This document shows positions 1-64,000 of a DNA stretch of 64,000 bases, piece after piece. A program made the translations under genes and the position numbers. Origin of the DNA: Lepus europaeus (lineage: Eukaryota; Chordata; Mammalia; Lagomorpha; Leporidae). The first letter of the stretch is position 1. Each line of letters opens with the position of its first letter. The DNA is taken from assembly GCF_033115175.1 (NCBI RefSeq), contig NC_084850.1, forward strand, positions 20,553,218-20,617,217, read 5' to 3'. The notes under the pieces are model-generated. The model was not told the DNA's origin and made no database searches. It saw only the letters and a program-made list of their open reading frames with translations.

Positions 1-535
1 CAGCGCCACCATGCACTCGGTGCCCAGATACCACAGCAGGTGCAGGGAACTTGCTGTGGACTTAATCCAGCAGGGAACCTGCCCGCCAGGAAGCGGTGGT
101 GTGCTGAGAAGAGGCTGGCACAGCACTTGGGGGCAGCCATCGACAGGAGCAGCAGCCTGTCCTCCAGGTCTGCGCAGGTCTCCTCTTCCAGTCAGAGGGA
201 GGAGGGGGAGAAGGAGGCTGGGCAGGCACCTGTCCTCTGGAATCCGTCCCCACCTCCCCTATCCTAACATTGGCCCCTGCTCTCCTCTGGACCTGCGTCC
301 TGACCTCACTGCCCCTTCCTGTTCCGAGCCTCTGCCCTCTGACACACGTCTTGGTCAGACCTGCCTCTCTTTTCTTGGAGTGCTTCCCCCTCTGCCCCAG
401 ACTCTGCCCTCAGACTTTTCTGCTCTTGTTCCTGTCCTGCTACTTAGCCTCCCTCCTCTACCTGACCCCCCCACCTTCTGATTACACCATTTCCACCTGT
501 TGTCCTGACCCCCCCATACTTGGTGACCCCCACTG
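1..535. repeat. Tandem segmental duplication, unit 1, first block
   Basis: This GC- and pyrimidine-rich block aligns by eye with 5440-5990. Shared landmarks are the stretch around the ATG-CACTC near 11 versus 5462, the long pyrimidine run, and the 'ACACCATTTCCACCTGTTG' string near 485 and 5953. Compared with unit 2 it lacks roughly 430 bases (5990-6420) just before the LTR site at 536. The duplicated block carries the last exon of an unidentified minus-strand gene. I see no intact gene here. Confidence 0.75.
8..185 (-). pseudogene. Terminal-exon remnant of an unidentified gene, copy 1
   Basis: Read on the minus strand this is homologous to 5440-5660. Both copies contain a Cys- and Leu-rich segment, then a basic residue cluster, then a stretch resembling LHL-WYxGTECM near the end. 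Here the frame breaks after the phrase FLAGRFPAG compared with the other copy. I do not recognise the family. Membrane association is only suggested by hydrophobicity. It is probably a decayed duplicate. Confidence 0.3.
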
Positions 536-1563
536 GGATTGATAGGTAGAAAGTCAGAAATTGAGCCTATGTGTGTGTATGAGAAAGGCCTGAAAACCAG
601 CACCTACTGAGGAAGCTCCAGAAGCCCAGCATCTTGCACTTCAATGTCCTGCTCAGACCCTGATACCCTCCCAGGTGGTCCCAGGCCTTCCCCCAGGGAA
701 AGCTCCCAGGAGAACTCTCTCTCCTTAGGACAAAATGGGTTACCTGATAACATAGGGCAATAAAACCTTCTCAGACACCCTAAGGGAAGCCCCTCTACTC
801 TGCCCATTCTGCTCTGTGCCAGCCAAGCTGGTGAGGAATTTGCTAATTTTCACCCAACAAACCAGGACTCCCCATCCTTTGTCCTGGAGGAGAGGGGAAG
901 GTGGGTAAACAGACTCCCTTAAATACCTAGGGAGTCCATGGCCGGCGCTGTGGCTCAACAGGCTAATCCTCCGCCTTGCAGCGCCGGCACACCGGGTTCT
1001 AGTCCCGGTCGGGGCACCGATCCTGTCCCGGTTGCCCCTCTTCCAGGCCAGCTCTCTGCTGTGGCCAGGGAGCGCAGTGGAGGATGGCCCAAGTGCTTGG
1101 GTCCTGCACCCCATGGGAGACCAGGAGAAGCACCTGGCTCCTGCCATCGGAACAGCACGGTGCGCCGGCCGCAGCGTGCTACCGCGGCGGCCATTGGAGG
1201 GTGAACCAACGGCAAAAGGAAGACCTTTCTGTCTCTCTCTCACTGTCCACTCTGCCTGTCAAAAATTAAAAAAAAAAAAATACCTAGGGAGTCCAAACAG
1301 ACTGCATGCTCAGCCCTCTGCCTCTCTGCTGAGCCGCCCGCCTGGCCTGCCCGGCCTGCCCAGGTGTAATCTCTCCACTCAACATGTAACCTCTCTCTCC
1401 CCCAGCCTGAGCAACTGGGCACTTTCTTTGTCCCTTCCGTCCTGACAGATGCCCTGTCCCCAATAAAGCCTTATCACTCCACTCTCTGTCTCATGCCTGA
1501 ATTCTTTCTTGTGTGAAGACAAGAACACAAGAGCTTCCAGGGCCTTCCTTCTGGTGACAGGAT
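536..1563 (+). mobile_element. Solo LTR, class I ERV-like, with 4-bp target duplication
   Basis: The LTR runs 540-1559, from TGATAGG to GGTGACA, and is flanked by GGAT at 536-539 and 1560-1563. A 4-bp duplication is typical of gammaretrovirus-like (class I) elements. A polyadenylation signal AATAAA lies at 1462-1467, followed by the CTCATGCCTGAATTCTTTCT motif. The same motif occurs, inverted, in the LTR at 36529-37156, so the two are one family. A CSINE is inserted at 938-1280; without it the LTR is about 663 bp, close to the 628 bp of the other copy. The paralogous site near 6430-6437 is empty, so insertion came after the duplication. Confidence 0.85.
924..1294 (+). mobile_element. CSINE, young full-length copy inside the solo LTR
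   Basis: The C repeat occupies 938-1280. It has the tRNA-like head, a B-box-like GGTTCTAGTCC, the CTCTCTGTCC-type pyrimidine segment and an A tail. It is flanked by 14-bp target duplications TACCTAGGGAGTCC at 924-937 and 1281-1294. Low divergence from other copies here suggests recent activity. Confidence 0.95.
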
Positions 1564-3110
1564 GACCCCTATATCCTTCAGGCTAGGGGACACCCCCAGA
1601 ACCCAGCACCCTCATGGGCATCCAGCTCAGTGGCTGTCTGTTCCCTCTGTCTGCGTGTGGTCTGATGGTGCCAGCAGCTTTGGGGAGGCAGCCAGGGCGG
1701 GGCTGCCTTTGCTGAGGAAGCCAAGTGTGCCCTGGCAGCTGGGCAGAGGTGGGCATTGGGTACTAGAGCTGAGCTTGGGGATGGGGGGCCCGGGGTCCCC
1801 TGGGGACAGCTGCCTCCGACTTCCCCATCTTCGGGATGCCCGTGACCATCACCCTGAGACTGCAGGGGGAGGCAGAGGCTCTTGGTGGGAGACAGCTTGG
1901 GGTTAGGAGGAGCCGCGCTGTGGGGGCTTCCGCTCACGCCCCCCCCCCCGGCCTTGCTGTGCCCATCCTTGGTGAGTGAGGGAATGCCTTGGTTCACAAG
2001 GGGGATGGAGAGCTGCTTGAGCATGTCCAGCTTGTGAGTGCAGGGCCCCCACTTCTCCTGGCCACAGGCCAGTGACTAGCAAGGAATCCACCTGCAGTCC
2101 ATAGGTGTCGCTAACGAGCTGTGCCTGGGGACAGGGACAGGCAGGGTCAGAGGGTGGCCTTGGGCACTGCCACCTGCCTCTGTGCTAACCGTGGCCCATG
2201 CTGACTTCTGTGACGAGAGGGAGAGGAAGGACATGTCCATTGTCTCACAGTGAGCAGGCAGGTCCAGGAAAAAAAAAAAAAAGATGTGGGGTTCAACTCC
2301 TGGAGTGCAACGCAGGGTCTGTGCTGAGTTGTCCCAGGCAAGCAGCAGCAGATGAGCAGGGGACAGCACTGCCTGATGTCACCTAGGGCAAGGAGGACTC
2401 CCTCAGAGACCCTGCTACTCAAAAGCATCTGCAAGCAGGCACACACCAATCCCGTTGCCCAGTTCTGTTCTGGGCCACACAGGACCAGCACCGTCCTCTG
2501 CTCCCAGGAGAGAGCAGCACTGGGAACACCTGACGGGGCACAGCGAAGACAGAGGACGGGGCTCGAGACTCCTCCATGCACACAGGGAGAAACTGAGGCA
2601 CCCGTGGGGATGGGACTGATGTTGAGCCCGGAGGCTGAGGGGCAGGGGCAAGGCAGGAGTTGGAGTGGCCTGGGTGAGGGCTGGGCCTCAGTTTCCCCAC
2701 TGGAGCAGACCCTCGTCTCAGGAACCCCCAGACCACGCTGGCAAATGTGCCTCTGCCCCCCACCAGCAGCCCGAGTGCGGTTTGTTTACCCTGGGCTCTG
2801 GCTGCAGACATTTCCACTGCAGCGGCCGCCCCTTCCCTGCCCGTGTTTCCAAGTCTCCGCCCCTCCCGAGGCCCCAGTGTGGAGGGGACAATGGGCTTTG
2901 GGGAGTCGTCAGAGCCCTGGTGCCTGCGGGTCTCTCCCTGCCCACCTCCACTTCCCTCCATCGCCCACACTCTCTCTCATCTCATCTCCATCCAGTATGT
3001 CTGTCTTTGTCCCTGCCTCGCAGAGTGTCCACAGCTCTCTTGTTATAACATTTGATTCCCTTTATTTATAAAGGCAGACACAGAGGGAGGGATGTCTTCT
3101 CCCCGCGGTG
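1564..3110. repeat. Tandem segmental duplication, unit 1, second block
   Basis: This block aligns with 6437-6867 and then, across the endogenous retrovirus, with 12224-13220. Shared strings include GGTCTGATGG (about 1660 and 6531), ACACAGGACCAGCACC (about 2477 and 12616) and CTCAGTTTCCCCACTG (about 2688 and 12828). It ends in a remnant resembling the 3' end of an inverted CSINE (about 3056-3110). Homology is clear but no continuous coding frame is shared, so it looks like intronic or non-coding duplicated DNA. Confidence 0.75.
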
Positions 3111-3360
3111 GGATAGTTGCAGAGCTGTGAGGAAGTCACAGAAGGTTATGAAAGAATTTTTTGGATACAGATGGGAACAATCTGCCAATCTGGACCCTAC
3201 TCCCGGAGGGCCCGCAAGCCTGCATGGGGCCCTCTCCCCAGCACCACTGGGACCTCAACCACCTTCAACCCACTGGAGCTCTCAGCCCCACCCACCATAA
3301 CAGCCCCGCCCCCATCTGGACTGAGCCCCGCCCACCTGGCCACGCCCCCACCAAGCAGCA

Positions 3361-3645
3361 GGTAGCCAGGTGGCTGAGAGCAGTTGAGGCCCCAAAAGCC
3401 TGGCATGGGGCTCAGGCGCATGTGCTCGCCCATGATGAAAAGCAGGGCCCAGTTGGTGGTACGTGCCTGCAGCACCAGCGGCGGCGGGCACAGGCATGCC
3501 AGCCAGTAGTAGAAGCAGATGGTGACCAAGCACTGGAAGTCACTGATGCTTCCATGTGGTTCATGTTGAACCAGGACGTCCACGCCCTGGCCTCTGCAGG
3601 CACCGCAGGAGCAATGACCTGGGCTATCACCCGCCGGGCCCCTCC
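3361..3645 (-). pseudogene. Possible exon of an unidentified membrane protein
   Basis: On the minus strand an open frame encodes a strongly hydrophobic, aromatic-rich run around FYYWLACLCPPPLVL followed by NWALLFIMGEH and a second hydrophobic part. It resembles a pair of transmembrane segments. The frame continues into low-complexity Gly/Pro sequence, which is probably intron. It lies in the same orientation as the terminal-exon remnants at 8-185 and 5440-5660. I cannot name the family, so function is unassigned. It may equally be a chance frame in GC-rich DNA. Confidence 0.25.
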
Positions 3646-3699
3646 CTGCGAGCAGAAGCCTCACTGGCTGCCGCGGCCCCGCCCCCTGAGCGCTGTCTG

Positions 3700-5430
3700 T
3701 GGGGAGGGGGCTTCCCCACTCCTGACCAGGTCCAGGCCCTCCCTGTGTTGCGGGCAGGGGAGGTCAGCCCAGGCCAGCCCCAGTTCCAGTGCCCAGGATG
3801 TCCCCTCCCTGCACCTTGACCTCCACCCCACCAGACACTAGGTGGCCTCTTAGAGCTGGGGATGTCCATCCTGGAGCTGCCATGTCCCTGAGCGAGGACA
3901 GTCCCGGAACCTTACCCAGTCTGAGTCCCTTCCCCGCTGCACCTGACCAGACACTGGCTGACTCACTTTCCCAGTAGTAGAGTTTGTGTGAGGGCTGGTC
4001 AGGGCGCAGCGACCATTCCTGGGGCTCCTCAGTGGAGGTGGTGTGTTCAGGGTGAGGAGAGGTGGGGAGGAAGCTGATGGGGCAGTGACCCCTTCCTCTT
4101 ATGCCCTGATTGTCCCAATTTACAGTGAGTGCTGGTCAGGGCTCAGTGACCAACCCTGGCACTCCTCTCTGGAGTTAGTGTTGGGGGGAGACAAGGAGAG
4201 TAGGAGAGGAAGCTGAGGGGGGCAGTGATGGCTTCATCTTATGTCCCCATTTACAGGGAGAACACAGAGGCCCTGAGCCCAGAACTGTGTTCTGGCCTGA
4301 GGGAATGGCCACCCCTCCTGCAGGAAGCCTTCCAGGACTGACCCAGTCTCCTGTGGCCTCAACCCCTCGGCTGACTCCCCTCACCCCGGCTGGGCCTCCC
4401 CCTCCCGGGGATCATTTGGCCAAACCTCTGTCCTCAGACTGGGCTGAGTCCCTTCATCCATTTGGCCAGCTGGAAGTTCCTCCCTCAGTCTACCTTCCAT
4501 CCTTCCACGTGGAGACCAAGCAGCCAGCAGGAAGTGCTGGGAAGGAATCTAGCCTAGGTCCCCCCACCCAGAGCTGTTCAGGAGACCCCAGGGATGGTCA
4601 GAACCTCACACAAGTCCCTTCTTCCTCTGAGTCTCAGTCTCCTGCTCAGAGACCTGGGCCCAGCACCCAGCTTCAGAGCCCAGCGCTCTGTCTTGGGGCC
4701 GTGCAGCTGGGAGTGACCCAGACCCCCACTCTGTCCTCGCGGAGGGAGGAGTACAGATGAGACCCCCCCTACCCGCAGCAAGTGTGCCTGGAGCTTCCTC
4801 TTGTCCACAACCCACAATGGATGGGGACCCGGGGATGTGCGGGGGTTTCTTGGTTCTACCTCCTGGTTGCGCCTGTCGGCTAGGGTCTGGGGGCCCTCAC
4901 CTCAGGCACTTGCCAGGTGCACGGGGGCCACACCGAGGCAGAACAGGGGCAGCAGAGACGCCTTGGCCAGCTTTGAGCATCAGAGCGAGTGTCTGGGATC
5001 CGTGGCGTACTCGGGGCTCACTTAGCAGGGACTGGAGGCAGCATGGACTGTGAGTCTGGGCGGGGCACACCTGCAGAGGATGCCCCTTCCAGGCCACGCC
5101 CAAGCAGGGCATCACCCACCCTGGGTCCCTCACCTTGGTGCCTGCATATGTGCCTCCACCCTCAAGCTGGCTCGGGTCCTTGTCACCAGTGGAGCACCTG
5201 ACCCATATCCTCCAGTTTAGGTCCGCATTGGCCACGTGGCATGGACCTGCTGGCTTCCTGCTGCCCAGAGCAGCCCCAACCTGAATCCTCCTCCCTGGAG
5301 TTTCACTGGACCCCAGGGCGAAGTCCTTGCGCGATGGCACCCTGTGGCCCCATGTGTCCCTGAACCCACCCGCACCCCTGGCCAGGCACATGCAGGAGGC
5401 AGAGGCGCTGCACAGGTGCAGCTGTTTATT
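3700..5430. other. GC-rich unique region of unit 1, no recognised gene
   Basis: This stretch has no counterpart in unit 2 that I can see. It contains G- and C-rich low-complexity runs and several short frames without domain signal. A minus-strand piece at about 4905-5020 ends in CTGAG|GTGAGG, which could be a splice donor, so it may be another exon of the unidentified minus-strand gene. Confidence 0.3.
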
Positions 5431-5665
5431 GGCGCAGTGCAGCGCGGGTCACAGCACCGCCATGCACTCTGTGCCCGCGTACCATGGCAGGTGCAGGGCG
5501 ATCGTGCTATGGACACGTCCAGTAAGAACCTGCCCACCAGGAAGTGGTGGCACACGGAGAAGCAGCTGGAGCAGCACTTGAGCATGGCCAGGGACACCAG
5601 CAAACTGGGCAGCAGCTGGTCCTCTGTACACACGCAGGTCTGTGCATCCCACACTGAGGGAGGAG
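5420..5665 (-). pseudogene. Terminal-exon remnant of an unidentified gene, copy 2
   Basis: Minus-strand reading gives a Leu/Cys-rich segment (LLPSLLVSLAMLKCC, then HHFLVGRFLLDVS). After an apparent one-base shift a second frame gives IALHLPWYAGTECMAVL followed by TGA at about 5449. An AATAAA lies 19-24 bases beyond the stop, near 5425-5430. This arrangement suggests the 3' end of a real gene or a decayed copy of one. It is paralogous to 8-185. The frameshift argues for a pseudogene. Confidence 0.35.
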
Positions 5666-6867
5666 GGGGAGCAAGAGTGGGAGCGGGGCCACCTTCCCCC
5701 GACTGGAATCTGTCCCCACCTCCCCTATCCTGACGTTGGGCCCCTGCCCTCCCTGGGACCCATGTCCTGCCCTCACTGCCCCTTCTGATTCTGAGCCTCT
5801 GCCCTCTGACACACGTCTTGGTCAGAACTGCCTCCCCTTTCTTGGGTGCTCCCTCCTCTGCCTCAGCCTCTGCCCTCAGACTTTTCTGCTCTCGCGCCTG
5901 TCCTGATACTCAGCCTCCCTCCTCTACCTGACCCCCCTCTGCCTTCTGACTACACCATTTCCACCTGTTGCCCTTTCCCCATCTGACTGTACCTCTGCCT
6001 ACTGCTAACAGCTCTGTCCTGTGCTTGGACGAGGGCCTCTCCCCACCCCAACTAGACTCCCACCTCCTCAGATTTGCCTCCACTCCCAGACAGCCTCCCC
6101 AACAACCTGTCTCACCTCACTTGAGCATCCATCTACTCCCCTCTTACTGGAGACCCCTCCCTCTGCCCTGAAACCCCTGCCTTCACACTCACACTAGCTC
6201 CCTCCTTTCAGCCTGGCAAGACCCCTTCAGTGGGCCCCTACCTGTCACTTCCTGAATGAGCCTCCACCATCAGTCTAGGACCCTGCCTATTCTCCTGCCT
6301 CTGACCTGAATCTAGGGTCAGTAACTGGAAGCCACTGTATCCTCCACCTGACTACTAATTCTTTCTGACCCCAGCCTCTGCCCTCAGATTAGACAGCCCA
6401 CCTGAGCCCCTTTTCATGTCAGACCCACCGGGATGAGCCCTTTAACCCTCAGGCTGGGAGATAGCCCCAGAATCTACCCATACCCACAGAGGGCCCCACT
6501 GGGCATCTGTTTGTTCCATCTGTCTGTGTGTGGTCTGATGGCTCCAGCAGCTGCTGGGAGGTGGCCAGTGTAGGGCTGCCTTTGCTGAGGGAGCCAAGTG
6601 TGCCCTGGCTGCTGGGACAGGGGTGGGCATTGGGCAAGGAGCTGGGCTTGGGGAGAGGACTGGTCCCAGGTTCCCCTGGGGGTAGCTGCCTCAGTGTTCC
6701 CCATCCTCAGGATGGCCCCTTGGGATGGCCTTGACTCAGCCAGACACCGTGAAGGGATAGGGAGCCTCTAGGCAGGAGACAGCCTGAGGTCAGGTGGAGC
6801 TGGGTGTGGGGATCTTTGCTCACGATCCGCCCCCACTCCCAGGCCTTGCTCTGCCCCACCCTACTGT
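5440..6867. repeat. Tandem segmental duplication, unit 2, first part
   Basis: Counterpart of 1-535 and 1564-1950, interrupted at 6868 by the endogenous retrovirus. It keeps about 430 bases (5990-6420) of pyrimidine-rich DNA absent from unit 1, and carries the empty site of the class I LTR near 6430 (ACCGGGATGAGCC). Confidence 0.75.
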
Positions 6868-6873
6868 GCCTGA

Positions 6874-7360
6874 TGTTGGGTCTTAGTCCACCCGTACAAG
6901 GATGGACTGGGTCCGAGGAAAGGTAAGTGCGCCGCTCGCCCGTTCCCCAGCCTCCCGGTCCCGGAGACAATCAGACGCAGCGGGGAGCCAAGTCTAGCAA
7001 GGACTCATTTACTTCCTGCGAAACAGAACCTTTTATAGCACAAAACTGCAGAGTCATTGGGGCAGGGCTAAGGACCAACCAATCACTTACACAGTCACCT
7101 TACGGGGGGATTTCTATAGGACTAGCCCTATGTCTATACACTTGTTACTAGTTTTGTTACCTTCCCTGATGTTGCGCAGCCAGTTAGTTTTAGTGGTAAA
7201 CAAATTTGGATTCCGCCCATCTTATTTCCTCTGGGCGCCATCTTACTTGGCTCCGCGTGGCTTCGTTCCGCGCAGCTCGGGCGGGGGCACCCTGGAGCAG
7301 CTGCGCATGCGGAGCCCCCGGGCCTGGCCTGGCCTGGCCTGGCCGCGCTCATGCCCCACA
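6874..7360 (-). repeat. 3' LTR of the class II ERV
   Basis: This 487-bp LTR begins TGTGGGGCATGAG in its own sense and ends ACCCAACA, with TG/CA termini. A TATAAAAGG box lies near 7029-7037. Near its U3 start is a run of about five GGCCT/AGGCC pentamers (7316-7343). It is equal in length to the 5' LTR, with eight substitutions and no indels. Confidence 0.95.
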
Positions 7361-7376
7361 GATTCCCCCTTTTTGT
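7361..7376 (-). promoter_or_regulatory. Polypurine tract
   Basis: In provirus sense this reads AAAACAAAAAGGGGGAATC directly before the 3' LTR (TGTGGGG). Its position and A-then-G run fit the primer site for plus-strand DNA synthesis in retroviruses. Confidence 0.85.
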
Positions 7377-7381
7377 TTTAG

Positions 7382-7615
7382 CACGCGGTCCCTGTCTTAG
7401 GTTGCCCCCAGCCGTCCTTGCCCTTACCCGTCATTGGTAACCCAGGCAGCTTGGCCATGAGCCCTGTCTTAGGTTGGTGCAGGACGCTGGGTGCTTTACC
7501 CGTCTTGGGGTGTCGCGTGACTTGTAATTATGGGGGCGTGGTGAGCTTTCTCCACTGCCTGTCTTAGGTTGTTCCGGTCCATCCGGAATCTTACCCGTCA
7601 TTGGCAATGTGGAGA
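7382..7615 (-). promoter_or_regulatory. CTE-like RNA export element with three loop modules
   Basis: In provirus sense, three copies of CAACCTAAGACAGG (plus coordinates 7558-7571, 7463-7476, 7391-7404; identical) alternate with three copies of CCAA(T)GACGGGTAA (7591-7604, 7496-7509, 7424-7437). Each pair is offset by exactly 33 bases. These are the paired strands of the NXF1/TAP-binding internal loops of the type D retrovirus constitutive transport element, which also lies between env and the 3' LTR. The distal two pairs form a double-loop hairpin: lower stem CACGCG/CGCGTG (7514-7519 with 7382-7387) and middle stem (7477-7495 with 7405-7423). The proximal pair folds alone (TCTCCAC/GTGGAGA, 7609-7615 with 7549-7555; TTCCGG/CCGGAA, 7583-7588 with 7572-7577). 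Function is inferred. Confidence 0.88.
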
Positions 7616-7671
7616 GCACCGGGGGCGCTTCCCCAGTTCAGGGGATCGTAGCCCTCTGTGGCTAGCAGCCT

Positions 7672-7911
7672 CTAGTAATGAACCTCAACCTGTTTTACCC
7701 TTGTTGCCTCTATGCGCTGTTGTATAAACTGTATAAGCCTATTCGTTATGCATGGGCCAATAGCAAGGATTAAAAGCAGGGCAAGAAGCAGTCCAAGAAA
7801 AGAGAAGAGGTAGGGAAAGAGTCCATTAAGGCTTGTCCAAAAGATGCTTTCTTGGAGTTCTCTTCGTCTTTTTCAGGTCCTCCTGAAGTGTTTTGATGAT
7901 CTCGTTTGGGT
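7672..7911 (-). pseudogene. env: Env transmembrane subunit, C-terminal remnant
   Basis: In provirus sense the frame ending at the stop (7672-7674) encodes a hydrophobic membrane anchor containing GLLLALLLILAIGPCI, then an amphipathic tail with INRLIQFIQQ-like character. This is the layout of the gammaretrovirus-type transmembrane protein used by type D betaretroviruses. About 15 further codons with a heptad-like pattern lie in a different frame above 7860, implying a single-base shift. Everything upstream is deleted: the integrase stop (7949) sits only about 40 bases away. No envelope function is possible. Confidence 0.75.
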
Positions 7912-7948
7912 CATTGAATCCCCCGTCACTGGGCCAGGCACTTCAGGA

Positions 7949-8480
7949 TCACAGCGGAAGAGTAGCGTCCACATCATCGCCTGCCTTTAGATTTCGATCT
8001 CCATCCATTTCTGGAAGAGGAAAGACAAGGGGATCTCCCTCAGGGGCAAACTGCTCCCTGGGTGGGTTGTTACTTGCATCGGGCATAGGCCTGATATTTC
8101 TGGCCAGTATTCAAATTGGAGTCAACTCCCCTATGGGGAACACACAGCCAAATCCTCTTCCCAACTGAATCAGCGGGTCAGGCCCTCTCCAGAGTCGGGT
8201 GAGAGGGTCTCTCCATCTAACGAGCATCTGAGGTTTAGGGATTAAATGTCCCCCATGTTTTTGGAACCTTGACTCCCTTGACCCTTTTGAAAAATTTAAA
8301 ATATTGATAGTAAACAAGGCCTTATGTAACTGTAGATGGGGGGTAGCCACTCCCCCCCCCCTTTTTTTTTGAGGCATTGATGGTTTTTTTCCACCATAGC
8401 CTGTTCCTGTGGGTTGTGAGGAATTTTAGTAGAGTGTTGAATCATTTTACGTCTTGGCAGCACTTTTAAACATTTCAATT
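7949..8480 (-). pseudogene. pol: Integrase C-terminal remnant of pol
   Basis: The first piece (8480 to about 8350) holds the end of the catalytic core, with IPHNPQEQAMVEKNHQ, where the E matches the third acidic catalytic position. After a frameshift in the C/T run at 8350-8372, the second piece gives HKALFTINILNF and the SH3-like domain with RGFGCVFP. A TGA at 8111-8113 stands where integrases usually have Trp. The remaining frame runs to a stop at 7949. Frameshift, nonsense codon and loss of the first two thirds make it inactive. Confidence 0.85.
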
Positions 8481-8484
8481 GGTT

Positions 8485-9965
8485 ATTATTGGTTATTATC
8501 TCTATAAGATGAGAGATATATCTTTTGACATCTCCAGGGGCCCTTCTGGAGATACCAAAAGTTTAGAGAATTTAGAACTTTGATTTTTAGAAAGTTTGTT
8601 AAAGGTGCCAAGAGAACTTAGAGTATCTGGTTAGAATAGAATTTTTTAACATCCTGAAATGATAGCCCTTCATTAGACAGGGTGATCTTAACACTTTTAG
8701 ACCAGATCTAATTATAATGATATTTAGCAATGTTTTTTATTAATCTGAACTTAACAGAGACACAATAGATTACCTTGAAAGAACATGAATTTTATGTTTT
8801 TTGTTATTGAATAAACCAGAAATAAACACCTTGAACATAAGAGTTAGTACACAAAATCCTCACATAACTTAGAACTATTTAACAGAGCTAAAAAGGACCT
8901 AACTTTAGAAATGGCAGAATAACCCATTAAGCAGACACTTAAAATAGACGTTACAGTTTTTGCAAAAACAGATTAAGATTTACGATTGAGACCATTTCCA
9001 GATATTTGCCAACATTAGTACACATTTTTTACTTCAACTTTAGGTCAATGTAATTTTGGCATTAGCACGTAACTTAAATAGTCTTGAATTGTCATGTATG
9101 GACAATCTATGAGAATACATGCTAACAAACTCAAAAAGTCTCTCTTATCGAATTTAAGATGTGAAAAGTACACAATACATAAGACACTGAGTTATTAATG
9201 AATACCACACCATTAACTCCTCCTGGACAGCAAATATGGACACTAGTACATGTTTACAACTTTGAAAAGATCTTCATCGTTAAGAGAAACATGTTTAAAG
9301 CATATCAAAGACATGTAAAACTGAGCAAGTGAGCTACCAAGCAAACCAAAGGGCTTAGGCATTAACTTAATTCTTTGAACCAATCTGTATTGGCTTACTT
9401 TAGTTAACAACATAAAGGCTTGTATACACAGAATTTACTCATTTTCCTAAGGCCACTCTAGCTGGAAAGCAAGAACATGAATACAACATAGGTCTGACAT
9501 CATTTACATTTTAATACACTTTGCATAATTTGAATTGACTCAAATTAGTTGTTACTTTAACAAATTTAGAGTCCCATCCTTTGAGAGTTCCAGGGATCCT
9601 ACTGGAAGTCCCAAAGTTGGTATACTCCATTTGAGAATTTAAACTGTTAGAGAGTCAACCGCTCAGCCAAAAACTAGTACGTATAACCTGAGTATTTTAA
9701 CCAAAGCTGTGGGGTAGATCTGATCAGAGTTAGGTAATCACTCAAACATTAAAGACAGACAAATCCAATAAAACACGAAACCTTCAAGACACGTGCAAAC
9801 TCTTAGACAAGTTAACTACAGCAGCACAGAAAAGAGCTAGCTGGTCATCAGCATGGGAGCCCATTGCTTAGGACAGGGAAACACATCTGAAACAAAGCGG
9901 CAGGGAATGAGAGACTTCCATAGTGCTGGAGAAAAAGTCTTATTAACTGCAAATAAAGACTCATT
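8485..9965. other. AT-rich non-coding block inside the ERV
   Basis: About 1.5 kb lies where protease, reverse transcriptase and most of integrase should be. It is AT-rich and has no open frame of 60 codons on either strand. Two diverged copies of one motif occur: CTCCAGGGGCCCTTCTGGAGATACC near 8531, and a related block at about 9580-9650 (TTCCAGGGATCCTACTGGAAG), both followed by AGAATTTA-type sequence. I do not recognise its source. The left border is near (AATAATAACC)2 at 8480-8500. Confidence 0.7.
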
Positions 9966-10225
9966 AGGTTGGAAAGGGTTAATGGATTGAGGTTTTTGTT
10001 CTTTTAGGTAAGGCCAGTGGTAGCCAAAGGCATTTTTTTTCTTCCCCCTCCTAGTGAGGACAGCATTGAATTGTAAATGGAGAGGAAAAAAGCAGTCCTA
10101 GGGACTAGTCTCCCTAGAGTATCTAGCTGTGGCCTGCACGGGTGCAACAGGCTACACTGACTGGAAGAGAGTGCAGAGAAAGGCCATGGTCCCCCATCTA
10201 CAGGGAAGACCACGCATGCTGGGGC

Positions 10226-11650
10226 CTAGCAGGACTGGCTGTGGGGTTGGTAGGCAGGCTGTTTAGAAGATGGCGGCGGGCGATTCAAGGGAGGGGAATA
10301 ACCATAAAGGGGTGGCCACATGGGCAGAATTGGAGGCGCAGTGCATTGAGGCAGTGCTGGGCTTTTAGGGGTTGCTGCCACACCTGAAAGCTCCACCTTA
10401 GTTTTAACTGCCTCTGGGGATTTCTGAGCCTCCCTCAGGCCAGCGCAGGCCTTCAGATGATTAGCATTCATTCCTTCCCAAACAAGCATTTTAACAAACT
10501 GATCCCGAAGGTCCCCAGCCAGTAACTTACAACGGAGACTGTGTTCGACCCTAACTACAAAATCTGGCAATGACTTTCCTGGCTTTTGTCGCACCCCCGC
10601 GATGGGAGATTCTGTGGGCCCCTCATCCAGCTTGTACCAAGCATTAAGTCCTGCCTGCCTCACTTGTTCATGGTATGGAGCAGGTAGCACAGCTTGCTGG
10701 ATCCCAGTAGAGAACCCTTCCCCCATCCCAGCCAGCATAGCATATGTAATAGGGATAGCTGGCTGGGTTGCTTGGTTGGCTTCCGCTCTCACCCGGCACT
10801 CCTCCTTAAAGAAGGCGCACCACTTTATGAACTGGAAACTCGCGGGGACTGCCTTGGCCACATCCAACCAGTCCTTGGGGATGCATGGGTGATAGGCTAT
10901 ATCTTGTAGCAATGTTTGTGCCCAGGGGGAATCTGGCCCGTCTTCCACCACTGCCTTGCGAAGCTCCTTTAAGTCCTTCCCTTCCCAGGGATACCACTCC
11001 AGAGCCCTGTTGCCACCTGGAGCTAAATTAACAGGGTAGGCCTGAGGCAGCAGGTTCCCTGGCCCAGAGTTCACTTCCCTATGCTGCTTTATGTCCACCG
11101 GATAAGCTTCCACAAAGGTCGCCTCATTTCTCCTCTCCCCTCCTGGGCAATCATAAGTGCCCAGATCACAAAGCTCCCTCCGTGGCTCTACATAGGGGGA
11201 GGCCCCCTCTGCCCCGGGGAGGTATGGGGGTGGTCCCGGCCCTTCTAGGGTGGATGGGCTAGGCGGGACGATTTTTACTTTTGTTTTTACCTCAACAGTT
11301 CGTGCCTCCACAGGCTCTCTGCATTCCTGATCAAACTTAGCCCATTTTCTCTCCCCGCCATCTTCCTCTGAGGCTTTAGGCTCTCCCAAGTCTTGCACTT
11401 CCTCTTTCTCCCTCCCGCCCTCCGAAGCTAGGGTTATAGCGTCTGGGTGGAAGGATGCTTTAAGGGCTGTATCAAAATGTCTCTCCCTCTTAAGGGTGAG
11501 TTTTTCCACCCATGACCAAGTGTTCCAAGAAAAGAGATTGGCCGTCTGAACCCAAAGGGCCAAGGTTATGACAGCTACCCAGACACTTTTTAACATATAG
11601 TGTAAGGCCTTTAAGGCCAGGTCCTTTTGGGACGAAACTGCATAAACCAT
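10226..11650 (-). CDS. gag: ERV Gag polyprotein, open but lacking zinc knuckles
   Basis: An uninterrupted frame runs from the ATG at 11650 to TAG at 10226 (474 codons). It also stays open upstream through the leader and LTR. The first ~60 residues have a matrix-like pattern (LALKALHYMLK). An acidic, Pro-rich middle follows. From about residue 260 a class II capsid is seen: LKELRKAV, WLDVAKAV, FIKWCAFFKEEC and ITYAMLAGMGEGF, as in IAP and type D viruses. The major homology region is near PGKSLPDFVVRVEHSL. The frame ends just after a Pro-rich stretch, before any CCHC knuckle. Residue 2 is Val, so the usual myristoylated Gly is absent. An alternative ATG at 11710 abuts the primer site. It might still make a truncated Gag. 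Confidence 0.85.
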   Translation of the reverse strand: MVYAVSSQKDLALKALHYMLKSVWVAVITLALWVQTANLFSWNTWSWVEKLTLKRERHFDTALKASFHPDAITLASEGGREKEEVQDLGEPKASEEDGGERKWAKFDQECREPVEARTVEVKTKVKIVPPSPSTLEGPGPPPYLPGAEGASPYVEPRRELCDLGTYDCPGGERRNEATFVEAYPVDIKQHREVNSGPGNLLPQAYPVNLAPGGNRALEWYPWEGKDLKELRKAVVEDGPDSPWAQTLLQDIAYHPCIPKDWLDVAKAVPASFQFIKWCAFFKEECRVRAEANQATQPAIPITYAMLAGMGEGFSTGIQQAVLPAPYHEQVRQAGLNAWYKLDEGPTESPIAGVRQKPGKSLPDFVVRVEHSLRCKLLAGDLRDQFVKMLVWEGMNANHLKACAGLREAQKSPEAVKTKVELSGVAATPKSPALPQCTAPPILPMWPPLYGYSPPLNRPPPSSKQPAYQPHSQSC

Positions 11651-11710
11651 ACTAAGGTTTTCACTTACCCTGAGAGACCGCTTAGCCTCGGCCGAAAAGT
11701 AACTGTTCAT

Positions 11711-11728
11711 GCCCCACGTTGGGCGCCA
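11711..11728 (-). promoter_or_regulatory. Primer binding site, tRNA-Lys(1,2) type
   Basis: In provirus sense the 18 bases TGGCGCCCAACGTGGGGC follow the 5' LTR after a 2-base TC spacer. This matches the tRNA-Lys1,2 primer site known from type D betaretroviruses. It fixes the provirus orientation and supports a betaretroviral (class II) assignment. Confidence 0.95.
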
Positions 11729-11730
11729 GA

Positions 11731-12217
11731 TGTTGGGTCTTAGTCCACCCGTACAAGGAGGGACTGGGTCCGAGGAAAGGTAAGTGCGCCGCTCGCCCAT
11801 TCCCCAGCCTCCCGGTCCTGGAGACAATCAGACGCAGCGGGGAGCCAAGTCTAGCAAGGACTCATTTACTTCCTGCGAAACAGAACCTTTTATAGCACAA
11901 AACTGCAGAGTCATTGGGGCAGGGCTAAGGACCAATCAATCACTTACACAGTCACCTTACGGGGGGATTTCTATAGGACTAGCTCTATGTCTATACACTT
12001 GTTACTAGTTTTGTTACCTTCCCTGATGTTGCGCAGCCAGTTAGTTTTAGTGGTAAACAACTTTGGATTCCGCCCATCTTACTTCCTCTGGGCGCCATCT
12101 TACTTGGCTCCGCGTGGCTTCATTCCGCGCAGCTCGGGCGGGGGCACCCTGGAGCAGCTGCGCATGCGGAGCCCCCGGGCCTGGCCTGGCCTGGCCTGGC
12201 CGCGCTCATGCCCCACA
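11731..12217 (-). repeat. 5' LTR of the class II ERV
   Basis: This 487-bp LTR is bounded by TG and CA and pairs with 6874-7360. The TATAAAAGG box is at about 11886-11894. The U3 starts with the AGGCC pentamer run near 12178-12200. The external GCCTGA duplication follows at 12218. Confidence 0.95.
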
Positions 12218-12223
12218 GCCTGA

Positions 12224-13220
12224 GGAATATCCTGGCTCTGGAGAGGGATTGAGGGCTGATTGAGCTGCTTGAGGACACCAGTGCAGGGGTGCATGGCCCC
12301 ATACTACTGCAGGCCACAATCCTGGGCCCAGGAACCCTCCACCTCCAGCCTATAGGAGTTGCTAATGAGCTGGGCCTAGGGGGTGGGCAGGGTCAGAGGG
12401 CAGCCTTGGGGTACCACCACTGCCCCTCCATGCTCACCATGGTCCATGCTGATATCCGTGGCAGGTAGGAGAGGATGGGCATATCTATCTGCTCACAGGG
12501 GCTGGGCAGGGTCCTGTGCAGCGGGTCCAGGACCCGACTGGGGGGTGACCCTGCTACACAAATGCTCCCGTGGGTTCAACACACACCAGCCCCACTGCCT
12601 GTTTAGGCTCTGGCCCACACAGGACCAGCACCATCCTCTGCTCCCAGGAGAGAGGAAGACTGGGAACACCAGATGGGACACAGCGAAGACAGAGGACGGG
12701 GCTCAAGATTCCTCCATGTGCATGGGGGGAAACTGAGGCACAGGTTGGGACAGGACAGAGCGTGGGCTTTGAGGCTGAGGGCCAGGGGCAGAGCAGCAGT
12801 TGGAGTGGCCTGGGTGACAGTCTGGGCCTCAGTTTCCCCACTGGTGCAGATCCTCCTCTCAGGATCCCCCAGCCCACACTGGCAAATGTGCCTCTGGCCT
12901 CACCAGCAGCCCGAGTATGGTTTTTTTACCCTGGGCCCTGATGCAGGCAGCGATTGCCCCTGCCCTGCCCATATTTCCAGGTCTCGGCACCCCCTGAGGC
13001 CCCAGCATGGATGGGGCGAGGGGTAGGGGAAGTCATTGGAGTCCTGGGGCCTGAGGATCTCTCCCTGCCCACCTCCACTTCCCTCCATCGCCCACACTTT
13101 CTCTCATCTCCTTCTGTCCATCCAGTCTGTCCGTCTCTGTCCCTGCCTCACAGAGTGTCCACAGCTCTCTTGTTACAACACTTGATTTCCTTTATTTATA
13201 AAGGCAGACAGACACACAGA
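12224..13220. repeat. Tandem segmental duplication, unit 2, second part
   Basis: Continuation of unit 2 beyond the provirus, homologous to about 1985-3110. It ends at an inverted old CSINE at about 13190. I see no conserved coding frame. Confidence 0.75.
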
Positions 13221-13515
13221 GTGAGGGATGTCTCCCACCCGCTGGTTCACTCTCCAGGTGTCTGCAGTGGCCGCAGTTGTGTCAGGCCAAGTCATGAGAC
13301 CAGAACCCCATCCGGGTCTCCCGTGTGGGTGGGTGGGTGGCAGGGACCCAAGCCCTTGAGTCATTGCCTGCTGCCTCCCCGGCTGCACATTAGCAAGAAG
13401 CTACAATATGATGCAGCGCTGGGACAAGAACTCAGGCACTGTAGTGTGGGACTGTGGGCGTCCCAACCAGCACCAGGACCTCTGTGCCAAATGCCCGGCC
13501 CTCCCCTCCCTCTAG
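13190..13515 (-). mobile_element. Old CSINE, inverted
   Basis: TTTATTTATAAAGGCAGACA near 13190 is an inverted C-repeat tail. It is followed by CTGGTTCACTC, GGGTCTCCCGTGTGGGTG and GCACATTAGC-type text, all diverged. A similar remnant occurs at the matching end of unit 1 (about 3056), so it may predate the duplication. Confidence 0.7.
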
Positions 13516-13542
13516 CTAAAATGGGAAGTAAGAGTGCAGGTG

Positions 13543-13850
13543 TTGGGGACCCAAGCTGTGGCATAGCAGGTAAATTCACTGCCTACACTGCAAGCATCCC
13601 ATATGGGTGCTGGATTGAGTCCTGGCTGCTCCGCTTCTGATCCAACTCACTACTAAATTATCTGGAAAACAGGGGAAGGCGGTCCAAGTGCTTGGATCCT
13701 GGCACCCACGTGGGCGACCTGGAAGAAGCTCCCGGCTTTGGCTTGGAGCAGCCCCAGTCATTGCAGTCATTTGGCGAGTGAATCAGTGGATGGAAGATCT
13801 CTCTCTCTAACTCTGCCTTTCAAATAAAAATAAAATAAATCTTAAAAAGA
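13543..13850 (+). mobile_element. CSINE, diverged
   Basis: Head GGGACCCAAGCTGTGGCATAG, middle CATCCCATATGGG, and tail CTTTCAAATAAAAATAAAATAAA show a sense copy of the older C-repeat subfamily. Confidence 0.9.
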
Positions 13851-14164
13851 GAAGCTATCAATTTATTTTTCTTTGATTGACATAGAATTAACTAAAGGCT
13901 GCCACTCTCCGTGGTCTACTTCCCAGACACCAGAAGGAAGAAGAGCAAGCTGGGCAGCAGGAGCAATGTAAAGATATCCCTGTCATTTCTCTACATGAGC
14001 AAGCTTCTGAGTAATAAAGGTTAATTTATAAAATAGCAAAAAAAAAAAATCCAAATGTTAGAACTACAAAGGACTGCAAGACATGAATATTTAAAATAAA
14101 ATTGTCTGTGCCTTTAAAATTTGAAATGAAATTACAAAAGGACTTTGAAAAACATGAAAGGTCA

Positions 14165-14498
14165 TGGCTGGGGCTGTGGCATAGCAGGTAAAGCCGCTGC
14201 CTGCAATGCTTGCATCCAATAAGAGCGCTGGTTCGAGTCCCAGGTGCTCCACTTTCGATCCAGCTCTCTGCTATGGCTGGGGAAAGCAGTAGAAGATGGC
14301 CCAAGTCCTTGGGCCTCTGCACCCGCGTGGGAGACCTGGAAGAAACTCCTAGCTCCTGGTTTCAGATCAGCCCCACTCTGGCCGTTATAGCCATTTAGGG
14401 ATTGAACAAGAAGATGGAAGACCACTCTCTTTCCCTCTGCCTCTGCCTCTCTGTAACTCTGCCTTTCAAGTAAATAAATAAATCTTTTTTAAAAAAAC
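14165..14498 (+). mobile_element. CSINE, diverged
   Basis: Head GGCTGGGGCTGTGGCATAG and a tail of AAATAAATAAATC. An open minus-strand frame across it (about 14162-14425) is a repeat shadow. Confidence 0.9.
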
Positions 14499-14587
14499 AC
14501 AAAAGGCAGAAAACTGAGAAGCAATAATTTAACAAAGCTATATGCTCTACCAGAATGTATTCAACAAAAATTAAAGTTGGCAAAACA

Positions 14588-14682
14588 GAGAGAAGAGCAG
14601 TCAGGACTGGAACTGGCGCCCATATGGGATGCTGGCGCTTCAGGCCGGGCTTTAACCCACTGCACCACAGTGCCGGCCCCCT
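14588..14682 (-). mobile_element. CSINE fragment, inverted, head only
   Basis: CTGGCGCCCATATGGGATGC and CACTGCACCACAGTGCCGGC match the inverted head of a C repeat. The 3' half is absent. Confidence 0.85.
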
Positions 14683-15623
14683 TTTGGTATTTTTCTAAAA
14701 TGTGCACAGCTGTATTTTACTTGAGGGCTCTTTGTAGTGGGTTGTTATACTGTACTCTATATTTTGGACAGCACATGAAGTCTGCCAGTGTAGTTAATAA
14801 AACATGACTTCGTTTACTTAAAGTTTCTTGCTGTGAAAAAGAACTCCCTATTTGTGAGTTCCTTTATTTATGATCCTGAAACCAAAATGTATAATGTACA
14901 GTTTTTATAACTGTACCTGATCTAATACAAACAAAAACGTTGGTTACTTAAAAAGAATGATACCCTTGTACTGTGAGACCTCAGAGGTTTGTTCTCTCTC
15001 TTTCCCCCAGCCCCTCCAATTGTATGGTCCAGAGCTTCTTTTTTGCTTACTGAAATAAAACTTCACTTCTCTCACCTTCATGTCCTGTCTGTACATCAGT
15101 ATCCACACCAGGATGTGAAATTGGACTCAGCTCAGCGGTTTTCCCACAACATTGCCAGGCCTGTGCCATCATCCAGTGCACTCCTGGCCATGCAAAATAA
15201 GAAGTTCAGATTGAGCTGCAGGTAGTTACCATGGACCACTTCTCTACTTCGACTCAGTAACTTTGGATTGTGTTGAATTTATGCCCTAGTCCTTAGTTGG
15301 TTCATGGCCCCAGGTGAACCAGGCTTTACCTGAACTGAATGCAACAGAAATACTGAACTGCTGTCTTGTTCATGAGGACTAAATTGGTTTTTTATTTGAA
15401 CCACAAGCTTTCCAGAGGTAAGAGAAAAGACAAGCCGGGCATCACAAGGTGTTGTTGTTACACCACCATTCGCACTTGGGTGAGAGCAACTGCCATCCAA
15501 ATACAGCATGGCTGAGTAGTATTCACTGTGTCTGCATTAATCTGATCACATCTTCATGGTATGTATCTGTCCAGAAGCTTATCTCTCCCCTGAATAAAGT
15601 GTTCAAAAAGTAGTAACTATACA

Positions 15624-15940
15624 GGGCCAGGTGCTGTGGCATAGCAGATAAAGCCTCCGTCTGCAGTGCCAGCATCCCATATGGGCTCCTATCCAAGTCC
15701 CGGCTTCTTTACCTCATATTCAGCTCCCTACTAATGGCCTGGGAAAGCAGCAGAGGACAGGCCATGTGCTTGAGACCCTGCATCCACATGGGAGGCCCAG
15801 AAGAAGCTCCTGGGTACTGGCTTCAGATGAACCCAGCTCTAGCCATTGTGGCCATTTGAGGAGTGAACAAGCAGAAATCTCGCTCTCTCTCTGTCTCTTA
15901 ATTCTTCCCGTCGAATAAATAACAAATCTTTTTTTTAAAG
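15624..15940 (+). mobile_element. CSINE, diverged
   Basis: Head GGGCCAGGTGCTGTGGCATAG to tail AATAAATAACAAATC. It lies beside the exon 5 remnant of the broken CT55 copy. Confidence 0.9.
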
Positions 15941-15989
15941 TCATAACTAGAAAAGCCATTGTTTCTCAAGAGCATAGAAAAGGGCTATA

Positions 15990-17370
15990 AACTATAATTA
16001 AATCTCAAAATGTCAATTTTGCTCATATAATTTTTTGTACTCTGCACATTAGTTACCACAGATCAGTGAAAACACATGATAGTTGTCTATTTGTGACTGG
16101 CTTATTTCACTAAGCATAATGATCTCTAATTGCATCGATTTTGATGCAAAAGACAGTATTTCATTCTTTTTTATAGTTGAGTAATATTCAATTGTGTATA
16201 TATACCTCAATTTCTTTATCCAGTCTTCAGTTGATGGACATCTGGGTTGATTACATATCTCAGCTATTATGAGTTGATCTACTATAAAGCTGAGGGTACA
16301 GATAACTCTTTTATATGCTGATTTCATTTTCTTTGGGTACATTTCCAGAATTGGAATGAGTTGTTCATATGGTAGATTTATGTTCAGATTTCTGAGGAAT
16401 CCCCATACCATTTTCCACAATGCCTCTACTAGTTTACATTTCCACCAACCATGTATTAGGGTACCCTTGCCTCCACATCTTTGCCAACATTTGTTATTTT
16501 TTGATTTGTTGGATGATAGCCATTTTAATTGGGTGAGGTGAAACTTCATTGTGGTTTTTATTTGTATTTCCCTGATGACTAGTGATTCTGAGCATTTTTT
16601 TTCATTTGTCTGTGGTCATTTATGTTTCATCCTTTGAAAAATTCCTGTTTATATCCTTAGCCCCTTTCTTAACTAGACTGCTTATTTTTATGTTGTTGAA
16701 TTTCTTGAGCTCCTTATACATCCTGGATATTAATCCTTTATCAGGATTAATTTATATAATTTGAAATATTTTCTCCCATTCTGTGGATTGTTTCTTTACT
16801 TTGTTGAGTACTTATTTTTTACTTGCAGAGGCTTATTTTTTATATAAAGATTTTATTTATTTATTTGAAAGTCAGGATTACAGAGAGACAACTTCCATCC
16901 TCTGGTTTACTCCTTAAATGGCAGCAGCAGCCAGAGTTGGGTCAATCTGAAGCCAGGAGCCAGGAACTTCAGCAGGCTCTCCCAGGTGGGTGCAGAAGCC
17001 CTAGGACTTGAACCATCCTCCACTGCACTTCCAGGGACATTAGCAGGGAGCTGGATCAGAAGTGCCACAGCTTGGAATCAAACCAGTGCCCATATGGGAT
17101 GCAGGAGTGGCAAATGGAGGCTTCACCTGCTACAGCACAGTGCTGCCCCTGCATAAACTTCTTATCTTGATGTAATTCCATTTATCTATTTTTTGCCTTT
17201 ATTTCCTGTGCTTCTGAGGTCTTATCCAAGAAGTCTTTGCCTATACCAATATCTTGCAGTGGTTCCCCTATATTTTCCTCTAGAAATTTGATGGTTTCAG
17301 GTCTTAGATTTAGATCCCTGCTCGATGTGATTTGATTTTTGTATATGGCAGAGGTTTTGAGGGAGAACAT
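15990..17370 (-). mobile_element. L1 fragment, inverted, ORF2 end and 3' region
   Basis: A minus-strand frame at 16049-16549 translates to the L1 ORF2 C-terminal region (WWKCKLVEALWKMVWGFLRN, YPKKMKSAYKRVICT and YYSTIKKNEI). Plus-strand text at 16560-16830 and 17155-17330 is the antisense of more upstream ORF2. It is interrupted by a SINE at 16838-17152. This L1 occupies the place of lost exons 3-4 of the broken CT55 copy. Confidence 0.9.
16838..17152 (-). mobile_element. Old CSINE, inverted, within L1
   Basis: Starts with the inverted tail AAGATTTTATTTATTTATTTG and ends with CTGCTACAGCACAGTGCTG. It is strongly diverged, so it entered the L1 long ago. Confidence 0.85.
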
Positions 17371-17696
17371 TTCTTTTTTTTTTTTTTGACAGGCAGAGTG
17401 GACAGTGAGAGAGAGAGACAGAGAGAAAGGTCTTCCTTTTTGCCGTTGGTTCACCCTCCAATGGCCGCTGCGGTAGGCGCGCTGCGGCCGGCACACCGCG
17501 CTGATCCAATGGCAGGAGCCAGGTGCTTCTCCTGGTCTCCCATGGGGTGCAGGGCCAAAGAACTTGGGCCATCCTCCACTGCACTCCCTGGTCACAGCAG
17601 AGAGCTGGCCTGGAAGAGGGTCAACTGGGACAGGATCAGTGCCCCGACCGGGACTAGAACCTGGTGTGCCGGCGCCGCAAGGCAGAGGATTAGCCT
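17371..17696 (-). mobile_element. Young CSINE, inverted
   Basis: T-run then GACAGGCAGAGTGGACAGTG, and the GGCGCCGCAAGGCAGAGGAT head, close to the consensus of other young copies here. About 18 bases of the 5' end are missing. Confidence 0.92.
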
Positions 17697-19848
17697 AGTC
17701 TGATTGGGAGAAAATCGAGGCATCAAATGGAGAAAATGAGTCTTGTGTTGAGTCATGGAATAAGAGAGAGTTTCCCTGTTCAATGTGAGCAGGGGCAGGA
17801 GCCAGGAGGCATAGAGGAGCAACACACAAAACCTAGAGGAATGGGCAGGTAAACCATGACATAAGAATCAGAACCAGGGAACCAGGGAACAGAACTATGA
17901 GAGAAATGTTGAAAAGAATCACTTGAAATTGGACACAGAGGAAAAAAAAGACAAGTCAAATTGTTGTTTAATGAAATGCTTCTGGAAAGGCATTCAACTA
18001 GTTTTGATAACTGGAGGTGAAATTCTGTGTATTTAAAACCACTTAACCACAACAAGCAAGACATGATCATTATGGAAGAGCTACAGAAACAGCTAAACAC
18101 AAAGCAATTCCTTATAATCCATAATTCTATTACTAGAGAAAACTATTGTCTATATTTTAGCATTTGCCCAGCTTCTAATGTTTTTGTGTGTCCCTTGAAT
18201 ATACCTATGACTATTGGCCATATATTTTAGGGGTGGGGACCATCCAGTCTGTGGTCAATATAAGTCCCACAAAACCGTTTGGTCTGGCCCTGCCAAGGCA
18301 ACCTCAGGCAGGACTAAAAACTCAGAAAATCTATAGCAGACTAGTTTTGTTGGTAATTTTGTATGGCCCTGATGGCTTGTGAATGATGTTATAAATACCC
18401 ACATGGCCCTTGGCAAAGAACAGTGCCCCACCACTGCACTAGAAAGAATGATGAAGAAAATCCATGTTATAAAACAGAAGTCACCACAAAGAAGAAGAAT
18501 CTGCATTGGGAAAGAAGAACCTACATTTCCAGGAGTGAGGCTTCAAACACCCCTCCATCTCTCCTTTGTAGGTCACATTCAAATGTGTGGATTTATCAGG
18601 AACAGCAAGCGTGAAAGCCCACGGGAATAAGAGACTGCCTCCAAGCTAAGTCTTACTTGGAAGGATTTTAGCTCTTCAGACAGCTCACTTTCTTCCACAC
18701 TGGCCGTACCTTTCTGCCACATCTCAGTGGCATCCTGCCCTTCTCATCACTATTGAAGCAAAAGGACTCACCCATTGTGCCATGCTCAGAAGAACTTGCC
18801 ACTGCTTCTGTCAGTCTTCCAAATTGCTGTCATATGTGAGATAGATGGGTCAGCAAGGTCAGCACCCTTAGGTTCAGATGCAAAAATTCATTAACAAGCC
18901 CATCTACCTTATATTCTCTTGACTCTTCATGTGTCAAATGAGGAATAAAGCAGTATCTGCAGAATACGGTTGTCAATAAATTCACACATGTATGTAATGG
19001 TTAAGGTCTATGAGCATCTTGCAGAAAGAAGCTGTTATCAATGTAGATACAAATGAAGTATGTTAAGCTTCAACTATTATTATGCCTTATGGTTATCAAA
19101 ACACAGTGAAAAATTGCATCTCCGTCTTCCTTCTCATCTCCTAGACAAAGCATTCAAAGACACCTAGAGATCTGTTGTTGGCCCCAAACTGCACAAGCAA
19201 ACCAGGTAGGTAGCTTTTGTGATCTGATTCCAGCAACTGGGCCACAAAAGCAGTCCACTGGTCTCCAAAGGAAGCAGATATGTGACACAGCCACTTGCTG
19301 TCTCATATTTGCCTGTTTGTGATGCAAAACCAAATTCCTGTGCAATTGAGGGCATTTTGCTTCTGGAAAGGTAAAAAACACACCTGCAGCAGGAGGCAAG
19401 TGAGAAAAGGCAAGGGTACTGCACTCAAGGACTTTCTGTGTCAGTCCCTTCATGCCTTTGCTGAACAAGGAGTGGAGGCTTGGGGTGCAGGCAGAATTAG
19501 CTCTCCAGCACTGCTACATCTGGGACAGTGCAGGTCCCCATGCATGCATGCACAGGATGGAGCCCGCACTGTACACACCCTTTGAAGACCTGACAGGGGC
19601 CGGTGTTATGCTGTTGTGTGTAAAGCCACCACCTCTGAGGCCAGCATCCTATATGGGAGCTAGTTCATGTCCCAGCTGCTTCACTTCCAATCCACTTCTC
19701 TGCTAATGGCTTCGGAAAAGCAACAAAAGATGGCCCAAGTGCTTGGCCCCTGCCACCCACATGGAGACCTAGATGGACATCCTGCATCCTGGGCCTGGTT
19801 TGACCCTGGCCATTCAAGCCATTTGAGGAATGAACCAGCAAATGGAAG

Positions 19849-19884
<36 letters not shown>

Positions 19885-20640
19885 TTCAAATAATTAGATA
19901 TTTAAAAATAAGAAGACGTGACAGCCCTGTACCAGGGCTGTGAGAGCCACTCTGAAGAGGCCATTTGAGGGGACAATGGGACATAATGAGATGTACCTTT
20001 CAGAGACCCTGGCTGCCCCTCTGAGATTTGGTGGCCCTTGAGGTCGAAGGTTGCCACATCAAAAGCCTGCACATGGTCTCTTCTACAGCTTAGGCCTGGA
20101 TACTGCACAAAGTGTATGATTCAGGAGGCATCCTCTCTCGTTCTGGTCACAGAAGCCTTCAGGAACCTGTTTCCTGCTCTCCTTCAGCCTCTGCTGGAGG
20201 AGATGCAGCCTCAAAGTGGCTGTGTCTGAAGTGATGTGGGAATAGCTTGAAGAACCAGGTAGCCATGATAGCAGGTCTGGTGCACCACTCACACTGCACC
20301 TCCCGTCGCTGCCTCAAAACGTGTGACCTGCACCCTCACACCATGCAGCCAATGGTGCAGCTGCCAATAGGAGTAAGTGAGAAGACACATGTGGCTCCTC
20401 CCATCCAAACTGATGGCACCTCTTCAAAGGTCTCAGGAATATTGCTAGGGGTAAGGGTGTGTGTTCTTGCTGAGAATCCTGGAGGTTGTTCTGGGTGTTT
20501 CCTGTTTGGGCCAGACTTACGTCTTGGAAGTGAGCCCCTGTGTGAGGCTAATAAAAACTCCATCTCTCCTTTTGGTCAGTGAGCTCTGCATCAAGAGATG
20601 AATTTTATGCCTGTGTGCAGTCTGGGTTGTGTGGTCCTGT
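17697..20640. repeat. Duplicated CT55 upstream block, copy B
   Basis: Aligns by eye with 29155-32100: GATTGGGAGAAAA near 17701 and 29161, TTCTTCCACACTGGC near 18689 and 29809, and the CTTGCTG...TTTCCTGTTTGG stretch near 20466 and 31910. SINE content differs between copies (19595 here; 30086 and 30496 there), so those inserted after duplication. Confidence 0.8.
19595..19905 (+). mobile_element. CSINE with (CT)n tract
   Basis: Sense C repeat from GGGGCCGGTGTTATG to GAATTTCAAATAATTAG. Its pyrimidine segment has expanded to about 12 CT units (19853-19880). Confidence 0.88.
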
Positions 20641-20789
20641 GTGTATGCAGTTTTAGGCATGCCTCCCTCATATTTTCTTCAATTCCCTGGACCTTGTTTA
20701 GAAGGTGGTGATCCCCTCTCCTTTATATATACACACAAAAAGGGGTTTGCTGCTTCATATACTTAAATACTTAACAAAAAACCTTCAGG

Positions 20790-20880
20790 ATTCTTCCTTT
20801 TTTACTTCCTTCCCTCCCTCCTTTCCATCTTCCCTCCCTCCCTCCCTTCCTCCCTCCCTTCCTTCCCTCTCTCTGTTTCC
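20790..20880. repeat. Pyrimidine-rich simple repeat (TTCC/TCCC)n
   Basis: About 85 bases of almost pure C and T in TTCC and CCCT units. It lies in otherwise featureless DNA (20640-21397). Confidence 0.9.
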
Positions 20881-21397
20881 TAGAGAGTAAAAGGCCAAGT
20901 GAGAGAGCTCTCATGTGCTTCAACTGACATACAACAAAAGTGCATTGAAGGAGGACTCATAGCAACTAGGAAGGCCCACAGCAGTGTGACTGGAGAAGGG
21001 GTTAAAACTAGCACTTGATTTAGACCCTTGCTACTTAACCAGCAAGCCAGCTAAGGAGCAGCAGTATCAGAACCACATGGAAGCTGTTAGTAATGCAGAA
21101 TCTTCTGCTCACTCCAGACTGACATCCCAATCTGCATGTTAAAAGGCACCGTGGATTATGGACATTAAGCTTTAGGTGGCACTGTAGGATGCCAGGAATG
21201 TTCAAATCCTTACATGACAATGCAGTCAGTGCACATAATGCTGTGGCAAACAATGCAGCCAAAGAGAAAGTCTAGCAAGCTACATGTTATAGGATTCTTC
21301 GATGTTTTTCTGTGTAACTTGCATAACTGAGCTCTGTTGTAGTCTCACTCTCAGAGCTGGGTTTGTTCAGTATGCAGGGGATTCTGATAGTGGTTTT

Positions 21398-21758
21398 GAA
21401 AAGCAGACTGGGCCGGCGCCGTGGTTCACTAGGCTAATCCTCCACCTGTAGCGCTGGCACACCGGGTTCCAGTCCTGGTTGGGGCGCCAGATTCTGTCCT
21501 GGTTGCTCCTCTTCCAGTCCAGCTCTCTGCTGTGGCCCGGGAAGGCAGTGGAGGATGGCCCAAGTGCTTGGGCCCCTGCACCCTATGGGAGACCAGGAGA
21601 AGCACCTGGCTCCTGCCATCGGATCAGCACGGTGCGCCGGCCGCAGCATGCTGGCCACAGCGGCCATTGTGGGGTGAACCAATGGAAAAGGAAGACCTTT
21701 CTCTCTGTCTCTCTCTCTCACTGTCCAATCTGCCTGGAAAAAAAAAAGAAAAGCAGAC
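21398..21758 (+). mobile_element. Young CSINE with target duplication
   Basis: The element (about 21409-21747) starts GGGCCGGCGCCGTGG and ends in an A tail. It is flanked by GAAAAGCAGAC at 21398-21408 and 21748-21758. Confidence 0.93.
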
Positions 21759-22006
21759 AGTATTCCCAGATTTGCAACTGGTTCACACACCAGAATGCTC
21801 TCAAACCTCCAAGTCAACTAAGAAAACTTGAGCCAAGGACACGTGGTCTGGCACAGTCCCATGCGACATAAGTAAAGACAGGGCTGCAGCCTGCCTCAAT
21901 CACCTACACACTGCCCTCACAGAGGCAGCTACAGGGACACAGGTTCAAAGCTCCATACATTCTCCCTTTAAGGAGAGGTTGCCCCCCCGAGTCTTGCTTC
22001 CCATTG

Positions 22007-22036
22007 TCTTTTTTTTTTTTTTTTTTTGACAGAGTG

Positions 22037-22078
<42 letters not shown>

Positions 22079-22336
22079 TCTTCCTTTTCCATTGGTTCAC
22101 CCCACAATGGCCGCTGTGGCCAGCGTGCTGCGGCCGGTGCACTGTGCTGATCCGAAGGCAGGAGCCAGGTGCTTCTCCTGGTCTCCCATAGGGTGCAGGG
22201 GCCCAAGCACTTGGGCCATCCTCCACTGCCACAGCAGAGAGCTGGACTGGAAGAGGGGCAAACGGGAAAGAATCTGGCACCCCCACAGGGACTAGAACCC
22301 AGTGTGCTGGCGCCTATTGAGCTGCAGCGCAGGCCA
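22007..22336 (-). mobile_element. CSINE, inverted, with (GA)n tract
   Basis: About 20 T, then GACAGAGTGGACAGTG and a long GA run (22042-22074), then the inverted body ending near GGCGCCTATTGAGC. Confidence 0.92.
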
Positions 22337-22339
22337 AAG

Positions 22340-23075
22340 GCTGCCACTTTCCACAGTCCCTGAGCATTGCTACTGCCAACAAGGAAATTCTGTGTCCCCG
22401 TGAAATCCCAGGATGCACTTCTTCAGTGTCCTGCACCTCCCCATGTTGCCTAGCAGCGTTGCTGTACTGTGTGTTCTGCACGGAGCAGCTTCACTAGGCC
22501 TCACCTGGAACCCCAGGTCCTCCCTCAATAGCCTCGTGGTGGGTGGGAAGCAGGTACAAGTGAAATGCTTGGAGTAACTACAAGTATTGCAGCTTTAGGC
22601 GCATACGAAGAGGGGCACAGGTAGGGACTGACATGGTTCTGGTTGATAAACGTACCTAAGATATTATTGGGGCATATGCTAAAGCCTAATGCACTGATTT
22701 TACTAGATTCAAAGATGAAAGCTGGCCTGTGTGAGGCCTCCAGCCATTCACAATCCAGTGGAAGTAGGAAACAAAAATAACCAACTGAAACCAAGTGCTG
22801 GTCAATGCCATCTCTCTAAATCAAACTCAACAATTTGTTTTGGGAAAGTTGTAGGAGTAACTAGAGTTAATGTTGGGAGAATAGACAAAGGACTCTTAGA
22901 GGAAATGGGATTTGACCTGGGTTGTGAAAGAATAGGATAATGTTACATGATTAATAATGGTGGGGGAAGGGAGACACTGTAGGAGAAGAGAAAGCACAAC
23001 AGAGACACAGAAGGAGGAGGGAAATAATACAGATCATGATATAAACTTGCAGAAATAAACTCAAAGTAGTCTGAC
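22340..23075. other. Unique intergenic DNA, nothing recognised
   Basis: No repeat, exon or regulatory element could be supported here. Confidence 0.4.
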
Positions 23076-23078
23076 ATG

Positions 23079-23382
23079 GGACTGGTGCTGTGGCGCAGTG
23101 GATTAAAGACATGGCCTGCAATGCTGGCATTCCATATGGGTACCGGTTCAAATTCCAGCTGCTCCACTTCTGATCCAGCTCCCTGCTAATGCTCCTGGGC
23201 AAGCAGCGGAGGATGGACCAAGTCCTTGGGCCCCTGCCCCAACGTTGGAGACCTGGAGGAAGCTTCTGGCTCCTGACTTCAGATCAGCTTGGCTCCAGCC
23301 ATTTTGGCCATTTGGGGAATGAATCAGAGGATGGAAGACCTCTCTAACTCTTTCAAATAAATAAGATTTTTTTTTTAAAAAA
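23079..23382 (+). mobile_element. CSINE, diverged
   Basis: Head GGGACTGGTGCTGTGGCGCAG and tail CTTTCAAATAAATAAGA. Confidence 0.9.
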
Positions 23383-23389
23383 GTAGTCT

Positions 23390-24840
23390 GTCATGTGAGA
23401 AGCAATGTGAAATTAGGGTACTAATTTCTCCATAGTACTGAAGTCTCCAAAATGATTTCTTTATAGCATTTGCAATGGTCTTTCCTACATTTACCTTTTT
23501 CCTAATCACACAACTAGACATGCTTACTACAGTACAATATAGACACATAAAGCAGAAAACAATTACATATCCCCCACAATCAAAGTACATCCAGATAACT
23601 ATGTGCCACATTCTCCTATTTACACTCTTTTAGATGTGTTCTTATCTTCTGCACCAATAGGTTTGGATGTACCATGGCAGAAGACAATTTACATGTATAG
23701 GAACACTCTTGATTCATCCTTGCAGTATATATAATGTACAGCAGAGTGAAATGTTCAGCATCTAAGGAAAATCAATCTATTGACTTAGAAATTAATTATG
23801 TTCTTCATTTGAATAGCCTTGATGATGGCTTATCCCATTTCTCTACCTATGTGTTTACAATAGATAGCAGCAGCCTCCTGGTAATCCCCCAGGTTCACAT
23901 TAACTGAGGATGCAAGCTCCAGGCTCTCCTATCTCCCTCTCCACCCCCTCTGATTATTACCTAAGAATCCCACTGTATTACCCCAGGGACTATGATTGCC
24001 CACAGTGGGAGACTATCTGTCCCTGAACAACTTAGCACCCATGCTAGTCTCCCAGAGGTGCTGTAATAAATGAGCACATGGGAGTGGCTAACATCAGAAA
24101 CTGATTGTCTGGGAGGAGAAAGATCCAAAATCAGTGTTACAGAAATGTTCGTTCCTTCTGGAGAGCTCTGAGGGATAGTTCACTGCCATATTCTCTCCAT
24201 GCATGTGGGGATTGCCAACGTCCAAGGAATTCCAAATGTGTAGATGCATCGTTGCTCTATCTGCCTCCTTTATTTCATAGTGCATTTCCCTGTGTACCTG
24301 TGTGTCCAAATTTCCCTCCTTATAAGAACTCCACTCCTGGGAGCACTGCTCACCATATTTCTGTGTGACTCCACCTTGGATTCATTATATTTGTGAAGAG
24401 CCCATTTCCAATAAGACTCCATACACAGGTACCAGATGTCTGCAAATGAGCATATATTGTGGGGGGCACAATTCAATCCATTTGAAAATTCCTGATTTTT
24501 AATTACTCAAATATTTTTTATCTTTATCACTGAACACTGGCAAACGCAAAGGAGCAGGCTTTGCCTCATAAGGGGTGCTTCAGACAGTCAATGGCAAGAG
24601 AAATGAAGACAAATTTCTTGAGTGCACAAAATTTAAAATCAATGCATGTTATTTCTTCATGGGCATTTAGATGAACTTGAAAAAAACATGTACTTCACTG
24701 ACAACAATGAGCATGACTCAAGAGCAAAGGTAAAAACCTCTGTCATCTTTCTCTGCTTAGTATCTGAGAGTAGACAGAGACATTCAGTTCCCATCTCCTG
24801 ACTCCCAACATAAATGAACACAGCATAACCTTAGATCCTG
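23390..24840. other. Unique AT-rich DNA, nothing recognised
   Basis: Several short frames occur but none has a recognisable domain or splice context. Confidence 0.4.
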
Positions 24841-24844
24841 AACC

Positions 24845-25000
24845 TCAAGCAAGGTCTCCCACGTGGGTGGCATGGACCCAATTATTTCCTCCTAGTGTTT
24901 TCATTAGCAGGAATCTAGAGTCAGGTGCTACAGCCAGGGAAGATATGCCCATGTTCCTCAGCTGTAAAACACAGACACCTTAACACAGCGACTTAAATGC
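24845..25000 (-). mobile_element. Old CSINE remnant, inverted
   Basis: AAGGTCTCCCACGTGGGTGG and CATTAGCAGGAATCTAG match the inverted C-repeat middle. Both ends are lost. Confidence 0.6.
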
Positions 25001-25748
25001 CAGTGTAAACACACTCCTCCAGAGGTTATGATGTTGTTACAGAAGCAACAGAGTCCTTCATGAACCCATCAAAATTTTTATTTTTTAGCAAATAAGTGTT
25101 CAGTTTATCCACAGGTATCAGTTTATCTCACCAGGTATCCACTGGTGAGATCACTCAGTTAACTGAATTTAATAACAGTACTTTTTATGGTAGTTTCACA
25201 CTATGTCAGGCAACATTCTATGTGGCCCTCTAATGGGCTAATGGATAAGACAAAATAGAAAAGCAAATCCTAAACACCCCTGTCCATGTTAAGTTTAACA
25301 ACTCGCATAGGAAACAGGGCCACAGGTCAACAAGAGAAATAACAAACTATGCTGGTGATGAGAAGTGAGAAAGTGCTATAGAGGAAAACAAAGTAAACAT
25401 ACAACAAACAGGGGACTTGCTTTGCCTATGAAAGTGACTTCAGGGTAGACAACATCCTCTGTCCCCACCCAACCCATCCCTGGCCATGGGAAGCAAAAAA
25501 TTCAAATTCAATTGCAGTGGGGTTTCCAACAATGCCTTTCCTACTGTAACTCGCTAGCTTTGCTAAATTTGCTGTGTTGCCCTACACTTGAATGATGGTC
25601 CCATATGAACCTGCCAGTGTCTGATTTGGCTGCACCAAAAAAGCTGTATTTAAAATCCGTTTTATGATGACTCAATTGAAATTTGCAACAGAACCAAGCC
25701 CTTTGCTGCCCTTCGAAATAAGGATGCACAGGGAACAAAAAGGTGTTA

Positions 25749-25943
25749 TTACATCATCATTTCCACTGGGGTGACAGACACTGCTCTCCAAATATAGTGC
25801 CCCTGATCACTCTTCACTATGTTCACATTGACAGCATCGTAGACTTCAGGCATATAGCCCTCAGGCAGTATCAGCGAATCCAAGGTGAAAAAGACAGTAT
25901 TAGCGATCACCCCATTTCTTCCATGTACACTGCTAATCCACAC
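25749..25943 (-). CDS. CT55: CT55 coding exon 5 (last)
   Basis: The exon follows acceptor CTCTACAG and starts in phase 0 with VWISSVHGRNGVI. It contains FFTLDSLILPEGY and YIWRAVSVTPV, the C-terminal cold-shock-like repeat of CT55 as I recall the human protein. It ends at TAA (25749-25751), giving 64 codons. The human protein continues about 25 residues further. The broken copy has a matching TAA, so the shorter tail predates the duplication. This is the best conserved exon of the gene. Confidence 0.85.
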   Translation of the reverse strand: MWISSVHGRNGVIANTVFFTLDSLILPEGYMPEVYDAVNVNIVKSDQGHYIWRAVSVTPVEMMM

Positions 25944-26090
25944 CTGTAGAGAGGGAGAATGGAAATGATTAACATCAAAGTGCACTACAAGCTTCTCTGC
26001 CCCTCCTCACTACGGCTCTATCCTGTGAGTCTCTCCATCTCCACCGGGACCCCCAATTTGACTGGCACCTTGTCAACACCAAGGATGCTC

Positions 26091-26156
26091 GGTAAACACA
26101 CCCGGGGCCAGACCTCACTTCCTGGTAAACACACCCGGGGCCAGACCTCACTTCCT
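26091..26156. repeat. Perfect 33-bp tandem duplication
   Basis: The 33-bp unit, starting GGTAAACACACCCGGGG, occurs at 26091-26123 and is repeated without change at 26124-26156. It sits in the last intron of CT55. Zero divergence implies a recent event or a length polymorphism. Confidence 0.97.
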
Positions 26157-26658
26157 AACAGCCAATTCAGAGTCTCAGGAGAGAGAATCCTGGTCTACAG
26201 TGAGTGACTCTGCTAACATTACCACTCACTGTGCATTAATCACGATTTGATGGATTCCCCACTTCCTTTCCAACTCCACAATTCAAGTCATACTTGGCTC
26301 TTATGAGTAATGTCAGCTGCTATGGCATGATACATTTACTCTTTCTCAAAAAATATTCTTGTACACAAGTCATATTTCATAATGTTTTTCTTAAGAGCAC
26401 TGTAATAGCATCCCAATACCATATAAAATACCGAATGTACATTATCAGTTGCATACGAAACATACGAAATACAAATAATTCTCTTAATTTCTTTGGTTTT
26501 GGAACTCATTATTTCTCAAAAGCAACATAAGCTCCTGTTTGGCAAAGAACAGATTGTATAGATATCCCAGCACATGCAGTAGAAAGCTGAGAACCAAATT
26601 ATCAACAAAGGAAAAACTGACAATAAGGGAAGTCTGCAGCAATATGCAAACCCATTAC

Positions 26659-26771
26659 CTTTTTGACACGGTTAAAGTTCAATGGCTTTGCTGAGTGTGC
26701 CCTGATGTTGGAGGTGCAAGGATCGAAGGAATACTCAACTTCTAACCAGTCTCCCCTGTAAGGCTTAAAAC
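26659..26771 (-). CDS. CT55: CT55 coding exon 4
   Basis: Acceptor CTTTTGTAG and donor GTAATG bound a 113-bp exon. It enters in phase 1, completing a Gly codon with exon 3, and encodes FKPYRGDWLEVEYSFDP and SNIRAHSAKPLNF. This matches the second half of the middle cold-shock-like repeat of CT55. It leaves in phase 0 into exon 5. No counterpart is found in the broken copy. Confidence 0.85.
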
Positions 26772-28612
26772 CTACAAAAGCCATGGAGAAACTGCAGTTA
26801 TGTTATTGCTTCTCTGAAGTCATCTTGAATTCACAAGTTTTGTCAGTGCTGTACCATTACTGAGAAGCTTGTGTTCTACATAAATATAATTTTGCAGGTG
26901 TTTGCACAGAAACCTTTTAAATATTTCAGTCAGATTCAAGATATCACGCCTTATTCCCTGACTGTCCTGTACTGGTTTAGTAAATCCAGATAGGGAAAGG
27001 AATGAAGAACTGAACATCACACGTAGCCAAATTTGGAGATGAGCCTGGGAACATATTAAACAAATGTTCACATTCACAAGTCTTTACTCAAGAGACAGTC
27101 AAGTACAAAGTTGAGATCGCAGGCTTGCAACTGTACTCCTATATTACAGACCACAACACTGTTGCTCAGTTTGCGACCATGGTCGAGGCACTTAACCTCT
27201 CTGTGTCTCAATGTCACCATGTATAAAATGAGAAGTACCCTAATAGTCTTGATGACACACCATTAATGTACTGATAAAACTTTACATGTACAATAAAGAA
27301 ATTAGTGACATCAAGAAATACTGTACAAATGAATAAGCAATCCCAGGATTTTGGTCAGCTAATGAGGTCTTTACTACATTTGAGAGATATACACATGTAG
27401 TTTCAAAAGGGATTTTGCATTAAGAAGAAGGTTAGTTATAGCATAACAGATAACCACAAGACTCAGAAGTAACAGGAATGCTCAAACATCACAGGTGGGT
27501 ATGTAAACTGGCACGCCCAAACCAGCAAACTGACAATGTCAACAAAGTTAAATGTACATGAATCTGATGACCCCAGGCTCGGTGAGACATCTGTTGCTTC
27601 TCTCCTTAATAAATATGCATAACTCTGGTGTGGCTTTACAGAATATGTATGGGCTAACAGCTGCAGAGGGCACGTGCCTAAAGCTATACTCAAGCCAAGA
27701 TTCCATCATTTCCATACACAGACTGAATTAACATATCTAAAGCTTAGTTCCTATTTTTCTTCTTTTTCACTACAATTGGCTCTTCTCAGTCTCCCACGTG
27801 TCACATTAACAACTTCATCCCTACCACTGTCCAAACCAAATACCTTGCAATTACTTTTTCCTCTCTTTCCTTTCACAACAAAAGGCCAATTCACCAGCAA
27901 TCATTTTCCTCTGAAGTCCCAAATTATATCCAGGATCTTCCTCCAGATCTCCATAACCTCTGGCCAATTTTGCTATGTCCTCCTAACCAAATTCTTGATT
28001 ATCCTTCTCCCATATACTCTCTTGAAAACAAAGTAGACAGAGTGAACTTGGTAACAAAGCTCAGGCAAGGACCCTAGTTCGAAGTCCAAGAGAAATAAAA
28101 CATCAGTCTGGTTTGTGGGGCTGAGCTAATATTCCGGTGAGAGCAGTATTTGCTTCACAAGAATCAACACAGTATAATGTTGGTTAGAGTCCAACTCTTA
28201 GAACAAATCTGGACATTACAAGTGGAATTCAACAACAGGTACCCCATATACATACACTGTAAATTGTAACACTCTCCCTAAACTTCCCTTTTGAAGCATT
28301 TGTATTGCTTTAAAATATTATCTTCCTATTCCCGGGTAATTTTTTATTGGATAATAATTAAATACAAACCAATTTCATTGTATGTATGAAATATATCTAC
28401 ACATTACTGGCTGCATTTACACATAACAACTGATAACCAGAGCTATTAAAAATACTAGGTAACTGCCCTCATAAACTATATTATTTGCACTTCCAAAGGC
28501 CTTCCTCAACTCTTCAGGAGCCATTGACTAGAGCCAGATATGCAAATTGTGATAGTGCTAAAATTTTGTCAGAAAATAAACATCGCATTTTTCTAACAAC
28601 TGGAAATTATAC

Positions 28613-28757
28613 CTTCAGAAAAAAGGTTTATGGAGAAGCTCGTTGTTTCACTCATATAGACAACACCATTCGATACAGTGCTAACACGATCAATTAAAAT
28701 TCCAATTTCAGGGTCTGATCCGATAGTGTTGTAGAAGTCATCAGGGATGTTCATCAC
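28613..28757 (-). CDS. CT55: CT55 coding exon 3
   Basis: Acceptor TTATGTTACAG and donor GTATAA bound a 145-bp exon starting in phase 0 with VMNIPDDFY. It encodes GSDPEIGILIDRVSTVS and VYMSETTSFSINLFSE, the start of the middle repeat. The exon ends one base into a codon, which exon 4 completes. Sequence and phase both agree with CT55. It is missing from the broken copy. Confidence 0.85.
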
Positions 28758-29785
28758 CTGTAACATAAGTACACATTGACTTCCAACAGAACAAAGCGTT
28801 GACATGGAATCCAGTATGATTAAAAGATTGGTGTTCAAGAATTATGTTTAATAACTGTACTCCTTACTATGGAATATGTTACACAGCAAATTAATCACAG
28901 ATGTGAGCTGATGCACTGAAAATAATTCTTGTGCTTCATGCATTGTTTAAAATCTTGGGACAATGTTAACGGTACACCCAAGTGTAAGGAACTTGTTACA
29001 TTAAGTTCAATGGTAAAATGTATACTATTCTTGTGCTCCAGAAAGTCAGTATTCAATAACTGAAGAAACTGAAATAAGATCCAGTTCTAGGACGTTGGGA
29101 TCAAAATCACAATCATAGTGAAAATCATTTGGTAAATTCTCCAGAGAAAGGAGATTTCAGATTGGGAGAAAACTGAGGCAGTGAATGGAGAAAATGAGTT
29201 TGGGGTTGGGCTGTGAAATCAAAGACAGGTGTCCTTGTTAAATGACAGTAGGGCCAGGAGACAAGTAGAGATGGGAGAAATGCACATAAGCTAGGGATAT
29301 AGGCAGGTGTCTAATGCCATTCAAGGGAAAAGGACTAGGAGATAAACTCTGCAAAAAAATCATTGGAAATTGGACAGAGAGATAACAAAACTAGTCAAAT
29401 TAGGGTGTATTCAATCTCTGACAGAGAGGTATACAAAGCAACTTTGTTTACTGGAAGCAAACCTCTCTGTATTTGAAGTTTCTTATCTACAGAAATAATA
29501 GAGGACAATGATGGAAAAAGTACAAAAACAAAGCAATTCCTCATAATTCATAATCATATTAGCTAGAGACAAGTGTCATCTATCTTTCAGTTTTTTGTGC
29601 ACAAATATGTATCACTTAATTATCACGGTTACCTGCATCATTTAAATACTAGAAAAACAGATGAAGAATAGTCAGTGTATTCAATATTCACAAATATTAT
29701 GGAAAAGTCATATACAGCGCTGGGAGTGAAGCTTCAAATATGACACTGTCCCCAAACTAAATCTTAATTGGAAAGATTTCAATAC

Positions 29786-29910
29786 CTCAAAGAGTTCACA
29801 TTCTTCCACACTGGCAGCATCTTTCTGCCCACCTCTCAGCAGCACCCTGCCCAGGTCATAGTTATCAGAGGAGTTTGTGACTTCCTTCTGTTGATTTTCC
29901 AAATTGTCAT
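29786..29910 (-). CDS. CT55: CT55 coding exon 2, first repeat shortened
   Basis: Acceptor CTGTCTCGTAG and donor GTATTG bound a 125-bp exon. It completes an Asp codon with exon 1 and encodes DNLENQQKEVTNSSDNYDLG and RVLLRGGQKDAASVEECELFE. This corresponds to the first cold-shock-like repeat of CT55. Relative to the broken copy it lacks 33 bp (11 codons) that would supply the ESxxFxSD beta-strand motif, so the repeat is unlikely to fold normally. Frame is kept, leaving in phase 0. The borders are less certain than for exons 3-5. Confidence 0.7.
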
Positions 29911-30072
29911 CTACGAGACAGTTCAATGGGGTCACACCACTTAGGTTCACATGCAAAACCCATACAAAGACCATCTGTGTTAGGCTCTCTTGATCCTTCA
30001 TATGTAAAACAAGGATTACAACAACATCTGCCACTAAGCATTGCCATTTATTCACACAGGTATGTACAGTTT

Positions 30073-30429
30073 AAGATCTGTGAGTACCAGGGCTGGTGCT
30101 TTGGTACAGTGGGTTAAGCCGCCACCTGCAAGGCCAGCATCCCATGTGGACACTGGTAAAATTCTCCGCTGCTCACTTCTGATCCAGCTCCGTTACTAAT
30201 GAATGCACCTGAGAAAGCAGGGGAAGATGCCCCAGGTCCTTGGGCCCCTGCACTCATGTAGGAGACCAGAAAGAACCTCCTGACTTTCGTCTGGCCCTTC
30301 CCTGGCCATTGCGGAGTGAACCAGCATATGGAAGATCTCCCTCTGTCTCTCCCTACCTGTCTCTCCAGAACTCTGCCTTTCAAATAAAAAATAAATCTTT
30401 GAAAAAACCCTTAAAAAAGATCTGTGAGT
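30073..30429 (+). mobile_element. CSINE with target duplication, CT55 intron 1
   Basis: The element (30086-30416) starts CAGGGCTGGTGC and ends in an A-rich tail. AAGATCTGTGAGT flanks it at 30073-30085 and 30417-30429. Confidence 0.93.
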
Positions 30430-30480
30430 GCCTTGCAGAAGGTAGCTGTTATCACTGTAGATGCAGATTTCTTAAAGCTT

Positions 30481-30841
30481 CCACTATTACATCTTTTTTT
30501 TTTTGACAGGCAGAGTGGACAGTGAGAGAGACAGAGAGAAAGGTCTTCCTTTTTGCCGTTGGTTCACCCTCCAATGGCCACCGCGGCCGGCGCACCGCGC
30601 TGATCCGAAGGCAGGAGCCAGGTGCTTCCTACTGGTCTCCCATGGGGTGCAGGGTCCAAGCACTTGGGCCATCCTCCACTGCATTCCCGGGCCACAGCAG
30701 AGAGCTGGACTGGAAGAGGAGCAACAGGGACAGAATCCTGCGCCCTGACCGGGACTAGAACTCCGTGTGCCGGCGCCGCAAGGCAGAGGATTAGCATATT
30801 GAGCCGTGGCGCTGGCCCACTATTACATCTTATTATCATCA
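30481..30841 (-). mobile_element. Young CSINE, inverted, with target duplication
   Basis: Body at 30496-30826, flanked by CCACTATTACATCTT at 30481-30495 and 30827-30841. It inserted about 65 bp from the preceding SINE in CT55 intron 1. Confidence 0.93.
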
Positions 30842-31279
30842 CAAAGCTGAGGAAGTAATCTCTAGGGCCTGCTTTCTTATCTTCTCAGACAAAGCAGTCA
30901 AACCATCTGGAGATTTACAGGTGAGTCCTAATTGCACCCAATTTTTTTGCTGTGTGTACAAGAGCAGCTGAGAAGTAATATTTTGTTATTTGATTCCAGC
31001 AGTCAGCTTGCCAAAGAGTTCTGCTGGTTGCCTAAGGGACTAGCTATCTGAATTATCCACCTGTCTGCAAAAACTCGATAGAGATGCAAAATGAATTCCA
31101 GATGCAATTGTGGGGCATGTAAAAAAGAACTCACCTAGAGCAGGAAGCAAGCGAGAGAGGCAGGGGAGCTTCACCCCAGGGCCTTGTGTATCAGCCCCTT
31201 TTCAGACTGAAGGCCATGAAATGGAGGCTTGAGTGTGGCTGCCCTAGCTCACACTGTGGTATATGTTGAATACCCTAGA

Positions 31280-31325
31280 CACAAATGCACGGACACACAC
31301 ACATTCATGCACACGCACAGGATAG
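31280..31325. repeat. CA-rich simple repeat
   Basis: Short imperfect (CA)n run, ACGGACACACACACATTCATGC, in intron 1 of CT55. Confidence 0.7.
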
Positions 31326-31451
31326 AGCCGTGACAACTCTTAATGGCTCCCGCACCCAAATATGGACCAGCGTTGGGAGGGCCAACACTAGGAGATTCCT
31401 TGCAGGGGGTGGGGGTGGGGGAATCCTACAATGGGACACACTGAGACGTAC

Positions 31452-31536
31452 CTTGCCCTGCTCCCGGCTGCCTCTCAGCAGGTTCGTAGCTCTTGCATCC
31501 GAAGAAGGTTACCATGCGTCTCACCAGCTTGAGCAT
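31452..31536 (-). CDS. CT55: CT55 coding exon 1 (start)
   Basis: The ATG at 31534-31536 opens MLKLVRRMVTFFG and then the PAERQPGAGQ motif, close to the start of human CT55 as I recall it. The donor is GTACGTC at 31451. Exon 1 contributes 85 coding bases. Joined with exons 2-5 (125, 145, 113 and 195 bases) it gives 663 bases, or 220 codons plus stop, with every phase compatible. CT55 is a cancer/testis gene, normally germline-restricted. The broken copy has the matching exon near 20072. Confidence 0.8.
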
Positions 31537-31539
31537 GGT

Positions 31540-31790
31540 CTCCTCCACAGCAAGGCACTGAGCTCTGCAAAAAGCTCACCGAGCTGAACAGCTCCTCTGT
31601 CCCTCAGGTCACAGCGCCCCCAAACTCCCTCCTGCAAGCAGCGGCTTCCAAAATGGCGCGGGCGGGATTCCCTGCAGGAGCCACGCGGCGTCGCCAGCAG
31701 CGCTCATGCGTCACTCACGCCCACCACTGCCGCGAGACTCTTCTTGATCCACCCCCTAACTCTGTAGCCAGTGAGCTGGCTGCACACAGG
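31540..31790 (-). promoter_or_regulatory. CpG-rich presumed promoter of CT55
   Basis: Just upstream of the CT55 ATG lies a CpG-dense block (GGCGCGGGCGGG, CACGCGGCGTCGCC) in otherwise CpG-poor surroundings. It contains CAAAATGGCG, a YY1-like motif, and further out CCAATAG. The counterpart in the broken copy (about 20080-20400) has far fewer CpG. Promoter role is inferred. CT55-type genes are usually controlled by promoter methylation. Confidence 0.6.
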
Positions 31791-32099
31791 CAAGAGGGCC
31801 CTACAGCCAATAGAAGGCAGTGGTAAGAAACACCAGTGGCTCCTCCGACCCAAACTCCTGGTGCACTTTCAGGAAGTCCGGAATAGTTCTCGGAGCAGGG
31901 TGTGTCCTCTTGCTGGAAGAGTGCAACTTTTCTGGCGCGTTTTCTGTTTGGTTGGTCCAGACATCCATCTTGGAAATGTGTTCCTGCGCAATGCCAAAGA
32001 ATATTAGAGCCCTCCCCTTGGGCAGTGAGAGCTCCACCCAGATATCCAGTCTGTGTGGGCAGGGTGGGTTTTGAGGCCCTGTGTGTATGTCATGTCAAG

Positions 32100-32565
32100 T
32101 CTCTTTTATCCTAGTGTTCCTATCAATAATATACCATAGACTTGTTTGGTAACCAGCAGATACCTGTTCAGTACTGACCCGGGGCTGAACCAATGTTGGT
32201 GTTTGAAAATTAATCAGTGAATAAAAAAGAACTGATACTGGCTTTGGGGAGGTAATCTGAAGGGGTGAGGGGATAGGGAGATAAAAACCTAATAAGGAAC
32301 AAATACAGGACTTAAGGGAGGCGCAGTGCTGCCCCTATACCGGGGTGGACCCAGACCCGAGAAGGAGCTGCATGCTTCTGGTTCTGAAGGATGGACTGGA
32401 TCGCTAGCAGAACCTTTGGGCCGCAGGGCGCTGCGTCTGGGAGCCGTGCTCAAGTAACAGGCACAACTGGGTCCATGCTCCCTGGGCCTGCGAAGCTGGA
32501 CACTCTGGCTTCCCTTAACAACCAGGTGCTGGCTGCCTGCAGCTCGGACAGGGCAGTGGACATGT
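32100..32565. other. Unique region, CpG-bearing, no gene seen
   Basis: The CT55 duplication ends near 32100. Beyond it lies modestly CpG-rich DNA (32330-32470) with no supported exon. Confidence 0.4.
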
Positions 32566-32975
32566 AAGATTGCGATTTGTGGCCGGCGCCGCGGCTCACT
32601 AGGCTAATCCTCCGCCTTGCGGCGCCGGCACACCGGGTTCTAGTCCCGGTCGGGGCACCGGATTCTGTCCCGGTCGCCCCTCTTCCAGGCCAGCTCTCTG
32701 CTGTGGCCAGGGAGTGCAGTGGAGGATGGCCCAAGTCCTTGGGCCCTGCACCCCGTGGGAGACCAGGATAAGTGCCTGGCTCCTGCCATCGGATCAGCGC
32801 AGTGCACCGGCCGCAGCACGCTACCGCGGCGGCCATTGGAGGGTGAACCAACGGCAAAAGGAAGACCTTTCTCTCTGTCTCTCTCTCACTGTCCACTCTG
32901 CCTGTCAAAAATAAATAAATAAAAAATGAAAGCAGTTGTGATCAAATGCATGAAAAAAAAAAGATTGCGATTTGT
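32566..32975 (+). mobile_element. Young CSINE with 3' flanking transduction
   Basis: The SINE starts at 32581 (GGCCGGCGCCGCGG). Its A-rich tail ends near 32926 but is followed by 26 non-SINE bases and a second A run before the target duplication. AAGATTGCGATTTGT flanks the whole at 32566-32580 and 32961-32975. The extra sequence therefore arrived with the SINE. Confidence 0.9.
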
Positions 32976-32979
32976 GGCG

Positions 32980-33700
32980 ATCTCTGCCTTCCTCTCAGTG
33001 CAGGAAGAAGCCTCTTGTCAGGGTCTTGGTGTGTCCACGGGACCTCAGTGCGGGTTGCAACAGTGGTGCAGGGGGACTGAGAGTGCCGATGTACCTTGCA
33101 TGAGGCTCGGGGCTCCTTTCACAGGCCAGGGTCATGGAAATATGGCCTCTTGCTTCCAGAACCTTGCATACGGCACAGAGAAGTGTGACCCGCAACAGGT
33201 CCATAAGGGTACCTGAGGAGGCCATTAGGGGTTGGAGTGCTCTACAGGGGGCATTGTGCATCCTTGAGCCTGTGGGCCAACAGCAGCAGCTTACGTGGGC
33301 CCTGTAGCTCCCTGGTTCTCCAGAAGCAGCTAAGGGCAGTGCGTGCGCCTCCTTTGATAGACATTAAGTTAATCTCTTCTATAATCCACGGGCAAGTGGG
33401 GGATGCCAGGTGAATGGTGTGAGAATAGCAGTGTCACCTCACACTTCCCATGAGGGCCCAGAAATACAATCCGCTTTGTACTTGCTATGTGAAACATGAG
33501 TAAGTAACTGGAGAGAAAGAGGAAACATGTGAAAGCAGGGTTAGGGTTAGGGTTATTCTCAGGATATTTGAAGCAGAGGGACCAAGGTGTGTGACGAAAA
33601 CACAAACAGTTCCAACTTTTTTACAAATTGTTGAGGAGTCAATTGGGAAAACCTGGATGTGTATTTCAGGATGTAATAAATATTCAATCATAAGTTACCT
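32980..33700. other. Unique region, nothing recognised
   Basis: No supported gene. It includes a short (TTAGGG)3-like run at 33538-33557. Confidence 0.45.
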
Positions 33701-34320
33701 CCACTTTCCATAGCGTCATGGGTTTCTACTCTTGGGATTATTGAATTAACTAAAATATCATTTGCCAAAGAAGAACTCATTGAGTTCAATATGAGCAGAT
33801 TCTCTCCAAACAAAATGCAGCAAAGTCCATGTCTCTATCGGTATTAAAAAATCTTCCCAGTGCTGTAAAAACCAATAAGGAAATTTATCCCCATTAAATT
33901 CTATCAAATCTTGAAAGAACACATTGATGCTGTTCTAATTTCCTCCAAAATAGAACAGTAAAGAACCATTTCTAGTTCTTTCTAAAGAGACAGAACTACT
34001 CCGATAGCAAAGACAAACACATGACAGAAAGAAAAAAGAACTACAGACCAACATCCCTCATGAATTGAGATGCAGAACTCTTCAGCAAGATATCTGACAA
34101 ACCAAATTCAGTTGCATATTGAAAGTACCATACACCATGACCAAGCAAGAGGTATTCCAGGCCTCAAAGGGTGGTTCAACAGACGAAAATCCACCCATAT
34201 AATACACCACTAAAAATGACAATGCAGAAAGAAAGCTCATATCAGTTGATGCAAAAAAATAGCATTTGATAAAATTCAATAGTCATGCGTTAAAAAAACA
34301 ATAAACTTGGAATAGAAAGG
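33700..34320 (+). mobile_element. Old L1 ORF2 fragment
   Basis: ACTACAGACCAACATCCCTC, CTCTTCAGCAAGATATCTG and AGCATTTGATAAAATTCAA are L1 ORF2 reverse-transcriptase text. It carries several indels. Confidence 0.8.
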
Positions 34321-34439
34321 AAATTGCTTTATCTATTTATAAACTTTTATGGAAATCTCACCACTAACATAAAATCAGCTAATTCATTAATCTCAACAAT
34401 TATAATCATTAACTATGGGTTACACAGTGATCTCACAAT

Positions 34440-34770
34440 ATAATGTGTGTGTGTGTGTGTGTATGGTGGAAAGATTTAATCAAGTTAATTAATATATGCA
34501 CCATCTCAATTACTTTTTATTCTTCCTGCTTAATTTGCACTTTGCAGTCATTGACCAATGTCTCGTCATTCCCCACACTCCACAGCCTCTGTCAACCACC
34601 ATTCTACTGACTGCTTCTATGAGTTCATTTGTTTTTGATTCCACATAAACTGAGAATATGTTGTTTTGGTCTTTTTGTACCTGACTTATTTCACTAAGCA
34701 TATTGTCCTCTAGCTTTATCCATTTTGTGGCAAATGGCAGATTTTTCTTATTAAAAAGTATATTAGAAAA
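34440..34770 (-). mobile_element. Old L1 3'-region fragment, inverted, beside (GT)n
   Basis: A (GT)9 run at 34445-34463 is followed by antisense L1 3' text such as GAGTTCATTTGTTTTTGATTC and TTATTTCACTAAGCATA. Confidence 0.75.
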
Positions 34771-34779
34771 ACACAGATA

Positions 34780-36360
34780 TGCATGTTAATTCACACAGAA
34801 AATATTTAATGAGCAGTTTATACGATAAATATTTCAATTAACACTGGCTGTGGAGCAATGAATATAATGTGATTCCTGCCATTTGGAACGTCAAAATAGC
34901 TATAGATAAACAAGAGAATGAATTAATAATTGGATTTACCTTAAGAACATCAGTGGGGGAAAGGGAGGAGGATATGGCACTGCTCCAGTCCTGGAAAACC
35001 TTGCTTTTGAAATCTGCTGATAAAATAGGGGTAACTTATTACTTTTGTTTGGGAGACTGTGTTCTCTCTCTAGTGCCTCTCTTGGCTCTGCTCCAGGGGT
35101 ACATACCTCCTCTGGGAGGATGAGCAGACCGGTTTTGAGGTTGACCTGTTTCTTTTCTCTCTGCCTTCCCTAAACACCAGCCCCTCAGAAGGTATTAAAC
35201 AGCCATAGGCTTATGTTTCTTTTCCATCTTCCGGATTTGTCTCACTTGCCTTAGATTGAAGATTGGGAAAAGAAAAAAAGGGGGAGTCCATTGCTTCATT
35301 TCTCCCCTAGGTCTTCTCTACTCTGACCTCCTCAAACCCCAAAAGATACCTTCTACAACTTTGTATATAAAAAAAGGAAAATTTCATCCTATTTTTCCCT
35401 TCTTCCATATGAAAGAGCCCCAGCCTTCTTTGTTTTTTCTAAGGGAGTAGAAGTGTGATTTGTCTCTCATCTCCCCCAAGTCCCTGCTCAGTGAGGGAGG
35501 GTGGGGTTTCAGATGGGGTTAGACTGTTGCTGCAGGCAGTGAAGACTTTGTTGATCTCTCCCCTGGGCTGTGTGTTTTCTTATATTTCGCCTTCAGGAAT
35601 TACACTGTGCCTTCTCCACAGGGGAATGGGCTTTGTCTCCCCAGCTCTCCACTTCCCCAGTAACTGCTCATGAACAGTGTGGACAAAGGCAGGTCTTCAT
35701 ATTTTTGATCATCTCTGTTTCCTGCTGATATCCCGTAACCCTGTTCTAGAGTTTAGGACACAAAGACTTTGAGGAGAATGTGCTGAGATTGACCTGAGGA
35801 GATCCCTTCTACACCCACGAACGGCAGCTGCCCAGGGTCTGCTCCCTTTTCTCAGGTCTGTCATCCTCTGGGGCAAGGGGTAGTGCTCCAATCTCTGTAG
35901 CCTAAAACAAGTTAATTTTTCTCTTAACACTGGCAATAACCAGTCTCCATACCACTGTCTTTTCCTAATAATCTCACACTGTGTTTTTATTGGTTCCCAT
36001 CCAGTTGTCACCAGGGCTGTGTGAGTAAATGCTTTTAAATGCTCCCATTCTGCTCTTTCCCCCTTCACTCTTGGGTGTGAATGATGCTAATCTTTGATCT
36101 TTCAGTTTCTTCCTGCTCATTTTGTATCTTCCTTTCTTGTCTCTACCTCCCCTACCTTTTGTCTGTGGGTGTTTTGGTACCGGATATTTTTTGGCTTTTT
36201 GTACAAAGATTAGTTTCAATCTAGTCTATAGCTCCTTTGTAAACCAATTAAAAAGTAATTTTTTAATAAAAAAAGAACAACAGTAATTATGCCATGCATT
36301 AACTAATTCTCCATTTAGAATTAGAAAGTTTTGCAAAGATTCTCTATCTTTCTCCTCCTT
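34780..36360. other. Unique region, nothing recognised
   Basis: Short frames occur but there are no domain signals, CpG island or clear repeats. Confidence 0.4.
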
Positions 36361-36375
36361 CCCTGCCAGCCTGCT

Positions 36376-36435
36376 TTAAATAATAAATAACAAATAAATA
36401 ATAATTGTTATTAATAAATAACAAATAAATATTTT
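36376..36435. repeat. AT-rich (AATA)n repeat
   Basis: Two near-copies of TTAATAAATAACAAATAAAT-type sequence in about 60 bases. Confidence 0.8.
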
Positions 36436-36524
36436 TTAAAAAAGAAACTATACCACAATTTATATATACTTTCATTGAAGGACATTAAGCTTTTTCCATC
36501 TTTTGGCTACTGTGAATACTGCTG

Positions 36525-37160
36525 CTATTGTTACCAGAGAAATTGCAGGGTTCTTGTCTTCGCGCAAGAAAGAATTCAGGCATGAGACAGAGAGTAGTGG
36601 GAGGTAAAAGTAGCAAAGTTTATTAGGGTAGGGACATCCGTAAAAACGGATGGGCACCTCTCCAGACAGGGCCTGAGAGACTGGGGAGGAGGAAGGAGTG
36701 GAGAGATTACACCTCAGCAAAGATGCAGAGAGCTGAGCGCACAGTCCAGTTGAGGCTGGGGGTTTTTAAGGAGATGGGTCTTGCTTCCCCACCTCAGCTC
36801 CTCTTGGAACAAAGGGCTTTTTGGATGTAAATAGAAAAACTTCTCTTGAAGGTCTGAAACAAAGGACTTTATGGATGCAAATGTTATCAGACCAGAGGAA
36901 AGGAGCAGGGTGTTTGAGATGCAGATACTAGGCTGCACCTGGGAGATTGTGGCAAATTTATCAGGCAGGAAGCAGGAGGGGTGAGGGCCTCCACCTGGCA
37001 GGTTATCAGGTAGAAGGGGGCAGGGCAGGCAGGATGCGAAATCTGGGCTTCCCCTGAAACCTTGTTAGGATGACTTTGAGATGTAGATGCATATAGATGT
37101 CTTCTGTTTAGGCCTGTCACACACACATAAGCTCATAACTGACTTCCTACCTAACACTAT
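36525..37160 (-). mobile_element. Solo LTR, class I ERV-like, 628 bp
   Basis: The LTR (36529-37156) starts TGTTAGGTAGGAAGTC in its own sense and ends GGTAACA. CTAT flanks it at 36525-36528 and 37157-37160. AATAAA lies in CCTAATAAACTTTGC (about 36620). It is the same family as 540-1559, with only moderate similarity between them. Confidence 0.88.
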
Positions 37161-37242
37161 GAATACTCATGTCCAAGAACTTGTTCAAAAACCTATTTTA
37201 GGAATAATTTTAAAATATTCATTCTTTTGGTTATATATCTAT

Positions 37243-38766
37243 GAGTGTGTGGAGAATCCCACAGGAAGTCCCAAAAGAGTCACAAATCACCACTTACCTG
37301 ACCAGCACAAGGAGGTGAACTGTGGAAACTCTACAAGAAAACATCTAGAGTCAAAAACTACCACTAGCCACAAAATGAAAGTAACAGAAAATGGAGTCAC
37401 TCATGATAAGCCAGGAGCTGATGACATCACTCATGTCAAGCTCAGCGCTTGCTAGAAAAATGCCCCTCATCAGACTGGACAGACATCTCTGGACAGTCTG
37501 ATAAGCGTGGGCGATAGCTGGAGTTACCTTACCAACTCACACGAGGATTGGACATGAGCAGGAGACACCTGAGCCCAGACAACAGATTGGTGACACCTCA
37601 GGGAACTCCGAGCTGGTTAGACTGAGTCAAGCATGGACAGCACGTGAATAGCAGGTGAGCTGCAGGAAAAAATTGGGATAAAAAGGTAGCCTTTTTGCAC
37701 TGCTCTTCATCCTCTCAGGGATCATGGCCCGGTGTGTGTGAACCTCTGGATTTCCACACATCTGGAGCTGAAGAGGCAGCCCGCTACTCTGCATGGAGCA
37801 GATAGGAGCACAAGCCAACAATGGACAAAGGGCCCAGTTCGTGTGAACCTCTGGATCTCCTCACAATTGGTGCTGAAGAGCCAGCTCACTAACCCCCTTG
37901 CTAAACGACACAGGGTGACTACGGGATCAAAACTCCAGCCAAGATGCTGCCTCGCCGCCTTGCCTGGACCCCTTATCAGCTTACTGCCAGATCTGACCAC
38001 AAAGCTGGACCAGGCCTCTCAGCAGGGGACCTCTGCTACTTCTCGCCTGCCTGTTAGTGACTGATCCAAGATCTGTCTCTGCCGAAACGTTGAGCTCTGG
38101 ACTTTGTGGACTTTGAACACTGACACTCTTTGTCGTGTCTGTGATACGAGCCTTGAAAACGCAGCTTTTACAAGTAATGTTAGTCATGTGTAATATAACT
38201 ATGCTTTGACCCTATGCAAGGTATCTGAAAATAATGCTGGAGACCTTGATGTACATATACTATTATAATTGGATAACCCTCAAAGCTACTTTAACACTGT
38301 ATACTGCGATATGTGGATTAATGAATAAGTTCAAGTAGTATTATTGATATTGATATTAATGGAACTGATTCCAGTAGTCCTCTAGGCATTAAGGAAATAG
38401 TGTTACTCTGATAGTTAAGTGTTATTATAGTAAGTTAAGTAGAATATAAGTAGTTATGTAAGCTAAGTAGTTATGTTAAGCTAAGTAGCTAAGTTAAGTA
38501 GCTAAGTCTCGTTAAGTAGTTATGTTAAGTTTATTGATAAGTGTGTTAAATAGTATAGATTAGTAAGTATATTGATACTGATAAGTATATTGACATCAAT
38601 GAGCATGCTGATGAGTAGTGTGATAAAAAACCCTTGGTATGTAAGCAATAAAGTCTCTCATTGGAAAGACAGTCTTGTGTCCTGGTGTTCCTTTCTTCCC
38701 CATGCTCTGACATGTTGCTCTTAGCCCCTGTTGAGCTGCGTAACAGCAGGCACTCGTGACAGAGTG
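37243..38766 (+). mobile_element. Long solo LTR, 1514 bp, 5-bp target duplication
   Basis: The element (37248-38761) starts TGTGGAGAATCCC and ends CTCGTGACA. GAGTG flanks it at 37243-37247 and 38762-38766. A TATA-like GGGATAAAAAGG is at about 37674 and AATAAA near 38648. Between them are two related 50-55-base segments (about 37728 and 37830, both with GTGTGAACCTCTGGAT) and a run of AAGTAGTTATG-type repeats (38410-38530). A 5-bp duplication suggests an ERVL-like (class III) or other element. The family is not recognised. Confidence 0.8.
38410..38535. repeat. Imperfect GTTAAGTAGTTAT / GCTAAGTAG repeats
   Basis: About ten imperfect copies of a 9-13 base AAGTAGTTATGTTAAGCT-like unit, all inside the long LTR. 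They probably arose by local slippage. Confidence 0.85.
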
Positions 38767-39057
38767 GAATTCCTGGATCATACTGTTTAATTTATTGAGA
38801 ACTTATCAAATAGGTTTCCATAGCAGCTGCACCATTTTACACTCCCACCAACATGCTTCTTCATACCCTCACTGGCTTATGAATTTCCATTAATTGCTGA
38901 TTATAGTTATGCTAGTGAGTATGAGGTTGTATGTTGTACTTTTATTTGCATTTCCCCAATGAATAATATTGAACATCTTTTCATGTGTTTCTGGGCCATT
39001 TGTATATATTCTTTGGAGACTTCTTTATTTGAGACTTCTGCCCCTTGTTAAAGTTAG

Positions 39058-39228
39058 GTTGTCGTCCGGCACTGCGGCTCACTAGGCTAATCCTCTGCCT
39101 AGCGGCGCAGGCACACCGGGTTCTAGTCCCGGTCGGGGCACCGGATTCTGTCCCAGTTGCCCCTCTTCCAGGCCAGCTTTCTGCTGTGGCCAGGGAGTGC
39201 AGTGGAGGATGGCCCAAGTGCTTGGGCC
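39058..39228 (+). mobile_element. CSINE, 3'-truncated
   Basis: A near-consensus head and middle stop after CTTGGGCCCTGACCCC with no pyrimidine segment and no A tail. Retroposition truncates 5' ends, so a later deletion probably removed the 3' part. Confidence 0.88.
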
Positions 39229-39284
39229 CTGACCCCATTCTAAGCCCAACTTGTTCTTTCATTTCTGTATTCTCTTCAAGGTAG

Positions 39285-40935
39285 GAAACTAATTCTATTA
39301 TGAAGGAATCCGTAGGACGCACAATTTAATCTTAGGCCTTATAAAAGAGATGGCTAACATTTTTCTGTAATAGCATAGCCAAAATAAGAACTTAAATAAT
39401 AATCTCATAGCTAGATTCTCTTCGCCATCAGCGAAGTATACAGTAAGTAGAAAAAACCTCCCTTTCAGACCAAAGGGAAAGAAAGTTTTAAAGTGAGAAT
39501 ATAATTTTCCTCATGGGTATTGTCTACCTTAGAAAAACTACTACAGAACATGCCTGTGACTATAGACTTGTAGTTCAGGCCACCGAAGATTAGAGATGGG
39601 ACTTGGGCACTCCCTTGACTTGCATCCTCTGGTCTGCTTTAACACAAACCAGGAGGAAAAGAAAGCTAGGCATCAGAAGCAATGGGTGGCAGGCCTATTA
39701 ATGGCTGATCTGTACAGTGATCTGCCCTCAAGGAGACCCAACAGGCCAGTCCACTGCAGTGGCTTTCAATGTGTAAGCCTTGCCTTCAGCAGAAGTCAGC
39801 TTGTGAAGAGCCCTGGCAGCTCTGCCAAGAGTTGGATCACTGGAAATGGACCTGCCCTGGAGTCGAAGGATGCCCAGGTCAGAGATCTTATTGGCTCTAA
39901 GCTGAAAAGCCCTTCACTCAGCCCAACTTCCAAAGTGACCACTGCAGCTGAGGGGATGGTCAAGTAGGGTCAGCAACATTGCAGGCAGAACTGTAAATTT
40001 CTTGTTAGAGATGCCACCTACCTTTACCTGGCCAGCTCTCCTCCCAGGCCAGCCACGTAATGAAAGTCAACAGAGTGCCTTCCCCTAGGAGGTTCACACC
40101 TCCCTTAGGATGTACCCCATGTGAAGAGATAGATAGGTCTGGGCCTCTGAATTTACAAGGCCTAAAGCCCACCAGATTATTATTAAGCCCCTTCTATCAG
40201 GTTCTATTTGCCTCTCAATCAGAAAACTTACTTGTAGCTTAGACAGCACCTTTCTTAGCTCCTCTAATAATGACTCTGTCCTTTGTTCTAGACCCTGTCT
40301 AGCGTACTTGGGCCTCATTCCTTTGTAATCATAACCTCTACTCTACCACCAATGGCTCTACTCCCAACCTGTGAGTACTGATGGTCCTCTTCCCCACTTA
40401 ATGCTGTATAATTGTTCAGACCTGGTAAATGCCACTCTTAGGATCATTGGTTACTATCCTCACTCTGTCTTTTATGACCTTGTCTAAATATGCGCAGAGT
40501 TGGCAAACTTGCAAGGCTTCCATAGCCTTGGCAACTCATGACGAGAGCCTAGGGTGGTTACTGGTGCCATAAACTAGAGTGTCAATTTGTTGGGTCAACA
40601 ACAGGAGCCACTGTGCTGTTGCTCCTCATGTGGGATCTCTGTCCTTAATGTGCTGTACATTGTGATTTAATGCTATAACTAGTACTCAAACAGTATGTTT
40701 CACTTTGTGTTTCTATGTGGGTGCAAACTGTTGAAATCTTTATACTAAATGGATCTTCTGTATATAAAGAGAATTGAAAATGAATCTTGATGCAAATGGA
40801 AGGGGAGAGGGAGCGGGAGAGGGGAGGGTTGCGGGTGGGAGGGAAGCTATGGGAGGGGGAAGCCATTGTAATCCATAAGCTGTACACTGGAAATTTATAT
40901 TCATTAAATAAAAGTTAAAAAAAAGAAACTAATTC
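39285..40935 (+). mobile_element. 5'-truncated rabbit-type L1, 3' end
   Basis: The insert (39296-40924) ends with the G-rich tract (GGGGAGAGGGAGCGGGAGAG at about 40803), CATTAAATAAAAGTTAAA and an A tail, as in rabbit L1 3' ends. GAAACTAATTC flanks it at 39285-39295 and 40925-40935. It is mainly 3' untranslated region, and open frames inside are not genes. Confidence 0.88.
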
Positions 40936-42690
40936 CAGGTGAATTATAAATTGTAATGTGTAAGGTAAAATAAAATGACTTGAAAATGAAAACAGAGAAT
41001 TAGTTTCTTGATCTTGAGGTAGGCAATGGTTTCCTCACAAAAACTCCAACAGCACCAATAATGAAGGGGATATCTCTGGGGGAACTGCAGGCCTCAGAGG
41101 TGAGGACACACCCAAACCACTGGGGAGATCGCCAGTGACTCAGAGGACAATGGACAGGCCTGGGTAATTGTGCTGAGTTTCCCTCAGGTTGCCCATTGTC
41201 AAGTGAGCTCTGGGCGCTGGAAGGATCCAGCTCCTGCCCATCACCAGAATGTGACAAGAATCAGGAGTGCTCAGAGATGGCTGAGCCCCCCTGGAGATAA
41301 GCAGGCCCCTGTGCTGTCCTGCTTCATCATCTCAGGCTCCTCAGTGAGCCTTGTGAGGGTCAGTTCTGAGAGGGGACATAGGCTTGAGCTGCAAAGGCAG
41401 GCAGGATGGAGGAGGAGACAGTTATCAGGAAGGAGAAAAAACACTTCACAGAGATGGTTCTTAAGCGTTTAGGTCAGCTCCACCCACACAGACGAGGAGA
41501 GCCCAGAGTTCCTGGAATGCAGCCCGCTTAGTAGCTGGTGACTGATGTGCCAGACAGCAGAGGCGCTGGTGCAGTACTCTTTCTTGGGAATCCAGAGAAA
41601 CCCGGAGCAGTGTAGACCCATCATCCAGAACTCAGTGAGAGGTTCTGTAGAAGAAATATGGCCGCAACCAGAGACAAAGAAAGAAAAGCAGACTCCTCCT
41701 CCCAGCACAGACCTTGAAAAGTGGCTGCTCGCAATTAACTAGTGAAGCACTGCCCACTGTGATCTTGTCCATAGAGGGTAGAAGTCCTAAGTTCTGCTTC
41801 TGTAAACTCCAGTCATAAATCTATCCTAATAATTCTGCCCCTGGTATCTCTTCTACAAACATACCAGGCCCACTGACCATTGGAAGTGTGGTCCTAAGTC
41901 ACATAGGCTGCAATTTAAACCCACCAATGCTGTAACAGCTAAGGTATGATGCTGATGAACCTATAAATATTGTAAGAAACTTGGGATTGTTGCTCAGTTC
42001 TTGGGAAATGATTCCAGCTGAGCCCACTGGTTTAATAGACTGCTTGGATCCTCCACTGTCTCTGGTGCCTGTTTGAATAAAGGGAGTTTTCTCACTCCAA
42101 GTTTCTGTAACAGTTTAGCCATTCTAACAGTCCTGAAGAAACAGTGTGAGAGCAGAGATAGGTACTGGAAACCTCAATAATGAGGGAACACTGGAGATTC
42201 TGCACCCACACTTAATTGTTGGTGCAGATTTGGCAATGACATGAGATTAAGTTGCAGGTTAAGCTCCTATTTAATCCTTATGTCATCAGGCCTATATGAT
42301 CAAGAGTTTATACAGGTGTATGACACTGGGCCTGCCTTTGATAGAGTTATGGCTTCTAAGGCAACCTCTGCTCTCAAGAGAAAGTATGTGAGACGTGCTC
42401 TAAGACAGTAGTTCTAAAAGTTGCATTGCAACAGCATCAGTGTATGTCAGATCCTGTTAGGAATGCCAATTTCCTGGCTGTATCACACTCTAAATGAAGG
42501 AGAAACTCTGAGGGTGGTGCCCAGCCATTGCTGTTTAAACAAAATATATATTAAATACTGTTGTATGAGAACACAGTCAATATGGAGTGAGTTTTGAGGG
42601 GACAATTACAAAGAGGAAATGGGATGTGATATACCTGGGAAGATCTGGACAGGTTAGGAGGTCCCATTGGTGTCTAAAAGCAAAGCAAAA
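40936..42690. other. Unique region, possible old LTR end
   Basis: No gene supported. The stretch around 42040-42110, with TTTGAATAAAGGGAGTTTTC, resembles an LTR polyadenylation region, but I could not define ends. Confidence 0.35.
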
Positions 42691-42692
42691 TC

Positions 42693-42945
42693 AAGGGCTG
42701 GCATTGTGGTGCAAGGGGGTTGAGCCAGCACTTTCGATGTAGGGGCATCACATAGCACAGTGCCGGTTTCTGTCCTGGCTAGTTTGCTTCCAATCCAGCT
42801 CCCTGCTAAATGGAAAATGACCCAAATACTTGGGCCCTTGCAAACCATATGGAAGACCAGAGTGGAGTTCCTGCTTCCTGCCTTCAGCTTGGCCCAGCCC
42901 AAGCAGCTGTGGCCCTTTTGGGAATTAACCAACAGGTGGATGATA

Positions 42946-42984
<39 letters not shown>

Positions 42985-43040
42985 TCTCCCTCCCTCCCTC
43001 CCTCCCTCCCTCCCTCCCTCCCTCTCTCTCTCTTTCTCCC
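42693..43040 (+). mobile_element. CSINE followed by (TC)n(CCCT)n expansion
   Basis: The SINE head AAGGGCTGGCATTGTGG starts at about 42693. At 42950-43040 its pyrimidine segment has grown into about 14 TC and then about 8 CCCT units, replacing the normal tail. Confidence 0.88.
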
Positions 43041-43044
43041 TCAT

Positions 43045-44730
43045 CCTAGAACTCAGAGTTCTTCTGAAGTGTCTGCTGTGTACTTTGGATAGGAGTCAGA
43101 TCCTTCTTTTCACCTCAGTTCTCACACAGCAATACCCGAGCTGGAGGAGAGACAGAGGAAATGTTGCTTAGCATTATATATCTTTCTCTCTACTTCAGCA
43201 CAAATGCTAGCATTGGAGCAGACTTGCTTTCCAAAGCTGTTCTGGCTTCTGTCTCTCCATCCTTTCCCTGGGTTGTTCAAATCTGAGGGAGGGACATGAT
43301 CCCCCTGCTTCCCTCAATCTTGGCTCCTCCTGCAAGTCCCACCTTTCATCTACTCATAATTCTGGATTCCTGGGAGAGTTTGTCCGACTCTTCTTCCAAC
43401 CAGTGCTGCATTCCTTACTCAAAACCACAGAGTAAGTAAGCAGTAGGCAGCACAGATAGAGAAGAGGAAAACAAAAAAAGACAGCAATGGGAATCGATGA
43501 CCTTAGCAATGACTATGTAGACTGCTGAGCCAGGGACAGGACTTTTGAAGGGAGCCTCATCCTCATCACCATGCCCACCTACCTGCCATTTGTTCACTTC
43601 CAAGAAAGAGAAAGGAGGTGGCAAGGAGAGCACTTAAATCTCTTGATGAACACTATTCCAGTGTTCCTTTTTATTCCCTCTTCTCTCCCCCACCCTGATG
43701 CCCATTGTGGTTATGGGGATCATTCCTCTGTGAACAGTGAAGCACAGTTAACACTCACTAGGCCCTGTCCCTGGGAATCCTCTCTGTGGGAACTGAGTTG
43801 GCAAATGTCCACAAGATTGGCCTGTGGCAGAGGGAGCAAGGCAGTGGAGGAAGTGTATGTGTGTGTGTGTGAGTTGGACGATCTGGAAGGGACCTGAATG
43901 TGCCTGCCCAGGGAGAGAAGCCATCTCATTGTTTGCTGGGAGGGGAAAGTGGAGACCTAGGTCTGGCATGGTCTGGCCTTGACACACTGATGTGCTTTTG
44001 TGCCTCAGGCACAGTAAGCAATGGCATTCTGGTCCCTGAGCCTTCAGACTTCCACTCAGGTCTTACAAACACACACCTGAGTAAAAAGACCCCTCTCCTC
44101 TGCTCTCCCAGCTTCTTTCTTCTCTGCACTCAGCACATCTTCTCTAAGAGCACAGAGACTGAGGGATAAACTCAGAGTCTTCATACCTTGTTTCAGATCA
44201 GCCTTTTTCTCCTCAGTTCTGCCTCTGCCTGTGGGACCTAAAGTTGAAGCATTCTGTTTCTTCTCTCTGTCCCTTGAATGAGTGCTCTGTCTGCTTCTCC
44301 AGTCCCTGAGCTTTCCTGTGTTGTCTCCCTGTTTTATTCTCCAAAACTTAGTGCAGTACAGGAATCTTACCCCTGTGCTGCAGAGCCAGGCCCCACCCCC
44401 CTCCTTCATCCCATTTCTCCATGGATACCTTTCTCTCCCTTTTCTGAGATGATAGCAGTACTCAGGATGCTTGGAGAATGGGGCCCTGGGAGATGGTCAC
44501 ATGGTTGAAAAGAAAAGAAATAGATGTTTAGCTCTGACTACTAAATCCTATTCCACAGCCTAGGGAAGAATGTGTGCTTCCTCTTAGAGCCCTTGTGTTC
44601 AAAGAATGGTACAGTATCTGGAAAACAAAGGACCCTACATCTTTTCCCTATCTCTGTCCAGATGAATCCAGAGAGAATCACTTCCTGACACTTTCCGTAA
44701 GTACTTGACTTCACAAACAGGGCCCATGTT
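43045..44730. other. Unique region with short (GT)n
   Basis: A (GT)8-like run lies at 43855-43871. Nothing else is recognised. Confidence 0.4.
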
Positions 44731-44734
44731 TAGG

Positions 44735-45015
44735 GCAGGTATTTGGCCTAGTAGTGAAGATGCCAGTATATTGCAACAAAACGTCTGGGTCTGAGTTCCA
44801 ACTCCAGCTCTTGATTCCAGCTTCCTGCCAAGACAGATTCTGAGAGGAAGCTGGATGGATCACGTAATTAGGTTCTTGTGGGACACATGGGAGACCTAAA
44901 GTGAGTTCCAGCTCCCAGCTTCATCATGACTTAGTCCCAATAACTTCAGGCTTTTGGGAAGAGAACCAACAAAGGGGATCTCTCCGTCTCTCAAACAGAT
45001 AAAATAGATTAAAAA
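44735..45015 (+). mobile_element. Old CSINE
   Basis: Diverged head (GGTATTTGGCCTAGTAGTG), TGGGACACATGGGAGACC and a tail of AGATAAAATAGATTAAAAA. Confidence 0.65.
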
Positions 45016-45019
45016 TAGC

Positions 45020-46450
45020 ACCCACATCCCCATTGTCTATCCTCCCTGGGAATGATGTCAGGGTAGAGGATCACCTGCAAAATGAGCTCTGAAGCTAACC
45101 TGTATGTATTATAATGGGCTGGGTGCTTTGTGAAGGGTACCTGTTGCTGACCCATTTGGGGGGGGACTTCACTAAATTCCGTGAGTGGCAGTAACTGTTG
45201 GCTCCATCAATACAGTGCTTCTTTGAATTTCTCAGTATTTCCAAGAGTGGTACAAAAGCATTTATCCAGGATGCTAACCAACATGAGCTCACCAGAGAGT
45301 GGGGCTCTCTTGAGGAAACAGAATTCCACTTTTTAGTTCCTAGGACACAGTCTCACATAAATCTGCAGTAGTCGTGGGGCAGTCATAGTCTTTAAGCCTC
45401 TGAGAATATAGTGGTGTATTTTCTCCAAGGCCACTTCTTCCTCTTGGCTTAAAACTCTCATTCTTTTTAGTGGGCATCTCTGTAGTCACCTATTTGCATT
45501 TTCATTTAGAGTTTATTAATTTGAGTATGCACCAACTAGAATATATACTGTCCACAAAAATTCTGCCTCTAGCCATCACCTCCCCTTCTTTTACAGACAT
45601 TTTACTCTGAGAGTCTCTAGTATATTTTGGTTCTGTTCCTAATAAGCATTGTATCTAGTAGAATTGGGACACTAGTGTATTGTTTAACATTAACTAGAAA
45701 AGAGCACATCCAGAAAGGCCATGCCAGAATACCAAACTCTGACCATCAGTAAACCAGCTTGCAATGAAAGAAAACACATTAAGAATGCTTAGAAGTTGCA
45801 CAAACAATGAATGTTTATTTTCCAAATAACTGGCTAAAAGATAAATGAAGGTTACAAACGTTTGTGGGACATACATGGTCAATCCCTGAGCTCGGCAGGC
45901 TCACACAAGTTTCAGTTCATCTTCAGAGTAACCTTGAGGACTGTGTATTATTGTCCCTATTCTACAAATATAAAAACAGCTTCAGAAACGTCTCTTGGTA
46001 GAAAAAATCTGAAAACATCTATTCCAAAAAAGTAAACATTGACCATTTCTGGGTAATTTGATATCAAAGGCAATTTATTTAACGTTTACATTTAATATAA
46101 CACATATCATTTTTATTAAAATTGAAATTTTATGAAATATGAAACAGTAGCTTTGGCTGACCTCATAAACCAGGGTGTGACACAGATATAAATCCATGTT
46201 TTCCAACTTTCATTGACATTGCATTGCCTTTGCTTGGGAGATAACTTAGAGCAAAATGGAGGGAAACCAACGTCAGAAAACAGTCTCTATCTGGCCTGGC
46301 TCTCACTGGGACTATTACTTGAAGCGGCATTCCTTATTCTGCTGTAAAACTTCTAGAAGTTCCTTCCTGGTACCAGATGTGCACCAAGGCTAACAAATCA
46401 CAGGGCTTTCCTTATGACTCTCAGTCTGTAAAATCTCTACACTGTCTTGA
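45020..46450. other. Unique AT-rich DNA downstream of ZNF75D-like gene
   Basis: No repeats or exons supported. It may include distal 3' untranslated sequence of the minus-strand zinc-finger gene. Confidence 0.35.
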
Positions 46451-46457
46451 AGAACAT

Positions 46458-46545
46458 TCAGGTATATTATATATATACAGGTATAATATAATATATAATA
46501 TAATGTATAATATATATCTATATCTATATATAGATATATACACAC
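46458..46545. repeat. AT-rich palindromic simple repeat
   Basis: TATATTATATATATAC, then ATAATATAATATAT and ATATCTATATATAGATATAT form self-complementary arms that could extrude as a cruciform. Confidence 0.85.
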
Positions 46546-46849
46546 ATTAAAGTACTCTTCCTGTTACAGTGTAAGGTGTCCTGAGCCACAGGCTTATTTC
46601 TTCATTGAGACAGAAGGATAGCCATTGAAGCTCTTCCTAATTTAGTCATTCTCTATGAGAGCCCTTCAGAGGAACTGAATATTCTTGTACTTCATCTGTC
46701 CTGAGACAGAACAAAGAATGACAGTGGGACTTGTTGCCAAGATATTATTTGCCAAATCCCTGATAACTACAGAATTTAGATCACTGAGGGTGGGGAAGCT
46801 CTGGGTAATCAAGTAATTGCGTAGAATCCTATAGTTATAGATAAGAGAG

Positions 46850-47431
46850 CTAGTCATCTATGTGGGTTTTCTGCTGTTTAATAAGGTGTGAATTCTGAAT
46901 GAGTCGTCTTCCACACTCATCACATTTAAAGGGCTTCTCCCCTGTATGAATTCTTTGATGTGTGTGTAGATTTGCTGTATGAATGAAGTCTTTCCCAAAC
47001 CATGAGCATTTATATGGCTTTATTTCTTGGTGTGATACGAGGTGCTTAACATCTGAATGCAATCTAAACCTATCACACTGCTGACCATTTATAGGGCTTC
47101 TCTTAAGTATGAATTCTCTGGTGCCTAATAAGTTCAGATCTAAATTTGAAGCTTTTCTCACACTTCTGACACTTAAAAAATTTCTCTTCTGTGTGGTCTG
47201 CCCTGTGATGCTTCATATATTTCACGCATGCCTGTTTATGAGTTACAGATATATTTCCCTCCTCTGGAAAGGCTGGATGATCCTTCTGGACTCTGTGAAG
47301 TTCTAGGCCTGTTGCTTTCTGGGAAGCTCCTCTTTTGGTCTTTTTTGATACTTTGCATCCTGGTGCTTGCATTTCTGATGCAGAAACAGATACAGGATGA
47401 TCATTCCCAATATAATTTTTGAGCTTTAACC
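46850..47431 (-). pseudogene. ZNF75D: ZNF75D-like last exon, damaged zinc fingers
   Basis: Acceptor TTCTGGCAG precedes GLKLKNYIGNDHP and SEMQAPGCKVSKKTK, the linker of ZNF75D. Finger 1 is intact ([19 protein letters not shown]). The expected HTGEKP linker reads HT-stop (TAA at 47103-47105). Finger 2 has an extra base. In the shifted frame, finger 3 has Phe for its second Cys (CSWFGKDF), and finger 4 ([12 protein letters not shown]) is nearly normal. The frame stops at 46850 where the human fifth finger would start. DNA binding is probably lost. Intact SCAN and KRAB exons upstream leave a shortened product possible. Confidence 0.85.
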
Positions 47432-47439
47432 CTGCCAGA

Positions 47440-48250
47440 ACAAACAGAAGAATAAGTCATCTGGTTCTCAGAGCAAGGAGATTACAGGAATGGAGTTAAA
47501 AAAAGACAATGATGATTGTTTTTAAAAGACACAGAAACAACACAGTGTGAACACAATGGTATACACCCATTTCTCCCTGACCCTCCCTGCTAGGCACAAC
47601 AATAAACCCATTAAACAATATAAGAAAGAAGCGAAAAAATAATTCTGAGAAATGCAAAGAAGAAGGTAAACTGGTTTTTGACCCTAGGACCTAGGGATTC
47701 TTACTACTCCAAATACAATCCAGCTCTTGGATTTTTGAACCCTCAACCTAGGTAGGCATACCCATTCCCCAAAATGAATGGGAAAACATCTGACAACAGC
47801 AGGCAAATCAAACATAACTAGCAAACAGAATCAGCCTGCAATCCTGCCGATAAAACTGACAGCAGAATTACACGTCCTCCATACTGGGCTGGAGACACTC
47901 ACAGTCCCAGTTGAGAGATACCAAAGTACAAGTAGAACTGGCAGGAGAAACATGTTGAGGTGAATGGAATGGAAGCCTCTTAAATACTAGAGATGGGAGA
48001 CTTCTTCCTTTCAATAGGAGATACTCAAGTGAGCAACAGAACCAGCAAGCAGGACCCAGCCACAACACACAGCCTAGGCTAGGAAGCCCAACAGATCTGA
48101 GCTTCTCCTTCCTTACTGAGAATCATCCTTGTCTAGGAAAATGACCTCCATATCTTCAGGTAGTACCAGCACAGATCCAGATAAATCAAGGAAGTCAAAA
48201 CAGCATTCTGAAAATCAAATTGTCATAGGAAGCCTAGCCCACGAAAGTGG
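47440..48250. other. Intron of the ZNF75D-like gene, nothing recognised
   Basis: The large intron between KRAB and finger exons begins here in plus coordinates. No repeat could be named in this part. Confidence 0.4.
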
Positions 48251-49044
48251 GAAAGCACCTGCAGGCTAAACTACAACAAAATAAAAATATTTAAGTAGGA
48301 CCCAGCTTCTCCTAATGTAATAGACAAAATGATCAGGGTACAATAAAAAAATCATTCATCAGACCAAGAGAAAATGAAAACCGTAACTTGAGTGAAGAAA
48401 GGAAATCACATAAAAATGTAATGAAACTAAAAATCAAAAACAAAGGCAATAGAAAAAAACGAAAACCTAAAAACCTCTGGAAATCAAACAGTATACTTCT
48501 GAGTAGTGCATGGTACAAAAAGTCTCAAAGGAAATTTAAAAATACATGGAGTTGAGGGAAAATAAAAGTAAAATATATCAGCATGTATGGAATGCATTAA
48601 AATGCTCAGAGGAAAATTTATAGTTCTAAATGTTTACACTAGAAAAGGGAAAAGGTCGCAATTAGTAGTTAAGTTCTTTCTTCAAGAAACTGGAAAAAAA
48701 TAAAAGCAACAGGAACAAAGCTGGTAGGAAGGGAGAAACAACAGAAAAGAGTACAAAAATCATAATCAAACACCAATCTTGTTAAAAAGTTACAAAATTG
48801 CTAAGCCTTTATCAGTACTGACAAAACCAGAGAAAACATTAAGCACCAATGTGACAAAGGAAATAGGGTATATCACTACACATTCTACAGCAAGTAGGAA
48901 GTAATGAGAGACTACGATGAGCTTTATGTCATGACTATTTTTCAAGGAGGTATGGACTAGTTCCTTAAAAATCATAAACGACCAGAATTCCATCTATATG
49001 ACAGAAATAACAGCACTATGGCCATTAAAGAAAGTCATTTCTGC

Positions 49045-49350
49045 CTGAGGCATTGGGCACAGTGGTTAAGATGCCACATGACACGTTCATAAGCTGTATC
49101 AAAATGCCTGAGACTGAATCACAGCTCCACTTTCTATTCCAGTTTCCTGCCTTGAGGGCAACAGATTATGGCTCAAAAACTTGCATCCGTGCCACATATA
49201 TGGGAGATCCAGATTGTGTTCCAGATTTTTGGCTTTATCCTGGTATAACCCTGATGGTTGCAGGAATTTGAGGAATGAACCAGTAGGTCTAAGATCTCTG
49301 TCTCAGTCTGCCTCTCAAATAAATAATCATAAATAAAGAATTTTTAAGAA
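49045..49350 (+). mobile_element. Old CSINE
   Basis: GAGGCATTGGGCACAGTGG head to TCTCAAATAAATAATCATAA tail, strongly diverged. Confidence 0.75.
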
Positions 49351-49483
49351 GAAAGTGAATTAATAATTTAAAAAGTCTCAAAAAAGTCTCCAGGTCCAGA
49401 GGGTGTCAGTGGAGGTGTCTAGCAAATAGTTAAAGAATTAACAGCAACTTGTGCAATCTATTTCAGAAAAGAGAAGAAATACT

Positions 49484-49826
49484 GGGGTTGGTGGTGTGGC
49501 ACAGCAGGTTAAAGCCCTGGCCTGCAGCGCCAGCATCTCATTTGGGCACCAGTTTGATTCTTGGCTGCTCCACTTCTGATTCAGCTCCCTGTTAATGTGC
49601 CTGGAAAAGTAGGGGAGGATGGCCCAAGTGCTTGGGCTCCTGCACCTACATTGGAGACCCGGAAGAGGCTCCTGGCTCCTGGATTTGGATCAGATCAGCT
49701 CCAGCCACTGCGGCCATTTGGGGAGTGAACCAGTGAATGGAAGACCTATCTCTGTCTCTGTCTCTACCTCTCTCTGTAACTCTGACTTTCAAATAAATGA
49801 AGTAAATCTTTAAAAAAAAGAAGAAA
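49484..49826 (+). mobile_element. CSINE
   Basis: GGGGTTGGTGGTGTGGCAC head and a TTTCAAATAAATGAAGTAAA tail. Confidence 0.9.
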
Positions 49827-51101
49827 AAATACCACCCATATCATTTTATAAGGCCAGTAGTTTCCTGTTAGCAAAACCCCACAAAGATAGTACTAAAGAA
49901 GAAAATTAAAGATTAACATCTTCCTTACATTTCATTGCAAAAATTATCAATTAAATGTTGGAAAATTGAATGTAACAATGTGTAAAAAGGATTACATATT
50001 ATGATCCAATAGGATTTATTGCTGGTGGGCAATGGTGGATACATATTAGAAAATAAATCAACATAACTTATCACATCAACAAACTAAATGAGACATAGCA
50101 TATGTTTCTATTAACTGAAACACAAAAAGTGTCTTACAAAATCTCATATCCATTCATGATAAAACTAATTCTCAAGTTAAGAATTATATAAACCTAAGAA
50201 AGAACTTCAACAACAAATGCAGTGCTAACATCATCTGTAATTGTGAAAAACTGAAGGCATTTGGGAAAATTTGGGAATAAGGCAAGGAGTCTTCTTTTAC
50301 CATTCATATTAAGCCTAATGCAAACAAAACAAATAAAAGGCACCATAGATAGAAATTGTAGATTCCTACAATAACATTCCCAAGGAATCTATAAAAAAAA
50401 CCTCTTAGAACTAAAAAGTGAGTATAGTATATGGTCACAGCATACAAAATCAAAACACAAAATCAATGATATTCCTGTACAAAACAAGAACATGCAGAAA
50501 CCCAAATGAAAAAATTACAATTTGCAATTGTTCCAGTGAAAACAAGCTTATGAAAATACCAGGATATGTGCTTATCTAGACACTGAAAATTAGAGAAAAC
50601 TGATAAAACAAATGCAAATAAAGATGACCTAAATAGAGACATATTGTGTTCATTAATTGGAAGAATCAACAAAATAAAGTCATCAGTTCTCCTCAAACTG
50701 ATACGTAGGTTTAATCTGATTTCTGAAAAAGTTTCAACAGAGTTTATTGTTTTTTTTTCAGCAGATATTAGCATTTATTATACAAATAAATTAAGAATCA
50801 CTGTACATGTAAACAGATTAAAATCCTCAGTTAAAAGATTATATACAATTAGGTACAAAAGAAACAACTGCACATATCAGCACAGTAAAACTGAAAAGAG
50901 AGCAACAGTCAAATTAATCACTTACTGAACTAAATGGAAACTGGTGTAGCTATGCTGCTAACATAAATAATTTCAAAACAAAAAAAGATAAGGAATGTTG
51001 TTATATAATGACCCAAGAACATTAAAAAGATGTAAAAATGCTGAGCCCATACATACTCAACAACATACCCTCAAACTAAACAATATAAAAAACAGAATAG
51101 G

Positions 51102-51418
51102 GCCAGCGCCAAGGCTCACTAGGCTAATCCTCCACCTGCGGCGCCGGCACCCCGGGTTTCAGTCCCGGTCGGGGCGCCGGATTCTGTCCCAGTTGCTCCT
51201 CTTCCAGTCCAGCTCTCTGCTGTGGCCCGGGAAGGCAGCGGAGGATGGCCCAGGTCCTTGGGCCCTGCACCCGCATGGGAGACCAGGAGGAAGCACCTGG
51301 CTCCTGGCTTCAGATCAGCGTGGTGCGTGGCCGCAATGCGCTGGCTGTAGCGGCCACTTAGGGGGTGAACCAATGGAAAAAGGACGACCTTTCTCTCTGT
51401 CTCTCTCTCACTAACTCT
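51102..51418 (+). mobile_element. CSINE, tail missing
   Basis: GGGCCAGCGCCAAGGCTCAC head. It ends at CTCTCACTAACTCTCA and runs straight into L1 text with no A tail. Confidence 0.9.
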
Positions 51419-51522
51419 CAACAGTTTATTGTAAACAAAGATGAGCTTACCATAAAATTTACATGGGAAGGTGCATGTCTGGGAATAGCTGAAAAAAAAT
51501 ATTTTTTTAAAAAAATCATTTA

Positions 51523-51875
51523 GGGCCTGCACCGTGGCTCACTTGGCTAATCTTCCGCCTGCAGCGCCGGCACCCTGGGTTATAGTCCTGATTGGGGCTC
51601 CAGATTCTGTCCCAGTTGCTCCTCTTCCAGTCCAGCTCTCTGCTGTGGCCCGGGAAGGCAGCAGAGGATGGCCTAAGTCCTTGGGCCCTGCACCCGCATG
51701 GGAGACCAGGAGGAAGCACCTGGCTCCTGGCTTTGGATCAGTGCAGCCAACTGGGGGGGGGGTGAACCAACGGAAAAAGGAAGACCTTTCTCTTTGTCTC
51801 TCTCTCTAACTCTGTCAAAAAATCATTTACTTTATTTATTTGAAAGGCAGGGAAGTGGAGAGGGACATAGCTGAC
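51523..51875 (+). mobile_element. CSINE plus adjacent inverted tail fragment
   Basis: Head GGGCCTGCACCGTGG to about 51820. It has a deletion in its second half around AGCCAACTGGGG. An inverted C-repeat tail piece (TTTATTTATTTGAAAGGCAG) follows at 51830-51875. Confidence 0.85.
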
Positions 51876-52454
51876 AAAGCATGAGAATCTAGAATATAAG
51901 TTGAAAAACAATCCAGTTAAAATATAGGCAAAAGATACTTCAATGAAGAAGAGATAGATGGCTGGTAAATGCATGAAAAGATGTAAAACATTATCAGCCA
52001 TTTGCAAATGCAAATTAAACCAACAATGAGATATCAGAATGCTAACACTAAAAACGCAGACACTAAACATCGACAAGCATGTGGAGAAACTAGATCTCAC
52101 ATACATTGCTGGTGGGAATGCAAGATAGTACAGCCACTCTGGAAAACCGTTCGAGTTTCTAATAAAGTCAAATATTTCATTACCATACTAATGAGCAATT
52201 GCACCCTTGAGACATTTAACCCAGAGAAATGAAAATTTCTCTTGACATAAAAACATGTACATGAATATTAATGGCAGCTTTATTCATAGTAGCTAAAACC
52301 TGTAGACAGCAAAGACATTCCTTAACAGGAAGTGCTGAAACAGTGGTGTATCAACTCCATGGATTGCTAAACAGCAAAAAATGGGAACTTGACATAGCCA
52401 ACAGTTTATTCAAATGTCCAGAGGAATTATTTTGAGTGAAAACAGTTAATCCCG

Positions 52455-52995
52455 AACAACTAAATATACATATATGCATATATATTATGATTCCATTCAC
52501 ATAACATCTTTCAAATGGCAAAAGTTTAGTGACTGGTGTTGGTTAGCGGAGATGTGGGGAAGTGTGTAAGTTACCTTCTGTGGGCAACAGAAGGATCCTT
52601 GTATTAATGGAAGTGTCCAGTATTCTGAATATGGTGGTAAATACAAAAACTTACAAGTGATAAAACTGTACAGTACTAATACACACACACACAGAAAGAG
52701 AGACAGAGAGAGACAGAGAGACAGAGACAGACAGAGACAGAGACAGAGAAAGAGAAATAAAAATTGGGGCTATCAGAATAAGATCAGGAGTTTGTACCAA
52801 TCTCAATACCTTGTGATATCATGCTATTTTTGCAATAGTTATCATGGTGAGAAACAGTAAAATGTACATTTTATTTGTACTAAATTTGTATTACATTTTA
52901 AATCTGCATATTGAATCTAAAATCTCAGTAAAAATTTCAATTAAAAATACAGTGCACCATCTTAAAATGTTAAGTCCCTGTAATGATTCATGTTT
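52455..52995. other. Intronic AT-rich DNA with (CA)n(GACA)n repeat
   Basis: A compound repeat at 52680-52760 starts (AC)7 and passes into AGAGACAGAG units. The rest is unremarkable. Confidence 0.75.
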
Positions 52996-52998
52996 GAG

Positions 52999-53320
52999 GG
53001 GCCAGCGCCATGGAACAGTAGGTTAATCCTCCGTCTGTGGTGCTGGCATCCCATATGGGCACCAGTTGCTCCTCTTCCAATCCAGCTCTCTGCTATGGCC
53101 TGGGAAAGCAGGAGAATATTGCCCAAGTCCTTGAGCCCCTGCACCCACATGGGAGACTGGGAAGAAGTACCTGGCTCCTGGCTTCAGATCAGCACAGCTC
53201 TGGCCATTGCAGCCATTTGGGGAGTGAACCAACAGAAGGAAGACATTTCTCTCTGTCTCTCCCTCTCACTGTCTGTAACTCTACCTCTCAAGTAAATAAA
53301 TAAATTCTTTTAAAAAAGAT
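52999..53320 (+). mobile_element. CSINE
   Basis: GGGGCCAGCGCCATGGAAC head and CTCAAGTAAATAAATAAA tail. Confidence 0.9.
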
Positions 53321-53566
53321 TCCTGTTTGAAAAACTTCTTCTCTTCCAATAATTATACTTATCTATAAGACACTGTATAAGATTTTCCTTGAAATCCTGG
53401 GAACTTTGAATCTATGATTCTTCTCTTTGCTCTAAATACATTACTTTCAGTTTAGGGTGCAATGATAATGATCTGGGAATACAACCTTGAGGGCACAGGA
53501 TGCCATCTTAATTTCAGAATATTTTCCAAATATTCCAATGGGCAAAATGTTGTATCTGTTATCTTC

Positions 53567-53632
53567 TTTTTTTTAAGATTTTTATTTGTTTATTTGACAG
53601 GTAGAGTTACAGACAGTGAGAGAGAGAGGTAT
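53567..53632 (-). mobile_element. CSINE tail fragment, inverted
   Basis: TTTTTTTTAAGATTTTTATT and GACAGGTAGAGTTACAGACA: about 65 bases of a 5'-truncated copy. Confidence 0.85.
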
Positions 53633-53821
53633 CTGCTATCTTCTTAATAGTCTTTTGTGGATAGACACACAAAAAGAAAGCTTAAAAAAGAACCTAAGAA
53701 AACAATATGGGAAGTGGGAATCCAATGCTACTGAAGTATATTGGTTAGAGTTTAGAGTAGCTTAGGCTAGGATAGTGAGCGTGGAAGAGGTTGAGATGTG
53801 TATGGATTCAGGATATAGTTT

Positions 53822-54166
53822 TTTTTTTTTTTTGAAGATTTTTTAATTTTTATTTGAAAGTCAGAGTTACACACAGAGAGAAGGAGAGGCAGAGAGAGAG
53901 AGGTCTTCGATTTGCTGGTTCACTCCCAATTTCCGCAATGGCTGGAGCTGTGCCAATCCGAAGCCAGGAGACAGGAGCTTCTTCCGGGTCTCCCACGTGG
54001 GTGCAGGGGCCCAAGGACTTGGGCCGTCTTCTACTGCTTTTCCAGGCCATAACAGAGAGCTGGATCAGAAGTGGAGCAGCAGGGACTCAAACCGGCATCC
54101 AGATGGGATGCCAGTACTGCAGGTGGTGGCTTTACCCTTTATGTCACAGCACCAGTCCCAAGATAT
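53822..54166 (-). mobile_element. CSINE, inverted
   Basis: T-run, GAAAGTCAGAGTTACACAC, then GGGTCTCCCACGTGGGTGC, and an end near GTCACAGCACCAGTCCC. Confidence 0.9.
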
Positions 54167-54169
54167 AGT

Positions 54170-55219
<1,050 letters not shown>

Positions 55220-55224
55220 CTAAA

Positions 55225-56540
55225 GAAGAGAATGGCTTTTAATTCAGTAATTGCCACTACAGAAGCAGTAGAGCAGGTGCTAAGGAATTAAATAGTTCAA
55301 TATTTTGTGGGAAAGAAGGTGAAATGGCAGAAAGCAAGGAGCCAAGAACACGAGTAAACAGTCTAAGAGGTGCCAAATTCCCATTCCCAATACACCAAGT
55401 CAAGCCCTGAGAACATCTGGAGTTAACACACCTCAGAGATCCCATAGAGCATCATGGGTTGTAGGTGGCAGGGAAAATCAGAGGCAAAACCAAAGCGCCC
55501 AAAAAAGCTGGAAAAGGCAAGATGAGCTCAGATGCCATATTCCAGTCTCTGATGCTTTTAAGACAGACAATACTAAAATCAGTGGAGTATGCACCGCTGT
55601 GGGTAGAAACAGCCAGAAACAATTTCTCTCTTCTTTATGAACAAGAATTCTGAGCTGATGGGTCACCTGGACAAGCATGTGTGTGTGCCTACTAACTGAC
55701 CACCTCACTGTAGAACCAAATATCTACTAGTCATAGAACCAGTTCCATCTGCTATTTCCCCAGATTTCATGAGTGAAATTAATGAGATGAAATATATCAA
55801 TATAATAAATATCATAAAATCAGTTGTTCACCAAGCTAGGCAAGAATTACAGGTATCTGAAAAAGAAGGTCTCAGGTCTTTCATTGTAGAGGAGGTGTGG
55901 TAGATGGTTGCTTTTTTGCATTTTAGTCCTGCTGCACAATTTTCTTTATATTTTGCCACTGATAGTCCATTTCTGACCCTAATTGAACTTATGTGATGAA
56001 GTTGTCCCCGTGTATTCATTCCCTCATCTCTCATCTCAAGTTTTTGAGGAGCAGAATCCATGGTATGAATGTCAGGATTATGTAGTTTGGTCGTTTTTGA
56101 GCCTTAGGTCAATTCTCACCTGCTGAACTCCAGCTTGGGAGAAACCACAACTGTGGTATGGCTGGGTACGTGAAAAATCCCCAAAATATTCTAAATGAAC
56201 CAATGGCTATTAGAGCACCATATAGAAGAGAATTATGAAGTTCCTTGCCTCTTTGATGTACAAATTGGTTTTCTTAGTGAGTATTGCAGTCCAGCTATTC
56301 TTGCAGTACCTAATATGTATTCCATCATTCTTTCTAGAATCCATCTATTGATTGTGGCTATGCTGTCTTCCATTTGAAGCTTAAGGTACCTATTGTTGCC
56401 CCAAGAGCACCATCTCCTTTCAGAGATCATGGGCTGTAACCTAGATAATCCCCCCTCATTAGCATAGAATTTACTTTTGTTGTAGGGTGGTGGCAGAGGG
56501 AGGAACAAGAGTAGAGCTCAGATCTCAGAAGTTGGCTTTG
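55225..56540. other. Intron between KRAB and SCAN exons
   Basis: No exon supported. I looked for the linker exon found between SCAN and KRAB in human ZNF75D and did not see it anywhere in 55220-57800. Confidence 0.4.
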
Positions 56541-56547
56541 TATTAAA

Positions 56548-56800
56548 ACGGCGAGGTAGGATGCCTGTATCCCAGTTCAGAGTATATGGGTTTAATACCT
56601 GGTTCCACTCCTGTTCTAGCTTTCTGTAACTGCAGATCCTGGGAGGCTGCAGGTGATGTCTCAAGTAGTTGTGCCCTTGCCATCCATGTGACAGGTCTGG
56701 GTTGAGTTTGCATTTCCTTAGACTGGTCCAGCCTTGGCCATTGTTGGCAGTTGGGGGACAGAACATGTGGATGGGTGATATCTTTGTGTCTGTGTGTATG
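56548..56800 (+). mobile_element. Old CSINE
   Basis: Heavily diverged: GGTTTAATACCTGGTTCC in the B-box region and TTGGCCATTGTTGGCAGTTG near the end. Confidence 0.6.
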
Positions 56801-57806
56801 TGTTCATGAATGCAAATTTTGCTTTCACACAGTAAGTATTTTTTAAAGTGAAAATTTCTGTCCCTACTGCCAGCCTTCTAATCCACAGACCCCCAACAAT
56901 AGGCACACAATCATAGCTCAAGCATCCAACCAGGGTTGAGCAGGCTGTATGTTATCAGTCTGCCTTTACTATATTGAGTGCTTGCCTGGGATCCCTGCCA
57001 CATTGAATTGTACCTTCCAATTTTCTCTGATAACCCAGATTATCCAATCCTTCATAGCCAGGGGAGGATTTCAAGGGGGAAAGAGGAAGGAATGGAAGAA
57101 AAAATGAGGGAGAAGCAGCCACATGATTTGGTTGCAAGAAGATAGCCAGTGGGCCCTGCTGTGTACACTTCTCTCCCAAGGGCACACATCTTCTCACTCA
57201 CCAGAAAGGCCAAGGACAGATATCCAGAGGAGGGCAGTGGAGGGTCTTTCTTTGTAGCCCCGAGATGTGTGTTTCTGCCTCAGAGGACAAGACCCTCAGC
57301 ATCCTGACTCCCTACAGTTCACTGCAGGCGCTTTTCTTTTCCACTATCTTTGTTCGCCTCTTTTCTTTCCATTATTTGTTTTTCTCTATTGCCTCCACAG
57401 AGCTAACTTAACCCTTGACTGCTACCTTTTCTTCCCTTCAGTCTCTGGCAGGGCAGTCCAATATTTGAATCATTTCTTTTTTCCCAATTCTTTCTTGACT
57501 TTTAGTTCCTTTTCTGAGAACTGGTCTTGCCTCCTTGAGCATGAAAAGGCTAAGCCCACCACCTCTACTTCACCTTGACCCTAAAGATGACAAAATACAT
57601 TTTTCCCTACAACTAGAAAAATGTCTGCCACAAACTCTGAAAGCTGTGCCCTGACTCGTGCTGCATGTCTGTGACTTCAGGTCCTGGCTCGTGGTCTGAC
57701 AGGCACATCAGAAGAGAGATTTCCACTACATCCCCTGACAGTCCCCCAACCCGGACACACCCCTTCATCTTATTTCACCAGACACATAAGGATTCTTTCT
57801 GCTCAC

Positions 57807-58306
57807 CTCATTCTTTGTTTTAGCAGGTTCCCTGTGGAAGTACTGTGCCAGGGTCACAGCCTGCTTGAGGTTTTGAAGATGATGCTTCTGCAGCCAATCC
57901 TGAGTCTTCTGAGGCAGATAAGTCAGAAACCGCTCTAGTACCAGCAGTTCCATGATCTGCTCTTTCGAGTGGATCTCTGGCTGCAGCCACTGACGACATA
58001 GTTCCTGAACACGGCTGGCAGCCTCGAATGCTCCAGGTACTTCATCAAAACGGAAGCCCTGCAAGTGCTTGAGAGCTTTCTCAGGACCAATATTCTCTCT
58101 TTGTGGGCTGTATTTCTCACTCTTGCTGGAAACCTCTTTCATGGATCCCTTAAAGTCCCAGTTCACAATCCTCACTGTGGAGTACAAGTAAGCATCTGCC
58201 TTCAGCTCCCTCCTCATCTTCTCTAGGGATGGTTTTACTCCAGGGTGTGATCCCGACATCCCCTGGTGCCACTGTTCCCAATGAAAGATTCTTTTTTCCA
58301 AAGGCA
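57807..58306 (-). CDS. ZNF75D: ZNF75D-like SCAN exon
   Basis: Acceptor TTCTCTCCCTCAG and donor GTGAGC bound a 500-bp exon. The likely start ATG (58215-58217, MRRELKADAY) matches the position of the human start. Upstream open codons may be 5' untranslated sequence. Then come ENIGPEKALKHLQGFRFDEV and the SCAN domain: VQELCRQWLQPEIHSKEQI, then MELLVLERFLTYLPQKTQDW and HHLQNLKQAVTLAQYF. SCAN domains mediate dimer formation between zinc-finger proteins. From the ATG, 411 bases end in phase 0, so it can splice in frame to the KRAB exon. It ends KNE, as in ZNF75D. No damage is seen. Confidence 0.9.
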
Positions 58307-58343
58307 CTGAGGGAGAGAAGGAAAGAAAAAATCATGTCAAAAT

Positions 58344-58696
58344 GAATGACGGTGGTAGGCGCCGCGGCTCAATAGGCTAATCCTCCACCTTGCAGCGCTG
58401 GAACACCAGGTTCTAGTCCCGGTTGGGGCTCCGGATTCTGTCCCCGTTGCCCTTCTTCCAGGCCAGCTCTCTGCTGTGGCCCAGGAATGCAGTGGAGGAT
58501 GGCCCAAGTGCTTGGGCCCTGCACCCCATGGGAGACCAGGAGAAGCACCTGGCTCCTGCCTTTGGATCAGCGCGCTGTGCTGGCCGCAGCAGCCATTGGA
58601 GGGTGAACCAACGGCAAAGGAAGACCTTTCTCTCTGTCTCTCTCTCTCACTGTCTACTCTGCCTGTCCAAAAAAAAAAAAAAAAAAGAATGACGGT
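58344..58696 (+). mobile_element. Young CSINE with target duplication
   Basis: Body at 58354-58686 (GGTAGGCGCCGCGG head and an A tail). GAATGACGGT flanks it at 58344-58353 and 58687-58696. It sits about 40 bp upstream of the SCAN exon acceptor, outside the splice signals. Confidence 0.95.
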
Positions 58697-60064
58697 TCCA
58701 ACATGGCTGAATAGGGACAAGATGTGCTGAATCTGAACAACAGAAAAAGCATAGGAAAAGAGGATGGAGTGCACTCCCAGGAAAGAGCTGGAGAGAATTT
58801 TGCAGTGGAAATTCTACAGAAGGACAAGGGATGCCACAGAGCAACATAAAAGTAGCAGGCGTGCAGCAATGAGCCCAGGCACTACACACGACCCCTCGGC
58901 CAGGAGCTAAAGGAAGCACCATCTTTGGAGAACAAGGTGAAAGAAGACTGTCACGGCCCATGCCACTGGTGATATTGTGTGAAGGAAAGCCTTGGGGGCC
59001 ATACTTTGGTTCTGGCCTGGAGCCCTAGAGGGGACAGGGTACCTGAGAACCAAAGGGGCATGTTTCTTTATTTCCATCCCCTGAAAAGGGTGCACAGCAA
59101 CTGGTAGGTAGAAGGTGCCATTTTGACACAGTAGAGGCTGTTGCAGTTCTTGTGTGGGCAATGCACCTGGTGATTTTACCAGAGGAAAAAAGTGATGTTC
59201 ACCACTGACTTTGAGCCTTGCTGGAGGGTTGAGAGGACACTGGGCACCCACCTAGGGGCTGTACGGTGACCCCAGCCTCTAAACAGTACGCAAACTGTGA
59301 TGGCATAGAGTCCACAGGCAACTGGCTCTGGGAATATCTCTGCTCACACCGTGGTTGGTGCAGGATTGCAGGGCTGACCAGTCCTCTGAACCACATGACT
59401 GTGGGAGCCTGTGAACTGTGACTGTAAATTCTTTGACTGTACAATAGGTCAAAGGGTGCAGCTGAATCTCTGGACAATCATTGTGTCTGGACTCAGAGGC
59501 TCAGAGCTCCCTGGCAGGCTGGGGTGGGTTGTTGATGACTGCTGCTTGCTCACACTGAGGACCACACACAGATCCTTTGTGTGGTTCATGTGCTAGCTGG
59601 AATGGTTGTTGTACCCACTGTGGGCTAACTCTGGGCATCGACCACTGTGGAAGAGGAGGTGAGGTTATAATTATTCCAAGAGGTGTGATCCTACCTTCTC
59701 TCTTGCTGACAAGAGAGGAAATTTACGAGGCCCAGCTCTGCTGTCATTCTGGATTCTAATCCCATCCTTGATCTCTGACCAGAGCTCCTTGGTCATCCCC
59801 AGAACACATACCTCTGGGGATTCAATGAAAGATCTGACACTACAAACACCACAAAGGCATAGTTCAAAGATAAAATCTCTCAGAGGAGAAAACCAATAAG
59901 CTTTAACTCAAATGCCTAAAAATAAATGCAGAAATTCAAGAAACAAGAAAAGGAAGACAACATGAGTTCACAAAGTAATGCAACACCACTTCAATATTGG
60001 ACTCTGAAGAAAAGGTGATGGATGAAATGCTTCTCACAAGAAATGAGAAGCAGATTCACGGGTT

Positions 60065-60428
60065 AAAGAAATTCATATGTGGGGCTGGCGCTGTGGCATA
60101 TTGTGTAAGGTGGCGCATGCAGTGCCAGCATCCCATATGGGCACTGGTTTGAGAACTGGCAGCTGCACTTCTGATCCAGCTCTCTGCTATGGACTGGGGA
60201 AGCAGCAGAAGACGACACAACTCCTTGGGCCCCTGCACATGCATGGCAGACCTGGAAGAAACTCCTGGCTCCTGGTTTCGGATTGGCACAGCTTTGGCTG
60301 TTGTGGCCAATTGGGGAGTGAACCAGTGGATGAAGATCTCTCTCTCTCTCTCTCTCTCTGCTTCTCCTCTCTCTGTGTAACACTGACTTTCAATTAAATA
60401 AATAAAAATAAATAAAGAAATTCATACG
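60065..60428 (+). mobile_element. CSINE within L1
   Basis: GGGGCTGGCGCTGTGGC head at 60081. AAAGAAATTCATAYGT flanks it at 60065-60080 and about 60413-60428, with one C/T difference. Confidence 0.92.
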
Positions 60429-61174
60429 TGACATGCAGATAAAATTTTCCCATGAGATTGATATTTTGAAGAGAAATTAATCTGAAATATTAGAAATGAA
60501 GTCAATATGTCAAATAAAAATACAGTGGAAAGCTTTAACAACAGACTTGGTGAGGGAGAAATAGAAATATCTGAGCTAGAAGATGAGTCTTTGGAAATAT
60601 CTCCATCAGAACAAAAAAAGAAGAAATAAGAAAAATTAAAAACAATGTTTGAGATTTATGGGATACTATGAAACTCCCCAAGCAACATATGGGACTTAGT
60701 TCCTGAAGCTGTGGAAAGTGAAAATGGATTAGAAGGCCAGTGTAGTGATATAATAACAGAAATCTCCTTTAATTTGGAGAAACAAAGGGACACACAAACA
60801 CAGGAAGCACATAGAATTCCTCATAGATATGACCAGAAAATAGCTTCACCATGACACATTGTTGTCAAACTTATAACAGTAAAACATAAAGAAAAGATTC
60901 TAAAATGTGCATGAGAGAAACACCAGATTACCTTTAGAGGATCTCCGATTAGACTGATGGCTGATTTCTTATCAGAAACTCTACAGGCTAGGAGAGAATG
61001 GAGAAACGTAGTCCAAGTCCTAAAAGAAAAAAAAAATGTCAATCCAGAATACTGTACCCTGTAAAGCTTCCATTTATGAATGAAGGTGAAATAAAGACCT
61101 TACATAACAAACACAAATTGAAAACATTTATCTCCAGTAGACCAGCCTTAGAAGTTTCTTAAGGATGTGCTACC

Positions 61175-61496
61175 GGGGTCAGCACTGTGACATAGTGGGT
61201 AAAGCCCCGAACGGCAGGGCCAGCATCCCATATGGGCACCAGTTTGAATCCTGGCTGCTTCTCTTCTGATCCAGCTCTCTGCTAAGGCCCGGGAAAACAG
61301 TGGAAGACGACCCAAGTCCTTGGGCCTCTGTACCCATCTGGGAGACCTGGAAGAAGCTGCTGGCTCCTGGCTTCGGATCAGCTCAGCTCTGGGCATTGTG
61401 GTCCTTTGGGGAGTGAAACAATGGATGGAAGACCTTTCTCTCTCTCTGGTACCTCTCTCTGTCTTTCAAACAAATAAAAATAAATATTTAAAAAAA
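61175..61496 (+). mobile_element. CSINE within L1
   Basis: GGGGTCAGCACTGTGACATAG head and AAATAAAAATAAATATTTAA tail. Confidence 0.9.
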
Positions 61497-63026
61497 TTGT
61501 AATCTTCAATGGGCAAAATTCTAGTTACTAAATGACCAAAATTCTCCAATTAAAACAGACTGCCTATGTGGATTAAAAAACAAGACTTATCTATTTGCTG
61601 TCTACAAGAAACACACCTCACCAACAAAGATACACACAGAATGAAAGTGAAATGATAGAAAAAGTTATCCCATGCTAATGGAAACCAAAACTGAGCAGGT
61701 GTAAGCAACCTAATTAACGGAAAAGAACAGACTTTAACACTAAAACTTCTAAAAGACACAAGGAGGACATTATGTAATGATTAAGGGATCAATTCAACAG
61801 GACAATATGACTATAATAAATATATATACACACAATACCTGGGTACCTGGCTATTTAAAACAAAAGTTAACTGGTCTCAATGGAGACCCCGATTCCAATT
61901 AAGAAGAAATGGGGGACTTCAACATTCCACTTTTATCAGTGGACAGGTGATGGGATGGCATCCCTGCTGAATTCTACCAAAAATTTAAAGAATTAATTCC
62001 CATTCTTCCCAAGATATTTGAAAACAACCAAAGGGGAGGGAATCCTCCCTAACTCCTTCTATGAGTCCAGCATCACCTAATTTCCAGAATCATAATTAGA
62101 TACAAAATAGAGAACTATAGATCAATATTTCTGATAAACATGAATGCAAAATTCTCAACAAAATACTACCTACTTGAATTCAACAATACACCAGAAAGAT
62201 CATTCACACAGACTATGTGAGGTTTATCCCTGGTATGCAGCAATGGTTCAATATATGCAAATCAATAAATGTGATACCTACATTAACAAACTGAAAAATG
62301 AAAGCCATATGATTATCTCAATAGATGCTGAGAAATCATTTGATAAAATATAACATTACTTCATGATAAAAATGTGAAGCAAACTGTGTACAGAAGGAAC
62401 ATTATTCAACACAATCAAGGCAATTTACAACAAACACACAGCCAGCATCCTATTGAATGTGGAAAAGCTGGAAGCATCTCTGCAGATACACTGCGCGAGA
62501 CAAGGAAACCCACCTTCACTGTTACTATTTAGTCTAGTCCTGGAGATTTTAGCCAGAGCCATTAAGCAAGAAAATGAAATCAAAGTGATATAAATTAGGA
62601 AGGAGGAAGTCAAACTATCCCAACTTGCAGATGACATGATTCTATATATAGGAGAACCAAAAGACTCTACTAAGGGTCTAATGGAACTCATCGCAGAGTT
62701 TTTGAAAATTGCAGGATATAAAATTAACAAACAAATACCAACAGCCTTTGTATAGACAAATATTGTCAGGGCTGAGAAAGAACTGGTAAGATCAGTCCTA
62801 TTCACAACAGCTACAAAAATTTAAGTACCTTAGGATAAATTTAACCAAGGAGGTGAAAGACCTCTATGATGTAAATTTCAAAAGTGTAATGCAAGAAACA
62901 GAAATAGACAACAAATGGAAAAATATTCAATGTTCATGGATTGGAAGAATCAGTATCATCAAAACGTGCAAACTGCCAAAAGAAATTTACAGATACAATG
63001 TGTACCCAACCAAAATACCAACGATG

Positions 63027-63358
63027 GGGATGGTGCTGTGGCGCAGTAGGCTAAGCCACTGCTTGCAGTGCCAGAACCTCATATGGGCACTTGTTCACAT
63101 CCTACCTACTCCTCTTACAATCCAGCTCTTGTTTATGGCCTGGGAATGCAGTGGTGGCTGGCCCAAATGCTTGTGTCCCTGAACCCACATGGGAGAGCTG
63201 GAGGAAGCTCCCAGCTCCTGGCGTCGAATTAGCCAGGCTCTGGCCCATTGAAGGCATTTGGGGAATAAACCAGTAGGTGGAAGACCTTTCTCTAAGTCTA
63301 TCCCTCACTCTCTCTCTGTAATTCTACCTCTCAAATAAATAATAATAAAGTCCTTCTA
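63027..63358 (+). mobile_element. CSINE within L1 ORF2
   Basis: GGGGATGGTGCTGTGGCGCAG head and CTCAAATAAATAATAATAAA tail. It splits the ORF2-like frame after TKIPT. Confidence 0.9.
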
Positions 63359-64000
63359 AAAAGTCTAATGACATAATTCTCAGATCTAGAAAAATAATGA
63401 TAAAATTTATATGAAAACACAAGAGACCCAGAATAGCTGAAGCAATATTAAACAACAAAAAAGATGGATTCATAAAAATACCAGTTTTCAAGATATCCTA
63501 CAGGTCAGTTATAATTGAAAGAGCCTGGTACTGACACAAAAATGGACATGTAGATAAGTGACACAGGATAGAAACTTTAGAAATCTGTCCACACATCGAT
63601 AACCAACTAATCTTTGATACAGAAGCTAAAATCATTCCCTCTAGAAAGGACAGTCTCTTCAACAAATGCTACTGGAAAACTGAATTGCAGCATGGGCAAG
63701 TATGAAACAAAACCCTGCCTTACAACTTTTACAAAAATCAACTTAAAATGGATCAAAGACCTAAATCTATGACCTAATACTACCAAATTACTAGATCAGA
63801 ACATTGGTGAAACTCAGCAAGGCATTGACATTAGCAAATCCTTCTTTGAAAGGACTCCAGAACCACTGGCAATCAAAGCAAAAATAGACAAATGGGATTA
63901 CATCAAGGTAAGAAGCTTCTGCACTGTATTGGAAACACTCAGAAAAGTGAAGAGGCAACTGAAAGAATGGGTGAAAGCTTCTGCAAAGTATGCAACTGAT

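Follow-up and report, generated by a model that had tools for sequence, protein, structure and literature searches.

A predicted type D-like constitutive transport element with a third NXF1 half-site in an endogenous retrovirus of Lepus europaeus

Between the env stop codon and the polypurine tract of a provirus in the window (the whole 64,000-nucleotide stretch of DNA that was analyzed), the minus strand carries an element (7382-7615) that is very probably a type D-like constitutive transport element (CTE) with a third predicted half-site for the mRNA export receptor NXF1. This reading is based on sequence, position, predicted fold, covariation across families, and retention within its family. 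That the three-module structure is real is well supported, and the role of NXF1 is predicted. The first-pass annotation of this DNA had proposed a three-module CTE, and its proposal agrees with the position, the fold, the AAGACA loops, the compensatory change across families, and the presence of the modules in 40 of 40 sampled copies described below.

The provirus surrounding the element

The provirus has minus-strand orientation, with ≈4.4 kb between its LTRs, and is listed here in its own 5' to 3' direction.

11731-12217, minus: 5' LTR (BLAST and sequence), followed on its inner side by the primer site TGGCGCCCAACGTGGGGC
10226-11827, minus: open frame with retroviral gag capsid, stop to stop, extending into the LTR (PF00607, 1.2e-34)
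8111-8425, minus: pol fragment with the integrase C-terminal domain (PF00552, 1.3e-9)
7672-7872, minus: end of env with the TM tail, stop codon at 7672-7674 (PF00429 TLV_coat, 5.2e-12, and reading frame)
7361-7379, minus: polypurine tract region AAAACAAAAAGGGGGAATC, directly before the 3' LTR (sequence)
6874-7360, minus: 3' LTR, about 487 bp, TG...CA (BLAST of the two LTR regions)

The two LTRs are 98.2% identical over 494 aligned positions, which include a few bases past the LTR ends, and the provirus is flanked on both sides by a 6-bp target duplication, TCAGGC (6868-6873 at the 3' LTR). We take the primer site to be of the lysine-tRNA type. Eight frames were scanned with Pfam, and the three that matched were the gag capsid, the integrase end, and the TLV_coat-type TM tail; large parts of pol and env are apparently absent. 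The gag frame matched capsids of ERV-K and other retroviruses in the PDB, and among the eight matches of a gag protein search the named relatives were rodent and musk-deer proteins (52-61% identical), the closest being from kangaroo rat (61%). A betaretroviral gag combined with a gammaretroviral-type env has been described as the type D pattern (PMC3621094, PMC11379458). The element (7615-7382) occupies most of the interval from the env stop codon at 7672 to the polypurine tract region at 7379-7361.

Elsewhere in the window, positions 960-1179 and 17477-17696, separated by 16 kb, form an inverted repeat of 220 nt with 93% complementarity that is probably two copies of an interspersed repeat. 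A 180-aa open frame at 57765-58307 (minus strand) presumably resembles a SCAN-domain protein.

Three motif pairs are predicted to fold into a single and a double hairpin

The element contains three copies each of two 14-nt motifs, X and Y, within two predicted hairpins.

7549-7615, minus: single-module hairpin of 67 nt, the 5'-most module, X1 opposite Y1 (fold and pair probabilities)
7591-7604, minus: motif X1, CCAATGACGGGTAA (motif match)
7558-7571, minus: motif Y1, CAACCTAAGACAGG (exact match)
7382-7519, minus: double hairpin of CTE type, 138 nt (folds, constrained topologies, cross-family double changes)
7496-7509, minus: motif X2, CCCAAGACGGGTAA (2 mismatches to CCAATGACGGGTAA)
7463-7476, minus: motif Y2, CAACCTAAGACAGG (exact match)
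7424-7437, minus: motif X3, CCAATGACGGGTAA (motif match)
7391-7404, minus: motif Y3, CAACCTAAGACAGG (exact match)

Read along the minus strand, the motifs follow one another as X1 Y1, X2 Y2, X3 Y3, and in all three pairs the start of X lies 33 bases before the start of the next Y. The three identical Y motifs and the 33-base spacing reported in the first-pass annotation were thus confirmed exactly; its three X motifs are also present, although they are not all identical, X2 having two mismatches. The motifs form direct repeats of 50 nt that are 62-76% alike. Between the three modules, Y is identical at 14 of 14 positions and X at 12-14 of 14, compared to only 5-8 of 19 in the spacers. When the 241-nt stretch was shuffled 5,000 times by dinucleotides, a 14-mer present three times arose in one shuffle, and the window holds one further Y-like site at ≤2 mismatches, at 18299.

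The unconstrained minimum-energy RNA fold of 7620-7380 consists of two hairpins with the pairings X1-Y1, X2-Y3, and Y2-X3. It reproduces what had been predicted for the reverse complement, namely motifs lying opposite each other, a double-loop hairpin with a CACGCG/CGCGTG base, and a separate hairpin for the remaining pair, its lower stem having 7 bp and its upper stem 6 bp. In the double hairpin, X2 faces Y3 in the outer loop and Y2 faces X3 in the inner loop, which is rotated by 180 degrees. This nested topology was calculated at -59.2 kcal/mol compared to -30.6 kcal/mol for local hairpins, so that pairing between neighbors costs 28.6 kcal/mol; the local-hairpin topology, in which every X pairs with its neighboring Y, was rejected as far less stable. 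Within the double hairpin, neighboring X and Y motifs are thus left unpaired with one another; they form the rotated double-loop design of the type D CTE. AAGACA is present in all three internal loops. The minimum-energy loops consist of 6+6 nt plus weak closing pairs and bulges, and the X2 loop is unlike those of X1 and X3.

The fold energy of the whole element gave a z-score of -2.74 (2 of 200 shuffles equally good), that of the double hairpin by itself -2.66 (1 of 200), and that of the first hairpin by itself, in the fold of 7540-7620, -3.78 (0 of 200). The helices were stable in contexts of 561 and 1,001 nt, with mean pair probabilities by helix of 0.67-0.99 overall and 0.84-0.98 in the first hairpin. 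In Rfam, the check suggested in the first-pass annotation produced no CTE-relevant match: the entire window contained no family at gathering score, and the sole match in 7000-8000 at E up to 1 was HOTTIP_3 at 7737-7842, well under its gathering score. A pattern search of IMG/VR requiring both motifs gave 0 matches. Y alone was found there in at least 120 stretches and was discarded as chance, with a single match in each of the 80 stretches among the matches listed.

Three modules are retained in young copies of the family

Across the genome (2.93 Gb), Y has 2,245 exact matches compared to 313 for a reversed control. The first 100 matches listed form 63 clusters on C1 and C2, 60 of which were classed by motif order and flanks: 20 belong to the three-module family of the window provirus (T3), 28 to a single-module family (S1), five, two, and one to the two-module families D2, D3, and D1, respectively, two to a further two-module family (P), and two were taken as chance matches. 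The 20 T3 clusters include one that is only partly covered (L082) and one without a recognizable Y1 (L020). The remaining three clusters are two S1 and one T3 (L225).

Since this sample had been chosen by Y, a second one was drawn by the env end, whose pattern has 307 genome matches at ≤3 mismatches (control 0). It comprised 40 new copies from the 100 matches listed, which have 0 or 1 mismatch and hence are young copies. All 40 contain three Y motifs at ≤1 mismatch each, with all three exact in 36, and 39 of 40 have a recognizable X3 (up to 4 mismatches), the exception (L255) having lost X3 in a deletion of ≈15 nt. Three modules are therefore the normal state of young copies. Two copies (L251, L261) have in common a 16-nt tandem duplication in the first hairpin, which moves the X1-Y1 spacing from 33 to 49.

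A DNA search found 688 candidate copies, and all 40 that were scored are 99-100% identical. The family has several hundred copies in the genome and looks recently expanded. Its LTR starts differ behind the same element (TGTGGGGCATGAGC and TGTGGGGAAATTAG, e.g., L010 and L073).

Stems change together across families, and the Y motif varies little

Pairing between families was assessed by an arm-swap test of 12 modules from six families, each with one representative (the window provirus, L009, L021, L059, L094, and L083, the last chosen for its exact X and having one stem base unlike most S1 copies). Mean energies were -13.0 kcal/mol for cognate compared to -5.9 kcal/mol for swapped upper arms, and -11.8 compared to -5.7 kcal/mol for lower arms; 0 of 20,000 permutations reached the observed value in either case. 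The 12 modules are not independent because outer and inner modules have the middle stem in common. Related families partly pair when swapped (T3 with D2, and P with S1), and a swapped arm outperforms the cognate one in the D1 inner upper arm and in the D3 outer, P outer, and S1 lower arms, among others.

For the double hairpin, an alignment of T3, D2, D1, and D3 (53-75% identical) shows double changes in 19 of 45 pairs, compared to 1-10 in controls in which the partner was slid by 1-3 columns. When each family is represented by a single row, 146 of 177 cells are paired (82.5%; shuffle mean 70.8%, maximum 75.7%). D1 and D3 account for 27 of the 31 unpaired cells, and these 27 are distributed among the base, middle, and tip stems. 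Within T3, by contrast, 18 unique rows are 97.4% paired compared to a shuffle mean of 97.0% and maximum of 97.5%. Sixty T3 rows (49 unique) show double changes in 8 of 72 pairs (0-3 in slid controls); the first hairpin contributes 2 of its 26 pairs. Nearly all of the double changes are single-copy changes of the C-to-T/G-to-A kind. Divergence within the family is too low for covariation there to serve as the main argument, and we rejected it as such. The first-pass claim that compensated stems point to selection for structure is supported across the four families and in the arm-swap test, but within T3 compensatory change is only slight.

Nucleotide diversity (pi) among the 40 env-selected copies is lowest in Y (0.005), followed by X (0.029), other stems (0.042), and other unpaired bases of the element (0.051). 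It is 0.065 from the env stop codon to the element, and the polypurine side (0.006) is as quiet as Y. Without CpG sites, the values are 0.005 for Y, 0.018 for X, 0.027 for other stems, 0.045 for other unpaired bases, and 0.047 for the interval from the env stop codon. Variants present in at least two of the 40 copies occur at 0 of 42 sites in Y, 4 of 42 in X, and 28 of 157 in the element outside the motifs. For these variants, the contrast between Y and the rest of the element has a Fisher p of 0.001; when CpG sites are left out, the counts are 0 of 42 compared to 15 of 138 (p = 0.024). The contrast is borderline when all segregating sites are counted (p = 0.05).

Relatives with one or two modules occur in the same genome

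The S1 family is an LTR element of 2.3 kb. It has a AAAAGGGGGAAA tract before its 3' LTR and a single module that lies about 100 bp upstream of this LTR. In three of the four copies viewed, the LTR pair aligns over 353-421 bp and is 98.8-99.5% alike; in the fourth (L221), a second full LTR was not seen. The longest sense frame of S1 (269 aa, in L219) contains the integrase C-terminal domain (PF00552). A 28-nt piece of the module has 892 genome matches at ≤1 mismatch (control 0), and the hairpin is seen by RNAalifold and pair counts in 26 of 28 copies aligned (L063 and L096 left out). The fold energy of 141 nt of one copy (L014) is no better than that of shuffles (z 0.32). Examples of this small, recently active element are L219:893-3190, L222, and L220.

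The classical two-module arrangement is found in D1 (L009), D2 (L021, L026, L027, L076, and L077), and D3 (L059 and L086). In P (L087/L223 and L094/L224), the order is X-X-Y-Y, with two X motifs on the 5' side and two Y motifs on the 3' side. Both P pairs are nested in the same orientation, in the free minimum for L087 and 1 kcal/mol above the minimum for L094; this fold depends on the flanks, as the outer pairing is absent when the stretch is cut with other flanks. L223 resembles the window provirus at 81-83% internally and 77% in the LTR, L224 matches it in short pieces only, and L223 and L224 have about 1 kb in common at 86%. By these similarities, P looks like a T3 relative with a different arrangement.

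In T3, D1, D2, and S1, the modules lie shortly before the polypurine tract. The first T3 module matches the S1 module over about 50 nt (81-84%), and the T3 double hairpin matches that of D2 over 113-114 nt (84-85%). Because the T3 modules resemble those of S1 and D2, we infer a possible origin: the comparison suggests that an S1/P-type half-site was joined to a D2-type double site. Converted with an assumed mutation rate, LTR identities of 98.2% in the T3 provirus of the window and 98.8-99.5% in three S1 pairs suggest that both kinds were active during the past few million years. A broader proposal, which we put forward tentatively and consider somewhat doubtful, is that the half-CTE is a free-standing module that occurs in at least four arrangements in the retroelements of one host lineage, singly (S1), as two antiparallel modules (D1-D3), as two nested modules of the same orientation (P), and as two plus one (T3).

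Discussion

By analogy with known CTEs, the element would bind NXF1 and promote export, and its third site would add activity. The two AAGACA loops of the double hairpin in two-fold symmetry could take an NXF1:NXT1 dimer, and since such a dimer fits the two-fold pair, the double hairpin would be the classical element. The 67-nt hairpin just upstream would provide a third, independent half-site as a landing place. All sites would jointly recruit the host mRNA export receptor directly, and unspliced (and env) RNA would exit the nucleus without a viral Rev-like protein. In the published work considered, each symmetrical CTE unit with AAGACA is reported to bind one Tap-p15 (PMC4330393), both CTE lobes to be capable of independent binding (PMC4330393, PMC4330390), and mutation of AAGACA to disrupt NXF1 binding (PMC4174252). 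A domain-swapped NXF1:NXT1 dimer in a crystal structure has been suggested to match the two-fold symmetry of the CTE (PMC4330390). As to site number, one CTE is described as weak and four as strong in HIV RNA export, with additive effects (PMC4829213), and in another study a different element, of gammaretroviral type, is reported to have shown little effect as one to three tandem copies (PMC4174252).

The export element could instead be the 3' double hairpin only, with the first hairpin a duplicated half-site that makes no contribution and is carried along in a successful family. The double hairpin by itself already has the classical two-site design, few pairs of the first hairpin show double changes (2 of 26), and because the family looks recently expanded, given the 99-100% identity of the 40 scored copies, retention in 40 of 40 copies need not mean selection. 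We nevertheless consider this explanation unlikely. Of the energy scores, that of the first hairpin is the best (z -3.78). Its lower X arm pairs at -16.4 kcal/mol with its own Y arm and at -5.9 kcal/mol at most with others although its motifs are unchanged, which is hard to reconcile with a passive duplicate. S1, also recently active, has kept single modules with this design.

It is less likely still that the modules act in another RNA step, such as translation or cytoplasmic routing, stability, or packaging, instead of or besides export. Published CTEs are reported also to route RNA to the microtubule organizing center and to affect expression (PMC4829213); yet AAGACA loops are the described NXF1 contact (PMC4330393), the modules of T3, D1, D2, and S1 occupy the place of a CTE shortly before the polypurine tract, and other RNA steps would follow NXF1 loading rather than replace it. 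That the motifs are DNA-level repeats, either recombination debris or protein-binding sites with an incidental fold, is very improbable. They do form direct repeats of 50 nt that are 62-76% alike, but the stems vary between modules and families and are on average complementary to their own partners, and the nested X/Y order follows RNA topology.

As a predicted CTE with a third half-site, the element belongs to a natural panel within one mammalian genome, in which half-sites occur singly, as antiparallel or parallel pairs, and in threes. In the studies cited, site number was varied through engineered copies (PMC4829213, PMC4174252), and the natural panel suits tests of the stoichiometry, cooperativity, and symmetry of NXF1 loading. 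If all arrangements are functional, NXF1-driven export would need neither two-fold symmetry nor an even site number, and the odd T3 site may load a further NXF1 or be bridged by an NXF1:NXT1 dimer to a second genome RNA. The elements also amount to hundreds of potential export signals across the host genome.

Comparison with known systems

Among the matches listed in a literature search of titles and abstract openings, we found no natural three-module or rabbit CTE, no report of a rabbit or lagomorph ERV with a CTE, and no natural multi-copy CTE; this coverage leaves outside most subscription papers, probably including descriptions of RERV-H. PMC8775094 contains neither the term CTE nor the term constitutive transport. 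Repeats in the window match two fragments (three matches each, 0 expected) that we take to be sequences of the rabbit C SINE, in keeping with a lagomorph host. The designation "rabbit-type" in the first-pass annotation is supported only indirectly, by these assumed fragments and by the number of candidate copies, 688, compared to about 700 reported for RERV-H/HRV-5, a defective betaretrovirus of rabbit (PMC3265301), a likeness in copy number. RERV-H is a likely candidate for the family of this provirus.

Like the CTE of Mason-Pfizer monkey virus and other simian type D retroviruses, the element lies between env and the 3' LTR and contains a long hairpin with two AAGACA internal loops related by two-fold rotation; the type D CTE is reported to work without viral protein (PMC4377836, PMC4330393, PMC4330390). 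Unlike the type D CTE, which has two half-sites, it has three, the extra module forming its own upstream hairpin, and it is therefore a variant of that element. It is also longer, at about 234 nt compared to about 130-175 nt, and the likeness between the two is one of design. The internal loops of the type D CTE are identical and 16 nt long; the minimum-energy loops here have 6+6 nt plus weak closing pairs and bulges, and the X2 loop differs from those of X1 and X3. The CTE in intron 10 of the NXF1 gene is described as having an AAGACA loop, binding NXF1, and exporting intron-containing RNA (PMC4174252, PMC4330390); it is cellular, and the likeness is in these described features. Bat endogenous betaretroviruses have predicted TAP-binding motifs within and downstream of env (PMC3621094). 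The gamma-CTE resembles the modules here in being a single stem-loop with AAGACA, but it lies in pol, and one to three copies were reported to have little effect and four to be active (PMC4174252).
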